Assembly (NCBI GenBank): GCA_017995215.1
Contig: JAGOJH010000004.1
Span: 1 to 60,037, forward strand
Reading direction: 5' to 3'
From: Thermoclostridium sp.
GTDB lineage: Bacteria > Bacillota > Clostridia > DSM-8532
Length of the DNA: 60,037 nt
Shown: positions 1-60,037 of the stretch, piece by piece
How positions within the stretch are numbered: position 1 is the first letter of the stretch
How the letters are laid out: every line of letters starts with the position of its first letter
Made by a program: the position numbers and the translations under genes
Notes under the pieces: model-generated
The model's input: the letters and a program-made list of their open reading frames with translations, nothing else
Told to the model about the DNA's origin: nothing
Database searches by the model: none

Positions 1-570
<570 letters not shown>

Positions 571-689
571 TTATTCTCTGTCGCTTGCACTTTTTTCGTG
601 CAGCTGGTATTACGAGGGGCGGAATATCACAGGGAATACGTTAATCCTCGACGGATATATCTTAACCCAGTTTTATTTCACGGTCAAGA

Positions 690-728
690 AAAAGCAAAAG
701 GACAGGGATGATTCCCTGCCCTGCTTTT
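690..728 (-). terminator. Terminator downstream of the LiaF-like gene
   Basis: A hairpin with core arms CAGGGA and TCCCTG is followed on the minus strand by a T-rich tract (TTTTGCTTTTT). It lies just past the stop of the membrane-protein gene and may insulate tgt from it. Confidence 0.7.
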
Positions 729-740
729 CAGCTGATTTGA

Positions 741-1340
741 CTAAAAGTTGTTGTTGTTATTGTCATTGTAATAGTTTTGCTGGTTGTTCTGGTTTTGGTA
801 TGCGTTCGGATCCTGATAATCATAATCAACATTCTGACGTCTTTTATCCTTCGTCAATACAACCACACCAAGGAAGATCAGCATTGCGGGGATGATGTAT
901 CTGGCTGTGACCCCAAGCGTGTTGAAGGACATGGAGAAGAAGATCAGCGATAAGCCTGTTAAAATCCCAACCGGAATGAGCAGCCCCTTGGATTGTTTTC
1001 CAAAGAGATACAGTTCAAACAGCCCTACTGCCGGTGCAAGAATGAAGCCCGGCCACATAAAGTCCCAGATGTCCCAAAGCATTGCGCTTTGACAGACAAC
1101 GCCCACCGTCAGTAAAATACCTCCGGGTACCAACAACCCTACATTCTTTCTGTTTGAATAATAACCCACATGGAACATCAGTGCCCCGAATATAATGATC
1201 ATCGGCCAGAAGATACCAATCAGCCTTCCGAACCTTGGAACGATTCCGAGGTTACCAAGTATCAACATTGTACCGATAACAATCAGTACGGCACCCCACC
1301 CAATTTTTCCTGATGGTTTATTGCTTTGATATTGATTCAT
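741..1340 (-). CDS. Small multi-pass membrane protein, LiaF-TM/DUF5668-like
   Basis: This 199-residue protein has about five or six hydrophobic segments spread over residues 12-165 and a hydrophilic tail very rich in Asn, Gln and Tyr. The repeated glycine-rich membrane hairpins resemble the transmembrane region shared by LiaI/LiaF-type proteins, which sense envelope stress in Firmicutes, but no soluble LiaF output domain follows. An in-frame ATG at 1349 abuts the AGGAGG ribosome site directly; the ATG at 1340 is nine bases after it and is the better start. It sits between queA and tgt, which is not a usual partner position. Its function is unknown; the membrane location is certain enough. Confidence 0.8.
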   Translation of the reverse strand: MNQYQSNKPSGKIGWGAVLIVIGTMLILGNLGIVPRFGRLIGIFWPMIIIFGALMFHVGYYSNRKNVGLLVPGGILLTVGVVCQSAMLWDIWDFMWPGFILAPAVGLFELYLFGKQSKGLLIPVGILTGLSLIFFSMSFNTLGVTARYIIPAMLIFLGVVVLTKDKRRQNVDYDYQDPNAYQNQNNQQNYYNDNNNNNF

Positions 1341-1485
1341 ATTAATCATCCTCCTAAAGAGCTAACTTACAATTGTCATTATAATGGTTAACTATGATAA
1401 ACCCCTTAGCCCTTCATTAGAATTTCATTAAAACAAAAAGTTTTTTGCATAATGAAGATAGCTCGTACATGATAGCAATATGTGA

Positions 1486-2511
1486 CTAAATAATCAACAT
1501 CGCATCCCCAAAGCTGAAAAAGCGGTATTTCTGTGCGATGGCTTCATGATATGCGGACAAGACGTTCTCCCTGCCGGCAAAAGCACTGACCAGCATTAAC
1601 AGCGTGGATTCCGGAAGATGAAAATTGGTGACCAGGCCGTTCAGAATTTTAAATTGATATCCGGGATAAATGAAAATACTCGTATCACCTTCACCGGGGT
1701 GAACAAGCCCATCTTCCGTGCCAACCGTTTCCAGAACACGACAACTGGTTGTTCCAACGGCAATAACTCTTTTTTGTGCGCGTTTTGCACGGTTAATGGT
1801 ATCACAGGCATGTTTGTCAATGGTATAGTGCTCGGAATGCATGTGATGTTCCAGTATATTTTCTGTCTTAACCGGTCTGAATGTGCCAATCCCAACATGT
1901 AGCGTCAGCTCGGCAAATTCAATGCCAAAGCATTTCAGTTCATCCATCAGTTCCTTCGTGAAATGAAGCCCTGCTGTGGGTGCTGCGGCTGAACCCTCCC
2001 ATTTGGAATAGACAGTCTGATATCTTTCCCGGTCTTCCAGCTTTGCTGTAATATAGGGCGGAAGCGGCATAATTCCAACCTGATCCAGAATTTGTTCAAA
2101 AACCCCCTGGTATAAGAACTTCACAAGACGGTTACCATCTTCCAGGATTTCCACTATCTCAGCTTTTAAAAGGCCATCACCAAAAACAAAGCGGGCACCG
2201 GGTTTTGCTCTTCTTCCCGGTTTCAGCAAAACCTCCCAGAGGTCCTGCCCCAGCTTTTTCAACAGAACAAACTCAATCCTGCCTCCGGTTTCTTCCCGCT
2301 CTCCCAAAAGACGTGCGGGGATGACCCTTGTATTGTTGATCACAAGGCAATCGCCGGGAACCAGATAGTCTTTCAGGTCATGAAAATGACGATGTGTGGT
2401 GTGCCCCGTTTCACGACTCAGTACCAAAAGCCTGGACATATCTCTTTTTTGTGTGGGGCTTTGAGCGATCAACCCCTGGGGCAGCTCATAATAAAAGTCC
2501 TTTAAAAGCAT
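1486..2511 (-). CDS. queA: S-adenosylmethionine:tRNA ribosyltransferase-isomerase
   Basis: QueA moves the ribosyl group of SAM onto preQ1-modified tRNA to form epoxyqueuosine, the penultimate queuosine step. The 341 residues match the family length. Recognisable blocks are the N-terminal [42 protein letters not shown] and the highly conserved [10 protein letters not shown] near residue 175, with [15 protein letters not shown] near the C-terminus. The start is the ATG at 2511, with only a weak AGG upstream. It precedes tgt on the same strand, the common queA-tgt arrangement, here interrupted by one membrane-protein gene. Confidence 0.97.
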
Positions 2512-2660
2512 ATTTAACCTGCCTGTTTTTTATAGAAACAAAAGCAATTGCATCAATTCTATAAAGGAAAATAGTTAAAACTATCATACAGAAACTGACG
2601 AAGATATACAAGGGGTTTGATTAGACAACCTTACCTACAGATCAGTGGCAGCAATTCAAT

Positions 2661-3368
2661 TCATATTAGATACTGATTAATAATCTGCTGCTCCAGCTGA
2701 AAGAAAACTTCGTTTTGAACTGAACGCTCCTCAAAGGGCATCGGATTATGGATTTCTTTGAGGATGGCTGTAGGCTTGTCGGAAAGAATATAGATTTTAT
2801 CCGATAAAAGCAGAGCTTCCTGCACATCATGTGTGACCATCAGTACCGCGGGACGATGCTTCAGCCAAAGGTCCTTGAACAGGCGGAACACCTTCTCCCG
2901 TCTTTTGATGTCCAGGGACTGAAAGGGTTCGTCCATAAAAAGAATGTCTGACCGGATAATAAAAGCCCGCGCTATGGACAGGCGCTGGCTCATGCCGCCG
3001 CTAAGCTGGGAAGGGTAATGTTTTTCATAACCAGCCAGCCCTACTGCCGCAAGCATTTCTTTACAAAGCACGTTCTTTTCGCTCATGTCCATTGTCTCAG
3101 GCAGGACAAAATCCAGGTTTTGCATAGCATTCATCCAGGGCAGAAGCCTTGGTTCCTGGAATAAAAAGCCCGGAACCCTGTTTTCCATGCCGGATACTTC
3201 TCCTGCATCCGCTGGTATCAGCCCTGCAACAATCTTCAGCAGCGTGGTTTTGCCACAGCCAGATGGACCAAGAATGGCCGTAATGGCTTGATCCTCAAAG
3301 GTCATCTGCAGGTCGCTGAGAATTATATTTTTATTATATTTCTTTTGGATGCCTGTCAGCTTGATCAT
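2661..3368 (-). CDS. ABC transporter ATP-binding protein, SsuB/TauB type
   Basis: This cytoplasmic ATPase subunit of an importer has all nucleotide-binding motifs: Walker A (GPSGCGKTT), Q-loop (FQEPRLLPW), signature LSGGMSQR, Walker B (ILFMDEP) and the switch histidine in MVTHDV. It is 235 residues long from the chosen start. An upstream ATG at 3404 overlaps the permease gene; the ATG at 3368 follows GAGGAG at proper spacing and leaves a 13-base gap to the permease stop. The neighbours are the permease and lipoprotein of the same system. The family imports nitrate, sulfonates, taurine or pyrimidine precursors; the substrate cannot be told here. Confidence 0.93.
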   Translation of the reverse strand: MIKLTGIQKKYNKNIILSDLQMTFEDQAITAILGPSGCGKTTLLKIVAGLIPADAGEVSGMENRVPGFLFQEPRLLPWMNAMQNLDFVLPETMDMSEKNVLCKEMLAAVGLAGYEKHYPSQLSGGMSQRLSIARAFIIRSDILFMDEPFQSLDIKRREKVFRLFKDLWLKHRPAVLMVTHDVQEALLLSDKIYILSDKPTAILKEIHNPMPFEERSVQNEVFFQLEQQIINQYLI

Positions 3369-3381
3369 CGACATCTCTCCT

Positions 3382-4338
3382 CTAATCTTTTCGTTTCCCT
3401 TCAAACAGCTTCTTCAGAGCAAAGTCAAACAACAGAGAAAGAACTATGACGATTATCGTCCATGCGATAATTCCTGCCAGATCAATTTGTATTTTATGTA
3501 AATACATCTGCGCACCAATAGTGTTATGTGTAACAAAATTGAAAACCTCAGCCGTTACCATGATCTTAAAGCTAAGCCCAAGCGCAGAACGACATCCGGC
3601 CGCAATAAACGGCTTCAGCGAGGGAATATAGATGCTTCGGATCACCCTTTCCCTGCTGATGCGATATATCTGAGCCATCTCAAGCAGCTGCGGATCTGTA
3701 CTGATAAGGCCTTCGGAGATGTTTGTATAAAGAACCGGAAAAACCACAAAAAAACAGATCACGATTGGTGTTATTGAAACAGGGAGCAACAGAAGTGCCA
3801 TTAAAATAATAGCAACAGTAGGTACGGAACGGATGATTCCTGAAATACTCTCCATGGTTTTGTTTAAAAGGGGTACGAACTTACTGGCGGTCCCCAGCGC
3901 CAGAGCCGGGAGAAAGGCTGCGGCAAAGCTGATTAAAACTGCTTTTACCGTGTTCAACACAGATGGAATGAACTGTCGCCCGGTGATAATCGCTGCCAGA
4001 GCTTGAACAACCTCAAGCGGAGAAGGAAAAATGAGTGTTTTCCTTCCCAACGAAAGAAGCTGCCACAACAGGATGAAGGCAATAAAAAGGATGACCTGGG
4101 ATAACCATTGCAGATTTTTTTTCGCAGGTTGCTGCTGGAAGTTTTCATTTTTTTGATTATCCTCCCGGGGTAGCCTTCCGTTGATTAGGCTATCCTTCAT
4201 GGGGGGAGTGTTCCGGTGGATACGATCCTCAGATACATTCCCATGGTACACTCCCGGATCGCTGGATTTTCCAGAGGAAAATCCTTTGTTATCGGGTCGC
4301 TCATCGCTGGATTTTATAGAATAAAATCCTTTGTTCAT
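3382..4338 (-). CDS. ABC transporter permease, SsuC type, with repeat-bearing N-terminal tail
   Basis: This inner-membrane subunit of the importer has about six transmembrane segments and the permease coupling loop near residues 210-240. The core begins around residue 75. Before it lies an unusual hydrophilic tail that starts with two 15-residue repeats (NKGFYSIKSSDERPD, then NKGFSSGKSSDPGVY). The DNA of the repeats forms two perfect hairpins with compensating base changes; see the separate entry. The start is the ATG at 4338, preceded by AAAGGA at seven bases; an earlier ATG at 4386 has no ribosome site. It is co-directional with the ATPase and lipoprotein genes. Confidence 0.9.
   Translation of the reverse strand: MNKGFYSIKSSDERPDNKGFSSGKSSDPGVYHGNVSEDRIHRNTPPMKDSLINGRLPREDNQKNENFQQQPAKKNLQWLSQVILFIAFILLWQLLSLGRKTLIFPSPLEVVQALAAIITGRQFIPSVLNTVKAVLISFAAAFLPALALGTASKFVPLLNKTMESISGIIRSVPTVAIILMALLLLPVSITPIVICFFVVFPVLYTNISEGLISTDPQLLEMAQIYRISRERVIRSIYIPSLKPFIAAGCRSALGLSFKIMVTAEVFNFVTHNTIGAQMYLHKIQIDLAGIIAWTIIVIVLSLLFDFALKKLFEGKRKD
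4258..4336. repeat. Two 45-base-period repeats, each a perfect 9-bp hairpin
   Basis: The first hairpin (4264-4284) has arms GGATTTTCC and GGAAAATCC around AGA. The second (4309-4329) has arms GGATTTTAT and ATAAAATCC around AGA. The two loop-closing base pairs differ but stay paired in both copies. Both are followed by TTTGTT and preceded by ATCGCT. The period of 45 bases keeps the permease reading frame. Confidence 0.85.
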
Positions 4339-4493
4339 CGTTTTTCCTTTCACAAGCCAAGGGCAATAACATATATGAGTTTTCAAAAGATATTACAAGG
4401 AACTTCAACCTTCGTAAAGCTTCTCGGTTACTTCCAGGTGATCATTTGCTACCTATAAGAGAGCGCTACGTTCAGGCCAGCTTTTATCTTGAA

Positions 4494-5471
4494 TTAATCG
4501 CCTGACTTCAAGCCATAATACAAGCCATCGTCCGGCAGGGCTCCACCCACAGTTGCAGGGTTGAAATCATATAGAATCTGAAAGAAATTCTCCAATTCTT
4601 TTTGCACATTTGCCGCAGACTGATATCGTATGTTGTTTCCAGGCATTGATTTTTCAACCACCGCCGCAGGCAGCCCCATTTCAAGCTCTTCTGCGTAAAG
4701 CCCTGCTTCCGACGGGTTCTCATTCAACCAAAGCATCCCCTCTTCAAGCACCTTCAAATAATTTTTTACCAGCTGCGGTGATCTTTGAATCAGTTCATCC
4801 CTTACAAAAATACCAGCCTGCGGATAGCCCTTTTCCGTTTCAAAAACCTTGTTCCATTCCTGCTGCAAGTCCAGTATGACATGGGTTTCATGCTTTTTGA
4901 TCCTTACGGTGGTCAAAACTGGCTCGGGAAGCATTGAAACCTGTGCTTTTCCAGCTAAGAAATTTGGGGCCAGTTCTGTTGCGCCTGACAGATAAACAAG
5001 GGTAACATCCTTATCCGGATCCAGTCCGTTTTCCTTTAAAAGGGTTCTGAACACAATATCGGGTACCAGGCCCTTTCCCATCAGATATATTTCCTTACCT
5101 TTCAATGCTCCCCAGCCATCCAGCTGTTCCTGGGATGCAATAAACAGGTTTCCCCAGGTGACAGCGGCTGCAAGCTTATAGGGCAGCTTCTTTTGATAAA
5201 GCTGTGCGGCCAGGTTTACGGGAATAACCGCGAAATCGGCTTCTTTTGCTGTCATTCTGGCTACGATGAGATCAGTTGTAGGAACAACTTCATATTGAAC
5301 GGCAACACCCTCCACTTCGGCTGTATCCTTCATGGGTTTGGCGATACTGATGGCTGTAGCGCCAGCCGGGGCTACCACCTTCAACTGCTCTGGTTTTATT
5401 TCCGTCGTACAGCTGGAAACCAGGGTGAGCATTAACAATCCGATGAGAACAAATAGCATTTTTCTTTTCAT
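4494..5471 (-). CDS. ABC transporter substrate-binding lipoprotein, NMT1/SsuA type
   Basis: This 325-residue extracellular lipoprotein binds the solute for the importer encoded downstream. The signal peptide MKRKMLFVLIGLLMLTLVSSC ends in a clear lipobox (VSSC) at residue 21. The mature part has the two-lobe NMT1/SsuA look (VVAPAGATAISIAKP near the start, AKEADFAVIPVNLAAQL, MGKGLVPDIVF). An upstream in-frame ATG at 5594 would add 41 residues reading through the leader; the ATG at 5471 follows GGAGG by five bases and starts exactly at the signal peptide. It is first in a three-gene operon with a promoter and a structured leader. The substrate is unknown. Confidence 0.92.
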   Translation of the reverse strand: MKRKMLFVLIGLLMLTLVSSCTTEIKPEQLKVVAPAGATAISIAKPMKDTAEVEGVAVQYEVVPTTDLIVARMTAKEADFAVIPVNLAAQLYQKKLPYKLAAAVTWGNLFIASQEQLDGWGALKGKEIYLMGKGLVPDIVFRTLLKENGLDPDKDVTLVYLSGATELAPNFLAGKAQVSMLPEPVLTTVRIKKHETHVILDLQQEWNKVFETEKGYPQAGIFVRDELIQRSPQLVKNYLKVLEEGMLWLNENPSEAGLYAEELEMGLPAAVVEKSMPGNNIRYQSAANVQKELENFFQILYDFNPATVGGALPDDGLYYGLKSGD

Positions 5472-5488
5472 AAAAACCTCCACTAAAA

Positions 5489-5659
5489 AAGCCCAACCGG
5501 AACGGATGGGCAAAATATATCTACCATCCCCTCCACACGAATTACTCCATGCTCTCAGGTATGTAAAAACGAAGGTTATCCTCGCAAAAACCACGCGGGC
5601 CTTTGTTCAGATGCACTATCTATTGATTACCACAAAAAGCTATTTTCAAACAGCTTCTT
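5489..5659 (-). promoter_or_regulatory. Structured leader with terminator and competing antiterminator (riboswitch candidate)
   Basis: The leader runs from the predicted transcript start near 5659 to the ribosome site. Its 5' part forms a long hairpin (CACAAA-AAGCT with AGCTTTTTGTG). Near its 3' end is a terminator with arms GCCCA and TGGGC (5491-5511) followed by six T. GGATGG (5524-5529 on the plus strand as CCATCC) can instead pair with CCATCC in the 5' half of the terminator (5504-5509), so the two folds exclude each other. A segment with ACCTGA and AGGGGA weakly recalls the 3' half of TPP aptamers, but the pyrimidine-sensor CTGAGA is not in its proper place. The ligand is unknown. Confidence 0.6.
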
Positions 5660-5666
5660 TGTGATA

Positions 5667-5695
5667 ATTTTAACAGATTCCCATAAGAAAATCAA
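5667..5695 (-). promoter_or_regulatory. Sigma-A promoter of the first ABC operon
   Basis: The -35 box TTGATT (5690-5695) and -10 box TAAAAT (5667-5672) are separated by 17 bases. They lie upstream of the structured leader, about 190 bases before the lipoprotein start. Confidence 0.65.
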
Positions 5696-5704
5696 TCCCA
5701 ATGC

Positions 5705-6202
5705 TCAGCTCTCTTCTTTTACTTGAGCATTTCTGAACACAAAAACCTTGCTGGCAATATAGTTCGCAATTAAAACCAGCGTTAAAGAGATGATTTTGAA
5801 CACAGAGATGCGAACGACAATTAAATTCAGCTGCAGGTCAATGTGCAGCAGATTAAACAAAATATAGGTTGCGCCATATTCAAACAATAGCGAGACCAGA
5901 ATTCTTGCTGAAAAAAATTTGTACATCTCCACCCAGAAGTTGCCGTCGGAATCAAAAACAAAGCTGCGGTTGGTTAAATACGCAAACAGGATGGCTAGAA
6001 AAATGGCAGGCAAGTTCGAAAGATACCAGCTATCCTGACCCAGAATGTTTTCAAGTAGGGTAAAAACGGCAACATTCACCAATGTTGTTAACACACCAAA
6101 GATCAGATAGGTTAAGGGTTCGTAAAACTTGTAAATGAAACCTGCCAGTTTGTTTTCTTTGTGTTTGGACAACCAAAGCAGAATTTTCTGTTTGTTTCTC
6201 AT
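5705..6202 (-). CDS. GtrA family membrane protein
   Basis: This 165-residue protein has four hydrophobic segments (about residues 30-50, 60-80, 95-118 and 130-155) with the family signatures LIFGVLTTLVNVAVF and FAYLTNRSFVFDS and a final NYIASKVFVF. GtrA-like proteins are thought to help move lipid-linked sugars across the membrane for glycosylation of cell-surface polymers. The start is the ATG at 6202 after a purine-rich GAAGAGAG. No glycosyltransferase gene is next to it; downstream on the same strand comes the ABC operon promoter, so it is probably its own unit. The exact substrate is unknown. Confidence 0.9.
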   Translation of the reverse strand: MRNKQKILLWLSKHKENKLAGFIYKFYEPLTYLIFGVLTTLVNVAVFTLLENILGQDSWYLSNLPAIFLAILFAYLTNRSFVFDSDGNFWVEMYKFFSARILVSLLFEYGATYILFNLLHIDLQLNLIVVRISVFKIISLTLVLIANYIASKVFVFRNAQVKEES

Positions 6203-6280
6203 TTTCTCTCTTCTTTCATTGATTTATTTGTGGCGTTTGTGCTGCCAATGTACAATATATTCAGGAACTGTAGCGATTTG

Positions 6281-6394
6281 CTAAAAATGCTGTGAAATCA
6301 TCAATATCATAATACAGAATGTGATACCAATTCTCAAGCACTTTTTCCAGTCTGTATTCTCTTTAAATAATAGATTCTTCACTTCTTCCAGCAT
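6281..6394 (-). CDS. Possible 37-residue single-span membrane peptide
   Basis: This short open frame encodes a charged N-terminal half (LEEVKNLLFKENTDWKK) followed by one hydrophobic stretch (GITFCIMILMI) and a short tail. It lies 78 bases upstream of the GtrA gene on the same strand. The ribosome site is poor: AGGGAG is 13 bases upstream, and it is better spaced for an out-of-frame seven-codon frame that starts with the earlier ATG. The composition looks like a small membrane peptide, but chance cannot be excluded. Confidence 0.3.
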   Translation of the reverse strand: MLEEVKNLLFKENTDWKKCLRIGITFCIMILMISQHF

Positions 6395-6588
6395 GTGTTC
6401 ATGCTTACTCCCTATTTACATTGTGTGCCGGTACAATGAACCTATACATAAGTTTTTCAATGGAATATATCTCCTCATTGGTTCCTGTCCCTTCTGTAAA
6501 TACGCTGGTATAAAAGCTTGTAAATTGCAGACGATAAGCTATGAACGATATTAAGCAATGTTGAAAAATATGACAGGAGGTATTTTGG

Positions 6589-6834
6589 TTGAATAACACG
6601 ATGCAAAACCAAAACCAGAATGCAGGCATGCTTACAGCAAAAAACCTGACCATTCTTGAAGACCAGATGAGCAAGGAAGCGTTGAACTGCAAGAAAATGA
6701 ACCTATATGCGGAGTATTGCAATGATCAGCAATTAAAAGGTGTCTGTCAGAAAGCTTCGCAGATGCATCAAAAGCATTTTGACACATTGTACAATTATTT
6801 GAATTCACACAACAAACCCATGCAAATGCAATAA
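6589..6834 (+). CDS. Small spore-coat-like protein, CotF-related
   Basis: This is an 81-residue, Asn/Gln/Met-rich helical protein with NLTILEDQMSKEALNCKKMNLYAEYCNDQQLKGVCQK, the ferritin-like helical pattern of short CotF relatives found in clostridia. The start is the TTG at 6589, eight bases after AGGAGG; the first ATG (6601) would be 20 bases away and is unlikely. Two cysteines sit in the helix pair (residues 34 and 44). It is followed 27 bases later by a second coat-type gene with its own strong ribosome site, so the pair is an operon, presumably expressed in the mother cell during sporulation. That timing is inference. Confidence 0.75.
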   Translation: MNNTMQNQNQNAGMLTAKNLTILEDQMSKEALNCKKMNLYAEYCNDQQLKGVCQKASQMHQKHFDTLYNYLNSHNKPMQMQ

Positions 6835-6861
6835 TCGGCCAGATCAGAAAGGAGGAACCCC

Positions 6862-7143
6862 ATGCATACTACACCGAATTTAACAGAACAGGAAATCATG
6901 ACCGACGCCCTGAATACCGAAAAGCTTTCCATTACATCCTATGGCACTTATCTGGCTGAAGCTACCTGTCAGCAGCTTAGACAGGAACTGAACCAGATCA
7001 TCAATGAAAACCAACAGGTACAATTTGAAATATTCGATAATATGCAAAAACGAGGCTGGTATCAGTCTAAAAATGCACAGCTGAATGAAATCCAGCAAAG
7101 CGTGCAAAAGCATGAACAAATGAAACAGAGCCTTGGAAGCTGA
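6862..7143 (+). CDS. Spore coat protein, CotF family
   Basis: This 93-residue helical protein carries the Coat_F pattern: EIMTDALNTEKLSITSYGTYLAEATCQQLR, then a second long helix and the family-typical MQKRGWYQ near residue 65. CotF proteins are structural parts of the spore coat. The start ATG at 6862 follows AAAGGAGGA at a good distance. It is the second gene of the coat pair and ends just before a bidirectional terminator that also serves the convergent GntR gene. Confidence 0.88.
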   Translation: MHTTPNLTEQEIMTDALNTEKLSITSYGTYLAEATCQQLRQELNQIINENQQVQFEIFDNMQKRGWYQSKNAQLNEIQQSVQKHEQMKQSLGS

Positions 7144-7165
7144 AAATCATGAAAATGAACTGTAA

Positions 7166-7191
7166 AAAAGACCTGGTTTCCCAGGTCTTTT
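7166..7191. terminator. Bidirectional terminator between coat gene and GntR gene
   Basis: Arms AAAAGACCTGG and CCAGGTCTTTT close over a short loop, with A and T runs on both sides. It can stop transcription from both converging genes. Confidence 0.88.
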
Positions 7192-7215
7192 CATTCGCTA
7201 TTTACTCACTTCTAC

Positions 7216-7965
7216 TTATTTTTTATGGTTTTCAAACATCAGCCTGCATTTGTCAGCCCGATACTTTGATATTACCAACTCGACGGCCTGTCCGCTCTTT
7301 GAATAGAGCACATTACTGACCTCGATGAGTGCCTGCCCAGGTTGAACCTGGAGCAAGCCCGCATCTGTCTGATCGGTGTAAATCACCTCTAATGTGCTTT
7401 TCGAACTGCAGGGAACCAAAGGGTACTTGCCGCGTAAAATTTCGAAAGAAGGCTTTTTACTGGTGATATCCCCCGCGATGTCAGGAAAAAGGTTAACCGG
7501 AATATAGGAGGTATTCACAGAAAAAACTTCGTCATTGCGTTTACTGACATAGATGATCTGTGTGAATTCACAACGTTCAGACTTGATATTAAACACATCA
7601 CGCAGCTTTGAAAAATCATCGGAACTGATAGATGTAACTGAAATAACATCCTTTTTTTCAGGATCCATGCTGTCTAGAATGGAATCGGTGAAACCGCTGT
7701 AATCCTTAACGTTAACACTGGATTTGTTTTTGGAGACAAAGGTGCCTTTTCCCTTCATCTTGTATAGCTGCCCGTTATTTGTCAATTCATTGATTGCCTG
7801 CCTTACTGTGGGCCTGCTGATGAAATATTCCTCGCACAAATCTTGTTCAGATGGGATTTTTGAGTCTTCTTTGTATTCGTTGGTTTCTATTTTTTCAAGA
7901 ATGATATTTTTTAACTGACAATACAATGGTACCGTACTGTACTTGTTAATGCCTGCCACAACCAT
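7216..7965 (-). CDS. GntR/HutC family transcriptional regulator
   Basis: This 249-residue protein has an N-terminal winged helix (about residues 8-76) with the GntR hallmark YKEDSKIPSEQDLCEEYFISRPTVRQAINELTNNGQLYKMKGKGTFV, and a C-terminal UTRA ligand-binding domain (about 90-245). Such proteins bind a small metabolite, often a sugar phosphate or histidine-pathway compound, and release DNA. The ATG at 7965 is close behind GGGGG; a GTG two codons later is an alternative. No metabolic operon adjoins it: it faces a coat gene on one side and a 640-base gap on the other. Its target is therefore not evident. Confidence 0.93.
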   Translation of the reverse strand: MVVAGINKYSTVPLYCQLKNIILEKIETNEYKEDSKIPSEQDLCEEYFISRPTVRQAINELTNNGQLYKMKGKGTFVSKNKSSVNVKDYSGFTDSILDSMDPEKKDVISVTSISSDDFSKLRDVFNIKSERCEFTQIIYVSKRNDEVFSVNTSYIPVNLFPDIAGDITSKKPSFEILRGKYPLVPCSSKSTLEVIYTDQTDAGLLQVQPGQALIEVSNVLYSKSGQAVELVISKYRADKCRLMFENHKK

Positions 7966-8612
7966 TACCCCCAGTTTTTCTGTAATTGCTCTCTGTCATT
8001 TTCTTCATTCGTATAGCCAACACATTCCCAAGTTAGTACTGTATAGCTCTCATTTGTATGATATACATGAAGCGTAGTTGTTATGTTGTTAGTATGTTCT
8101 TACATCTTATCAGGTTAACGAAGAATAATCAAGTGTTTATGTGATTTTCTATGACTGAATATTATGTGTCTGTTACTGTTGACAGGCAACAGTATATAGC
8201 TATCCGCGAGACCTGAAATCAGCTATAAGACTATTATGTATTCCGGTAGGTAAGCTGTATAAATGCCTTGTTGTAAAAATGAAAACCAGATTACTGTCTA
8301 TTGCTATGGCAACCAGTATCTGTATCTTATGTAAAGACAACATATTGTTCTTACATCATGTTCTTTTTCTTCACCTACTATATTATAACTTGATTTCTTT
8401 GAAAAATCCAGCTAAAAAAAACGTTTTTTTTCTGCCTTAAAGAAACATGCAAATTTCAACAAAGGCAAAGACAATTGATGACAAGACGCTGCAAAAATTG
8501 ATTATGGCAGCTAAAAAAGCATTATCTGTTTTTACAGACAATGCCTTTTTTCTTGGTGACTCCGTATTGCAAGAAACTATTAGGAAATGTTATATTTCCC
8601 GTTTATGCAGGT
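7966..8612. other. Long AT-rich gap without a supportable gene
   Basis: About 650 bases separate the GntR gene from the end of the aminotransferase gene. I see no ribosome site with a plausible frame. The 12-mer TGTTCTTACATC occurs twice (about 8094 and 8346). The only strong structure is the aminotransferase terminator at 8513-8550. The promoter of the GntR gene must lie in the left part, but I could not pick clear boxes. Confidence 0.6.
8513..8550. terminator. Terminator of the aminotransferase gene
   Basis: GCATTATCTGT and ACAGACAATGC pair with one G-U and are flanked by A6 on the left and T6 on the right, so it works on both strands. It lies 60 bases past the aminotransferase stop. Confidence 0.8.
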
Positions 8613-9878
8613 TTAAAGAACCTTCTCCAATGCCACCAGTTCAATGCAGGTACAAACAATTTCAATGGCCTGGGTTAATTCATTCAATGGTGGAAAGGAT
8701 GGAGCCAGGCGGATATTCCTGTCCTGCGGATCAATACCATAGGGATAAGTTGCACCGGCACCCGTCAGTGTAACACCGGCTTGCTTTGCTTTTGCCACAA
8801 CTTTCTTTGCACAGCCATCAGGAACATCCAGACTGATGAAATAACCGCCCCTGGGTGATGTCCATTCCGCCACGCCCAGACCCTCCAGGTTCTTCTGAAG
8901 AATCGCGATGACCGCTTCGAATTTTGGCCTGAGGATCTCTGCATGCTTCTTCATATGAGCCTTGATGCCGTCGTAGTCTTTGAAGAACCGTGCATGCAGC
9001 AAATGATTCACCTTGTTGGGGTTAATGGTCTGTATGGAAATCTGGGAAAGAGTGTACCGGATGTTTTCCCGGCTGGAGGCCATGGCAGCCACCCCTGCCC
9101 CGGCAAAGGATATCTTGGCCGTCGAAGCGAAGATGAAAGCTCTGTTCGGGTTTCCAGCCTTCTCGCACTCGTCCAGAATGTTCAGCAGCGGGTTCTCTTC
9201 ATAAAAATGATGTACCGAGTAGGCATTATCCCAAATAATGAGAAAATCTTCTGCCTTCGTTTTCATTTGAGCCAGTCTTTTCACCACAGCATCTGAGTAT
9301 ATTGCACCGGTGGGGTTGCTGTACTTTGGAACACACCAGATCCCTTTCACCGCATCATCATCACGAACCAGTGCCTCTACCAGATCCATATCCGGGCCGT
9401 CGTCCTTCATCGGAACTGTAATCAATTCCATACCGAAAAGCTGGCTGATGGCAAAATGACGATCATAACCAGGGCTTGGACAAAGGAACTTAACCTTTTC
9501 AAGCCTGCACCAGGGCTTTGCATTCAGAAGGCCGTGGTTGTAAGCCCGTGCAACGGTATCATACATCATATTCAGGCTGGAGCTGTCCCCGATGATGATT
9601 TGATCTGATGCCACACCCAGCATCTGTGCGAAGATTCCTTTCATTTCTGGAAGGCCGTCAGGAATTCCATAGTTTCTGCAATCGATGCCATCTTCAGACT
9701 TGAAATCGGTAACCTGCGCATACAGGCCATTGGAAAGATCCAGCTGTTCTTTTGAGGGCTTACCCCGAGACATGTCAAGCTTCAGATTTTGTGACTTATA
9801 CTGCGCGAAACGGTTTTCTAAAACCTGCTTGCGTTCGATCAACTGTTCTGTGGTGAAACCTTCATACATCTTCATCAT
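8613..9878 (-). CDS. PLP-dependent aminotransferase, Aminotran_MocR/AspT-type (probable aspartate aminotransferase)
   Basis: This 421-residue fold-type I enzyme has the PLP lysine in STAKISFAGAGVA (about residue 255), the cofactor-phosphate segment GDSSSLNMMYD and PKYSNPTGAIY with the conserved Asn. The N-terminal LDMSRGKPSKEQLDLSNG and the overall layout match the small group of aspartate aminotransferases typified by corynebacterial AspT rather than the AspC group. It would convert oxaloacetate and glutamate to aspartate. The ATG at 9878 follows GGGGG; in-frame ATGs at codons 2 and 4 are close. It is monocistronic, with its own promoter, an overlapping inverted repeat and a terminator. Confidence 0.88.
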   Translation of the reverse strand: MMKMYEGFTTEQLIERKQVLENRFAQYKSQNLKLDMSRGKPSKEQLDLSNGLYAQVTDFKSEDGIDCRNYGIPDGLPEMKGIFAQMLGVASDQIIIGDSSSLNMMYDTVARAYNHGLLNAKPWCRLEKVKFLCPSPGYDRHFAISQLFGMELITVPMKDDGPDMDLVEALVRDDDAVKGIWCVPKYSNPTGAIYSDAVVKRLAQMKTKAEDFLIIWDNAYSVHHFYEENPLLNILDECEKAGNPNRAFIFASTAKISFAGAGVAAMASSRENIRYTLSQISIQTINPNKVNHLLHARFFKDYDGIKAHMKKHAEILRPKFEAVIAILQKNLEGLGVAEWTSPRGGYFISLDVPDGCAKKVVAKAKQAGVTLTGAGATYPYGIDPQDRNIRLAPSFPPLNELTQAIEIVCTCIELVALEKVL

Positions 9879-9887
9879 TATTCCCCC

Positions 9888-9920
9888 GATGGTTTATGTT
9901 TTACATTATCATAAACCATC
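9888..9920. promoter_or_regulatory. Perfect 11-bp inverted repeat, operator candidate
   Basis: Arms GATGGTTTATG (9888-9898) and CATAAACCATC (9910-9920) are separated by 11 bases. The upstream arm covers the -10 box of the aminotransferase promoter and the other arm ends ten bases before the start codon. A dimeric repressor site or an RNA hairpin that masks initiation both fit. Confidence 0.7.
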
Positions 9921-9936
9921 TTAATAGGTTTTGCAA
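9908..9936 (-). promoter_or_regulatory. Promoter of the aminotransferase gene
   Basis: The -35 box TTGCAA (9931-9936) and -10 box TATGAT (9908-9913) have a 17-base spacer. The -10 box lies inside the inverted repeat. Confidence 0.6.
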
Positions 9937-10163
9937 GTTGGACTTTTAAAAAATTCATATTTTTCTTTATTTTTTTTTTTATTAAGGCTAAAATGCAGTG
10001 ATTTAATCTTTGGGTTTCAATGTGACGGCATAATCAAGATCATAAAATGCAAAAAAACGAGATTTATACTGAAAAGTTATATCGAGGCAATGATGTGCAC
10101 CACATATATAGAAATTTCTGTTGCAAAGTGCAAATGAGGTCTTAAAGATTTGCAGGTTTGAGA

Positions 10164-11348
10164 TTATTCATATTTAACCATTTTAAACCAAACAATAAAA
10201 ACATCCAGAATGTACTGAAGCATATTTTTTTGCCGGATGGCTTTTCCTGCGCGAATAACAGATTCACACAGGATCTTGTCACCAAGGTAAACTGACATCG
10301 TGCCCACAATCTCTTTTTGTTTAATTGGCGCGTAAAGTGTTCCCGGAAGAGATATTTTTGTATGCAAATCAGCCTTTTCACTTTCTGTAATGGGCATGGT
10401 GATGGTTTTCTCCACGTAAACCGGTACTTTCTTCTCAAACCCTTTGTTAACCGGTACATAACCGATATACTCGCTGTGGATTAGTGTTTGGAGAAAGTAA
10501 GCGTCGAAGGTATAATCAAGAATTTTCTTGCTGCTTAAAGCACGCAGGTTTCTGTTGTCGCAGAAAAGAACTACCGATATAAAGCGCCTGCCATCTCTGG
10601 TGGCAGAAGTGATCAAGCACCTCCCCGCTTTCCCTGTATAGCCTGTTTTAACGCCATCTGCACCAGCATAACTTGTCAGCATCTCATTTGTATTATACAT
10701 CAGCCTCTTCCCCACTTGAATGGACTGAGTTTTTACTATCTCGTTGAAGGTTGGATTTTTCATCGCATAGCGGGTGATCAGGGCCATATCATAGGCGGTT
10801 GAATAATGACCTGTTTCATCAAGCCCATGGGGTGTGGTGAACTGGGTGTTATATGCGCCGATTTCTCTGGCTTTGTCATTCATCATTTGAATAAAGCCTT
10901 CAACGCTTCCCCCGATATGCTCTGCGATAGCAATGGAGGCATCATTGCCCGAACGCATCATCAGGCCGTACATCAATTCCTTCATGCTAAGTATTTCACC
11001 GGTTGACAGGTTGATGGTTGAGCCCTGTACCATGGCTGCCCTTCTGCTGACGGTTACAATTTCGTCCAGATCACAGTTTTCAAGAGCTATAATGGCGGTC
11101 ATTACTTTGGTCGTACTGGCCATAGGCCTTTTAATGAAGGCATTTTTTTCAAACAGAACACGTCCTGAATCGAAATCCATGACAATAGCCGAACGCGCAT
11201 TAATTTGCAGTTGCTCATCATTAAACGCTTCCAGCGAATAATCCTCAAAAACGGAGGAGGCAGGTGCTTCTTCAATCACATCATCCGCATTTGATATGGA
11301 TAAAAACAAGACGAAAAAGATAAAAGAAAGGATGAACAGCTTTCTCAA
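10164..11348 (-). CDS. D-alanyl-D-alanine carboxypeptidase, DacF/PBP5 type
   Basis: This exported serine peptidase removes the terminal D-Ala from peptidoglycan stem peptides. From the chosen TTG start (11348, eight bases after GGAGGG) it has 394 residues and begins with a clean signal peptide (MRKLFILSFIFFVLFLSISNA). The catalytic motifs are all present: STTK at residues 78-81, SGN near 140 and KTGYTG near 245. A C-terminal PBP5 beta domain and a final amphipathic helix (FIVWFKMVKY) for membrane attachment follow. Earlier in-frame ATGs add 50 residues without a ribosome site. It diverges from an L,D-transpeptidase, so both wall enzymes share an upstream region. Confidence 0.93.
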   Translation of the reverse strand: MRKLFILSFIFFVLFLSISNADDVIEEAPASSVFEDYSLEAFNDEQLQINARSAIVMDFDSGRVLFEKNAFIKRPMASTTKVMTAIIALENCDLDEIVTVSRRAAMVQGSTINLSTGEILSMKELMYGLMMRSGNDASIAIAEHIGGSVEGFIQMMNDKAREIGAYNTQFTTPHGLDETGHYSTAYDMALITRYAMKNPTFNEIVKTQSIQVGKRLMYNTNEMLTSYAGADGVKTGYTGKAGRCLITSATRDGRRFISVVLFCDNRNLRALSSKKILDYTFDAYFLQTLIHSEYIGYVPVNKGFEKKVPVYVEKTITMPITESEKADLHTKISLPGTLYAPIKQKEIVGTMSVYLGDKILCESVIRAGKAIRQKNMLQYILDVFIVWFKMVKYE

Positions 11349-11564
11349 AACAAATTCCCTCCGGTAAAGTATCAGTATTTTTCGCGTATTCCTGCACAGA
11401 AGACCAGTACTATAAATCATTGCCGACAAGGAATACACATACACGTAACTTAACCCTCTCCATATATATTGGGCATTTAAAAAGAATAGTACAACCATGA
11501 AAAATTCCTGACACAGGGAAAAGAAATTGAAAAAACCTCATATAGTATAATGAGGTGCTTGGTG

Positions 11565-12347
11565 ATGCTGAATTCAAAGATAACCCAATACCGGAACACT
11601 CCCAATAACGAACAGTCAAAAAATAATCTCATGTACAGGATGCTTTTTGACTGGATTTCTCTGTTTTTTCTGCTGACCGTTCTGCTGCTGATCAAAAACC
11701 TGGTGGTTCGCGTGCATTTCAATATGGAGGAAATGGTTTTTGAAGCAAACACCTATGTTGCAGCAAATAGTCCTTACCGCATCCATATTAATTTGGATGA
11801 GCAGATAATGTATGTATTCAAGAATGATGAATTAGAAAAAACATACCCTGTTTCCGGAGGGAAAAACGCATCGCCCTCCCCCCTCGGAGAATGGGTGATC
11901 ATCCAGAAAGCGAAATGGGGCGACGGTTATGGCGGAGCGTGGATGGGCTTGAACGTACCATGGGGTAAATATGGTATTCATGGAACCCGGACACCCTGGG
12001 TAGTTGGGAAAGAAAACGTTTCCGGTGGGTGCATCCGAATGAAAAATGAAGACGCACAGGAATTATATGGGTATATCCCTTACGGAACAAGGGTGACTAT
12101 CGTATTTGAGAATCAGCCGTTCCGTACCCTGAAGGACGGTGATTTCGGCTCAGATGTGTACCAGGTTCAAAAAGCATTGAGACAGTTGGGATACTTCAAC
12201 AACTGGTGTAACGGCAAATATGGTGCCAGTACAAAAAAAGCGGTGATAGCTTACCAGCAGGAAACGGGCCTTTCCGTTTCCGGTAAGGTAAATATCAGCA
12301 CGTGGAACAAGCTGATGCAGCAATATGAGGAAAGCTTGCTTGAGTAA
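11565..12347 (+). CDS. L,D-transpeptidase (YkuD) with C-terminal peptidoglycan-binding domain
   Basis: This membrane-anchored wall enzyme forms 3-3 cross-links or attaches proteins to peptidoglycan. It has 260 residues: one N-terminal transmembrane helix (about 25-45), a YkuD domain (about 70-185) with HGTRTPW and the catalytic-cysteine motif SGGCIRM, and a PG_binding_1 domain (about 190-258; GDFGSDVYQVQKALRQLGYF). GAGGTG is seven bases before the ATG at 11565; the ATG at 11550 precedes this site and is unlikely. A TATAAT box lies at 11546-11551. It diverges from a DD-carboxypeptidase whose tetrapeptide product is the usual donor for such enzymes. Confidence 0.94.
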   Translation: MLNSKITQYRNTPNNEQSKNNLMYRMLFDWISLFFLLTVLLLIKNLVVRVHFNMEEMVFEANTYVAANSPYRIHINLDEQIMYVFKNDELEKTYPVSGGKNASPSPLGEWVIIQKAKWGDGYGGAWMGLNVPWGKYGIHGTRTPWVVGKENVSGGCIRMKNEDAQELYGYIPYGTRVTIVFENQPFRTLKDGDFGSDVYQVQKALRQLGYFNNWCNGKYGASTKKAVIAYQQETGLSVSGKVNISTWNKLMQQYEESLLE

Positions 12348-12353
12348 AAAGGG

Positions 12354-12782
12354 TTACTTCTTTATGTACTGAGTCATGCCGGCACCATGCTTTTCATTGG
12401 GCCTTTCCTCAAAGCCAAAGAACTTGTAAAAGGGCTCCTTATCCTTTGCGGACATCAGGTTCACAAAAACGGTCTCCCCTTCGCACAGGTTGTCCGAGAT
12501 ATATTTCATCGCCATACCCACCATGGTTTTTCCTATGCCCCTTCGTTGAAATTCCGGTATCACGATCACATCTGCAATATAAGCAATATAGCCGCCGTCA
12601 CTGACCACCCGGGTGATGCCGATGGGCCTGTCTCCAAGCTTTGCGGCTACAAAAAAAGCGGAGTTTTTCAGGCTTGCAGCAATTTGTCTGGCAGATAGTT
12701 CAGGCCAGCCAACCGACCTTCTCAAAAAATTGTATTCGTGCTCTTCGATTGTGTTTGTGAAGCTAAGCTCTGAAGCATTCAT
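12354..12782 (-). CDS. GNAT family N-acetyltransferase
   Basis: This 142-residue acetyl-CoA-dependent transferase has the GNAT core: strands up to YIADVIVIPEFQRRGIGKTMV, which holds the acetyl-CoA pyrophosphate loop (Q/RxxGxG/A), and the C-terminal FYKFFGFEERP typical of small-molecule acetyltransferases. The ATG at 12782 is preceded by GGAG and a purine-rich stretch; the ATG at 12821 has no ribosome site. It converges with the L,D-transpeptidase with only six bases between stops and follows aroK by about 85 bases, so read-through from the aromatic operon is possible. The substrate is unknown. Confidence 0.88.
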   Translation of the reverse strand: MNASELSFTNTIEEHEYNFLRRSVGWPELSARQIAASLKNSAFFVAAKLGDRPIGITRVVSDGGYIAYIADVIVIPEFQRRGIGKTMVGMAMKYISDNLCEGETVFVNLMSAKDKEPFYKFFGFEERPNEKHGAGMTQYIKK

Positions 12783-12867
12783 TTCCTTCACGCTCCTTTT
12801 CTCATTTGTATAATTATACATCGTTCTGCATAATTATGCAACGTATTTTTGAAATTCTTCGGCTTTT

Positions 12868-13380
12868 TTACCGGTTATCGAACTGACGGTTCTTCCATTC
12901 CCGGATCACCTGATTTACCGCATCTTCCAGTGTGTTCGTCTCCCGAACATGGATATCGCAGGCCTTGATATACAGCGGATATCTTTCATTGAATAAATCC
13001 ATCAGTTTGTTTTTTCCATCCTTCAGCAAAGGCCTGTGATCGGTGTCTATATCTGCCAGGATGTCCTCAACCGGTCGATCCAAAAAAAATAGAATTCCCC
13101 GTTCCTTTAGGGCAGCGATGTTCTCTGATCTTTTAATAACCCCTCCGCCGGTTGCAATTACTGCACCGTCCACCTTGCTGACTTCTTTCAGGGCTTTGGT
13201 TTCAATGTCCCGGAAATATTCCTCTCCTTTTTCAAACAAGGCCGGAATGCTGCTCCATTTGCTTTCAATATAATGATCCAAATCGATAAATCGTAGCTTT
13301 AATCGTTCCGCTACGATTTTTCCCACTGTAGTTTTTCCGCACCCCATCATGCCAATCAGTACAATGTTTCTCACTTTCAT
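12868..13380 (-). CDS. aroK: Shikimate kinase
   Basis: It phosphorylates shikimate at O3, the fifth step of chorismate synthesis. The 170 residues are the family length. The P-loop is GMMGCGKTT at residues 10-18, shikimate-binding residues appear in DLDHYIE and near RDIETKAL, the Walker-B-like TGGG is at about residue 78, and the lid segment holds DHRPLL. The start codon overlaps the aroE stop by four bases (ATGA), so translation is coupled. It is the last gene of the aromatic operon. Confidence 0.97.
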   Translation of the reverse strand: MKVRNIVLIGMMGCGKTTVGKIVAERLKLRFIDLDHYIESKWSSIPALFEKGEEYFRDIETKALKEVSKVDGAVIATGGGVIKRSENIAALKERGILFFLDRPVEDILADIDTDHRPLLKDGKNKLMDLFNERYPLYIKACDIHVRETNTLEDAVNQVIREWKNRQFDNR

Positions 13381-14183
13381 CTCAAACCTTCATCCATTCT
13401 TCTCAGGATTGCATCAACCATATCCAAACCATAACCTTCCTCATTCCAGATCTCTTGAGCCTTAACCGCCTGAGCAACCAGCATGTAAAGGCCGTTAACA
13501 CTCGGAATCCCCATTCTATCGGCCGTTTTCATCAGTTCGGTTTGGCCGGGGTTATAAATCAAATCAAACAAAAAGCCCGTCCCCTTCAATTGATCGGATG
13601 TGATCGGCGAAACACCGGGCTTGGGAGCCATGCCGACCGGTGTTGTGTTAATGACCAAATGAAACGGGTGATAGTTTTCAATCTCATCATAAGAGATTGC
13701 TTGTGCGGAGGGGAATTTTTCCTGTGTTGCAGCAGGGTTTCTGCATGCGATGAATAGACTTATGATGCCCGAATCTAAAAGGTATGCTGCGACTGCTTTT
13801 GCTGCGCCTCCGCTTCCGAGGATCAGTGCTTTGATGTTGCTGAGCTGAATCCTGTTTTTCCGAAGGGTGTAATCAATGCCGAAGTAATCGGTATTAAAGC
13901 CTTTTAGCGAGCCTTTCAGCAGGATTGTGTTCACGGCTCCGATTTTTGCGGCTTCAGGAGAAATCTGTTTCATGAACGGAATAACCTCCGACTTGTACGG
14001 TATGGTCACATTCAAGCCCCTAAAGCCTTGCTGCAGTGAACAGTTCAGGAATGCCTGCAGTTCATGCTTTTGCAGCTCAAAAAGCTTGTATTCACCCGTT
14101 ATCCCGGTAATTTCAAAGAAGGCCCTGTGGATTTGCGGCGAGTAGCTGTGGGATAGCTTTTCTCCAATCAAACCGTATTGCAT
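13377..14183 (-). CDS. aroE: Shikimate dehydrogenase
   Basis: It reduces 3-dehydroshikimate to shikimate with NADPH. It has 268 residues from the ATG at 14183, which follows GGAGG by five bases and gives the standard N-terminus YGLIGEKLSHSYSPQIH (shikimate-binding SxS). The catalytic Lys is in NVTIPYKSEVIPF, the substrate residues in GAVNTI and FNTDYFG, and the nucleotide loop is LGSGGAAKAV. An upstream ATG (14285) would add 34 residues without a ribosome site. It is preceded by a 189-base untranslated stretch after pheA and overlaps aroK at its end. Confidence 0.97.
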   Translation of the reverse strand: MQYGLIGEKLSHSYSPQIHRAFFEITGITGEYKLFELQKHELQAFLNCSLQQGFRGLNVTIPYKSEVIPFMKQISPEAAKIGAVNTILLKGSLKGFNTDYFGIDYTLRKNRIQLSNIKALILGSGGAAKAVAAYLLDSGIISLFIACRNPAATQEKFPSAQAISYDEIENYHPFHLVINTTPVGMAPKPGVSPITSDQLKGTGFLFDLIYNPGQTELMKTADRMGIPSVNGLYMLVAQAVKAQEIWNEEGYGLDMVDAILRRMDEGLR

Positions 14184-14372
14184 CGTTTCCTCCGAAATAG
14201 CTTTATCAGCGTGAAAGTTTCTTTTTCGTATCGAATGACCATAAGATCTTGTTCCCGAAGCACCGGCTGTCAGCATGAATGTCAATTTTTCATCCTAATC
14301 GTAACCGGTTATCCATTGAAAAAGCTTATCGAGTACAAACCTTTCTTCACTTTACGAAGAACAGCAATGAAC

Positions 14373-15518
14373 CTAACAACCGGATGGCTCGAAAGCCCTG
14401 TAGTTACCCAAAACCCGGAAATCATGGGCCGTAGCCTTCAAGCATTCCAACAGTTCCCTGATCCTTGGCTCCATGAGGTTTCCTTCAAAATCAAAGAAAA
14501 ACAAATACTCCCAGGGTTTGCCGATGACAGGCCTGGACTCTATTTTCATCAGGTTCAGGCTGCGTTCATTGAACAGCCTGAGGATGGTGTACAATGCCCC
14601 CGGTTTATGGGCGATGTCCATCACGATACTGATCTTGTTACAGCTTTCATGCACAACGGGCTCCCTTTCAATGCTGATAAAACGGGTGTAATTGTTTTGA
14701 TTGTAGTGGATATCTGGAACCAGAATCTCCAGCCCATAAAGACGCGCGCTGCTTTCAGAGGCTACGGCTGCTTTTGTTTTGTCGCCCAGCCTGCTGACAA
14801 GCTCGGCACTGTTGGCTGTACTGTTATAGGCTACTTGTTCCCAGGGATACTTTTTCAGAAAATGGCTGCTCTGCTCCAGCCCCTGCTGATGAGAATACAC
14901 GGTATTAATATCTTCCAGCTTCGTTCCCGGTACTACCAGTAAATGGTGGCAGATTCTGGAGATGTGTTCACCAGTGATATATACCTGATTATCTCGTATC
15001 AGGTCCATGACTGCGGTAATAATTCCAGTGGATGAATTCTCAACAGGCAGCATGCCTATATCAATTTTATGGTTTAACAGATCATACACGACTTCTTCAA
15101 AGGTGTTGCAGGATTTTTTAACAATATCGCTGCCAAAATGCAAAACTGCAGCTTCTTCGCTATAAGAACCCGAGGAACCATAATGGCCGATAACCGTGCC
15201 GGGCTGAAGTGTTCTTTCAGCCTGCGTGCTAACGTGTTTATGGTCTTTTGTCAGCTGAGCAAGCTGGTACTGTCTCGAGAGTGTCATCAAATCATCCATG
15301 AAGAATCGTAAATAGGTTTCAAGCTCTGGATTGTGCAAATGCGATACAGCCCTGGCGATGACATCCTTTTCGCGGTTGGAATCCAGTACTTCCATGTTGT
15401 GCTGCTTTTTATATGCCGCAACCTCTGATACGGTTTCCATTCTCTCCTCAAACAGCTTTACCAGCTTTTCATCGATTGCATTGATTTTGATTCTGATTTC
15501 ATTCAGGTTTAATTCCAT
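14373..15518 (-). CDS. pheA: Bifunctional chorismate mutase / prephenate dehydratase
   Basis: It converts chorismate to prephenate and on to phenylpyruvate, the branch committed to phenylalanine. Three parts are seen in 381 residues: an AroQ-type mutase (about 1-90, with the catalytic Arg and Lys in LNEIRIKINAIDEKLVKLFEERM and VAAYKK), a dehydratase (about 110-290, with PVENSSTG and the conserved NYTRF motif), and a C-terminal ACT domain (about 300-375) that retains GALY and ESRP, the usual phenylalanine-feedback motifs. The ATG at 15518 follows AAGGAG. Position inside the operon fits the Phe-rich leader found upstream of aroF. Confidence 0.96.
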   Translation of the reverse strand: MELNLNEIRIKINAIDEKLVKLFEERMETVSEVAAYKKQHNMEVLDSNREKDVIARAVSHLHNPELETYLRFFMDDLMTLSRQYQLAQLTKDHKHVSTQAERTLQPGTVIGHYGSSGSYSEEAAVLHFGSDIVKKSCNTFEEVVYDLLNHKIDIGMLPVENSSTGIITAVMDLIRDNQVYITGEHISRICHHLLVVPGTKLEDINTVYSHQQGLEQSSHFLKKYPWEQVAYNSTANSAELVSRLGDKTKAAVASESSARLYGLEILVPDIHYNQNNYTRFISIEREPVVHESCNKISIVMDIAHKPGALYTILRLFNERSLNLMKIESRPVIGKPWEYLFFFDFEGNLMEPRIRELLECLKATAHDFRVLGNYRAFEPSGC

Positions 15519-15669
15519 TCAACCGTTCTCCTTATCCTGAATTGGACTTTTTTTTATTAACTCATGACACTTTATTTTCTCACGAGGTGTAGATGGGCTT
15601 CCACCCGACATAAGCTCAGGTATCCAACTATAGCTGAACGCGTTCACTTAGTTTCTTTGATTCACTGTG

Positions 15670-16881
15670 TTACCTGTACTTCTTATCTTCCAGCAGCAAA
15701 TCCATTACAACCAGGGCTGCTGCCGCATCCATAACAGGGACAGCCCTTACAGCCACGCAAGGATCATGCCTTCCATGAATACTGTATTCTCTGGCCTGCA
15801 TGGTTTTCATGTCTAACGCCTGCTGTGGTTTAGAGATGGAGGGTGTAGGCCTGAAGGCAGTACGAAAAACCACTGGCATCCCGTTTGTAATACCACCATT
15901 AATTCCGCCTGTGTTGTTGGTCTTTGTTGGGTAGAAACATAACTCGGGACAAGAGGTTTGGGGCTTCATTTGCTTACTGTTTGGTTTGATTTCATCAGAA
16001 CCTGGCCTGTGAGTATAACACTCTGCCTGTGGCTTGTCGGAATTTTGCGCAGGAACCTGATGTAAATCACTGAAATTGTCGTTGGCTTCGCTGCCGCGCA
16101 CGGAGCCAAAGCCGAACCCTGCGCCAAACTCGATTCCCTTCGTTGCCGGAATGGAAAATACAAAGGCGGCAAGTCTGGACTCCACCGATTGAAATATGGG
16201 TGAGCCCAACCCCGCAGGAAGATTTACAATGGCTGTTTCCAGAACCCCTCCCACCGAATCCTGATCCATTCTGGCATCATCTATTTCTTTCATCATTTTT
16301 TGAACTGCATCCGGGTTGATTGTAGGGAACCGCATTCCACGAAAAGCTTTCAGCTGCTGTGCTTGAATATTTACCGGATCCATCCTGGTATCTTCGATGC
16401 TGCCAATGCGCAGCAAATGGGTCCCAATTGTAACCCCCAGCGGTTCCAGATATTGCGATGCAATTGCACCTGCGAACACGATTGGCGCAGTCAGTCTTCC
16501 TGAAAAATGGCCGCCGCCGCGGTGGTCATTAAACCCGTTATATCGAATCCTTCCGGTATAATCCGCGTGTCCGGGACGCATGATGTCCTTCAGTTCATCA
16601 TAATCCTTTGAATGCTTATCGTTGTTGCGGATTATTCCGCATAACGGTGTGCCTGTAGTATAGCCGTTCAGAAAGCCGCTGACAATTTCGACCGCATCCC
16701 CTTCATTTCGTGGTGTGGAATAGTTGTCCTGCCCTGGCCTTCTACGCTCCATTTCCACATGGATTTTTTCAGTGTCCAGCAGAATGCCCGCAGGCAGGCC
16801 GTCGATCACAACCCCAATGGCTGCCCCATGTGACTGACCAAAGATCGAAATTCGGATATTTTCTCCCCACATGCTACTCAC
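15670..16881 (-). CDS. aroC: Chorismate synthase with an enlarged loop
   Basis: It makes chorismate from EPSP with reduced FMN. It has 403 residues, starting at a GTG (16881) eight bases after GGGAGG and overlapping the aroA stop. Family blocks are all present: FGQSHGAAIGVVIDGLPAG, RRRPGQ, SGRLTAP, GSEANDNF, TNNTGGINGGITNGMPV and the C-terminal RHDPCVAVRAVPV. Between GSEANDNF and TNNTGG (about 15925-16071) there are roughly 45 hydrophilic residues with three cysteines where about 15-20 are usual. The frame stays open and all core motifs follow, so the enzyme is probably functional. The earlier ATG at 17007 lies within aroA. Confidence 0.95.
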   Translation of the reverse strand: MSSMWGENIRISIFGQSHGAAIGVVIDGLPAGILLDTEKIHVEMERRRPGQDNYSTPRNEGDAVEIVSGFLNGYTTGTPLCGIIRNNDKHSKDYDELKDIMRPGHADYTGRIRYNGFNDHRGGGHFSGRLTAPIVFAGAIASQYLEPLGVTIGTHLLRIGSIEDTRMDPVNIQAQQLKAFRGMRFPTINPDAVQKMMKEIDDARMDQDSVGGVLETAIVNLPAGLGSPIFQSVESRLAAFVFSIPATKGIEFGAGFGFGSVRGSEANDNFSDLHQVPAQNSDKPQAECYTHRPGSDEIKPNSKQMKPQTSCPELCFYPTKTNNTGGINGGITNGMPVVFRTAFRPTPSISKPQQALDMKTMQAREYSIHGRHDPCVAVRAVPVMDAAAALVVMDLLLEDKKYR

Positions 16882-18160
16882 AGGCTTTCCCTCCCAACCG
16901 ATGATAATGCTCCCAAAACGAGGGATATGATTTGTTGACGGCCTGGGAGCCTTCAATCGTAGTGTTCTTTTCACAAGTAGCTGCTGCAATGGCTGATGCC
17001 ATGACAATGCGGTGATCGTTCCAGCCGTATACCCTTCCGCCCATCAGCTTTTGTTTTCCATCAATTGAAAGGCTGTCTTCATACTCGGTTATTTTTGCAC
17101 CCATGGCCTTCAATTCTGTGGTGATTGCCTTCAAACGGTCGCATTCTTTGATTCGCAGCCTTGCTGCATTCATGATTTCCGTATTCCCATCAGCGACGCT
17201 TCCCAGAATTGCCAGCACTGGAACCAGATCCGGACATTGGGAAACATCCATTTGAATCCCGTTTAGCCGGCTTTCCTGTGCAACCAGCAAGTTTTCCTTC
17301 CATGACAGGTTGGCCCCCATTTGCTGTAAAAAGGCTTCTATTATCTTATCGCCCTGAAGGGAGTCCGGGTTTAGCCCATCAATTGATACCGGGCCGGAGA
17401 ATACCCCGGCTGCCAACCAAAAGGCTGCCTGGGACCAGTCCCCCTCCACCTGATAATGCTGAGGTTTATATTTTTGCCAGCCAGGAATGAGAAATTTGTT
17501 CTCCGCCCGTTCAAATTCAATGCGAATGCCAAACATTTTTTGCATTTGGATCGTCATCTCGATATAACCGATGGATTCAAGGGGCGTTGTGAGCATGATC
17601 ACCGAGTCACCCGGCAACAGCGGCAAGGCAAGCAGCAAACCCGAAATAAACTGGGAGCTCACATCGCCTCTGATGCTGAAGCATCCTGGTTTTATCGCCC
17701 CATTCAAGGTTAAAGGCAGCATTCCGGACTGTGTTTGATATTGAATTTTCTGTGTATCGAATATTTCATAAAAAACACCAAAGGGTCTTTCGGACAGCTT
17801 TCCTTCTCCGGTTATCACAACCTCGTCTGCGGTCAGCCGTGTAATCGGTATGATAAAACGGGCAGTGGTTCCGGACTCACCGCAATTAATCAGCTTCCTT
17901 TTGATTTTAACTGTTCCCTTGCCGCGAATGACCAATATCTTTCGGCCTGGAATTGTACTTTCAAGGATATCCATATCTCCACCAAGGGCTTCGACAGCAC
18001 GACAGGTAGCGATGATATCATCGGAAAGCTCCACATTGTCGATCCGGCTCTCTCCTTCAGACAGGAATGCACAGCTTATTGCCCGGTGTGCCATACTTTT
18101 GGAAGGTGGAATATGAATGGTTCCCGATAACCGTGATGGTCTAATGGTTAAGTTTTTCAT
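16874..18160 (-). CDS. aroA: 3-phosphoshikimate 1-carboxyvinyltransferase (EPSP synthase)
   Basis: It joins phosphoenolpyruvate to shikimate-3-phosphate. It has 428 residues from the ATG at 18160, seven bases after GAGGAG and inside the last 20 bases of aroB, so translation is coupled. The phosphoshikimate-binding PPSKSMAHRAI, the GESGTTARFI loop, the SSQFISGLLLALPLL motif and RIKECDRL near the C-terminus identify it. The NCGESGTTARF block differs from the NAGTA form of the glyphosate-sensitive class I enzymes, so it is closer to class II. It precedes aroC by overlap. Confidence 0.96.
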   Translation of the reverse strand: MKNLTIRPSRLSGTIHIPPSKSMAHRAISCAFLSEGESRIDNVELSDDIIATCRAVEALGGDMDILESTIPGRKILVIRGKGTVKIKRKLINCGESGTTARFIIPITRLTADEVVITGEGKLSERPFGVFYEIFDTQKIQYQTQSGMLPLTLNGAIKPGCFSIRGDVSSQFISGLLLALPLLPGDSVIMLTTPLESIGYIEMTIQMQKMFGIRIEFERAENKFLIPGWQKYKPQHYQVEGDWSQAAFWLAAGVFSGPVSIDGLNPDSLQGDKIIEAFLQQMGANLSWKENLLVAQESRLNGIQMDVSQCPDLVPVLAILGSVADGNTEIMNAARLRIKECDRLKAITTELKAMGAKITEYEDSLSIDGKQKLMGGRVYGWNDHRIVMASAIAAATCEKNTTIEGSQAVNKSYPSFWEHYHRLGGKACE

Positions 18161-19220
18161 CGATCCACTCCTCAATCCTCTGTTTTGGAAACTTTTCCAG
18201 AACAGCATCACCAATATCCCTGATCAGCACCAGGTACAGGTCATTGGTCTGTGCTTTTTTATCCAGTAAGACCGTATTCTTAATTTTTTCGGGTTCAACC
18301 TGCGGCCAATCTGCTGGTAAGTGATATCTTGTTACCAATGCGCGGATTTTTTGTACAACGTCTTCATGACAATACCCAAGCATACTGGAAAGCTCGGCTA
18401 CAAACACCATGCCCATGGCAACAGCCTCGCCATGGGTATATTTTTCATAATGAAAATACTTTTCAAGGGCATGACCAAAGGTGTGCCCAAAATTCAGGAG
18501 CATCCGTAAACCGACTTCCCGTTCATCCTGCTGTACAACCTGCCTTTTTATGTCGCAGTTTCGGCAGATGAGCTCTTCTGCATGCTCCATGAAGCCTTTT
18601 CGGTCTCCCAGTTGTTCCAGCAAGCTAAACATCTCCTTGTCGCGAATACAGCCATGCTTGATCACTTCGGCCATTCCATCTGCAAAACGCCTGTCGGGCA
18701 AAGTGTTCAGCAGCAAGGGATCTATCAATACCATCTCGGGATGATAGAAGGCTCCGACAAGGTTCTTGCCAACAGGCAGATTCACTGCAACCTTGCCGCC
18801 AATACTGGAATCCACCATGGCCAGCAGAGAGGTTGGTATTTGCACAAACCCTGTGCCGCGAAGCCAGGTGGATGCCGCAAACCCAGTCATATCGCCGGTT
18901 ACTCCGCCCCCCAGGGCTACCACAACATCTTTTCGGGTGATTTCTGCCTGGCTGAAGGCCTCGTACATCTTTAAAAGCTGTTCATGGCTTTTACTTGCTT
19001 CTCCTGCCGGATAGGCATGCAGTCCTGCCTGGATGTTCAGTTTCTTAAGCTGTTTAGCAAGAACCGACCCATAAACAGAGGCGAGGTTGCTGTCGGTAAC
19101 AATAAAAACCTTCCTTCCGGGAAAGAAGCTCTGAATAACCTCACCTGCCATTTGAAACAGGTTGTTTTCAATGAGTATGGGGTATGTTTTATGTTCCAGT
19201 TTCACGGATAATTCTCTCAT
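18141..19220 (-). CDS. aroB: 3-dehydroquinate synthase
   Basis: This NAD- and metal-dependent enzyme cyclises DAHP to 3-dehydroquinate. It has 359 residues from the ATG at 19220, seven bases after GGAG; the earlier ATG at 19268 has no ribosome site. The motifs are complete: GGGVTGDMTGFAASTWLRG, QIPTSLLAMVDSSIGGKVAVNLPVGKN, the metal ligands in EVIKHG and LNFGHTFGHALE, and HGEAVAMGM. It follows aroF after 85 bases and overlaps aroA. Confidence 0.97.
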   Translation of the reverse strand: MRELSVKLEHKTYPILIENNLFQMAGEVIQSFFPGRKVFIVTDSNLASVYGSVLAKQLKKLNIQAGLHAYPAGEASKSHEQLLKMYEAFSQAEITRKDVVVALGGGVTGDMTGFAASTWLRGTGFVQIPTSLLAMVDSSIGGKVAVNLPVGKNLVGAFYHPEMVLIDPLLLNTLPDRRFADGMAEVIKHGCIRDKEMFSLLEQLGDRKGFMEHAEELICRNCDIKRQVVQQDEREVGLRMLLNFGHTFGHALEKYFHYEKYTHGEAVAMGMVFVAELSSMLGYCHEDVVQKIRALVTRYHLPADWPQVEPEKIKNTVLLDKKAQTNDLYLVLIRDIGDAVLEKFPKQRIEEWIDEKLNH

Positions 19221-19305
19221 GTTCACGCTCCATTTCCGAAGCTGGCTTACCAGCTGCGGCTGATTCAAGCTTTTCGCAAATTCCCTGTGCTAAAACCCGA
19301 TGTGA

Positions 19306-20325
19306 TTATCCTTCAAGCTTTTTCCCCTCAATTTCTATCAGCTTTCTCAGCTTGACCATTAAATGCTGAAACTGATCCGGGGTGATGGATTGCTGTCCAT
19401 CACACAAAGCACGGGATGGGTCGTTGTGCACTTCAATAATCACTCCGTCGGCCCCGGCAACCACCGCTGCCTTTGACATGGTTTCCACCATCCAGGCCTT
19501 CCCTGTGGCATGGCTTGGATCGACGATCACCGGTAAGTGGCTGAGCTTTTTGATGGCTGGAATTGCGCTGATATCCAGGGTGTTTCGGGTGAAGGTCTCA
19601 AAGGTGCGGATGCCTCTTTCACACAGGATGACCTGTTCATTTCCTTCACTGAGAATATATTCGGCACTCATCAGCCATTCCTCAATGGTTGCGGCAAGGC
19701 CTCGTTTCAAAAGGATGGGCTTTCTGATTTTCCCCAATTCTTTTAGCAGCACAAAGTTCTGCATGTTTCTTGCACCCACCTGGATGATATCCACATCCTC
19801 GGCAAAGCGATCCACCATGTCCACTGACATGATTTCAGAAACAATGGGCAGACCGGTTTTTTCACGGGCATGCTTCAGATATTCCAGCCCTTCCAGACCA
19901 AGCCCCTGGAATGCGTAGGGTGAGGACCTGGGTTTGTATGCACCACCACGCAGGAAGGTTGCCCCGTTTTCTTTCACAGCCTTTGCAATGCCTTCTATCT
20001 GGTCTTCGCTTTCCACAGAGCAGGGGCCTGTCATGACACAGAAATGGCCTTCACCGATTTTTCTTCCTGCTACCTCAATAATCGTGTCATCGGGCTTGAA
20101 CATTTTGTTCGCCTTCTTAAACGGCTCTTGTACCCGCAGAATGTTCGCAACAATTTCATTCGAAGCGATGGTGTATTTATTCAGGTTTGTCGTATCTCCG
20201 ATTAAACCCAGGATGGAGGTTTCAGTTCCTTCCGTGATTTGAACCTTCACACCCATAGACTCGATCTGGCGGATCAGTTCATTTCTTTTTTCAATGGATA
20301 CATTTGGTTTCAGTACAACTACCAT
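19306..20325 (-). CDS. aroF: 3-deoxy-7-phosphoheptulonate synthase, type I-beta with N-terminal regulatory domain
   Basis: It condenses erythrose-4-phosphate with phosphoenolpyruvate, the entry step of the pathway. The 339 residues include a small ferredoxin-like regulatory domain (about 1-70), as in Thermotoga DAHP synthase, and the barrel with [39 protein letters not shown] and VDPSHATG. The metal-ligand residues of the family lie in these blocks. The ATG at 20325 is ten bases after AAAGGAG. It is the first structural gene of the aromatic operon; expression is likely governed by the Phe/Tyr-rich leader and terminator upstream, and enzyme activity by end products through the N-terminal domain. 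Confidence 0.96.
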
Positions 20326-20453
20326 ATTGGGTCCACTCCTTTCAAAATAAATAAATTTATAAACGTTGTAATAATGTATTAGTACTTTTTCAATTCACCA
20401 ACATGCACACTTTTTTGTGCTTTAAAGCCGGTTCACAGAAAAAAATTGGATTT

Positions 20454-20489
20454 CCGGGTAAAAATAAAGAGGCTCACAATCGAGCCTCT
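20454..20489 (-). terminator. Attenuator terminator in the aromatic operon leader
   Basis: Arms AGAGGCTC and GAGCCTCT (20468-20489) enclose a six-base loop and are followed on the minus strand by TTTATTTTT. It lies 20 bases after the leader-peptide stop and about 130 bases before aroF. TTACCCGG directly after it (20454-20461) is complementary to CCGGGTAA inside the leader peptide gene (20546-20553). Confidence 0.8.
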
Positions 20490-20508
20490 GTTCATTCCTG
20501 TGTTGCTA

Positions 20509-20631
20509 TTACCCCATTGATATCTGCTTTTTTCCACATATGAAATTACCCGGTCTAAAGTACGTAAAGTAAAAAGCCAGGGTAAAAAAGTAAAAAAAAG
20601 CGAAGGCAAAAATGCTGCCGAGGATATCCAT
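20509..20631 (-). CDS. Phe/Tyr-rich leader peptide of the aromatic operon
   Basis: This 40-codon frame starts at an ATG (20631) nine bases after AGGA of a GGAGGA site and ends 20 bases before the terminator stem. Its residues 8-25 contain nine Phe and three Tyr in 18 positions, including FAFAFFYFF (8-16) and AFYFTYF (19-25). The rest is ordinary (RPGNFICGKKQISMG). The density of Phe/Tyr codons, the start of translation right after the predicted transcript start, and the terminator before a Phe-pathway operon match a ribosome-stalling attenuator like E. coli pheL. I found no fully convincing antiterminator by eye. Confidence 0.8.
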   Translation of the reverse strand: MDILGSIFAFAFFYFFTLAFYFTYFRPGNFICGKKQISMG

Positions 20632-20660
20632 CAATTAGGTTCCTCCAATGGTTTTTTTAT

Positions 20661-20690
20661 ATTATATGCCCATTTGCAGCATACTGTCAA
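20661..20690 (-). promoter_or_regulatory. Sigma-A promoter of the aromatic operon
   Basis: Consensus boxes TTGACA (20685-20690) and TATAAT (20661-20666) are 18 bases apart. The transcript would start near 20655, only about 25 bases before the leader-peptide start codon. Confidence 0.85.
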
Positions 20691-20819
20691 TGATTTGATT
20701 CGAGGAGCATGGAAAAATTCGGGCAATAAACCTTCGGTCAAATACAGGAGAAGTGCAGTGATGGAATCAGACATTCATTTTTCCAGGAAACAAAAAGAAC
20801 TCAGGTAAGGTTTCTATAG

Positions 20820-20857
20820 CCTGTCCCTGAGCTCCAATTTTACTGGAACCTGTCCCC
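20820..20857. repeat. Pair of CCTGTCCC direct repeats around a small hairpin
   Basis: CCTGTCCC occurs at 20820-20827 and 20849-20856, flanking TCCA and TGGA arms. GGGACAGG motifs like this are frequent in dispersed REP-like elements of other bacteria. There is no T tract, so it is not an evident lysC terminator. Confidence 0.4.
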
Positions 20858-20876
20858 GATGTAAATTCGGTGTAGA

Positions 20877-22226
20877 TCAGTTGAAGAATTCGTTATACAG
20901 GTTAACAATGGCGTTATCCAGGTCGGCTTCGTCCACTCCAAACATGATACTGACCTCGGAGGAACCCTGGTTGATCATCTGGATGTTTACACCGCCCTTG
21001 GCCAGTGCCGTTGTCGCACGGCTGGCAACACCTACCGAACGCAGCATCCCCTCACCCACCACCATCACGAGGGCGAGATTGTAACCGATGGTGATGCTGT
21101 CCACCTGCAGATCGTGGGCGATTCGCTCCATGATTCTGGACAGAATATCTTCATCGATATACCTTTGCCGCAGGATCACTGAGATGTCGTCAATGCCCGA
21201 GGGGATGTGCTCGAACGGAAGTGACTCTTCCTCGAGAATACGCAAAACCTTGCGGCCAAATCCGATTTCACGGTTCATCATATATTTATGAATGTTGATC
21301 GACAAAAATCCTCCTGCTCCAGCAATTCCTGCAACAGGCCCATTTTTGATCTCACGGTTTGTTACAATCATAGTCCCTGGCGCATTGGGGTTATTGGTGT
21401 TTCGGATATTTATCGGAATGCCCTTCTTGATCACCGGCGCAAGGGTCTCTTCGTGCAGTATGGAAAAACCGGCATACGCCAGCTCGCGCATTTCACGGTA
21501 AGTCAGCTCTGAGATGGCCTTTGGGTTTTTTATCAGCTTTGGGTTTGCCGCAAAAACCGAATCCACGTCTGTAAAGTTCTCATACACCTTTGCTTCAACC
21601 GATGCTGCCAGAATAGAGCCAGTGATGTCTGAACCACCACGCGGGAATGTCACAACCTCTCCGGTTAGCGAATAGCCAAAGAACCCGGGGAAGATCAACA
21701 GACCATCCATCTTTTTCAGTTTGGATAGGTTTTTAAAGGATTGCGGCAATACTCTCGCGTTTCCATATTCGTCGCTGAGGAAAAGTCCTGCGTCTTTGGG
21801 GTTGATGTATTTAGCATCATAGCCTATTGTTTGCAGATACTTCGCTACCAATCTGGCACTGTTGTCTTCCCCGGCCGCCTTCATGCGATCCACAAACTTT
21901 TCCTTGTTATCAAAGCCGAGAGATATTCTGGTTCTAAGATTGTTTTCAATATCTCTTACAATTTCATCACCAATTCTCAAACCCTTTGCAATTCTGTCAT
22001 AACGGCCAACAACCGCCATCAGTTCCTTTTCGCATTCTCCCGTTTTCAGAAAGGTTTCGGCCAGTGTGATCAGCATATCGGTAACCTTCGTATCCTGATC
22101 ATATTCTTTGCCAGGTGCTGAAACAACAACCAAACGACGCAGCGGGTCAGAGGTTACGATATCACACACTTTTTTTACCTGCTCTGCAGATGCCAGCGAG
22201 GTTCCGCCAAATTTACAAACCTTCAT
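20877..22226 (-). CDS. lysC: Aspartate kinase
   Basis: It phosphorylates aspartate, the first step toward lysine, threonine, methionine and diaminopimelate. It has 449 residues from the ATG at 22226, seven bases after GGAGGG. The kinase domain opens with KFGGTSLASAEQ and contains GFFGYSLTGEVVTFPRGGSDITGS; two ACT domains follow (about 310-449; VAGIAGAGGFLSINIHKYMMN and VVGEGMLRSVGVASRATTALAKGGVNIQMINQGSSEVSIMFGV). This C-terminus is the usual allosteric, feedback-inhibited form. It is monocistronic; the short upstream region shows no lysine riboswitch. Confidence 0.95.
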   Translation of the reverse strand: MKVCKFGGTSLASAEQVKKVCDIVTSDPLRRLVVVSAPGKEYDQDTKVTDMLITLAETFLKTGECEKELMAVVGRYDRIAKGLRIGDEIVRDIENNLRTRISLGFDNKEKFVDRMKAAGEDNSARLVAKYLQTIGYDAKYINPKDAGLFLSDEYGNARVLPQSFKNLSKLKKMDGLLIFPGFFGYSLTGEVVTFPRGGSDITGSILAASVEAKVYENFTDVDSVFAANPKLIKNPKAISELTYREMRELAYAGFSILHEETLAPVIKKGIPINIRNTNNPNAPGTMIVTNREIKNGPVAGIAGAGGFLSINIHKYMMNREIGFGRKVLRILEEESLPFEHIPSGIDDISVILRQRYIDEDILSRIMERIAHDLQVDSITIGYNLALVMVVGEGMLRSVGVASRATTALAKGGVNIQMINQGSSEVSIMFGVDEADLDNAIVNLYNEFFN

Positions 22227-22369
22227 GAAATGTCCCTCCAATAGCTCCTGCGGGATTGATCCCGTAGTTCTCATGTATTATTCTATTCATTACCGTAATC
22301 GGCTTGCATATTGTCCCTATACATCGTTCATGCTTTGAACGAAATTGGGTACTCAAATAATCGTATAAA

Positions 22370-22401
22370 TTAAGGTGAAGCGTTTATCAGCTTCACCTTA
22401 A
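22370..22401. terminator. Strong hairpin between ackA and lysC
   Basis: Perfect 12-bp arms TTAAGGTGAAGC and GCTTCACCTTAA close an eight-base loop about 100 bases past the ackA stop. Only a weak T-rich stretch (TTTATA) follows, so termination is likely but not typical. Confidence 0.6.
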
Positions 22402-22498
22402 CAAATGTATCATGCCATTTCATTTCTTGTCAATTCCAAGTTTTCAGGGTTATTCAATGACCCGGGGGGTCATAACAGGAAGACTAGTTTTCTGCTTT

Positions 22499-23695
22499 TT
22501 ACTTCTTAATAAGCTTAACGGTTTCTCTGGCAATGGCAAGCTCTTCATTGGTTGGGATGACAAAGGTTCTTACTTTTGCATTGGGTGTGCTGATATCCAT
22601 TTCCTGGCCTCTGAGGTTGTTCTTCTCGTCGTCAACCTCTACGCCCAGGAATTCAAGACCCGCTAAAACCCTTTTGCGGATGCCGCTGTTGTTTTCACCG
22701 ATTCCGGCAGTGAAAACCAATGCGTCGATGCCGCCCATGGCAGCCGCGTATGATCCAATATACTTCTTCACGCTGTATGCAAATACTTCCAAAGCCAACT
22801 CGGCTCGTTCATTGCCGTTGTTTGCAGCTTCATCCAGATCTCTGAAATCACTGCTTATGCCTGAAATACCAAGCATCCCGGACTTTTTATTCAGCAATTC
22901 GTTCAGCATTGCAGCATCATAGTTGTCATGTTCGATAAGCCCTGTTACAATCGCCGGATCGATGACGCCGCAGCGTGTACCCATCGGAACACCTTCCAAA
23001 GGGGTATAACCCATGCTGGTATCGACGGCAATACCGTTGCGGATGGCACAGATGCTTGAGCCGTTGCCAAGGTGACAGGTAACGATCTTCAGGCTGTCAT
23101 AGGGCTTGTTCATGAGAATGGCAACTCTTTCAGACACGTATTTGTGGGATGTGCCGTGGAATCCATACCGGCGGATGCCTTTTTCCTGGTACATGCTATA
23201 AGGCAGCGGATAGATATAGGCTTTTTTAGGCATTGTCTGATGGAATGCCGTATCAAATACAGCCACCATGGGTACACCAGGCATCATTTTCCTGCAGGCC
23301 TGAATGCCTACCATGTTTGGGCCATTATGCAACGGTGCAAGAACGATGCATTCTTCTATCGTATTCATTACCTCTTCATTGATGATGGCAGATTTGTAGA
23401 ACTTTTCCCCGCCATGAACCACACGGTGCCCCACTGAAGAAATTTCGTCCATGCTTTGAATAACGCCATATTCCTTATCTATCAACGACTGGATCACCTG
23501 CTTGATGGCATCCTGATGATCGTTTAGCTCCATTTCCTTTTGAAACTTTCTGCCATCTTCATTTGCTTGTCTGATAAAAGAGCCTTCCAGCCCGATTCTG
23601 TCACACAGCCCTCTGGCCAGAACAGTTTCATTTGTCATATCGATCAGCTGATATTTCAGCGACGAGCTTCCGGTATTAATAACAAGAACTTTCAT
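22499..23695 (-). CDS. ackA: Acetate kinase
   Basis: It transfers phosphate between acetyl phosphate and ADP, giving ATP in fermentation. The 398 residues match the family, with [17 protein letters not shown], the substrate segment [21 protein letters not shown] (catalytic Asp), [12 protein letters not shown] and [11 protein letters not shown]. The ATG at 23695 follows GGGGG by nine bases. It lies 32 bases after pta, and the two form one operon behind the pta promoter. Confidence 0.98.
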
Positions 23696-23727
23696 GAATG
23701 TAAACCCCCATCTAGTCTTAATTATGA

Positions 23728-24723
<996 letters not shown>

Positions 24724-24783
24724 CTATGCCCTTCCTTTTCATTTTCTGTTGTTATTATCGGTCGAAACAATATTTAAAATTCG

Positions 24784-24800
24784 TTATTACCTGGTAATAA
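24784..24800. promoter_or_regulatory. 17-base palindrome overlapping the pta promoter, operator candidate
   Basis: TTATTACC and GGTAATAA are perfect arms around a single base. They overlap the -10 box of the predicted promoter (TTGAAA at 24819-24824, 17-base spacer, TTTATT at 24796-24801, minus strand). It does not match the Rex consensus. Confidence 0.5.
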
Positions 24801-24883
24801 AACCTTGTAATAAGCTATTTTCAAGCCTTTTCAGGCCACTACAATTATAACCCAGATGTTTTTTGTATACAAGATAGAAAATC

Positions 24884-24931
24884 AAAAAAAATCATTGAAG
24901 TTCTTTTTTAAGAACACTTCAATGATTTTTT
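24884..24931. terminator. Bidirectional terminator downstream of the AAA+ gene
   Basis: A long stem (AATCATTGAAG-TTCTT with AAGAA-CTTCAATGATT, one small bulge) is flanked by A and T runs on both sides. It ends the AAA+ gene and separates it from pta. Confidence 0.88.
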
Positions 24932-24980
24932 GAACAGCTGGTTTACACCTCTGGAGCTAACCAATTAGCTCATCAATGGA

Positions 24981-26957
24981 TTAGATTAGCAGTAACGCCC
25001 CACTGACATCCCCTACGGTGATTACCGACAAATTTTCCTTTTGAATTTTGTCGATATTGGCACCAATTCGGTTGGATTGTTCCATAACGGTCTTTTCGAA
25101 TAAATTCCTGACATACCGGCCGTTGCCAAAATGCTCATCCTTAAGCTGCATTATGGCAGTGAAATGCTCAAGCAGCGCAGTTTTTGCGTCATCCTGCAAA
25201 TCATATTGCTGTTTGGAAGCAAATGATAGAAATATGTCGAGCAACTCATCGGCGGAATAGTCCTCGAACTCGAAGGTCCAGTTGAAACGATCCTTCAGCC
25301 CGGGGTTTGAACGCACAAAGGTATTCATTTTATTGGTATATCCCGCTGCGATGACGATCAACCTGTCCCTGTCGTCATCCATTCTTTTGAGAATCGTGTC
25401 GATGGCGTTCCGGCCGAAATCATTCATCCCGCCTGCCAGCGCATAGGCTTCATCGATAAACAGGATGCCATCCATGGCCTGGTCTATGACTTTACGGGTT
25501 TTTTCCTCGGTTTGGCCAACATAACCTGCAACAAGACCGCTGCGATCTACTTCCACCACATGTCCCTTTTTCAGAACACCGAGAGCCTGATAAATCCTTC
25601 CCAAAATCCTGGCAATGGTAGTTTTACCGGTACCCGGAGAACCGCAGAAGATGGCATGGTAGGATAACTGCCTGACAGGAAGACCTGCCTCTTCCCTCTT
25701 CTGGTTTGTTCGGATCAGGTTCACAAGACTGCGGATATGATCTTTTATATTTCCTAAGCCAATATAATCATCCAGCTCGTTCATCACCTGCTCCAGTTTG
25801 TCGGAGGTGACCAGAATATCCTTTAGTGGAACAGCTTTTTCGATATCTGCAAGGGTGATTGTTTTCAGCATGTCTACTGTAACGGTATCTTCTCCAGCCA
25901 ACCGGTCGGACTGACACTTGATCAGATACTCCAGCGTGTTACGGACAATCCTTCCATTCCCGAACTGGTTATCCCGGATATCATACAAATAAGTGAAATA
26001 TTGCTCCAGCTTTTTCGCATCGTCCTGTGCCATGTCATACTGGCTTTTTTCCATCTGCATGTTGAAAATCTGCATCAGCTCGGGCCCGGTATAATCCTTG
26101 AAATAAAACTTGCGGGTAACCCTGGAGGCAAGACCGGGGTTGAACTGGAGGAACTTTTTCATGTTCTCGTCATAGCCGGCCATGAACACAGCCAGACGAT
26201 GGCGCTCCTTATCCATTCTTTCCACAAGAACATTGATGGCCTCCCTGCCATAATCGTTTTCGCCGCCTTCTGCCAATGCATAGGCCTCGTCGATAAACAA
26301 AATGCCATCCAAAGCACTGTCAATCACCTGATTGGTTTTCCCAGCTGTTGAGCCAACAAACTGCCCCACCAGATCAGATTTTGAAACCTCTACCAGGTGC
26401 CCCTTTTTCAGTACGCCCAAAGACCGGAAGTATTCCCCCATCAGCCTTGCGACGGTTGTTTTTCCGGTGCCTGGGTTCCCGATAAAGGCGGTATGCAGCG
26501 AAAGACTGCTTCCGTTGAGGCCATGCTCCTTGCGTAGTTTTTGGATTTTTACGAAGTCCATCATGGCCTCGATATCTTCCTTAATGTTGGAAAGCCCTAT
26601 CAGCTTTTCAATGCGAACGCGTATTTCCTCGGGCTTGAACGGTGGAGTATCATTGTCTTCCGGTACAGATAACCCCTCATTTTTATAGAAATCATCCACC
26701 AGCGTGTTCAATTCCTTTTCCAGTTTCCTGGGTGAGCCCGATATGTTCATGAATGGCTTCAGACGGGGTGTAGCTGGTTTAGAACCGGCAGCAGGCGAAT
26801 TGGGGCCTGACATGGTTGGTGCCTTTGGTTCTGTACCCGAAGCAGGCGGAAGATTGTCATCATCAACCGGCTCATTGCCTGTGTTTACATCTGAAACCGG
26901 CTTTTTTTCATATAAATCATGATAAACACCGCTTAAAAATCGGCTTTTGTTATCCAT
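24981..26957 (-). CDS. Tandem AAA+ ATPase, two SpoVK/CbbX-like modules
   Basis: This 658-residue protein has a Pro/Ser-rich N-terminal part (about 1-110) and two complete AAA+ modules (about 125-375 and 395-650). Each has its own Walker A (GNPGTGKTT; GSPGTGKTT), Walker B (GILFIDEAYAL in both) and sensor and arginine-finger region. The modules are clearly homologous to each other and to single-module SpoVK and the rubisco activase CbbX. A role in sporulation is suggested by SpoVK but not shown. The ATG at 26957 is seven bases after AAGGAG; an ATG two codons earlier is too close to the site. It is monocistronic with a strong terminator. Confidence 0.88.
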   Translation of the reverse strand: MDNKSRFLSGVYHDLYEKKPVSDVNTGNEPVDDDNLPPASGTEPKAPTMSGPNSPAAGSKPATPRLKPFMNISGSPRKLEKELNTLVDDFYKNEGLSVPEDNDTPPFKPEEIRVRIEKLIGLSNIKEDIEAMMDFVKIQKLRKEHGLNGSSLSLHTAFIGNPGTGKTTVARLMGEYFRSLGVLKKGHLVEVSKSDLVGQFVGSTAGKTNQVIDSALDGILFIDEAYALAEGGENDYGREAINVLVERMDKERHRLAVFMAGYDENMKKFLQFNPGLASRVTRKFYFKDYTGPELMQIFNMQMEKSQYDMAQDDAKKLEQYFTYLYDIRDNQFGNGRIVRNTLEYLIKCQSDRLAGEDTVTVDMLKTITLADIEKAVPLKDILVTSDKLEQVMNELDDYIGLGNIKDHIRSLVNLIRTNQKREEAGLPVRQLSYHAIFCGSPGTGKTTIARILGRIYQALGVLKKGHVVEVDRSGLVAGYVGQTEEKTRKVIDQAMDGILFIDEAYALAGGMNDFGRNAIDTILKRMDDDRDRLIVIAAGYTNKMNTFVRSNPGLKDRFNWTFEFEDYSADELLDIFLSFASKQQYDLQDDAKTALLEHFTAIMQLKDEHFGNGRYVRNLFEKTVMEQSNRIGANIDKIQKENLSVITVGDVSGALLLI

Positions 26958-27166
26958 TGTCATTCTCCTTGCATGGTTTAATTTTGAAACACTAATATTC
27001 TATCACGATTGTTTGTCATATTCCATGATTAACTATAAAACTACTGGTTAAAATAAGCAGGAGATTATATCAGGTTAGAGTCCAACAGTAAATCAAATCA
27101 TCGAGGCCACCTGTAGCTTTTCCAAGTGGTCCGGCCTGTAACAGAATTACCGCAGCAGGAGGAATC

Positions 27167-28057
27167 ATGACAAAAGGACTACTTCTCTATAATCCCAAAT
27201 CCGGTGATCAGAGCATTCCGGCCAGGCTGGATTATATTATAGAAAGGTTCCAGGCCCATGACATACGCATGACGCCCTATCGGATGTTCCAGAATGATAG
27301 TGCCGCGGAAGACATTCTGGAACTGATTCGTTCGCAGCAGTATGATTTTATCCTTCTTTTCGGCGGTGATGGCAGCTTAAACTTTATGGTAAACCTGATA
27401 CTAAAAAATGGCATCAACCTGCCTCTTGGTGTTTTCCCGGGTGGAACCTGCAACGATTTTGCACGCAATATTGGAATGCCCTATGACCTTGAACCCTGGA
27501 TAGACATGGTGCTCGCCGGGAACACAAGGCACGTGGATGCAGGCTGTATCAACGATCATCATTATTTCATGGGAAACCTTGGAGGCGGTGTATTCGCAAA
27601 CGTTTCCTTCAATACGAATGCTGACCTGAAAAAAAACCTGGGGCCTGCAGCCTATTACCTGAAAGCGCTGGACCAGCTGCAGAAGATCGAGGAGTTTAAT
27701 CTTACCGTAGATATTGAAAACAACCACCTGGAGGAGAAAGTCATCCTGTTTCTGGTTCTGAATGGGAAGAATGTGGCGGGTTTTTCAAATTTTTTTAAGG
27801 AAGCAGATGTTGAAGACGGTCTGATCGATATCCTCCTGTTCAGGAATGCAAGACCCATGGAGCTGGCCGGTGTTTTCATGAAGATTATGGCCAACGAGCT
27901 GGCAGGCGACAAGCATATCATCCACCTGAGGGGGAAAGAGGCGCGCATCCAATCGGATATACAGCTTCAAATCAGCGTCGACGGTGAAAAAGGAACCGTA
28001 CTTCCCATCAAGGTACAATGCATCCATCCGGGTATAAAGATGTTTATTCCTTCTTAG
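27167..28057 (+). CDS. Diacylglycerol kinase family lipid kinase (YegS/BmrU-like)
   Basis: This 296-residue cytosolic or membrane-associated kinase has the DAGK catalytic domain in its N-terminal half: LLLYNPKSG, the nucleotide loop FGGDGSLNF near residue 65 and PGGTCNDFARN near 92, followed by a beta-sandwich C-terminal half with DGLIDILLF. Family members phosphorylate diacylglycerol or related lipids. The ATG at 27167 follows AGGAGGA by three to four bases. It diverges from the AAA+ gene and is followed by its own terminator. Confidence 0.92.
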   Translation: MTKGLLLYNPKSGDQSIPARLDYIIERFQAHDIRMTPYRMFQNDSAAEDILELIRSQQYDFILLFGGDGSLNFMVNLILKNGINLPLGVFPGGTCNDFARNIGMPYDLEPWIDMVLAGNTRHVDAGCINDHHYFMGNLGGGVFANVSFNTNADLKKNLGPAAYYLKALDQLQKIEEFNLTVDIENNHLEEKVILFLVLNGKNVAGFSNFFKEADVEDGLIDILLFRNARPMELAGVFMKIMANELAGDKHIIHLRGKEARIQSDIQLQISVDGEKGTVLPIKVQCIHPGIKMFIPS

Positions 28058-28140
28058 CTTCAGCCTGTTATCAAAGAAAGCTCAGTGGCCGGGGTGTATC
28101 AATGGAGCGTACACATCCGGTTTCTACACCTGAATCATGC

Positions 28141-28184
28141 AAAGCCGGATACTAATCATTCTATCAGCATCCGGCTTAATTTTT
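28141..28184 (+). terminator. Terminator of the lipid kinase gene
   Basis: AAGCCGGAT and ATCCGGCTT arms are followed by TAATTTTT. The same stem lies just past the convergent hflC stop. Confidence 0.82.
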
Positions 28185-28200
28185 CTGATAATCCCAGGCC

Positions 28201-29211
28201 TTAATCCTTCCGGTAGATGTATTTGGCAAATTCTGAATCCGGGCTGATAATGATGGTCGTATCACTGTCAATCACGTCCTTGTAAGTTTGCAGGGTTTGC
28301 CAGAAAGCATAGAATTCCGGGTCACGATTATACGCCTCGGCATAGATCTTCAAGGCTTCGGCATCCCCTTCACCGCGCAGCTTCTGAGCCTGCTCGTATG
28401 CTTTTGCCTCGATGATCGTAGCTTCCTTTTCAGCCTCGGAACGAATACTCTGCGCTTCCTTCATCCCTGCAGACCGGTATTCGGTGGCAACCGCCTGGCG
28501 CTCGGATCTCATCTGCTCGAAAATATTCTGATAGGTATCTTCGGGATATTCTGTTCGTTTTATGCGGACATCGGCAATCCTGATTCCCGAGGATTGAAGC
28601 ATACTATTTACATAATCCTTCACCCGGATCAGCATTACCTCTACATACTCCTTGTCGGTTACAAGCTTTGCTGCTTCTATCCGGCCAATTTCCTCACGGA
28701 GCTTTGAATAGATGTTTTCATCAATACGCTGGTGGGCAGTAGGTGTGTTGCCCATGTTTTGCATGAACAGCACCGGGTTGACAATCTCCCATTGCGCAAA
28801 ATTATCTAAAACAATGGTTTTCTTATCCAGCGTGAAAACCTCTTCCGGAGGCGTATCATAAGTGAGCAGCTGGTTGGAAAAGGCTTTTGTCTTCTGAATG
28901 AAGGGCAGTTTGAAGAATAAACCCTTGCCTTCCTGAATTTTAATGTTTTCATAATTCTTATCATGTCTTAAGGCTTCATAGGATGGATCAGACGAGTCAT
29001 CCGCGATCACACGGATAATCTTGTCAAACTGCGTGATGATCACCTGTTCACGCTCATCCACGCGAAAGGTAAAAAGGTTGAATATGATCAGCAATGCAAC
29101 AAAGCCGCCAATGATAAATGCGATGGTTTTGAAAAAACCCTTCATTTTTTCCTTGTCCAGCTCGGTGGCTTTTTTATTGTTCATGCCGCTGTATTGGCTG
29201 TTCTGTTCCAT
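28201..29211 (-). CDS. hflC: HflC-like SPFH-domain membrane protein
   Basis: This 336-residue protein has a cytosolic N-terminal stretch, one transmembrane helix (about 27-47) and an SPFH/band-7 domain (REQVIITQFDKIIRVI), followed by a long coiled coil (AEKEATIIEAKAYEQAQKLRGEGDAEALKIYAEAYNRDPEFYAFWQTLQTY), the HflC signature. HflC pairs with HflK in a large membrane complex that modulates the FtsH protease. The ATG at 29211 follows AGGAGG. It is downstream of hflK by 13 bases in one operon. Confidence 0.92.
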   Translation of the reverse strand: MEQNSQYSGMNNKKATELDKEKMKGFFKTIAFIIGGFVALLIIFNLFTFRVDEREQVIITQFDKIIRVIADDSSDPSYEALRHDKNYENIKIQEGKGLFFKLPFIQKTKAFSNQLLTYDTPPEEVFTLDKKTIVLDNFAQWEIVNPVLFMQNMGNTPTAHQRIDENIYSKLREEIGRIEAAKLVTDKEYVEVMLIRVKDYVNSMLQSSGIRIADVRIKRTEYPEDTYQNIFEQMRSERQAVATEYRSAGMKEAQSIRSEAEKEATIIEAKAYEQAQKLRGEGDAEALKIYAEAYNRDPEFYAFWQTLQTYKDVIDSDTTIIISPDSEFAKYIYRKD

Positions 29212-29224
29212 AAAATCAAACCTC

Positions 29225-30169
29225 CTAATCTATCGTTGAGCCGTTAATCGGCAGGAACTTCAAGGTGTTGTCGCCGCTGTCCATAATAAAAATTTTGGCG
29301 TTTGGAAGCACATCCTGCATGGTTTCCAGATACATTCTGGTGCGGGTTACCTCCTTGCCCAGTTCGTAATTATTTAATACCTGCTTGAAGTTTTCCACAT
29401 CACCCCGGGCTTCGGCAATGCGCTTTTCCTTATAGGCATTGGCCTGGTTCAACATTTCTGCTGCATTTCCCTCGGCAGCAGGAACAATTTCATTTTTACC
29501 TTTATTGGCCTCGTTAATAAACCTGTTTTTATCTTCCCTGGCCTTGATGACATCATTGAAGGCTTCCTCAACAGCGGTGGGAGCATAAACCGCCTGCAGG
29601 TAAACCTGTGTGATGTCCACCCCAATCTGATACTGGTTGCAGACCTCCTCCAGATCCTGCATGATTTTAGTTTGGATCAGATCCTTTTGATCGGTCAGAA
29701 CATCATCCATTGTGTGGTTGGCTACAACCCTGCGAATGGATGATTCAGCAGCGATGCGAAGTGTGTTCTCGGGATCGTCCACATTAAAAAGGTAATCCTT
29801 TACATTCACAATCCTGTATTGTACGACGGTCTCGGCATTGACAAGGTTTTCATCCCCTGAAATCATCAATGCTTCGTATGGATTCACCGTAAACTCAGAT
29901 TGTGTTCCGCCTCCCCCCACCGAAGTCGTTTGATAACCAAACTCCATGCTTCGCAGCACATCGCATTTCACAACTTCGGCCCTTTCTATGGGTGCGGGCA
30001 AATGCCATTTCAACCCCGCCTCGGTTTCAATTCTGACAAACCTGCCGAACCTGGTAATTACAGCCTGCTCGCCGCCATCGGATTTTAGCGTGTAAAAGCC
30101 CGTGGCAAGCCATAGCCCGGCTGCAACCAGTATCAGCAGCATAAATAAAGACTTTGACAATTTCTTCAT
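29225..30169 (-). CDS. hflK: HflK-like SPFH-domain membrane protein
   Basis: This 314-residue partner of HflC has an N-terminal transmembrane helix (about 8-28), the SPFH domain (GGEQAVITRFGRFVRIETEAGLKWHLPAPIE) and a C-terminal coiled coil (GNAAEMLNQANAYKEKRIAEARGDVENFKQVLNNYE). The ATG at 30169 is five bases after GGAGGGG; an ATG at 30190 lies upstream of this site. The glycine/proline-rich N-terminal tail of the E. coli protein is absent, as usual in Firmicutes. It lies 46 bases after trmFO and may be in the same transcript. Confidence 0.92.
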   Translation of the reverse strand: MKKLSKSLFMLLILVAAGLWLATGFYTLKSDGGEQAVITRFGRFVRIETEAGLKWHLPAPIERAEVVKCDVLRSMEFGYQTTSVGGGGTQSEFTVNPYEALMISGDENLVNAETVVQYRIVNVKDYLFNVDDPENTLRIAAESSIRRVVANHTMDDVLTDQKDLIQTKIMQDLEEVCNQYQIGVDITQVYLQAVYAPTAVEEAFNDVIKAREDKNRFINEANKGKNEIVPAAEGNAAEMLNQANAYKEKRIAEARGDVENFKQVLNNYELGKEVTRTRMYLETMQDVLPNAKIFIMDSGDNTLKFLPINGSTID

Positions 30170-30215
30170 TCTAACCCCTCCATCAATCAACTAAATGAAA
30201 ATACGTTTTATTCTC

Positions 30216-31556
30216 CTATTTGTCTTTAAGAGATTCGACAATTTCCAACGATTTATTTGCTGTCCGCAGATACTTCTCTCGCTTGTTTTGATGCGCTGCA
30301 GCCCTGCTGCGTTTTCCTTTTTCCTGATCACAGACACCTGAATCCAAAGTCATGATCCCATAGTTAATGTTCATTGGCTCAAAATGACCCATTGAAGATG
30401 TGGATACGTAATATGCCAATGCACCTACGGCCGTGCTGTTCGGAAACACAAGCTCACCTGAACCCATAGCAGCCCTGTAGGCATTGATTCCGGCAACCAG
30501 GCCTGATGCAGTTGATTCCACATATCCCTCCACCCCGGTAATCTGTCCGGCAAAGAACAGGTTATTCCGTTTTCTGTAGCGATATACGGGTGTAAGCAGC
30601 TTCGGTGAGTTGATAAAGGTATTGCGGTGCATGACGCCATATCGCGCAAATTCTGCCTCCTCCAGACCGGGAATCATCGAGAAAACCCTTTTCTGTTCTC
30701 CCCATTTCAGATGTGTCTGGAAGCCTACCAGGTTGTAAAGCGTGCCTTCCCGGTTGTCCTGCCTTAATTGCACCACAGAATAGGGTTCGATACCGGTATG
30801 CGGATTGGTAAGCCCCACGGGCTTCATCGGACCGTAACGCAGCGTGTCCATACCGCGCCTGGCCATGATCTCGATGGGCATGCATCCTTCAAAAATAAGC
30901 TTTTCTTCAAAATCATTCACAGGTGCCGACTCTGCCGTAACAAGGGCTTGAAAGAACTTCAGATACTCCTCCTTCGACAGCGGACAATTGATATAATCGT
31001 CAGCGCCTTTGTCATAACGCGATGCTGAAAAAGCTTTATTCATATTAATGGTTTCAGCCTTCACAATGGGCGCTGCCGCGTCAAAAAAGCCAAGAGCCTC
31101 CTGACCGATTATGCCGGCAATTTCTTCAGACAAAGCATCTGATGTCAGCGGGCCTGTAGCGATAATCGTGAACTGCTCGGGGTCTATTGCGGTTACTTCC
31201 CGTTCAATTACTTCGATATTCGGGTGGCTTCTGATTTTCGCTGTTACAGATTCTGAGAACTTTTCTCTGTCAACTGCCAGAGCACCGCCCGCTGGAACGG
31301 CGTTTTCATCGGCACATCGCATAACAAGCGATCTCATACGCCGTAATTCTTCTTTCAGAAGCCCCACAGCGTTTTCCAGCTGATTTGAACGCAGAGAATT
31401 GGAGCACACTAGCTCGGCGTATGTGTCAAGATGGTGTGCAGGCGATTTTTTCATGGGCTTCATTTCATATAACGAAACCAATCCTCCGCGCTGCGCGATC
31501 TGCCAGGCGGCCTCACAGCCGGCAAGCCCGGCACCGATAACATTAATTCTTTCCAA
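30216..31556 (-). CDS. trmFO: Methylenetetrahydrofolate--tRNA-(uracil-5-)-methyltransferase
   Basis: This FAD enzyme makes ribothymidine at position 54 of tRNAs with methylene-folate as carbon donor, the Firmicute alternative to TrmA. It has 446 residues from a TTG (31556) eight bases after GGAGG; the ATG at 31583 lies before that site. The FAD loop is [18 protein letters not shown], followed by [59 protein letters not shown] and [13 protein letters not shown]. In many Firmicutes it lies near topA, xerC or codY; here the neighbours are hflK/hflC. Confidence 0.96.
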
Positions 31557-31585
31557 GAGATTTACCTCCTGATTATGATACATAT

Positions 31586-31617
31586 TGCAACCAAATCAGA
31601 CCTCTTTTCTGGTTGCA
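31586..31617. promoter_or_regulatory. Inverted repeat upstream of trmFO
   Basis: Perfect 8-bp arms TGCAACCA and TGGTTGCA are 16 bases apart, directly upstream of the trmFO ribosome site. It could be an operator or a 5' RNA hairpin. The rest of the 31.6-31.9 kb gap shows nothing firm. Confidence 0.35.
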
Positions 31618-31951
31618 CTTTCTTCTGTAAAAGACGTCTTTGCTGCTTCATTACAGCCTTTATGTTAAGAACGCTTGAACCGACTTTTCAAAGCCGATCC
31701 ACATTGTATTCCTTATATCCATTGTAACGTTTTATAGCGATGAACAAAAGATAATTTTATATTTGTCACTGTTCTATCAGTTTATTGTAAGCTATTTTCG
31801 TATGTCAGATAGGACATGGAAATAGAAAAAGGAAATATTAAGAAAATTACAGGAATTAAGAAGATCGCTTATGAAGAACGTATAATTTTTAATACTGTTC
31901 TAATAATTCTGTGCTATACTAACCAGAAATCCTGATATTAATGGAGGCATT

Positions 31952-32548
31952 ATGCTGTTAAAGTTATTCATATTGGCGTTAATCGGGGGCTTTATTGGTT
32001 GGGTTACCAACATGATTGCCGTAAAAATGCTGTTCCGCCCGATGAACCCGGTGAAGCTGCCCTTTGGATTTAAGCTTCAGGGGTTGCTGCCGGCGAGGAA
32101 AAAGGATTTGGCTGAATCCATCGGCAAGGTAATTGAAAGCAAGCTTTTAAAGCCTGAAGAGCTATTGGGAAGCCTGGTTCAGGATAAGGATATCGAACAC
32201 CTGAAGAACTCAATTGTCTTAAATGTTGTGAAAATCCTCAAAGACAAGTTTCCAGCCTTTCTGCACGGTTTCACCGATAAAACCATTAAAAAACAGCTGG
32301 AGTTGTTCATGGCCAAGGATGGGGATCGCTATATTCGTGACATGATTGGCAATATGGTAACCCACGCCACCGAGAACCTGGCCATTTCGGATAAGGTTGC
32401 CGAAAAAATTGAATCCCTGGATCTGGTTTCGTTTGAAGGCATTGTCATTGGGGTGGTCAATAATGAATTGCGTTTCATTGAATACCTGGGCGCGATTCTG
32501 GGTTTTCTAATCGGAATTTTACAGGGCCTTGTCATGCTGCTGATGTAA
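31952..32548 (+). CDS. DUF445 family membrane protein
   Basis: This 198-residue protein has an N-terminal transmembrane segment with the DUF445 signature GGFIGWVTNMIAVKMLFRP, then KLPFGFKLQGLLPARKKDLAESIG, a soluble helical middle and a C-terminal transmembrane helix (FIEYLGAILGFLIGILQGLVMLL). It is about half the length of Bacillus YheB. The function of the family is not established. The ATG at 31952 follows GGAGG. It diverges from trmFO and ends before a terminator hairpin. Confidence 0.9.
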   Translation: MLLKLFILALIGGFIGWVTNMIAVKMLFRPMNPVKLPFGFKLQGLLPARKKDLAESIGKVIESKLLKPEELLGSLVQDKDIEHLKNSIVLNVVKILKDKFPAFLHGFTDKTIKKQLELFMAKDGDRYIRDMIGNMVTHATENLAISDKVAEKIESLDLVSFEGIVIGVVNNELRFIEYLGAILGFLIGILQGLVMLLM

Positions 32549-32577
32549 CACGCTAATATGCCCTGAATAGGAACAGA

Positions 32578-32620
32578 AAGAAAGCGGCATTCCTTTACTG
32601 CTGGGAATGTCGCTTTATAT
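32578..32620. terminator. Terminator hairpin between DUF445 gene and second ABC operon
   Basis: AAAGCGGCATTCC and GGGAATGTCGCTTT form a long stem with one G-U; a T/A-rich tail follows. It can serve both converging genes. Confidence 0.72.
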
Positions 32621-32650
32621 TATTTGCTTGCTACCCGTTATTTTCGGGTT

Positions 32651-33640
32651 TTATTTTTTTACAGCCTTTTCTGCGAAGGTATTATCTACAAGCTTGTCAA
32701 AGGGTGCAAGCTCCTTCAGTTCTCCAGCTGTCTGCATCACCAGCTGCAGCTTCATGAAAGCTTCTTCCTTCATATCAGGCATCTTATTCCACGTATCCTG
32801 TGTTTTATAACGGTTCACAATCATCTCCAGCAGCTCCATGTCGTTATCCGGAAATGCTCCCTTCAGGGCCTCTGCCACTTCCTTGTTGCTGTGGTTTTCA
32901 ACCCATTGCTGGCCTTTGTATACTGCATTTGTAAAGGCCTGGATGATATCCGGATTCTTCTCCATGTAGCTCTTCTTTGCATAATAGGCCGTATAAGGTA
33001 TTTCTCCGCTTTCAGCTCCGATGGATGCTACGATATGACCCGTGCCTTCCCTTTCAAAGGTCGATGCAACCGGTTCAAACAAGGTTACAAAATCTCCCTG
33101 TCCAGACAGGAATGCTCCGCCCATGAGTGCAAATTGCACTGAGGTATCCACTTCCACATCCTTGCCGGGAATGAGATTATTAAGCTTCAGTACATATTCC
33201 AGCGTCATTTCAGGCACTCCGCCCTTTCTGCCGCCGATGATGTATTTCTGCCTCACATCCTCCCAATTAAAATCAGGCATAGCTTCCCTGCCAACCAGGA
33301 AGGAGCCGTCACGCTTTGTCAGCTGTGCAAACACAACACCATAATCTTCCTTTCCTTCGTTGTACACATAGATGCAAGCTTCCGGTCCTGAAAAGCCGAT
33401 ATCTGCCTGACCCGATAATACCGCAGTCATCACCTTGTCAGCACCTGCACCATTCACCAGTGTAACCTTTAACCCTTCCTCCTCAAAAAAACCCTTACTG
33501 ATGGCCACATACTGCGGTGCGTAAAAGATGGAATGGGTTACTTCACACAGGGTGATTTCCTTTAGTTCCTTTGTACTGCAACCTGGTAAAAGCATAAACA
33601 AAACCAGGGCTAATACGAGTATGATTCGGATCCATTTCAT
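32651..33640 (-). CDS. ABC transporter substrate-binding lipoprotein, NMT1/SsuA type
   Basis: This 329-residue solute receptor begins with a lipoprotein signal peptide (MKWIRIILVLALVLFMLLPGC; lipobox LPGC). The mature protein reads like NMT1/THI5 or SsuA: EVTHSIFYAPQYVAISKGFFEEEGLKVTLVNGAGADKVMTAVLSGQADIGFSGPEA. The SIFYAPQYVA entry is typical for receptors of sulfonates, nitrate or pyrimidine precursors. The ATG at 33640 follows G7; an ATG at 33658 has no site. It is the last gene of the operon, after the ATPase and the permease, the reverse of the first importer. The substrate is not determinable. Confidence 0.92.
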   Translation of the reverse strand: MKWIRIILVLALVLFMLLPGCSTKELKEITLCEVTHSIFYAPQYVAISKGFFEEEGLKVTLVNGAGADKVMTAVLSGQADIGFSGPEACIYVYNEGKEDYGVVFAQLTKRDGSFLVGREAMPDFNWEDVRQKYIIGGRKGGVPEMTLEYVLKLNNLIPGKDVEVDTSVQFALMGGAFLSGQGDFVTLFEPVASTFEREGTGHIVASIGAESGEIPYTAYYAKKSYMEKNPDIIQAFTNAVYKGQQWVENHSNKEVAEALKGAFPDNDMELLEMIVNRYKTQDTWNKMPDMKEEAFMKLQLVMQTAGELKELAPFDKLVDNTFAEKAVKK

Positions 33641-33684
33641 AACTTCATTCCCCCCCAATGGAACTCATTCGTTGTAAAAACAGC

Positions 33685-34488
33685 TTAATAGTTTTTACTG
33701 ATCGCTTTTCCAAGAAGCTGAACCCCGAAATACATCAATGCAGCTAAAACAGACAAAATCAGTACGCTGGTCATTACTAAATCCAGCTGGAAAACCTGAC
33801 CGCCATATACGATTAAATAGCCCAGCCCGGCCCGTGAAACAAGAAACTCACCCACAATAACACCTACCCAGGATAATCCCACATTCACCTTTAATGCATT
33901 CATCATCACGGGAAAGGACGAAGGAAGGATGACCTTTGTTAAAACTTGTCGTCGAGTCGCCCCTAAGCTTAGTACAAGCCGGATTTTTTCCGAATCGGCT
34001 TCCTGGAAGCCCGTGTATACCTCCAATACGGTAACTATCAGAGATACAGTCAGTGCCACGGAAATGATTGATAACGGACCCGCACCAAGCCAAACGATGA
34101 ATACAGGGCCCAGTGCAATTTTCGGCAAAGCGTTTGCGACCACCAGATAGGGTTCCAAAACCTTTGAAACAGTCTCTGAAGTCCATAAAACGACGGCAAT
34201 CACTATCCCCATTATGGTTCCAAGCACAAAGCCGACAATGGTTTCCCACAGTGTGGTTAAAACATGCTCATAAATGCTGCCGTCAGCAGTCAACCGTGCA
34301 ATGGTATTGATCATTCTGACAGGGCTTGAGAAGATGAAAGGATCCATCCATTTTAACCGGGTTGCTATTTCCCACAGGATAAAAAACACAAACAGCAATA
34401 ATATGCGCAAACTGAGAATCATTCTTTTTTGCGCCTTCACCTTTCTCAAATATTCAAGCTGTTCTCTGGACGCGTCTTCAGGAGACAT
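33685..34488 (-). CDS. ABC transporter permease, SsuC type
   Basis: This 267-residue membrane subunit has about six transmembrane segments and the cytosolic EAA-like loop (LSLGATRRQVLTKVILPSSFPVMMNALKVNVGLSWVGVIVGEFL). The short N-terminal tail MSPEDASREQ is conventional, unlike that of the first importer. The ATG at 34488 overlaps the end of the ATPase gene by 11 bases; GGAAGGAG lies ten bases upstream. It couples ATP hydrolysis to solute entry with its neighbours. Confidence 0.93.
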   Translation of the reverse strand: MSPEDASREQLEYLRKVKAQKRMILSLRILLLFVFFILWEIATRLKWMDPFIFSSPVRMINTIARLTADGSIYEHVLTTLWETIVGFVLGTIMGIVIAVVLWTSETVSKVLEPYLVVANALPKIALGPVFIVWLGAGPLSIISVALTVSLIVTVLEVYTGFQEADSEKIRLVLSLGATRRQVLTKVILPSSFPVMMNALKVNVGLSWVGVIVGEFLVSRAGLGYLIVYGGQVFQLDLVMTSVLILSVLAALMYFGVQLLGKAISKNY

Positions 34489-35248
34489 GGATATCCAACT
34501 CCTTCCACACCTGATTGAAATACCCACGGAATTCCGGAGCCTCTCTTGATTGCAGCGGAGTGCGATCTTTCATGTCAAACTGAATGTCCATAACCAGCTT
34601 AATCTCTCCAGGTCTTTTTGATAGAACGTATAGACGTTCTGACATGCTTATGGCTTCTGCAATATCGTGAGTGACCATTACAGCTGTCTTCCCCTCAGAT
34701 TTTATAATACGGTAGATATCGTCATTCACAGCCAAACGGGTCTGGTAATCCAATGCTGAGAATGCTTCATCCAGCAGCAGGATATCAGGGTTCACGGCAA
34801 GTGTACGGATAAGCGCCGCTCTTTGCCGCATACCGCCCGATAGCTGTGATGGCCGGTGATCTCTGAAGGATGACAGACCATATTTCGTTAACAAATGCTC
34901 TACATCCTGAATTCTGTCTGGTGTCAGCTGGTTTTGAATCTCAAGCCCCAAAAGGGTGTTTTTGTATATCGTGCGCCATTCAAAAAGGCTGTCTCTTTGA
35001 AGCATATAACCGATTTTCGGGTTAACCCCCCGGAGGGGCTCGCCAAATATTTTAATATTTCCATTGGAGGGTGCCAGCAAACCGGCGATAATGGACAACA
35101 ATGTTGATTTTCCACAGCCACTGGGGCCAACAATTCCGATAAACTCTCCTTCCCGGGCCTCCAGTGATATATCCCTCAGGGCACAGACTTCACCGCCCGG
35201 GGTATGATAGCATTTTGAGATGTTTTCTATTTTCACTGCAGGTTCCAT
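34478..35248 (-). CDS. ABC transporter ATP-binding protein, SsuB/TauB type
   Basis: This 256-residue ATPase has Walker A (GPSGCGKSTLL), Q-loop (MLQRDSLFEW), signature LSGGMRQRAALIRTLAVNPDILLLDEAFSALD and MVTHDIAEA. It is the first gene of the second importer operon and overlaps the permease gene. The ATG at 35248 is five bases after GGGAGG; the ATG at 35290 has no site. A run of seven-base repeats lies in the leader region upstream. Confidence 0.93.
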   Translation of the reverse strand: MEPAVKIENISKCYHTPGGEVCALRDISLEAREGEFIGIVGPSGCGKSTLLSIIAGLLAPSNGNIKIFGEPLRGVNPKIGYMLQRDSLFEWRTIYKNTLLGLEIQNQLTPDRIQDVEHLLTKYGLSSFRDHRPSQLSGGMRQRAALIRTLAVNPDILLLDEAFSALDYQTRLAVNDDIYRIIKSEGKTAVMVTHDIAEAISMSERLYVLSKRPGEIKLVMDIQFDMKDRTPLQSREAPEFRGYFNQVWKELDIHVS

Positions 35249-35330
35249 GGCTTCCTCCCGTTCAGGATACACTGACAGTATATGCGTCATCCTGTGGTGG
35301 GGTTCCCTTGAAGAAAACAGAGGCTGGAAG

Positions 35331-35358
35331 CTAGAGATTAGAAGTTAGAGGTTAAAAG
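35331..35358. repeat. Four degenerate seven-base tandem units
   Basis: AGCTAGA, GATTAGA, AGTTAGA and GGTTAAA follow each other without gaps between the second ABC operon and the MoxR gene. Confidence 0.55.
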
Positions 35359-35433
35359 CAACCATTTATCACTTTAAACAATGTGGAGGTTCTTTTATAA
35401 TCAGAAGAAAGCTGTGTATAACGGACATAATAG

Positions 35434-35462
35434 TTGTTCTGTTTTGGAAATTATAGTATAAT
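35434..35462 (+). promoter_or_regulatory. Promoter of the MoxR-DUF58-TgpA operon
   Basis: TTGTTC (35434-35439) and TATAAT (35457-35462) have a 17-base spacer, about 40 bases before the MoxR start codon. Confidence 0.68.
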
Positions 35463-35505
35463 TCATACCATGCGGACACCATAATCTGCACAAGGAGATC
35501 AAACA

Positions 35506-36435
35506 ATGAATATACTTGTTACAAAGCTGATTGAGAATATGGAAAAAATCATTATTGGCAAAAGAACCGTGCTGGAGACTCTTCTTACCGCGCTGCTCTG
35601 CGAGGGTCATGTTTTAATTGAAGATGTGCCTGGTGTTGGTAAAACACAGATGGTTGCTGCCCTGGCCCGCTCGGTAAACGGTGTGTTCCATCGAGTACAG
35701 TTCACACCCGATGTCATGCCATCAGACATCATGGGCTTTTCCATGTTCAACCCTGCCACAAGAGAGTTTGAATATCGCGAGGGTGCCGCAGTATGTAATT
35801 TTCTGCTTGCCGACGAGGTGAACAGAAGCTCGCCCAAAACCCAGTCCAGCCTGCTGGAAATCATGGAGGAATTTCAGGTTACGGTGGATGGAAAAACCTA
35901 CCCTCTCCCCCGGCCCTTTATGGTCATGGCAACCCAAAACCCCATTGAAAGCTTTGGAACCTATCCTTTACCGGAAGCGCAGCTGGATAGGTTTTTTTTG
36001 AAACTGACCATTGGTTACCCCGCTAAAAGCCAGGAGAGCGAAATTCTCGATCGCTATGGCAGCAACAACCCCATTAAAACATTGGAGCCTGTTTTATCGC
36101 TCACCGATATCCTAACACTACAGGAGCAGGTGAAAGGCGTTCACGTGGAAGAAGCGCTGAAAGGATATATCGTCGATATCATTGAGCAAACGCGTAAAAG
36201 TGAGTTTGTTGCTCTTGGTGCAAGCCCCCGGGGCAGCCTCAACCTTTACCGTGCTGCAAAAGCCCATGCTTTTATCCGCGGCAGAGACTACATCCTTCCC
36301 GACGATATACAGGAAATGAGCATTCTGGTCTTACCCCACAGGCTGCTGATAAACTCCGAGGCCCGGATGAAGGGCATGACTGCTGAGGACATAGTTACAC
36401 AGGCAGTTTCAAGGGTTCAGGTACCTGTTTTTTGA
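35506..36435 (+). CDS. MoxR family AAA+ ATPase
   Basis: This 309-residue ATPase has Walker A (GVPGVGKTQMV), Walker B (LLADEVNRSSPKTQSSLLEIMEE), sensor 1 (MATQNPIESFGTYPLPEAQLDRF) and sensor 2 (GASPRGSLNLYRAAKAHA). MoxR proteins act as chaperone-like ATPases for the assembly of metal or envelope complexes and are typically encoded beside DUF58 and VWA proteins, as here. The ATG at 35506 follows AAGGAG. The downstream DUF58 gene begins 45 bases after the stop. Confidence 0.95.
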   Translation: MNILVTKLIENMEKIIIGKRTVLETLLTALLCEGHVLIEDVPGVGKTQMVAALARSVNGVFHRVQFTPDVMPSDIMGFSMFNPATREFEYREGAAVCNFLLADEVNRSSPKTQSSLLEIMEEFQVTVDGKTYPLPRPFMVMATQNPIESFGTYPLPEAQLDRFFLKLTIGYPAKSQESEILDRYGSNNPIKTLEPVLSLTDILTLQEQVKGVHVEEALKGYIVDIIEQTRKSEFVALGASPRGSLNLYRAAKAHAFIRGRDYILPDDIQEMSILVLPHRLLINSEARMKGMTAEDIVTQAVSRVQVPVF

Positions 36436-36479
36436 GTTCAGCTTGTTGCGCGAATCAGTTCAATAAGAGGAGCTTTACA

Positions 36480-37772
36480 ATGAAAAGAGTATTCACATTT
36501 ATCCTCATGTTATTTTTTTCAGTGCTTTATACCTATTTAGTCGGTACGCAAACCAGCATGCTTCTGATTTATATGTTTGTGCTGTGTATTCCTGTGTCTT
36601 TTTTTCTGAGCTGGCCTTTAAGAAAATATTTCGAGCTGTCCCTTGAAACACCTTCCTTTGAGGTTGAAAAAGGCGGTATCACTAAAATAAACATTCTCAT
36701 TCGCAACAATTCATTCCTTCCGGCTCCGTTTGTCAGGATCGCTTTTGGGGATTCAGAAAACCTCATTTTGCAGGATCAGCCCCAAGAGGTTCTATCCTTC
36801 TCTCCCCATGAAACAAAAACGATTACTATAAAGTTTTATGCTCAGCACAGAGGAACTGAAGACATAGGCTTAAGAGAGCTTTCCATTCAGGACTATCTTG
36901 GACTTTTTTCATTTTCATTGCTGAAAGACCTTGAATTGCATCAATATACAACCAGGATTACTGTTCTGCCCAAAATTTCAGTCATGAAACCCAGCAGTAA
37001 AATCATGCATGGCCCAGATGGAAGAGAAAATACGATGAGCGAATCTGAAAGCCCCATCGCCGGCAACAATTTCTTTATTGGTGAACCCGGCCATGAGTTT
37101 CGTGAATATGAGCCCGGCGACCCGCTTCACAAGGTTCATTGGAAGCTTTCAGCAAAGATTGACCGGCTGATGGTGCGAAAAAGTGAAAGCGGCGGTTCTT
37201 CCAAACTATGCTTCATCCTTGATCCATTTCTCAAAGCTGGATCCATGAAAGCTCTCAAAGGAAAGAAAGCAACGGTCATCAATACTTTGCCGGATAATAA
37301 CAAAGAGGCAGAAGATAAGCTTCTTGAAACGCTCCTTTCCATATCCAATATGGTCATCCAGCTTGGACGGACTGCAGAGATATGGCTTTTCAGCGAAAAC
37401 CAGTGGCATCTGAAAAACATATCACAAAAGAAAGAGCTTAACCACCTGCAGCGGTATTTAGCCCAATACAAATTCATGGAAACGATACCTGAAAACAAGA
37501 TCAACCGCCTTCCGCTGTTTTCCATGCTGCAGCAGCAGAAAATGAACAGAAGCTTTAAAGGCAGCGATGCTATTCTTTTTACTGCAAATTATGATCAATC
37601 ATTACAGACATTATTGGGCAGCAGTGATATGAAAGGGTTCACACTAAGGGTTATCCAGATAAAACAACCATTTTCATCAGAACCAATGGAAATTGAAAGC
37701 ATTACATCCTCAGCCAGTGATTTACTTAGAGTATTCAATACAGACGAGAACCTCTCCGACGCAGTCATTTAG
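36480..37772 (+). CDS. DUF58 domain protein
   Basis: This 430-residue protein has two N-terminal transmembrane helices (about 5-45), an Ig-like outer segment and the DUF58 core with the signature FREYEPGDPLHKVHWKLSAKIDRLMVR near residue 205, then a VWA-like C-terminal half. DUF58 proteins accompany MoxR ATPases; the biochemical role is not known. The ATG at 36480 follows GAGGAG by seven bases; an ATG at 36432 lies within the MoxR stop region and lacks a site. It sits second in the operon. Confidence 0.92.
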   Translation: MKRVFTFILMLFFSVLYTYLVGTQTSMLLIYMFVLCIPVSFFLSWPLRKYFELSLETPSFEVEKGGITKINILIRNNSFLPAPFVRIAFGDSENLILQDQPQEVLSFSPHETKTITIKFYAQHRGTEDIGLRELSIQDYLGLFSFSLLKDLELHQYTTRITVLPKISVMKPSSKIMHGPDGRENTMSESESPIAGNNFFIGEPGHEFREYEPGDPLHKVHWKLSAKIDRLMVRKSESGGSSKLCFILDPFLKAGSMKALKGKKATVINTLPDNNKEAEDKLLETLLSISNMVIQLGRTAEIWLFSENQWHLKNISQKKELNHLQRYLAQYKFMETIPENKINRLPLFSMLQQQKMNRSFKGSDAILFTANYDQSLQTLLGSSDMKGFTLRVIQIKQPFSSEPMEIESITSSASDLLRVFNTDENLSDAVI

Positions 37773-37811
37773 ACTGTAGAGCTCCGCCTCTGGTAAACAT
37801 GAAAGGAATTT

Positions 37812-40151
37812 ATGAAAGGTTTATTGAAGGATTATACCAACAGAATACTTGCCCTTCTGTTTTCCATTTCCATTTCAGTATGGATACTGGATTCATTCAA
37901 TGAAAAGCTGTTACCGCAAACGCTCCTGCTGGTTTTTATCCTTAACAGCCTTGTGTTTATTGGAATGACCCAGGCAGGAAAAAGTCCTCTGAAGCTTTTT
38001 CTGTTTGTTTTTGGTTCTGTCCTTTATGCTGCGGCAGTATATGCTATCATATCGTATGCACAGCAGGATTATTCCTCACATTACCTGATATGGCTTGCAA
38101 CACTTGGCCAGGATAGCAAAAATACCATAGCAGAGTTTATGATGGCCACTATCCTGATGATTTGTTATATGTTCTCGGCAATCGTATTCTATTTCTCCTG
38201 TATTCGTGACAGAATTGGCATCCTGTTCATGACAGGTTTTATACCGCTCCTTCTGCAGACTGCAAAAACAAGCAAAGAAATCACGCTTCCCTTTCTGCTG
38301 TTTGTAATTTTGTTTTTCTGTCTATATATTGGTAAAAATTTAAGAATGACCATGATGGACTCTGAAAAGCATACTAAACTCTGGTACCTGGCTTCTGTTA
38401 CCTGTTTTACACTCGTTGTGCTTGGCTTGTCTCTTGTTTTACCCAAGCCATTAGTCCAACCAAAGCTGGCTGAATTGGATTCCGTAGTGGCTCAGGCACT
38501 TCGTCCTTTACTTAACGCAGCCCCCAGTGAAGAGCTTGCAGGAAGCGATACCTACACGTTGCAGCTTTATCGTGGGTCTGTGGAGCTGGATAAGGCAAGC
38601 CCTCCAACCAGCGACAGAATCCTTTTCCAGGTTGAGGCTTCCGAGCCTCTCTATCTGCGCGTACAAAGCCATGACCGGTATAATTTGAACCGCTGGTTCA
38701 GTGCCTCACCTGCGCTGAAACAAGGCTACCCGGTTTCTGATTTATTCGTGCAAAATATGAAACCATATGCTCTTGCAGGAATGTTAGGAGCTCTGGAAGA
38801 ACAGGAGTTACTGGATTTGGGGTTGTCTAGCCCTGGTGAAATTTTATCATTTTCATCCCAACGTCCTCAGTTTAATCGTGCTTTGATCCAAATGAACAGA
38901 GTGAGCGCAGACTTTTTTCTGACAACCCCTGGTGTATTTAGCCTGCAACCTGAAGCATCAGGTATTGAAGCAATCATTAACGATCTCAACTACTGTTACC
39001 CTTCATCACTTGAGAAACTGCAATTATTTGAAGAATATCAGCTGGACTATTTTTCACAGGAGATCCCTGTCTTATCAACAGAAATGGCTGTTATTCGGCA
39101 AATGCATGCAGATATTTACACCGCCTTCAGGAAAAACAGGCAAACGCTATTTGAAAAATATGAAGAGAACATCAAACAGTTACCTTTTTCTGAAGCTGAA
39201 ATGATGGCAATCCTTTTCTCTTCAGATCAGGAATTTGAGTTGGCTTATAATAACTTTACCGACCTTCCCCACGATCTGCCTGAAAGAATTTATCAACTGG
39301 CTGAATCGATCACCTCCGGTGAAACTAGTAATTACGGAAAAGCCCTTGCGCTGGAGAACTATTTCCAGTCCTCCGGTTTCCGGTATGATCTGTCACCCCC
39401 CAGGCTTCCTTATGGGCGGGATGTTAACGATTACTTTCTTTTCGAAAGCAGACGTGGTTTTTGCGTGCATTTTGCCTCTGCCATGGTCATTCTGGCGCGA
39501 GCCTCCGGTTTACCGGCAAGATATACCGAAGGGTATATCAGTGATGAATGGAACGAGCAAGAGAAGCTTTATAACGTTAGAGCAAAAGATGCTCATGCGT
39601 TTCCGGAAATCTATATCCCGGGGTTTGGCTGGATGATTTTTGAACCTACGGTCAGCGCTGAAAGCGGCAATGATTTTTTTGCATCATTGAAACACATTGC
39701 AGGGCAGATTAAAACCTTCATGCAATCTGTGGCTCGTATGCTCAGGGCTTTACCCATAGCTGTCAAGCTGCTTTATATTCCCTTCATGATCCTTGGAGCC
39801 TTTTTTCTGTTATGGTTGTTTACCAGCATCCGTTATAGTACATGGCTGAAAAAGACGATGAAGGCCGATGGAAACATGGCTTTGAAAAGAATCTTTGTCC
39901 GCTTGGCAGCCCGGTTTAAAATCATCAGGATTGAAATGAAAAAATCAGATACCCCTTCCACATATGCTGCACGGGTCCTGGATGAGAAAGGAATCGATAT
40001 CCGCGGCCTGGCAGAAGCTTATAATAAAACCAGATATGGCGGCTACCAGATTCCTCAGGAAGAGTTACAGAGCTTTCTGAAGCTATATCACGAGGTTACA
40101 GCTGGTTTAAAGGCTCAAATTCGAGGCCCAAAGGGCTGGTTATTACGGTAA
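37812..40151 (+). CDS. Transglutaminase-like membrane protein, TgpA type
   Basis: This 779-residue protein has an N-terminal block of about six transmembrane helices (1-225), a large outer part, a transglutaminase core (about 520-620) and another transmembrane helix near 655 with a cytosolic DUF4129-like tail. The catalytic triad is apparent: Cys in RRGFCVHFASAMVILARASGLPARYTEGY, His in DAHAFPEIYIPGFGWMIFEPT and an acidic residue after it. Homologs beside MoxR/DUF58 include Pseudomonas TgpA. The ATG at 37812 follows AAAGGAA. It is the last gene of the trio; the substrate is unknown. Confidence 0.92.
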   Translation: MKGLLKDYTNRILALLFSISISVWILDSFNEKLLPQTLLLVFILNSLVFIGMTQAGKSPLKLFLFVFGSVLYAAAVYAIISYAQQDYSSHYLIWLATLGQDSKNTIAEFMMATILMICYMFSAIVFYFSCIRDRIGILFMTGFIPLLLQTAKTSKEITLPFLLFVILFFCLYIGKNLRMTMMDSEKHTKLWYLASVTCFTLVVLGLSLVLPKPLVQPKLAELDSVVAQALRPLLNAAPSEELAGSDTYTLQLYRGSVELDKASPPTSDRILFQVEASEPLYLRVQSHDRYNLNRWFSASPALKQGYPVSDLFVQNMKPYALAGMLGALEEQELLDLGLSSPGEILSFSSQRPQFNRALIQMNRVSADFFLTTPGVFSLQPEASGIEAIINDLNYCYPSSLEKLQLFEEYQLDYFSQEIPVLSTEMAVIRQMHADIYTAFRKNRQTLFEKYEENIKQLPFSEAEMMAILFSSDQEFELAYNNFTDLPHDLPERIYQLAESITSGETSNYGKALALENYFQSSGFRYDLSPPRLPYGRDVNDYFLFESRRGFCVHFASAMVILARASGLPARYTEGYISDEWNEQEKLYNVRAKDAHAFPEIYIPGFGWMIFEPTVSAESGNDFFASLKHIAGQIKTFMQSVARMLRALPIAVKLLYIPFMILGAFFLLWLFTSIRYSTWLKKTMKADGNMALKRIFVRLAARFKIIRIEMKKSDTPSTYAARVLDEKGIDIRGLAEAYNKTRYGGYQIPQEELQSFLKLYHEVTAGLKAQIRGPKGWLLR

Positions 40152-40228
40152 AACCTATAAAGAAACTGCCTCGGGAGAATGACTCCAGTCCGGTAACACT
40201 TTATTAATATCTACCCTTAAGCAACCCG

Positions 40229-40264
40229 AAAAAAGTCAGCAGATGAAATGAAGCATCTGCTGAC
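40229..40264. terminator. Terminator between TgpA-like and VWA genes
   Basis: Perfect 11-bp arms GTCAGCAGATG and CATCTGCTGAC close an eight-base loop. On the minus strand six T follow directly, so it fits the VWA gene best; on the plus strand a T6 comes a little later. Confidence 0.88.
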
Positions 40265-40316
40265 GTAAGGAGTTTTTTGGAGGTATGTGGCTATAATTAA
40301 CTTTTCAAGTGATGTC

Positions 40317-42140
40317 TTAATCGGCCTTCCTTTGTAGTGATTCTACTATTTCCACCAGTTCAATGAAGCTTTTTCTGTAGCCCTCAGAGTCTTTCCCAAT
40401 TGCTTTTGATGCCCTGGCTTTCACGCTTCCGATGGATGTGGTTCCCTGGTATTCCGACTCGCTTAGCAGCATACCAAATTGGGCAACAGCTGATGCAAAC
40501 TGGAAGTTTTCTGATGCATTCTCCTTGTATTCCTGCTGTGTGATGGGGTGAACAATTTTTTTGCTGATATCCCCATCAGGTTCCTTGTAGCGTACCCGTA
40601 ATTCCATCCATTCGTTTTCCCATTCCTGACGAATATCCGTAGACTGGTACTTTAATTCAGGTGAATCGATGGTTTCACCGCTTTGATAGGTGACAATCTC
40701 ATAAAAAGCCACCACATTGTGACCTGCACCGATCTCACCGGCATCCTTGGTGTCATCGTCAAAGTCCTCGTTTGCCAGCATACGGTTCTCATACCCAACC
40801 AGGCGATATTCCTTCACCTTCCTCGGGTTGAATTCCACCTGTATCTTCACGTCCTTGGCAATGGTCAGCAGGGTGGCACCCATTTCATTTACCAAAACCT
40901 TTTTTGCCTCGAACAAACTGTCAATATAAGCGTAATTTCCATTTCCCTTGTCAGCCAGCGCTTCCATCTTGTTATCTTTGATATTTCCGGTACCAAAGCC
41001 CAGAACGCTGAGGGAAATGCCTTCCTGTCTCTTTTTCTCGATAAGCCTTGTCAGTTCTCCCTCGCTGCTGACCCCAACATTGAAGTCCCCATCGGTGGCA
41101 AGGATGACACGGTTGTTACCACCGTTAATATAGTACTTCTTCGCGATTTCATATGCTTTTTCAATACCCTCGCCTCCTGCTGTGCTGCCACCAGCTTCCA
41201 GCCTGTCCAATGCTTCGAGTATCTTTTCCTTTTCATCACCGCGTGCACCTTCCAGAACGACACCGGAAGAGCCTGCATATACTACGATGGACACCTTGTC
41301 ATTTTCCCCGAGTTGCTCGGTTAACAGCTGGAAGGATTCCTTCAGCAACGGAAGCTTGTTTGGAGCATCCATGGAACCTGACACATCCAGTAAAAATACA
41401 AGGTTTGAAAGGGGCAGGCTCTTGTGATCTACATGCTTTCCCTGCAGTGCGATCATCACCAGGCTGTTGTCGGGATTCCACGGACATTGGGAGATTTCCG
41501 TCGTAACGGAAAATGGTACATCCTGTGTGGGCTCGGGCAAATCATAGGAGAAATAGTTGATCAGCTCTTCTGTTCTGACGGCATCTGCCGGAGGCATCAC
41601 TCCATCGTTCAGGTAACGCCTGACATTGCTGTAGGAGGCAGTATCCACATCGATGGAAAAGGTGGACAGCGGTGACATGGCTGTTCTCATCATGCGGTTT
41701 TCAGGGTTTGATTCATACTCTTCTGTATTAAAACCTTCAGGGTAGATTGGTTGTATTGTATAGCCTTCCTGCATTAGCATAAAAGCATCATTGGTAAAAC
41801 TCATTGCTGTGCTTTTTGACTGTTCTGTGCTCATGCCTGTGTTTCCCGGGGCAGCAGTAGCTGCGGGCATCGGATTTTGAGGTGAAGTTGCTGTATTGTT
41901 GGCGTTTTGGTTTGAGCCTTGTGTGCCATTCGATTGCGTTTGTGCGGTTGAACCGTAATCTGTTGGGTTGCCCGGTTGCTCTGCTGTAGTTGAACCAGTA
42001 CTTGTTGAATTGTTCGGTTGCACTGCAGTAGTTGGGCTGGCACTGGGGCTTGTTGCTGCCGGAAATAACGAGCAGGCAGTTGCCAGTATAAGACACAAAG
42101 ATAAAAATGCAATTAAAAAGCTTTTAATTCTCTTTTTCAT
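40317..42140 (-). CDS. VWA-domain lipoprotein, YfbK type
   Basis: This 607-residue surface lipoprotein has a signal peptide ending in LATAC (Cys23), then a low-complexity Ser/Thr/Gln/Asn linker to about residue 120, a domain with MRTAMSPLSTFSIDVDTASYSNVRRYLN, and a VWA domain (about 225-400) with an intact MIDAS motif (LLDVSGSMD). The C-terminal YfbK-like domain ends in SIGSVKARASKAIG. Such proteins bind partners through the metal site. It converges with the MoxR operon, whose members usually cooperate with VWA proteins; whether they do here is inference. The ATG at 42140 follows GGGG. Confidence 0.92.
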   Translation of the reverse strand: MKKRIKSFLIAFLSLCLILATACSLFPAATSPSASPTTAVQPNNSTSTGSTTAEQPGNPTDYGSTAQTQSNGTQGSNQNANNTATSPQNPMPAATAAPGNTGMSTEQSKSTAMSFTNDAFMLMQEGYTIQPIYPEGFNTEEYESNPENRMMRTAMSPLSTFSIDVDTASYSNVRRYLNDGVMPPADAVRTEELINYFSYDLPEPTQDVPFSVTTEISQCPWNPDNSLVMIALQGKHVDHKSLPLSNLVFLLDVSGSMDAPNKLPLLKESFQLLTEQLGENDKVSIVVYAGSSGVVLEGARGDEKEKILEALDRLEAGGSTAGGEGIEKAYEIAKKYYINGGNNRVILATDGDFNVGVSSEGELTRLIEKKRQEGISLSVLGFGTGNIKDNKMEALADKGNGNYAYIDSLFEAKKVLVNEMGATLLTIAKDVKIQVEFNPRKVKEYRLVGYENRMLANEDFDDDTKDAGEIGAGHNVVAFYEIVTYQSGETIDSPELKYQSTDIRQEWENEWMELRVRYKEPDGDISKKIVHPITQQEYKENASENFQFASAVAQFGMLLSESEYQGTTSIGSVKARASKAIGKDSEGYRKSFIELVEIVESLQRKAD

Positions 42141-42236
42141 GATCTTTTCCCCCTTTTCCTGTCTTTAATCCATTTGACGGAGGAAACTGTGTAAATGTTC
42201 CAAGTCAGCTCAAACTGTTTTTTTAACAACAGAAAA

Positions 42237-42273
42237 AGACCTCATCCGTTTTCATAGGATCTGAGGCCTTCTG
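42237..42273 (-). terminator. Terminator of the ComFB-like gene
   Basis: GGCCTCA-GATCC and GGAT-GAGGTC pair with small imperfections and are followed on the minus strand by TTTTT. Confidence 0.7.
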
Positions 42274-42307
42274 AAACAAAAGCATTTACAGCCAGATACC
42301 CGGGCTG

Positions 42308-42583
42308 TCAGTCGGGTTTTTTATCGTGCCGTGGATACCGCTTTACCAGGACGGCAGCCTTGGTGATGGCTGAAATAACATCCACTTCAAACTGTGTTTT
42401 CAGATTGTTGATTTTTGAATAAACCTCACCCTTGACAGTTACAACATACTGAGGCGGTAAATCATTCAACGCTTTTGCTGCGATATCCATCCTGCAGGTT
42501 TCGCATTTACACATGTTGATATCCTTTAAAATATCGTCCATGCTGTGGAAAACAATTTCTTCCATGAAATTTTTAATGATCAT
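42308..42583 (-). CDS. ComFB family protein
   Basis: This 91-residue protein begins with IIKNFMEEIVFHSMDDIL and has the ComFB zinc-type cysteines in CKCETCRMDIAAKALNDLPPQYV, followed by QFEVDVISAITKAAVLVKRYPRH. ComFB lies in the late competence operon of Bacillus, where its role is minor; other members bind cyclic dinucleotides. No other competence gene is adjacent here. The ATG at 42583 follows GGGAGG. A terminator follows the gene. Confidence 0.88.
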   Translation of the reverse strand: MIIKNFMEEIVFHSMDDILKDINMCKCETCRMDIAAKALNDLPPQYVVTVKGEVYSKINNLKTQFEVDVISAITKAAVLVKRYPRHDKKPD

Positions 42584-42659
42584 CCCACTAACCTCCCAAT
42601 ACAGCCATTTTGCCTGTCCTTAACATTATATAACAACATTTTTCAAATGTGAAACAGTT

Positions 42660-42930
42660 AATTTCGTTTTTATAACAACGGAAGCGATTGCTTGCAATCG
42701 CAACACACCGTTATTGCAACGGCAGGTTTTACTTTAGCAAAACCATCACACCGCAACAAGGTTCTGGCCGACAATGCGGCAAGGTTCATATATCGAGGCG
42801 GGAGAAGAGGATTTTGCAAGCAAAATCCAGCACTGTGCGACCCGTTATTCAATGCTCGCCGCCTGATTAAGGTAATCGGTACCCGCCAACACGTGTTTTT
42901 TTGCCTTTGGCAAAAAATACATGATAGAGG
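42660..42930. repeat. Hairpin-rich gap with four short palindromes
   Basis: The gap between the ComFB and YqeG genes holds GCGATTGC/GCAATCGC around TT (42684-42701), GGTTTTACT/AGCAAAACC around TT with one mismatch (42725-42744), GGATTTTGC/GCAAAATCC around AA (42809-42828) and TTTTTTGCC/GGCAAAAAA around TTT (42897-42917). CCGTT and AACGG also recur around 42679-42722. No gene is visible. The last hairpin could act as a terminator for a plus-strand transcript, but none is known there. Confidence 0.8.
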
Positions 42931-42950
42931 TGGGAGACATTGGAGCCTCG

Positions 42951-43442
42951 TTATATTGCCTTTTGCTTTACAAACAGCTTTTCAAAGATGCGCTTGAGCC
43001 GTATGGTGAAGGGCTCGTTCACATCAAGGGGCTCTACCAGGATGGTGGTTAGGCCCAGTCTGTTCCCACCACGAACATCGGTAAACAACTGATCCCCGAT
43101 GACGGCGGTTTCCTCGGGAATGAGCTTCAGTTGGGTCATGGCTTTCAAGAAACCCCTGTTGGACGGTTTAAACGCACGATATCGGGCATAAAGCCCAAGC
43201 TTCTCATTAAAGACGTCCACCCTTCTTTTGGTCGCGTTGGACACAATTGCAGTTTGGATGCCATTTTTCTTAAAGAACGCGATCAGCTCAACGACTTTTT
43301 CATCCGGAATTTTTTGTTTGTGTGTGATCAGCGTATTGTCTATATCAAGAAGAACGCCTTTGATTCCGCGTTCTATCAGCCAATCAATGTCCATCGTGAA
43401 AATAGATTTTACGAACAAATCAGGTTGAAGACCCTTCCCCAT
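42951..43442 (-). CDS. YqeG family HAD-type phosphatase
   Basis: This 163-residue HAD-superfamily IIIA protein has motif I LLDIDNTLI (both Asp present), motif II AIVSNATKRR and motif IV region VIGDQLFTDVRGGNRLG. YqeG of Bacillus lies in a cluster with yqeH and aroE; the substrate is unknown, and homologs include phosphatidylglycerophosphate phosphatases such as PgpP/Gep4. The ATG at 43442 follows an AGGA at six bases. It diverges from ilvE and stands alone here. Confidence 0.92.
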   Translation of the reverse strand: MGKGLQPDLFVKSIFTMDIDWLIERGIKGVLLDIDNTLITHKQKIPDEKVVELIAFFKKNGIQTAIVSNATKRRVDVFNEKLGLYARYRAFKPSNRGFLKAMTQLKLIPEETAVIGDQLFTDVRGGNRLGLTTILVEPLDVNEPFTIRLKRIFEKLFVKQKAI

Positions 43443-43501
43443 AATAGTCCTGTCTCCTTTCGGTTATCATACCAAACTTTAAAACTCCATGCAAGAATTT
43501 G

Positions 43502-43530
43502 TTTACAGTGTGGATCCAGTGTGATAAAAT
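43502..43530 (+). promoter_or_regulatory. Promoter of ilvE
   Basis: TTTACA (43502-43507) and TAAAAT (43525-43530) have a 17-base spacer, leaving a leader of about 140 bases before ilvE. Confidence 0.55.
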
Positions 43531-43679
43531 ACCTTAATAATTCAATGATTTCACTGCAGAAGCTTAATTCAATGAATATAGGATAAATCAAATGCTTCTC
43601 GAAGGAATGCAATGAAATCATTTTATAGGTTCTCCTTTTTGCACAAGGATATGAATTGAAATAAAGGAGTGTGACTTGA

Positions 43680-44741
43680 ATGAAAATCACCATTGAAAAA
43701 ACACAAAACCCAAAGCAAAAGCCTGCAAGCGAACATCTGGTATTTGGAAACACCTTTTCTGATCACATGTTTATTTGCGACTATTCCGCCGAAAAAGGAT
43801 GGCATGATGCACGGATCATTCCCTACCAGGAGTTAAAAATTGCTCCCTCCAACATGACACTGCATTATGGCCAAAGCATTTTTGAGGGGTTGAAGGCATA
43901 CAAAACTGCCGACAAGAAGGTTAATCTGTTCCGCCCCATCGAAAACATCCGTCGTTTGAACGCATCCTGTGTCAGAATGTGCATTCCCCCTATCGATGAA
44001 GAATTCGGTGTGGAAGCGATTAAAACCCTGGTCGATTTTGACAGGGACTGGATTCCTGAAGGGGAAGGCACATCCCTGTACATTCGCCCGTTCATCTTTG
44101 CTACCGACGCGCATCTTGGAGTTCGTCCGTCAAACACTTACAGCTTTGTGATCATCACCGGTCCTGTTGGTGCCTATTACAAGGAAGGCATTAACCCGGT
44201 GAAGATATTTGTGGAATCCAATTATGTGCGTGCCGTTATCGGCGGGCTTGGTGAAGCAAAAGCCGCTGCAAACTATGCCGCCAGTCTGAAGGCCCAGGTT
44301 GAGGCCAAGGAAAAGGGTTACACACAGGTTCTTTGGCTGGATGGCGTTGAAAAAAAATATATCGAGGAAGTCGGCACGATGAATGTATTCTTCATCATCG
44401 GCAATGAAGTGGTCACTCCGAAGCTTACCGGAAGCATTCTTCCCGGCATTACCAGAAAATCTTCGGTGGATTTACTCAAATCCTGGGGCTATGAAACCAA
44501 TGAGCGCCGCATCACCATCCAGGAAGTATATGAAGCCCACGAAAAGGGCCTGCTGAAGGAAGTCTTCGGCACCGGTACCGCAGCAGTCATTTCCCCGGTG
44601 GGTGAATTGAACTGGAACGGAAAAGTCATTCAAATTGGCGATGGCAAAACGGGAGCCGTGTCTCAGAAGTTATATGACACCATGACCGGAATTCAGTATG
44701 GAAAGCTTCCCGATACCATGAACTGGGTTGTCCGCGTATAA
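43680..44741 (+). CDS. ilvE: Branched-chain amino acid aminotransferase
   Basis: This 353-residue fold-type IV enzyme transfers the amino group between glutamate and the keto acids of Leu, Ile and Val. It matches the longer BCAT form (Bacillus YbgE/YwaA, mammalian BCAT). Visible are LHYGQSIFEGLKAYK, SLYIRPFIFATD, GEAKAAANYAASLKAQ with the PLP lysine, EEVGTMNVFF, GSILPGITRKS and EVFGTGTAAVISPV. The lysine segment has AAN where GGN is common. The ATG at 43680 follows AAAGGAG. It is monocistronic with a terminator. Confidence 0.96.
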   Translation: MKITIEKTQNPKQKPASEHLVFGNTFSDHMFICDYSAEKGWHDARIIPYQELKIAPSNMTLHYGQSIFEGLKAYKTADKKVNLFRPIENIRRLNASCVRMCIPPIDEEFGVEAIKTLVDFDRDWIPEGEGTSLYIRPFIFATDAHLGVRPSNTYSFVIITGPVGAYYKEGINPVKIFVESNYVRAVIGGLGEAKAAANYAASLKAQVEAKEKGYTQVLWLDGVEKKYIEEVGTMNVFFIIGNEVVTPKLTGSILPGITRKSSVDLLKSWGYETNERRITIQEVYEAHEKGLLKEVFGTGTAAVISPVGELNWNGKVIQIGDGKTGAVSQKLYDTMTGIQYGKLPDTMNWVVRV

Positions 44742-44793
44742 CTGAAACCATATTTATAAGCAGGTTTCGATTTAAATATCCATCCGGTTCAGG

Positions 44794-44859
44794 ACGGTTA
44801 AAGAAAGTTTAACCGTTCATCACAGTTCAAAGGAAAGAGGGTTTCGGCCCTCTTTTTTT
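44794..44859 (+). terminator. Hairpin and terminator of ilvE
   Basis: A perfect hairpin with arms ACGGTTAAA and TTTAACCGT (44794-44816) precedes a typical terminator (AAAGAGGG and CCCTCTTT, then T4; 44834-44859). Confidence 0.85.
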
Positions 44860-44890
44860 GTATGCGTTCTTCTATCCTTATGTTCCTTGT

Positions 44891-44920
44891 TTGACTAGAG
44901 ATAATGTAATATGGTAAACT
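44891..44920 (+). promoter_or_regulatory. Promoter candidate for the 1257-residue protein gene
   Basis: TTGACT (44891-44896) and TAAACT (44915-44920) are 18 bases apart. The leader would be about 230 bases long; I see no clear structure in it. Confidence 0.5.
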
Positions 44921-45153
44921 AAGTATAAACAATATTGTTCCTGCCAGAATACCAAATAAAGAAGATATGTTTTTGTGTTCACACACCATAAAGCTGAATT
45001 CTTCCTTATTTTTTGACCTACATCTATAGCATGGTGCCAGAAAAGAGGGTATTTCTAAATACTAAATTCTACCAGAATTATGGGTTGTGTTCGGTTACAG
45101 CATCAATGCAGCATTCTGCCATCAACTGATTTTTCAGAGAAGGAGGTTTAAAA

Positions 45154-48100
45154 ATGAACAAATTTTGTGCAAATTGCGGAGCTTCCCTGAATGAAAACAG
45201 TCAATTCTGCCCCTCCTGCGGAGCAAAAACACTCCAGCCGAATCCAGTGAACGAATCCCCTCCCAATCCACCAACAATAAAACCGGAAAATACAACTTCG
45301 GGGCTAAGTACAGAAAAGCCTCCCCCAAAAAACAAAAAGAAGGCGGAAGAAATCCATACCGGAAATCCGGTTATGGCCAACAACATATTCGCCTATGCTA
45401 CTGGTGGAGAAATGAACTTTGTACATAGTTTGAACCCCTCCGGGAATGCTCTGACCATTGTCAGCCCCTTCAAATGTATTTCTGACGGGTTTCTTCGGAG
45501 CATCAGCAGCCTGAAAACGGTATTTCAGGATAAGAAACGCCTGATTCCCGCACTGGTTCTCGGTTTTGTCTGGATCGTGCTGATGCTTCTTCCAAAGCTT
45601 AATTTCAATCCTCTTCCGGTGAAGATATTGTCCGCACTCACCTTCGCCCAGGGTGGCTTCAGCAATGACATCCTCCGCGCAACTGGCGGCATCCTCGGGA
45701 AAGCAATCTTTGCAACCTTTTTCCTTTCATTCTTTTCCGCCGGAAAAGCCCTAAAGGGCTATGGGAAGGGCTTTAAAACGCTTTTTTCGTCGTTGAAAGC
45801 AAAAAATCCCAATGAACTTGCGTCTTTGATCGTCAGTATAGGACTGGGGCTTATTTTGTTTAACTTTATCTCCGGTTTTGCTACGATTTGGAACAGCATG
45901 GCGGGGATTGCCGCCTTTTTCCTGATGCTTCGTTCCCTTGGGCGGAAATCAGGCTTTTTCAGGAGTCTGGCCGCCTCCCTAACCGCGAAAAAAGCAATTG
46001 GTATGAAAGCTGCCGATCCCTCCCTGCTAAATCGTATCACCACCGGTATAGCCATCGGTTTAGTCCTTTCTGTCCCACTTTGTAATATCCCCTTTGTGTA
46101 CCTGCCTTACTGTGTGGGCGCGGTTGCGATCGTGGCCGGAATCATTCTGAAAATCGTTTCAAATGGCAGTAAAAAGCAGGTTGCCGCCTCTCTCCTGTTA
46201 TTCGCATATGCGCTGACACTCCTGTTCCCCCTGGCTGCCTCGGCCGGAAAAAGTGATGATGAATGGGCGGGCACATGGACGCTGAAAAAGGTTATCGTAA
46301 ACGATAAAAGCGACGGGTTAACCGGTTATTACGCTTCAGATCCCACAGACCGTACAGTTGAAAAAGTAACCATCACCGAAACCTCCTATGACCATGAATT
46401 TCGGTATACCGGTGAAGAATTCCAGTCTGACGTTGTTCACCTGCAGGATGGTGAATATGTACCCATTCACTATTATGAGGGTGAGTTTTATAAAACCAGA
46501 ATCACCTTTGAAGCGCCTCCAAAATATTTGCGTGAGAATCAGCGTCTGGAGCTGCCGATAAAGTTTGATGTTTATGACAGTTACATCGAATACTTTGATG
46601 ATAACGGCTTTAATGTACGCGCCATTATGGAGGTTTATCAAGGGAAGGAAGTCAGCAGTAAAACACGGGTCACCTCAACGTTTCCCCCTGTTAATGTGGA
46701 CGTTGACGGAAAAACAAACCAAAAGCAGATAAACATTGCGTCTTATGTCCCCTATGGCCTGACAAACGGAGAAATTATGGGTATTCGGTTTATCATCAGC
46801 CCGAATGATTCTCATGACAGCATGGTCGGCGGAATTAATATAAGCCATTCGAATGAAGAAGACGAATTAACCAAAGCCGAAATCATATATCTTTATGAAT
46901 GGAAATACGGTGTAAATAGCCTGGTACTGAATACTGATGCATCAGAAGGGCCCGGTGAAACCGATTTTTCAGTACCTGCGGCTATTGTGATCAGCACTTT
47001 GGGACTTATGACGACTCTGGGCGCTGCAGGGGCATCGGCTGCCGGCGGAAGCGATACAGGCAGTGCGGATGAAAAAGGAAACACCTATAAAATGGTGCTA
47101 TACAAGGATTTCGGAAATGCAATCCGATATAACGCGCCCGCTGTTCCCGTGTATGCACGGATGGTAGAGATTACCCCTGAGGGCAATGAAATCAACCGAA
47201 CAGACCTGACCGCACGCATTGAGATCTTCCCGGGCACAAGCTTTGTAAAGGTGCGAGATCCGCAGATCTCAGGGGAATATATGGGCGCTTTTGTCGAGGC
47301 TGAATCCACCTTGAAAACCGGTAACCCTGAGGAGGGTGTCGTATGTTTCAAATTCACCGGTGAGGGCGGTTCATTCCAGAATAATGTTACCTTCCAGCTG
47401 ATCGGAGACCCCTATATTGAATACATGGGTAAACATAACAACCAGCTGTATACACTGGCCGGCAGCGGACGGGAGTTTACTCTTCCCTGTATTCCGAAGG
47501 ATTTCATGGCCACTCCGGTTGTTCAATTGCAGTCTTCGGGCAATGACTTTTTTGACCTCCGACTGGAAGCAGACAAGGAAAACAATTATCAAATCATTGT
47601 CACCGACAAGACCACGCAGCCTAAGAACCTTGAAAATCTATTTGAGACCTTCCGCGTAGAGCTTACTGCCCAAAGCGATCAGAATGAGCATGTGCGCTCA
47701 GCAATAGAAGTGATTGTTTGCTATGAAGGGCTTGTACCCGAATGGCATGGAAGGGACAAGGAAATCCATGCCCGATACGCCGACCGCGAGAAAAAAGAGA
47801 TGGTGAAAACCCCCATCGGTTTCTCCGTCGGGGTTTGGAATGATTCCGATCAAATCCTGGATGTGAAGCCTGCAGGAGAAGTTGAGATCCTGGTTGAAGA
47901 TGAAAAGGAACTGTACAAGACCATCGGAATCTCCTGGGAAATTGATCCGGATTCGGCTTCGGACCGGGTAACAAACTACCTGTTCACCGCTAAAAAGCCC
48001 TTCCCCTCGGAGAATTCCGCTGATATTGAACTAACGGCCAAAGCCGGTGAACAAACCTATCAAACAGCGATGAAGCTCATGCCTGACCTGGTGCAGTATT

Positions 48101-48927
48101 CTCATGATCTGAAGCAGGAGTATGAGAACTGCCTGTATATCATCGAAACCTATATGGAAGGCGAGCTTAGGGAAAAACGACTGAAACAGTGCAAGCAAAC
48201 CTGGGGCAAATTCGGGATTGAGGATTATCAGGCATACCGCAAACAGGTATGGAAATCTGCCGAAAATCAGATCCTGCAAAAGCGGGACAGCTATCTCTCC
48301 AGCGCTGCTTACGCGGATACGGCCATCGTTGCGCTGGAGTTCGCCAAAAACATCGGGGATATTGCCCTGGATATGGCACTCGCACCCATTGGTGGCCCGT
48401 TTGCCTCCATTCTGATCGGCCAGGCCAAGGATTCCCTTCTGGAAGTGGTGGATATGTATACCAATGATAAATTGACCGTAGATGGCTTTAAGGGTTTCCT
48501 GAACAACCGCATGGAACAGATGATCGGCATGATCGACAACTTCTTTGACCCGCCCGAACCAGAGGACCCGAATTTCAAAAAGAAGGCTGCCATCTGGTTC
48601 AGCTGCTACTTTATCTACCGATGCTGGTACCATATCACCTATGACCAGGATGATTCCGGTAACCCTGCCGGTGTTGTCAGCGGGGTCAAGGCGGCTGTGC
48701 AGGATATGACGGTCAAGGCCGTGATGGTTGCTTTCATGAATGACGCGCTGGATGAAGCGAAGGCGAATAGCTCTGCTGCCAGGCTGGTGAATAAGACCGG
48801 ATACTCGAAAGATGTGGACAGCGAACTTGGAAAAACTGCGGTTTCCACTGCGGCGGAGCTTTGGGGGCTTACCGCTACAGCAGTTATCGGGTACATCAAC
48901 AGCCTGCTCGGCGGTGGTTCACAATAG
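45154..48927 (+). CDS. Unrecognised large zinc-ribbon membrane protein
   Basis: I do not recognise the protein as a whole. Its 1257 residues begin with a zinc ribbon (CANC at 5-8 and CPSC at 19-22), then a Pro/Lys linker to about 75, a membrane block (about 125-365, at least five hydrophobic segments), a beta-rich part (about 370-600), a further hydrophobic Ala/Gly segment (about 608-634), three or more beta-sandwich-like stretches (about 640-1010) and a helical C-terminus (about 1020-1257) with a glycine-rich amphipathic segment. The ATG at 45154 follows AGGAGG. It stands alone between ilvE and tRNA-Gln with its own promoter and terminator. Zinc-ribbon N-termini of this kind are common on clostridial membrane proteins. 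Confidence 0.85.
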   Translation: MNKFCANCGASLNENSQFCPSCGAKTLQPNPVNESPPNPPTIKPENTTSGLSTEKPPPKNKKKAEEIHTGNPVMANNIFAYATGGEMNFVHSLNPSGNALTIVSPFKCISDGFLRSISSLKTVFQDKKRLIPALVLGFVWIVLMLLPKLNFNPLPVKILSALTFAQGGFSNDILRATGGILGKAIFATFFLSFFSAGKALKGYGKGFKTLFSSLKAKNPNELASLIVSIGLGLILFNFISGFATIWNSMAGIAAFFLMLRSLGRKSGFFRSLAASLTAKKAIGMKAADPSLLNRITTGIAIGLVLSVPLCNIPFVYLPYCVGAVAIVAGIILKIVSNGSKKQVAASLLLFAYALTLLFPLAASAGKSDDEWAGTWTLKKVIVNDKSDGLTGYYASDPTDRTVEKVTITETSYDHEFRYTGEEFQSDVVHLQDGEYVPIHYYEGEFYKTRITFEAPPKYLRENQRLELPIKFDVYDSYIEYFDDNGFNVRAIMEVYQGKEVSSKTRVTSTFPPVNVDVDGKTNQKQINIASYVPYGLTNGEIMGIRFIISPNDSHDSMVGGINISHSNEEDELTKAEIIYLYEWKYGVNSLVLNTDASEGPGETDFSVPAAIVISTLGLMTTLGAAGASAAGGSDTGSADEKGNTYKMVLYKDFGNAIRYNAPAVPVYARMVEITPEGNEINRTDLTARIEIFPGTSFVKVRDPQISGEYMGAFVEAESTLKTGNPEEGVVCFKFTGEGGSFQNNVTFQLIGDPYIEYMGKHNNQLYTLAGSGREFTLPCIPKDFMATPVVQLQSSGNDFFDLRLEADKENNYQIIVTDKTTQPKNLENLFETFRVELTAQSDQNEHVRSAIEVIVCYEGLVPEWHGRDKEIHARYADREKKEMVKTPIGFSVGVWNDSDQILDVKPAGEVEILVEDEKELYKTIGISWEIDPDSASDRVTNYLFTAKKPFPSENSADIELTAKAGEQTYQTAMKLMPDLVQYSHDLKQEYENCLYIIETYMEGELREKRLKQCKQTWGKFGIEDYQAYRKQVWKSAENQILQKRDSYLSSAAYADTAIVALEFAKNIGDIALDMALAPIGGPFASILIGQAKDSLLEVVDMYTNDKLTVDGFKGFLNNRMEQMIGMIDNFFDPPEPEDPNFKKKAAIWFSCYFIYRCWYHITYDQDDSGNPAGVVSGVKAAVQDMTVKAVMVAFMNDALDEAKANSSAARLVNKTGYSKDVDSELGKTAVSTAAELWGLTATAVIGYINSLLGGGSQ

Positions 48928-49013
48928 CTTCATGCACACTCTCATACAGTAACCGCATTTCGAGGTTTTACCAGGTTTTTGCCCTGGCGCACCACCTTGA
49001 AATCTGCCAAATG

Positions 49014-49039
49014 AAAGACCTCCGGCAACGGAGGTCTTT
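49014..49039. terminator. Bidirectional terminator after the large protein gene
   Basis: AAAGACCTCCG and CGGAGGTCTTT enclose GCAA with T and A runs on both sides, about 90 bases after the stop codon. Confidence 0.88.
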
Positions 49040-49206
49040 TCTGGCCATATTGAACACAAGCAACATTTCCATGTGTTACCAGGTGATTGAGAACCCCTTG
49101 TGTATCTATATATATGTTTAAGAAATAAACTGCGAGCAGTAGTCCCATTAGCAGGACAAGAATTTTATTATTCTTCATTAAAAATCGCAAGTGGTAAAAA
49201 AACCTC

Positions 49207-49235
49207 TTGCGTTGGGTGCAAAATTAGTTTATAAT
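49207..49235 (+). promoter_or_regulatory. Promoter of tRNA-Gln
   Basis: TTGCGT (49207-49212) and TATAAT (49230-49235) have a 17-base spacer, about 60 bases before the tRNA. Confidence 0.65.
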
Positions 49236-49297
49236 AAATTTCGTTGCATATTGCACATTCCTATCTGCCAGAGAGCAGGAATGAAAAAAATCAGCGT

Positions 49298-49371
49298 TGC
49301 GGACTGGTGTAATGGTAGCACGAATGACTCTGGCTCATTTTGTTAGGGTTCAAATCCTTAGTCCGCAGCCA
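49298..49371 (+). tRNA. tRNA-Gln, anticodon CTG, CCA encoded
   Basis: The acceptor stem TGCGGAC/GTCCGCA pairs fully. The anticodon loop is CTCTGGC with anticodon CTG, closed by AATGA/TCATT. The T arm (TAGGG, TTCAAAT, CCTTA) has one G-U pair. Discriminator G and CCA are encoded. Confidence 0.95.
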
Positions 49372-49400
49372 AACCGGCTTAATCAAGCCGGTTTTTTTTG
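49371..49400 (+). terminator. Terminator of tRNA-Gln
   Basis: AACCGGCTT and AAGCCGGTT close over AATC and run into T8, starting at the last base of the tRNA. Confidence 0.9.
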
Positions 49401-49438
49401 TTTTAAGTGTTTCAGCATCACGAATATAATCTTCGCAC

Positions 49439-50362
49439 TCACCAATTTGAGAACATATCGATGAGGTTTATCGCCACAGGCCCAAGAAGCACGATAAAAA
49501 TAACAGGGAAAATGAAAATGACCATGGGTATCAGTATTTTTATTGGAGCCTTCATCGCCTGCTCCTGTATGCGCTGTTTGCGGTTCAGACGTATCTGTTC
49601 AGCCTGAATGCGCAAGACCCTGCCAAGGCTTACGCCAAGCTGATCCGCCTGTATAACGGCAGCAATGAAGCTTCTTAGATCCTGCACACTTAACCTGTCG
49701 GCCATATCATACAAAGCGTCCTTTTTACTCCTTCCCACCTTGATTTCCTGCAGTACGATCTCAAACTCCTTAGACAGGGTACCCGGCATTTTTTCAACCA
49801 CTCTGGAAAGCGCAGCGTCGAAATTTAACCCTGCTTCCACGCTGACGGTCAGCAAATCCATCACATCGGGCAGACTTTTCAGAATTTCCTTCTGCCGCAC
49901 CCGAATCTTAGAGTTCAGCGTCATGTTAGGGTATAAAAAAATGATTGCCGTGATGGAAAGTGTGACCATGATTGTACTTTTCAGAGGCGCATGCATCTGC
50001 ATCATAAAAAACAACACCCCTCCGGGAAAAAGGAGGATAAAAATAGCCTGAAGTGTGATCCAATCCTTCACTCCCCGGTTTTTGGGCTTTCCAGCCATGA
50101 TGATCTTGGTTTCCATATTGCGAATCCATTCAGTCGGTGCCAGCTTCAGCAGGTTTTTGCCCACATTTTCAATCACCGGCTTGATAACCCTTTCGCTAAA
50201 AGGCTTGTTATAGATGGTTTCCTCTTCTGTCTGGTTTTCCTGCTGAATCCGTACAAGCCTGGATTGGATAGAGTCTTCTTTTCCGGAAAAAGCCCGAATC
50301 AGAATATACAGGTTGATGAAAACGATAAAAAAGAAAACGATAAAGTATGTATAATCATTCAT
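49439..50362 (-). CDS. tadC: Type II secretion F family protein, TadC
   Basis: This 307-residue membrane platform protein of the Tad pilus machine has an N-terminal transmembrane helix, two central ones (about 108-150) and a C-terminal pair, with the T2SSF cytosolic domain between (LPDVMDLLTVSVEAGLNFDAALSRVVEKMPGTLSKEFEIVLQEIKVGRSKKDALYDMADRL). It is the last gene of the minus-strand tad operon, 15 bases after tadB. The ATG at 50362 follows GGAGGG. Confidence 0.93.
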   Translation of the reverse strand: MNDYTYFIVFFFIVFINLYILIRAFSGKEDSIQSRLVRIQQENQTEEETIYNKPFSERVIKPVIENVGKNLLKLAPTEWIRNMETKIIMAGKPKNRGVKDWITLQAIFILLFPGGVLFFMMQMHAPLKSTIMVTLSITAIIFLYPNMTLNSKIRVRQKEILKSLPDVMDLLTVSVEAGLNFDAALSRVVEKMPGTLSKEFEIVLQEIKVGRSKKDALYDMADRLSVQDLRSFIAAVIQADQLGVSLGRVLRIQAEQIRLNRKQRIQEQAMKAPIKILIPMVIFIFPVIFIVLLGPVAINLIDMFSNW

Positions 50363-50377
50363 ATCCAGCCCTCCGAA

Positions 50378-51340
50378 TTAAACCTCTATATTGACTATTT
50401 TCCGGATAAAGAAGTAGCCTATAAACTCCATGACAACCGCCATACCGATCATCACAATACCGATTGGCTCTGTAAACAGCATTTTGAATTGATCGGGGCT
50501 GATAACTGCCATCATCATCGCCAGGCCAACCGGAAGCAGAGAGATAACAATACCCGACATTCTCCCCTGTGCTGTCAGCGTTTTAATTTCACCTTTCATT
50601 TTCACCCTCTGGCGTATGGTATTGGATATATTGTCCAGGATCTCTGCAAGGTTTCCGCCAATCTGCCTTTGTATCAGCACGGCAGTCACCATCAGCTCCA
50701 CATCGTCGCTTCCAACCCTTTCAACCATGTTTTCAAGGGCTCCTTCAGTGCTGCCGCCAAGATTAATTTCTTTCAGCAGCTTTGCGAATTCCTCGCTGAT
50801 GGGCCCTTTCATTTCATTAACAACAGAGTCCACCGCCTGAAAAAAGCTGTGGCCTGCCTTAAGTGAATTTGACAGGATTGAAATTGTGTCCCCCAGTTGA
50901 CCATTGATCGTTTTAATTCTTTTCTTAATCCTTTTTTTTAAAAAGATCCCTGGCAGGTTCATTCCAGCAAATGCAAGCATCACAACGAACAGGATACTTT
51001 GCGTCAGCAGAAACCCGAGAGCTCCTCCTGCGACAAAAGATACCAGACCAATGGATACCATCTCTTCAGGCTTTAATAAAAGATTGGCTTTCACAAGCAT
51101 TTTGCGCATATTTTCCTTATACCGGTAAAATAGTCCAAGCTTTTCAATGCTCCGAGCAAGAAATCCCAGCCCTGATTTGTAGGAACCACTCTTTTTGGGG
51201 GCTTCCTCTTTGCCTATCTCATTCCTGTCGGTATATTTTTTCAGCCTGTCGATATCCGCTGTTCTTCCAAATAAACCCGATAAAACAGAGAAAAATAGAA
51301 CGAATACCGCAATCGGCGGAAAAACCAAAGCAAGCTCCAT
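50378..51340 (-). CDS. tadB: Type II secretion F family protein, TadB
   Basis: This 320-residue partner of TadC has an N-terminal helix, two central helices (about 105-150), the T2SSF domain (LGDTISILSNSLKAGHSFFQAVDSVVNEMKGPISEEFAKLLKEINLGGSTEGALENMVERVGSDDVELMVTAVLIQRQIGGNLAEILDNI) and C-terminal helices. TadB and TadC form the membrane base on which the TadA motor acts. The ATG at 51340 follows GGGAGG, 14 bases after tadA. Confidence 0.93.
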   Translation of the reverse strand: MELALVFPPIAVFVLFFSVLSGLFGRTADIDRLKKYTDRNEIGKEEAPKKSGSYKSGLGFLARSIEKLGLFYRYKENMRKMLVKANLLLKPEEMVSIGLVSFVAGGALGFLLTQSILFVVMLAFAGMNLPGIFLKKRIKKRIKTINGQLGDTISILSNSLKAGHSFFQAVDSVVNEMKGPISEEFAKLLKEINLGGSTEGALENMVERVGSDDVELMVTAVLIQRQIGGNLAEILDNISNTIRQRVKMKGEIKTLTAQGRMSGIVISLLPVGLAMMMAVISPDQFKMLFTEPIGIVMIGMAVVMEFIGYFFIRKIVNIEV

Positions 51341-51354
51341 ATACTCCGCCTCCC

Positions 51355-52716
51355 TTACCTCTCGGTGAAAATATCCGACGGGAGGACAATTCCCGTCTTG
51401 GTGATTTTTTCGATGAACTTGGGTTTAATGCCGGTGGGAACAATTTTTCCAATAATCCTGCCCCGGTTGTCCTTGCCTTCCTGTTTGAACGTAAAAATAT
51501 CCTGCATGGTAATGATGTCACCTTCCATCCCTACCACTTCGGTAATATGGGTGATTCTTCTGGAGCCATCCTTCATCCTGGCCTGCTGTATGATCAGGTC
51601 GATAGCTGATGAGATTTGCTCACGAATGGCCCGAACGGGCAAATCCATACCGGCCATCAGAACCATCGTTTCCAAGCGGGAGAGCATATCTCTGGGCGTG
51701 TTGGCATGGCCTGTAGTCAACGAGCCGTCATGGCCTGTATTCATTGCCTGAAGCATGTCCAAAGCCTCCCCGCCTCTAACCTCACCGACCACGATACGAT
51801 CCGGTCGCATACGCAGGGAGTTTCTGACCAGATCACGAATGGTGACGGCACCCTTGCCTTCAACATTGGCAGGCCTTGTTTCCAATCGGACGATGTGCTT
51901 CTGGTGAAGCTGCAGCTCGGCGGCATCTTCAATCGTGACAATGCGTTCATCCTCTGGAATGAACGAAGATATAACGTTCAGGGTTGTGGTTTTACCGCTG
52001 CCGGTTCCCCCTGAAACCACGATGTTCAGCCTTGCCTCAACACAGGCCTTGATAAACTGGGCTAATTCCGCCGACAGTGTGCCAAAGCGGATCAGATCAT
52101 TCACACTGAAAGGTTTCTCAGAGAATTTACGAATGGTGATCACCGGGCCGTTCAAGGCCAACGGCGGAATGATGATATTCACACGGGAGCCGTTGGGAAG
52201 CCTGGCATCCACCATCGGTGAGCTTTCATCAATCCTTCTTCCCAGCGGGGCGACAATACGTTCAATGATATGCATTACATGGCTGTTGTCGGTAAATTTC
52301 ACATCGGAAAGCTCTAATAATCCTCTTCTTTCCACATAAACCGAATCATATCCGTTAACCATGATCTCAGAAATATCCGGGTTATGCAAAAAGGGTGTTA
52401 TGGGCCCAAAACCAAGGGTTTCATGAATAACCTCCCTGATAATCAGTGTTTTCTCATTCCGGTTCAGATGCGACGCCTGCTGTTCGATAACCTCCTGAGC
52501 TATAGTTTTAATGTCCTCCTCTGCATCCGCGCTGTCTTCCTGTTGATTTTCCTTCAGGTCCAGATGGATTTCCTCTACAATCCTTGCAAAGATTTTCTTT
52601 TTTAGCTCCTGGTTTGGATCGCCCTTGTGCTCCTCTTTCTTTTGCGGAGAACCTGAGACTTTTCCCTTTTTAACTTCTTCTTCTTTTTCCTGCTGTAAGC
52701 GTTCCAGTAGGCCCAT
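51355..52716 (-). CDS. tadA: Tad pilus assembly ATPase, TadA/CpaF
   Basis: This 453-residue hexameric motor ATPase has an N-terminal charged extension, the TadA N-domain ([26 protein letters not shown]), Walker A ([14 protein letters not shown]), the Asp box ([15 protein letters not shown]), Walker B ([38 protein letters not shown]) and its His box. It is the CpaF form typical of Tad systems. The ATG at 52716 follows GGAGGAG. It sits between cpaE and tadB. Confidence 0.96.
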
Positions 52717-52780
52717 TCTATTTCTCCTCCATATAAATACATTTAAGAGCCTTATTTCTACTCTTTATCTTAAAAAATCA

Positions 52781-53968
52781 TTAAATCCATTTACGCTTCT
52801 GTTTTTCTTTCTGCTCATCAGCTTTTCGTTCGCACAGAGCTTCAGATATACTGTAAATCGCTCTGGCGACTTTGGTTTCACTTCGGGTCATCACAAAGGG
52901 CAGCCCTTTATTAGCCGACGTAATAACGGTCTGGCTGTCTTCAGGGATATAAGCCCACACCGGATGTCCAATGGTCTGCTCGAATTCCTTGTACTTCACA
53001 CCGAACTGCTCGGAAGCCTTGTTCAATACGATGTGAATCTTTTCATGGGAATATTTCAATGAATCCATCAGATCCAGCCCTACTTTAATATTTTTGATGG
53101 TGGGAAGATCCAATGTTGAGACACACAGAATTTTTTCAGACATATCCAGTGCCGTCAGAACAGTTTCGTTGAAGGATGCTGCTGCGTCGATGATGATGTA
53201 ATGATAATTGCCGATTAACAGGTTCAATATTTTCTCGATATGCTTGGCATCGATAAACTCCGAGTATTCCGGTTTGGCTGGAGCCGGCAGAACGCTTACA
53301 CCCGAGAAATGGGTCACCATATAATCTTCTATGATATCGCTGTCCATATCCTTCAGATCCTTCACCAGATCATAGATGGTGTTTTTTATGGAAAGGTTCA
53401 GCATCACTGCAATATCGCCAAACTGTAAATCCATGTCGATCAGGGCTACCCGCTTTTTCGTGGTTCTGGCCATGGCAACGGCAAGGTTGGAGGCAATGGT
53501 GGTTTTCCCCACACCGCCTTTGGTGCTGAATACAGTGAATATACGGGTACTAATCTGGTGATCCTGTACCTTGCTCAAGCTTTTTCGTCTGTTCTGCATT
53601 TCATAGGTTTTCAGGATTGTTTGGACCAGATCCTCTGAAGAAAAGGGTTTTACGATATATTCTCTGGCTCCTGCAACCATGGCCTTTTTCAGGTATTCCT
53701 TTTCTCCCTGTACGCTCATGATGATAACGCCGATTTCCGGAAACTGCATGGTGATGATCTGCGTGGCTGTCAGCCCATCCATTTCGGGCATGTTCACATC
53801 CATCAGAACAATATCGGGCTTCAGCTTTTCACAAAGCTTGATGCTTTCCTTTCCGTCAAAGGCTGCACCAATAACCTCTACGGTTGTTTCAAAGCGTAGC
53901 AGTGTTCGTATATTCTCCACGGTTTCCCTGGAATCGTCCACTATGATTATTCTGATTTTTCCATCCAT
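52781..53968 (-). CDS. cpaE: Receiver-MinD/ParA fusion, CpaE/TadZ
   Basis: This 395-residue protein localises the Tad machine. It has an N-terminal response-regulator receiver domain (about 1-120) with an intact acidic pocket (VDDS), the phospho-acceptor Asp in VLMDVNMPEMDG and the conserved Lys in YIVKPFSSED. A ParA/MinD ATPase follows (about 145-370) with the deviant Walker A STKGGVGKTTIASNLA and LIDMDLQFGD. Many CpaE proteins have a degenerate receiver; this one appears competent for phosphorylation. No histidine kinase gene is adjacent. The ATG at 53968 follows GGGG and lies three bases after cpaB. Confidence 0.94.
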   Translation of the reverse strand: MDGKIRIIIVDDSRETVENIRTLLRFETTVEVIGAAFDGKESIKLCEKLKPDIVLMDVNMPEMDGLTATQIITMQFPEIGVIIMSVQGEKEYLKKAMVAGAREYIVKPFSSEDLVQTILKTYEMQNRRKSLSKVQDHQISTRIFTVFSTKGGVGKTTIASNLAVAMARTTKKRVALIDMDLQFGDIAVMLNLSIKNTIYDLVKDLKDMDSDIIEDYMVTHFSGVSVLPAPAKPEYSEFIDAKHIEKILNLLIGNYHYIIIDAAASFNETVLTALDMSEKILCVSTLDLPTIKNIKVGLDLMDSLKYSHEKIHIVLNKASEQFGVKYKEFEQTIGHPVWAYIPEDSQTVITSANKGLPFVMTRSETKVARAIYSISEALCERKADEQKEKQKRKWI

Positions 53969-53971
53969 CTC

Positions 53972-54706
53972 TTATTCCCCGCTTCCCTGCCTGGCTTTTG
54001 CCGGAACAAAATCGTCCACAATCACACCATCCGAAGATTGAGTATTGTCATCCCCATGCTTGCGCAGATTCAGAGTGTATTGACCGTACATTACAGCGTA
54101 AAAGATCTTTTCAGCCTCTTTAGGTGTCACAGCCAGGGTAATCGTTTTTCCCAGTGCCGTTATGTCCGGCTCCTTCGGATTATCCTTGGTTTTCCTCGTC
54201 CCGATGGCCAGAACTTCAAGGTTTTGTATGGTTGTGGTCACGAATGGCTTTATGCTTTCATCCACTTCGAAAGTGGCTACAAAGTCCACCCGATCGCCTA
54301 CCTGCATTAAATCTGAAAAAAGAATGCTTTCATTGACAAACAGGTTGATGGCCCTTTTCCCTTCGGGAATCTGCCAGGAGAGCTGCATTTCTTCGCGGGT
54401 AGCAGTCCTTTCCTGTGTAAACACCTCTCCAGCCAGAATCGGAAGCTTCACAATTTTTCCAACAATCTGTTCTTTATCAGTGATTCCTATCACACTAACA
54501 GATTCTGGATCCACTGTCTTCTCCAAGATATCCGATGCAAGAATTTCTTCACCGGTCTTAAAGCTGCGCACTGCTGTGTATATGGTTATTTTAGGCGTTT
54601 CCTCAGCCGGCTTGTCAATGGATCTTACATATTGCATCAGAAAGACCGCACTGGCCAAGGCCAGTAGAATAGATATAATCAGTGCTTTTTTATTGACCTT
54701 CCGCAT
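53972..54706 (-). CDS. cpaB: Flp pilus assembly protein CpaB/RcpC
   Basis: This 244-residue protein has one N-terminal transmembrane helix (about 8-28), an SAF domain (AVRSFKTGEEILASDILEKTVDPESV) and an RcpC-type domain (about 110-225; WQIPEGKRAINLFVNESILFSDLMQVGDRVDFVATF). In diderms it works with the secretin; in this monoderm it probably stabilises the pilus passage through the wall. The ATG at 54706 follows GGGG. It is between tadE and cpaE. Confidence 0.92.
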   Translation of the reverse strand: MRKVNKKALIISILLALASAVFLMQYVRSIDKPAEETPKITIYTAVRSFKTGEEILASDILEKTVDPESVSVIGITDKEQIVGKIVKLPILAGEVFTQERTATREEMQLSWQIPEGKRAINLFVNESILFSDLMQVGDRVDFVATFEVDESIKPFVTTTIQNLEVLAIGTRKTKDNPKEPDITALGKTITLAVTPKEAEKIFYAVMYGQYTLNLRKHGDDNTQSSDGVIVDDFVPAKARQGSGE

Positions 54707-54738
54707 ATCGCAATTCCCCTTTTATTCGTATTCGAGGT

Positions 54739-55128
54739 TTACTCAACCCTCATGATCACCTGGCCCTGCAAGGTGATGTCTTCTCCGAGCAGGGAACCGA
54801 TCACCGGTGTAATCAGCCGGTTATTATACCTAAGAGTAATTCTAATTTCAGAGCCATGAAAACGCTGGCTCTGGTCTGGATATATTTCAATGTTCAATCT
54901 GCTGGGATCAAGCGTTGATGTATAGTTTTGAATCAATTGGGTGATCTCGGCGTCGGTTCCGCCCAAAGAGCCCTTTCGTGCCGCTTCGCGAGATGCGTTT
55001 GATATAACAATATAATTATTGAACAAAAAACCGAAATCGACGATTCCCATCAGCAGCAACAGCACCAACGGCAATACGATTGCGGTTTCCACAAGCGACT
55101 GGCCCTTTTTTTGTTTGAGTAAACGCAT
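54739..55128 (-). CDS. tadE: TadE-like pseudopilin
   Basis: This 129-residue minor pilin has the TadE N-terminus KKGQSLVETAIVLPLVLLLLMGIVDFGFLFN, with a Glu in the hydrophobic helix where prepilin peptidase substrates keep it, followed by NASREAARKGSLGG and a small beta domain. AGAAGG is seven bases before the ATG at 55128; a GTG two codons earlier is too close to this site. It begins about 110 bases after the terminator that follows the flp gene. Confidence 0.9.
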   Translation of the reverse strand: MRLLKQKKGQSLVETAIVLPLVLLLLMGIVDFGFLFNNYIVISNASREAARKGSLGGTDAEITQLIQNYTSTLDPSRLNIEIYPDQSQRFHGSEIRITLRYNNRLITPVIGSLLGEDITLQGQVIMRVE

Positions 55129-55230
55129 CTTCACACCTTCTCTCGCAGGTATTCCCTACACTTTTCATCATCCTGTTTCCTGAGACTTGAATAGATTCAT
55201 TGCCTTTAACACACTTATACGGTACCTGAT

Positions 55231-55260
55231 AAAAAAAGAAGCCCTAACTCCCGTTAGGGC
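55231..55260 (-). terminator. Terminator between pilin genes and the assembly genes
   Basis: GCCCTAAC and GTTAGGGC close over four bases and run into TTCTTTTTTT on the minus strand. It lies just past the flp stop and should make the pilin mRNA more abundant than the rest of the operon. Confidence 0.88.
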
Positions 55261-55276
55261 ATGCTCTTTACTGTCA

Positions 55277-55474
55277 TTATGGTGTGCCTGCTGCGCCTGG
55301 ATTCGTCAACGTGGTGGTGATATCTCCGAAGATACCCTCAAGGCCTCCTCTGACAGCTACGATTGCTCCAACCAGCAGGACAGCGATTAAACCAATAATC
55401 AAACCATACTCAACCATGCCCTGTCCCTTTTCGCTGCGTAAGAAAATCTCCAACTTCATCAATAATTTCTTCAT
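55277..55474 (-). CDS. flp: Flp/Fap pilin
   Basis: This 65-residue major pilin candidate has a short charged leader, the type IVb processing motif G/QGMVEY (cleavage expected between Gly17 and Gln18) and a long hydrophobic helix (GLIIGLIAVLLVGAIVAV), ending in GDITTTLTNPGAAGTP. The ATG at 55474 is eight bases after GGGGG; an earlier ATG (55492) lacks a site. A terminator follows directly. A second pilin gene lies upstream. Confidence 0.94.
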   Translation of the reverse strand: MKKLLMKLEIFLRSEKGQGMVEYGLIIGLIAVLLVGAIVAVRGGLEGIFGDITTTLTNPGAAGTP

Positions 55475-55648
55475 TACAGAAACCCCCTTCATAAAAATTC
55501 AAAATTTATTACTCTCTGCCTTTGCTTTGTCTTTTGCTTTGGTACATCTTCATTATAATTGCTATAAACGCTTGCTGCTATCGGTCTTTGTTCACATTTA
55601 CCCATTACCATCGTCCTATTCGGTGACTAGGACCTTTGTACTCGTTTG

Positions 55649-55837
55649 TCACGGCGTACCTGCTCCAAGTGCTGCAGCCGCATCTTCGAAGATAACCTCC
55701 AAAGGCATCGGCATCATTCTCAGAACGGCAACAAAAAGAATCGCAACAAATCCGATGATCAGGGCATATTCAACCATTCCCTGGCCTCTTCTGCCCCGCT
55801 TTCTGAACTGGATCATTCTTAAAACGATTACCTTCAA
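55649..55837 (-). CDS. Second Flp-type pilin
   Basis: This 62-residue paralog shares the motif G/QGMVEY (between Gly18 and Gln19), a hydrophobic helix (ALIIGFVAILFVAVL) and the C-terminal GAGTP. Its leader is richer in Arg (RKRGRRG). The start is a TTG (55837), eight bases after GGGAGG; ATGs upstream lie outside the ribosome site. It is the first gene of the tad locus, about 175 bases before flp. Whether it is a major or minor pilin cannot be told. Confidence 0.88.
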   Translation of the reverse strand: MKVIVLRMIQFRKRGRRGQGMVEYALIIGFVAILFVAVLRMMPMPLEVIFEDAAAALGAGTP

Positions 55838-56125
55838 TGAAAACACCTCCCTTGTCCGATAGGGTTTAGAAATACCTGCCTTGTATTGCTGCAATGCAGA
55901 AGCATTTACCGCTGCAGAATGGAATAGTTGAAATCTGATCGAAAATACAGCAATAGTCATACTACAACCTTATTATATTTGATTTATTGAACGGGGAATA
56001 TCGGTCAAACCCACCATATTCCTGGCCATTATACCTAAATGCAACAGTACTAAGGTCCTATTTTGCTAGTGGTATGAGAAAACCGGTACCATCAGGAGAT
56101 TAGATACCGGTTGTGTTAACGGAAC
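55838..56125. other. Upstream region of the Tad locus
   Basis: This 290-base gap must hold the promoter of the pilin genes, but no box pair stands out. I see no coding frame and no recognisable riboswitch. Confidence 0.5.
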
Positions 56126-56165
56126 AAAAAAAATCAAGGGTTAAACCTTAAAACCCTTGATTTTA
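56126..56165 (-). terminator. Terminator of the tRNA operon
   Basis: AAAATCAAGGGT and ACCCTTGATTTT pair perfectly and run into T8 on the minus strand, directly after tRNA-Thr. Confidence 0.92.
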
Positions 56166-56166
56166 C

Positions 56167-56242
56167 TGGAGCTGGTGGACGGATTCGAACCCCCGACCTG
56201 CTGATTACAAATCAGCTGCTCTACCTGCTGAGCTACACCAGC
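56167..56242 (-). tRNA. tRNA-Thr, anticodon TGT, CCA encoded
   Basis: The acceptor stem GCTGGTG/CACCAGC pairs fully, the anticodon stem CTGAT/ATCAG holds the loop with anticodon TGT, and the GGTTCGAATCC T arm and CCA are present. It is last of three. Confidence 0.96.
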
Positions 56243-56256
56243 ATATTTAGTTTAAA

Positions 56257-56333
56257 TGGCGACCCGGAAGGGGCTCGAACCCTCGACCTCTAGCGTGACA
56301 GGCTAGCGTTCTAACCAACTGAACTACCGGGCC
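56257..56333 (-). tRNA. tRNA-Asp, anticodon GTC, CCA encoded
   Basis: The acceptor stem GGCCCGG/CCGGGTC has one G-U. The anticodon arm CTAGC/GCTAG holds loop CTGTCAC with anticodon GTC. Standard D and T arms and CCA are present. Asp tRNA (GUN anticodon) is a substrate of the Tgt/QueA pathway encoded in this window. Confidence 0.96.
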
Positions 56334-56380
56334 AGTTCATTGAAATGAGAAGTGCGGCACGCACACTTCCCACCTCGGAA

Positions 56381-56455
56381 TGGTGACCCATGAGGGACTC
56401 GAACCCTCGTTACCGCCGTGAAAGGGCGATGTCTTAACCACTTGACCAATGGGCC
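56381..56455 (-). tRNA. tRNA-Glu, anticodon TTC, CCA encoded
   Basis: The acceptor stem GGCCCAT/ATGGGTC, the anticodon loop CTTTCAC with anticodon TTC, the GGTTCGAGTCC T arm and CCA are present. It is first in the three-tRNA operon. Confidence 0.96.
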
Positions 56456-56475
56456 GTAATAAACCAACGAATTAT

Positions 56476-56504
56476 ATTTTAACTGCTGGCCTAAGAAAAG
56501 TCAA
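56476..56504 (-). promoter_or_regulatory. Promoter of the tRNA-Glu-Asp-Thr operon
   Basis: TTGACT (56499-56504) and TAAAAT (56476-56481) have a 17-base spacer, about 20 bases before tRNA-Glu. Confidence 0.75.
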
Positions 56505-56648
56505 GCATAAAATCTAGTTTACAAAATATCTTTCTGATCGGTTTGTGATAATGTCTCATTGTACCACACATGATTATGTCCCGCCTAAAAATATAGTATA
56601 ATGAAGCCTTCATTCTGCGGAAACTCATTTGATACAGCAAAATCCTAT

Positions 56649-56715
56649 CATCCTGAGCGCAGCGAAGGATCATGCGAGATCCTGCACTGCGTTCAGGATG
56701 GCAGGCTGCGCCTGC
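56649..56715. repeat. Nested palindromic repeat with CATCCTGAGCG core
   Basis: CATCCTGAGCGCAG (56649-56662) pairs with CTGCGTTCAGGATG (56687-56700) with one G-U, enclosing GGATC/GATCC. A second small hairpin follows (GCAGGC, GCCTGC; 56701-56715). The core resembles a sequence dispersed in many unrelated bacterial genomes. It lies in the gap between the tRNA promoter and the rnr stop; no gene is visible there. Confidence 0.75.
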
Positions 56716-56785
56716 AACCGTTATTGAAGTTTCTTATGCGGTATTAAGGGGCGGCTCCAGCTGAAAACCAGCCCCTGCCAGTGAT

Positions 56786-59122
56786 TTAATCATGTTTTCG
56801 CTTTGCCTTGTTCCCAGGCTTCCGTTTTGACCATTCAGAAGGCTTCCCTGACTTTTTGCCCTTAGCTTTTACATGCTGCAGGACATGCTTTTCAATGGGT
56901 TTTTTGCCCTTCCTGACAGATTTGTCATCATTGTATTCACGATTGCTCTCACGATGCTTTTTCCCTGCATTTTGGGCCTTTTGACTGATATCATAGGGAT
57001 CATCACCGTTTGCAAGCATAAAATCGATCTGCCTGTTTTCCGGGCTGACGCGGGTGACAATAATCTCCACCGTATCCCCAATACGATAGATGTTGCCGGT
57101 TCTTTCCCCAATGAGACAATATTGCTTTTCATCATAGCGATAGTAATCATCATCCATGCTGCTTAAGCGAATAAGGCCTTCAATGGTGTTTTCCAGCTCG
57201 ATAAACATACCAAAGGATGTAATCCCCGAAACGATACCGGTAAAGGTCTCCATGACATGCTGCTGCATGTACTCGGCCTTTTTCAGGTCATCACAGTCCC
57301 TTTCAGCTTCTTCTGCATTTCTTTCTCTCTCGGAGCATTGCCGGGTTATCTCGGGAAGAATGGAGGCATAATGCTCGTTTCGCTGATCGCTGAAATTGCC
57401 TCGAATATACTCCTTCATGATCCTATGGATGATGAGGTCGGGATACCGACGGATCGGAGATGTAAAATGAGAATAGTAACCGGCTGCAAGGCCGAAATGC
57501 CACACATGCTCATAGCTGTATCTTGCTTTTTGCAGGCTTCTGAGCATCATCGTGCTGATCATTCTTTCCTGAGGCGTTCCTTTCACTTTTTCAAGAACAT
57601 CCTGAAGGGCGCGTGGATGTACATTGCCGCTGCCCTTAATCCTTTGGCCGAAGTTATACAGAAATGCGTTCAGGCTTTCAATCTTTTCCGGATCGGGATC
57701 CTCATGAATGCGATAGACGAAAGGAATATTCGCCCAGTAAAAATGCTCGGAAACCGTTTCGTTGCAAAGCAGCATAAACTCCTCGATAATTTTATTGGCA
57801 ATGGTCATCGGGTACCTTTTGATGTCAATGGGTCTCCCATTGTCATCCACAATGATTTTCGCTTCTTCAAAATCGAAATCGATTGCACCGCGAAGGCTTC
57901 TTTTTTTTCTGAGGATGAGCGACAATTCTTTCATTTGCTCGAACATCGGAACCAATGGCCGATACTGTTCAATCAGTGCTTCATCCTTTTCTTCAAGGAT
58001 CTGATATACCTTTGTATAGGTCATCCGCTCATTGGTGTGAATGACGCTTTCAAAGATCTCATGGCTGATCACACGTCCCAGGCTGTCGATATCCATCAGC
58101 ACCGAAAAGGCAAGACGGTCTACCTTCGGGTTCAAGCTGCAAATACCGTTTGACAATTCCCGGGGCAGCATCGGGATAACTCTGTCGGGAAAATAAACAC
58201 TGGTTCCACGCTTCAATGCTTCCTCATCGAGGGCTGAGCCTTCCCGGACATAGTGCGTCACATCCGCAATGTGGACACCCAGCCGGTAGATACCGTCCTC
58301 CTTCATTTCAAGAGAAACAGCATCATCCAAATCCCGGGCATCTTCACCATCGATGGTGACCATGGTAAGCTCTCTCAGGTCTCTTCGTCCCGCAAGGTCG
58401 GCAGCAGATAATTCTTGCGAAACCGCCCCAGCTTCGTCGGTTACCTCATCTGGAAATTCCAACGGCAGGTTATAGGTGCGAATAATAGACAACACGTCCA
58501 CACCAGCCTGTTCCGAGTCCCCCAGGATTTCGATGATCCTTCCCTCAGCATTTCGCTCTTGTTCAGGATACCGCGTGATTTCAACGATAACCTTTTGATG
58601 AGGTATGGCACCCATGGATTTATCCAGCGGCACGATAATATCGCCTCGTATTTTGCGGTGATCCGGGGTTACAAAGCCCAATGAACCGCTTCTGTCAAAT
58701 ATGCCGACAATTTTATCGTTGGCGCGGTTCAGAATTTTAATGATCTCTCCCTCAGCTCGCCGGTTGCTTTCGGGGTATTTTGTAATTTTTGCTACAACCC
58801 TGTCACCGTGCATAACACCATTAAGGTAATCCATTTGTATGAAAAGATCTTCCTGGTTGGTGTCATCTGAAATAACAAAGCCAAACCCGCGTTCATTCCC
58901 CTGAAACCTGCCGGCTACAAGGCCCATTCTATCCGGTGCGCCATATTTTCCTTTTCGGGTTTTGAAGATCTGCCCTGCTGCTTCCATTTCATCCAGTACC
59001 TGCTGCAGCGCTTCCCGATCTTCCTGCGGTACATCAAGTACAACCGCCAGTTCCTCATAAGACAAAGGGTGATAGGATTTTTCATGAATAAACCCTTTAA
59101 TTCGTTCTTTTCTTTCTTCCAT
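56786..59122 (-). CDS. rnr: Ribonuclease R
   Basis: This 3'-5' exoribonuclease degrades structured RNA. It has 778 residues from the ATG at 59122. In order: an N-terminal helix-turn-helix (about 5-65), two cold-shock domains (GRFQGNERGFGFVISDD; GIFDRSGSLGFVTPDHRKIRGDI), the RNB domain with its acidic site (TIDGEDARDLDDAVSL) and the S1 domain (FTGIVSGITSFGMFIELENTIEGLIRL), ending in a Lys/Arg-rich tail typical of RNase R. An earlier ATG (59185) would read through a perfect hairpin at 59154-59176. smpB, a common neighbour, is not visible. Confidence 0.96.
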   Translation of the reverse strand: MEERKERIKGFIHEKSYHPLSYEELAVVLDVPQEDREALQQVLDEMEAAGQIFKTRKGKYGAPDRMGLVAGRFQGNERGFGFVISDDTNQEDLFIQMDYLNGVMHGDRVVAKITKYPESNRRAEGEIIKILNRANDKIVGIFDRSGSLGFVTPDHRKIRGDIIVPLDKSMGAIPHQKVIVEITRYPEQERNAEGRIIEILGDSEQAGVDVLSIIRTYNLPLEFPDEVTDEAGAVSQELSAADLAGRRDLRELTMVTIDGEDARDLDDAVSLEMKEDGIYRLGVHIADVTHYVREGSALDEEALKRGTSVYFPDRVIPMLPRELSNGICSLNPKVDRLAFSVLMDIDSLGRVISHEIFESVIHTNERMTYTKVYQILEEKDEALIEQYRPLVPMFEQMKELSLILRKKRSLRGAIDFDFEEAKIIVDDNGRPIDIKRYPMTIANKIIEEFMLLCNETVSEHFYWANIPFVYRIHEDPDPEKIESLNAFLYNFGQRIKGSGNVHPRALQDVLEKVKGTPQERMISTMMLRSLQKARYSYEHVWHFGLAAGYYSHFTSPIRRYPDLIIHRIMKEYIRGNFSDQRNEHYASILPEITRQCSERERNAEEAERDCDDLKKAEYMQQHVMETFTGIVSGITSFGMFIELENTIEGLIRLSSMDDDYYRYDEKQYCLIGERTGNIYRIGDTVEIIVTRVSPENRQIDFMLANGDDPYDISQKAQNAGKKHRESNREYNDDKSVRKGKKPIEKHVLQHVKAKGKKSGKPSEWSKRKPGNKAKRKHD

Positions 59123-59153
59123 CAAATCATCCCAATTCCTTTTAATAGCATAA

Positions 59154-59176
59154 AAGCAATTGCACAGCAATTGCTT
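59154..59176. repeat. Perfect 10-bp mini-hairpin upstream of rnr
   Basis: AAGCAATTGC and GCAATTGCTT flank ACA. It resembles the mini-hairpins in the 42.7 kb gap (TTGC-loop-GCAA core). There is no T tract to make it a terminator. Confidence 0.75.
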
Positions 59177-59246
59177 CCTATACATTCATTACATCGTTAT
59201 TTTTTGCTGTATGCCGCGAAATATACCCGCGAGCTTGAAAAATGGT

Positions 59247-59801
59247 CTACAGCTTCAGTTCACCAGAAATTTCCTTCAGGGCCGACAGCCCCAATTCAAT
59301 AAAAGCACCTAACGAAAGGCCCATTTCTTCACAGTCACTGATTTTTTCCCTGTCTACTTCTTCGCTTTTAAAGCTTTGATCATAAAACATGTCGGTTATA
59401 TATTGTGGATCCAGCTCTTCCAGTTGCTTTTCCGGCACGCTTAGAGCACAGGCTTTCAACAGGTCTGCAAGCGGGATTGCGCAGAACAATGCTTTGTCAA
59501 CCCGTCTTCTCCTCTGAACGCCCAGCTTTGGATTATGTGCCTTTATAGCATAGATGATGGTAGGATTCACGTTCAAGCCTTCCAGAATTTCCGCACCTAC
59601 CAGCCCCTTCCGTTGCAAGTCGCCATCTACCTTTTCCTGATCGATATTATGAAGCAGTCCTGTCATCCCCCATAATTCAATATCTTCCTGCAGATAAACT
59701 GCAAGTTTTCGCATGATTGCTTCCACGGCAAGACTGTTTTGAATCAGTTCTTTGCTCTCCAGCCTAATCGTTAATTCTTCAAATGCTGTTTGTCTGTTCA
59801 T
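59247..59801 (-). CDS. HDIG-type HD-domain protein with altered metal-site residues
   Basis: This 184-residue protein follows the HDIG phosphohydrolase layout (AVEAIMRKLAVYLQEDIELWGMTGLLHNIDQEK, GLVGAEIL, IIYAIKAHN). The metal residues are changed: the His that normally precedes SLAVEAIM is Asn22, the HD doublet is His51-Asn52, and the His of HGLVGAEIL is Lys65. It may have lost phosphohydrolase activity and serve as a binding protein. The ATG at 59801 follows GGAGG by nine bases. It precedes rnr on the same strand by about 125 bases. The substrate is unknown. Confidence 0.85.
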   Translation of the reverse strand: MNRQTAFEELTIRLESKELIQNSLAVEAIMRKLAVYLQEDIELWGMTGLLHNIDQEKVDGDLQRKGLVGAEILEGLNVNPTIIYAIKAHNPKLGVQRRRRVDKALFCAIPLADLLKACALSVPEKQLEELDPQYITDMFYDQSFKSEEVDREKISDCEEMGLSLGAFIELGLSALKEISGELKL

Positions 59802-60037
59802 AATTATTTACCTCCAGGATTCTTAATAATCAGTATTTTGATAGAGGTTCCATGCTTCCGGATAAGAATGGAGAATTCTGTTTTATATATCGGATACTTG
59901 AATGAAAAAATTAACAATTACCGGAATCGATTTCACTATCCTGATAAAATCTTCAGCGAATATCATTATAACTATTGAAACCATAAAGACGTATGCAAAT
60001 ATTATCACCCTGTAAAAGGCCTAAAGAGATACTTAAT
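59802..60037. other. Upstream region of the HD gene, no gene seen
   Basis: These 236 bases are AT-rich and carry the HD gene ribosome site at their left end. No frame with a ribosome site or convincing composition was found before the window ends. Confidence 0.5.

Follow-up and report, generated by a model that had tools for sequence, protein, structure and literature searches.

The window analysed here, a stretch of 60,037 nucleotides of Thermoclostridium sp., carries on its minus strand seven colinear genes running from aroF to aroK. The first of them, aroF (19306..20325), encodes DAHP synthase (NF006421, 501 bits; TIGR01361, 398 bits) and is followed by aroB, aroA, aroC, pheA (chorismate mutase-prephenate dehydratase), aroE and aroK (12868..19268), assigned by NCBIfam. 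No strong terminator was found on that strand in the gaps between aroF and aroK, and, judged solely by the gene layout, all seven genes would be controlled by the leader that precedes aroF. Further upstream, just 3′ of the aspartate kinase gene, an inverted repeat CTCAGG...CCTGAG followed by TTCTTTTTG occupies 20800-20840 of the minus strand and is possibly the terminator of the aspartate kinase gene itself, setting it apart from the aro promoter. The same genome contains a second DAHP synthase gene (G000:C54:8069-9076, locus L002; 49% identical), upstream of which no such leader was seen, the best frame there having only 6 aromatic codons in 16.

All elements of the leader lie on the minus strand. 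Its promoter (20661..20690) consists of TTGACA (20690-20685) and TATAAT (20666-20661) separated by 18 nt, matches the consensus at 12 of 12 positions and has both hexamers identical in 9/9 aligned relatives from the same family. A Shine-Dalgarno sequence GGAGG (20646-20642) stands 10 nt ahead of the ATG of a 40-codon frame, MDILGSIFAFAFFYFFTLAFYFTYFRPGNFICGKKQISMG (20509..20631, from ATG at 20631 to TAA at 20509), while an in-frame TTG at 20634, immediately 5′ of this ATG, offers an alternative start giving 41 codons. Phenylalanine occupies residues 8, 10, 12, 13, 15, 16, 20, 22 and 25 of the encoded peptide and tyrosine residues 14, 21 and 24, thus 12 of the 18 codons within residues 8-25 specify Phe (nine) or Tyr (three), and the peptide contains no Trp; when this 370-nt region was shuffled with dinucleotides preserved, only one of 3000 randomised versions had as many aromatic codons in an 18-codon stretch of a frame. 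Between this frame and aroF sits an intrinsic terminator, the hairpin of which (20468..20489; stem AGAGGCTC/GAGCCTCT, in RNA AGAGGCUC-GAUUGU-GAGCCUCU) is followed by a T-rich tail read from the sequence (20460..20467), and aroF begins 135 nt past this tail. The whole leader folds at z -4.3. The first-pass annotation had described a consensus promoter, a 40-codon frame with a good ribosome site and its nine Phe and three Tyr codons, and a strong terminator ahead of aroF; each was recovered to the base on re-examination. In Firmicutes the control of amino acid operons is usually ascribed to T-boxes or TRAP. The window leader gave no match in Rfam, either to the T-box or to any other known RNA, and the peptide none in Pfam or NCBIfam. 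Scanned for the T-box family RF00230, the window yielded nothing that reached the gathering score, relaxing the filters for the leader brought up no match either, and no T-box lies near aroF in the window or at 40 other loci scanned; elsewhere in the same genome 20 T-box matches occur, 15 of them above the family cut-off.

Occurrence of similar leaders was assessed at aroF loci sampled from named genomes, from the window's family and from an even sample of its class. Frames in which 10 or more of 16 codons are aromatic were found at 48 of 180 loci, in none of 900 shuffles and in none of 180 reverse complements, and lowering the threshold to at least 8 in 16 gave 90/180 loci against 1.6% of shuffles and 2.2% of reverse complements. 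Among 82 distinct leaders, an automatic search placed a terminator after the frame in 78, at a median of 33.5 nt past the stop codon, and 43 contain Trp codons (TGG), so that, even if the window's own peptide lacks Trp, the family probably senses all three aromatic products of the pathway. Among named genomes, clostridial MAGs come closest to the window, and within its family the genera g1, g3, g4 and g6 retain promoter, frame, aromatic block and terminator (AGAGGCTCGATTGTGAGCCTCT, with small changes). The leader is missing in the sister genera g2 and g7 of the same family (L101-L116), where aroF closely follows an aspartate kinase gene; the second DAHP synthase of these genera is encoded within a reading frame of roughly 525-580 amino acids and is possibly a fusion. 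The whole set spans many clostridial families and some Negativicutes, its carriers including Clostridium chromiireducens, C. cibarium, C. gallinarum, C. nigeriense and a strain labelled C. difficile (L041), as well as Pelosinus, Phascolarctobacterium, Alkalibacter, Monoglobus, Epulopiscium and an Acholeplasmataceae MAG. With frame, aromatic bias and terminator kept by relatives, the proposal of the first-pass annotation that the operon is attenuated through Phe or Tyr survives. At another aroF copy, in Clostridium puniceum (L066), a short aromatic-rich frame, LYFYRTLSFYQYKFYFSS, was observed upstream with no terminator recognised.

Conservation within the window's family extends to RNA structure. 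Codons 11-14 (Ala-Phe-Phe-Tyr) of the frame form the 5′ arm of a helix designated H1 (GCUUUUUUUUAC, 20590..20601), and the downstream codons Cys-Gly-Lys-Lys its 3′ arm (GUGGAAAAAAGC, 20526..20537), so that Phe codons are engaged with Lys codons in a covarying 12-pair helix with 97.5% of cells paired across the family. Double changes affect three pairs of H1 and six pairs if the near-invariant, likewise covarying, terminator hairpin is counted with it; the joint covariation score was reached by 0 of 500 shuffles, and slid partners were only 45-66% paired. Covarying stems of this sort were what the first-pass annotation had suggested looking for among relatives. In L097 the 3′ arm of H1 is retained downstream of the stop codon of its shortened frame. 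A second, long-range helix, H0, appears in the MFE fold of the window's leader, where CCATTG (20651-20646), belonging to region 1 (CCATTGGAGG, 20642..20651) and overlapping the leader Shine-Dalgarno sequence, is base-paired to CAATGG within the last codons of the frame; in the sister genus g3 (L095/L098) the role of H0 could fall to a different complementary pair, CCTATAA:TTATAGG.

Inside the aromatic block about 50 of the 82 distinct leaders encode the motif Ser/Gly/Thr-x-Gly/Ala-aromatic. In the block an invariant AGC codon is followed by NNN-GGY (for example, in L026, L126 and L144), sometimes in tandem (S-W-G-...-S-A-G). The serine of Ser-x-Gly-aromatic-aromatic is encoded by AGC in 40 of 40 cases, whereas elsewhere in the same leaders AGC accounts for 79 of 186 Ser codons; the glycine codon has C or T as its third base (GGC or GGT) in 40 of 41. 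A DNA pattern derived from this leader core, TWYTTTAGCNNNGGYTATTT, has 22 matches in 243 genomes (the reversed pattern, 4), of which 20 share the strand of aroF and precede it by no more than 300 nt, one is located ahead of aroB in an aro operon (L213) and one, taken for a chance occurrence, falls inside a transporter gene (L231). At L213 (reverse strand, near position 1500) and G235 the leader precedes aroB of an apparent aro operon with aroF about 7 kb downstream, indicating that the leader goes with the operon rather than with a single gene. A simple hairpin considered for the AGC-NNN-GGY core is doubtful, the codon table giving ACC in the window's genus, which disrupts the middle pair.

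Recurrence of this motif might be read as the signature of an arrest peptide, in which nascent S-x-G-aromatic-aromatic would stall the ribosome on free Phe or Tyr in a TnaC-like manner instead of reporting tRNA charging. The constraint, however, is imposed on nucleotides (the invariant AGC and the C/T-ending Gly codon), and many leaders devoid of the motif keep dense aromatic codons, terminator and complementarity to it, as fits codon counting. Read-through provoked by a free amino acid is moreover expected for catabolic rather than biosynthetic genes, TnaC, where the ribosome stalls in response to tryptophan, being such a catabolic case; we consider arrest by the peptide improbable. The same nucleotide conservation, together with the U-richness of the block and the persistence of UAUGUAAAAAAA even past the stop codon in L097, would suit an RNA element mediating RNA polymerase pausing or protein binding, with Phe and Tyr codons as a mere by-product of U-richness. 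Aromatic richness is nevertheless specific to the frame (9.8 aromatic codons per 16 vs 3.0 and 3.4 in the other two frames) and is not recreated by shuffling, TGG codons are present in more than half of the leaders, and the insertion within the aromatic block of the family alignment comprises 3 nt, all of which makes this reading very improbable.

The first-pass annotation had found no classical antiterminator. Comparison across relatives revealed one, in that the end of the frame (region 2; CAATGGGGT, 20511..20519 in the window, which may serve as the 3′ arm of H0 or as the 5′ arm of a candidate antiterminator) is complementary to the 5′ arm and part of the loop of the terminator (region 3; GCUCGAUUG, 20477..20485), whose position relative to the hairpin in the window is the same as in the wider family; the window's own version is weak. 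Examples of matched regions are UAAAGCCCG:CGGGCUUU (L042), CCUUUGAGCCUG:CAGGUUCAAAGG (L036) and AAAUGAGU:ACUCAUUU (L023), and in L168 complementarity extends over 20-plus nt. For 78 loci, matched pairs have a mean energy of -12.9 kcal/mol against -8.4 kcal/mol for permuted ones (z -15.5), a contrast confounded by base composition shared within each genome, and for this reason region 2 of each locus was also shuffled on its own. In this stricter comparison (80 loci) the mean z is -2.09 ± 0.20, whereas a neighbouring upstream control segment gives -0.08, and complementarity is significant (p ≤ 0.05) at 42 of 80 loci with 4 expected by chance. L096, L098 and L099 of the window's family are among those with significant complementarity. 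For the window itself, the predicted duplex of region 2 with GCUC-G-AUUG (20485-20477) is worth only -8.8 kcal/mol and does not exceed chance expectation (z -0.27, p 0.34). The alternative contact named in the first-pass annotation, CCGGGTAA:TTACCCGG, exists as a complementary pair and was rejected: it is not conserved, the second copy being absent from the closest relative, L091 (TTTTTTCCCTGAAA), and in the window that copy falls past the T-tract.

At significant loci the centre of the region 2 arm precedes the last base of the stop codon by a median of 12.5 nt, so a terminating ribosome would be predicted from the sequence to cover this arm, an outcome that is partly a consequence of the location of region 2. 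The effect of ribosome position was modelled by masked folding, in which the ribosome-covered stretch is masked and the transcript is folded before the terminator 3′ arm is made. With the ribosome on the aromatic codons the region 2-region 3 helix forms in many relatives (mean best probability 0.66), and with the ribosome at the stop codon its median probability is near 0; in the window it is about 0 at every ribosome position. In many relatives the helix also forms without any ribosome, which leaves the off state in the absence of translation unaccounted for in those leaders. Equilibrium folding of clostridial leaders gave no thermodynamic switch of the pheL type: with a stalled ribosome the terminator wins at 73 of 78 loci, only 5/78 falling below a terminator probability of 0.5, while the E. 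coli pheL control in the same test drops from 0.93 to 0.04 upon stalling. Being weaker than the terminator at equilibrium, the clostridial antiterminators must act kinetically, and blockade of terminator nucleation is assumed here. A terminator favoured at equilibrium in nearly all leaders would also be compatible with a constitutive terminator and a leader that sets aroF translation or mRNA stability; the conserved complementarity, however, aims at the terminator hairpin, and in the window aroF starts well beyond its tail, which renders control at the level of translation hardly credible. A small membrane protein with a function of its own as the product of the frame, with the terminator merely ending its transcript and aroF driven from elsewhere, deserves almost no credence. 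The peptide is hydrophobic, and a second role is conceivable; it varies, however, in length and C-terminus among relatives (shortened in L093 and L097), has no match in Pfam or NCBIfam and is bound to aro operons in 21 of 22 pattern matches.

We thus regard the leader, with considerable confidence, as a ribosome-mediated transcription attenuator of the shikimate/phenylalanine operon sensing the supply of Phe and Tyr and, in many relatives, also of Trp. Sequence comparison demonstrates the frame with its bias towards aromatic codons, the terminator and H1, and among relatives also the complementarity between regions 2 and 3; stalling, folding order, read-through and operon-wide effect are our proposals as to how these parts would work together. 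Transcription would begin just past 20661, and a ribosome would enter the 40-codon frame. When charged Phe- and Tyr-tRNA are ample, it would reach the stop codon and mask region 2, allowing the terminator (20489-20468) to form and leaving aroF to aroK off. If charged Phe-tRNA or Tyr-tRNA is scarce, the ribosome would stall in codons 8-25 and hold H1 and H0 open, and the freed region 2 would engage the loop side of the nascent terminator and hold up its formation long enough for polymerase to pass.

The nearest published relative of the window leader is the uORFC-13-1 motif, published from no more than 24 sequences, all of them from Acholeplasma or unknown organisms, and proposed to sense incorporation of Phe (PMC8632094). 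As far as the published text permits comparison, both share location upstream of aroF, promoter, RBS, start codon, a Phe-coding U-run and a terminator directly downstream (PMC8632094), and the Acholeplasmataceae MAG locus of our set (L059) has a leader of the same kind with the core AGC GTT GGT TAT TTT. The present set differs in covering many clostridial families plus some Negativicutes, in having Tyr and often Trp codons and in the region 2-region 3 antiterminator, and the window falls outside Acholeplasma and the unassigned taxa. With pheL-pheA of E. coli the leaders have in common a Phe-rich peptide and a terminator whose 5′ arm can pair instead with RNA further upstream; the clostridial peptides, in contrast, are longer, at about 40 codons, draw on Phe, Tyr and Trp together and precede a gene of the common pathway, and their antiterminators, most of which do not win at equilibrium as that of E. 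coli does, target the loop and the upper part of the 5′ arm. Within Firmicutes, His leader-peptide attenuators of the Bacillus cereus group, Peptostreptococcaceae and Erysipelotrichales (PMC9413887; PMC2965389) likewise combine leader peptide, attenuator or terminator and antiterminator in place of T-boxes, yet rely on histidine codons, serve his genes and occur in few genomes. The ilv operons of S. aureus and Listeria are also amino acid synthesis operons of Firmicutes under leader-peptide attenuation (PMC5794164; PMC5864092), responding, however, to branched-chain amino acids and belonging to other taxa. T-box riboswitches too sense tRNA charging ahead of amino acid genes, whereas the aro leader would do so through the codons of a translated frame. 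No report on aro leader peptides in Clostridia was found in the open-licence literature. Tentatively, and with less than even confidence, the clostridial leaders may constitute a separate class, in which a counter of mixed Phe, Tyr and Trp codons is built around a nucleotide-conserved UUUAGC-NNN-GGY-UAUUU with invariant AGC, acting as a structural or polymerase-pausing element, and is combined with an antiterminator that blocks the terminator loop kinetically instead of winning thermodynamically, Acholeplasma uORFC-13-1 then being one narrow branch.

Presence of similar leaders before about half of the clostridial genes examined makes a supply-sensing switch very probable, and the comparison with known systems points to a mechanism familiar in kind yet new in form, being unusually widespread and of mixed codons, such a switch for aro genes having so far been described only in one small group of relatives (Acholeplasma). 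Entry to aromatic synthesis appears to be governed by a leader-peptide attenuator at roughly half of the sampled clostridial aroF loci, including those of human-gut genera, of Clostridium species and of a strain labelled C. difficile. This would put a whole regulatory family on the map, provide dozens of natural variants for studying attenuators in which the terminator is the stronger of the two competing structures, and account for how Phe, Tyr and Trp could all be read at the common first step of the pathway.
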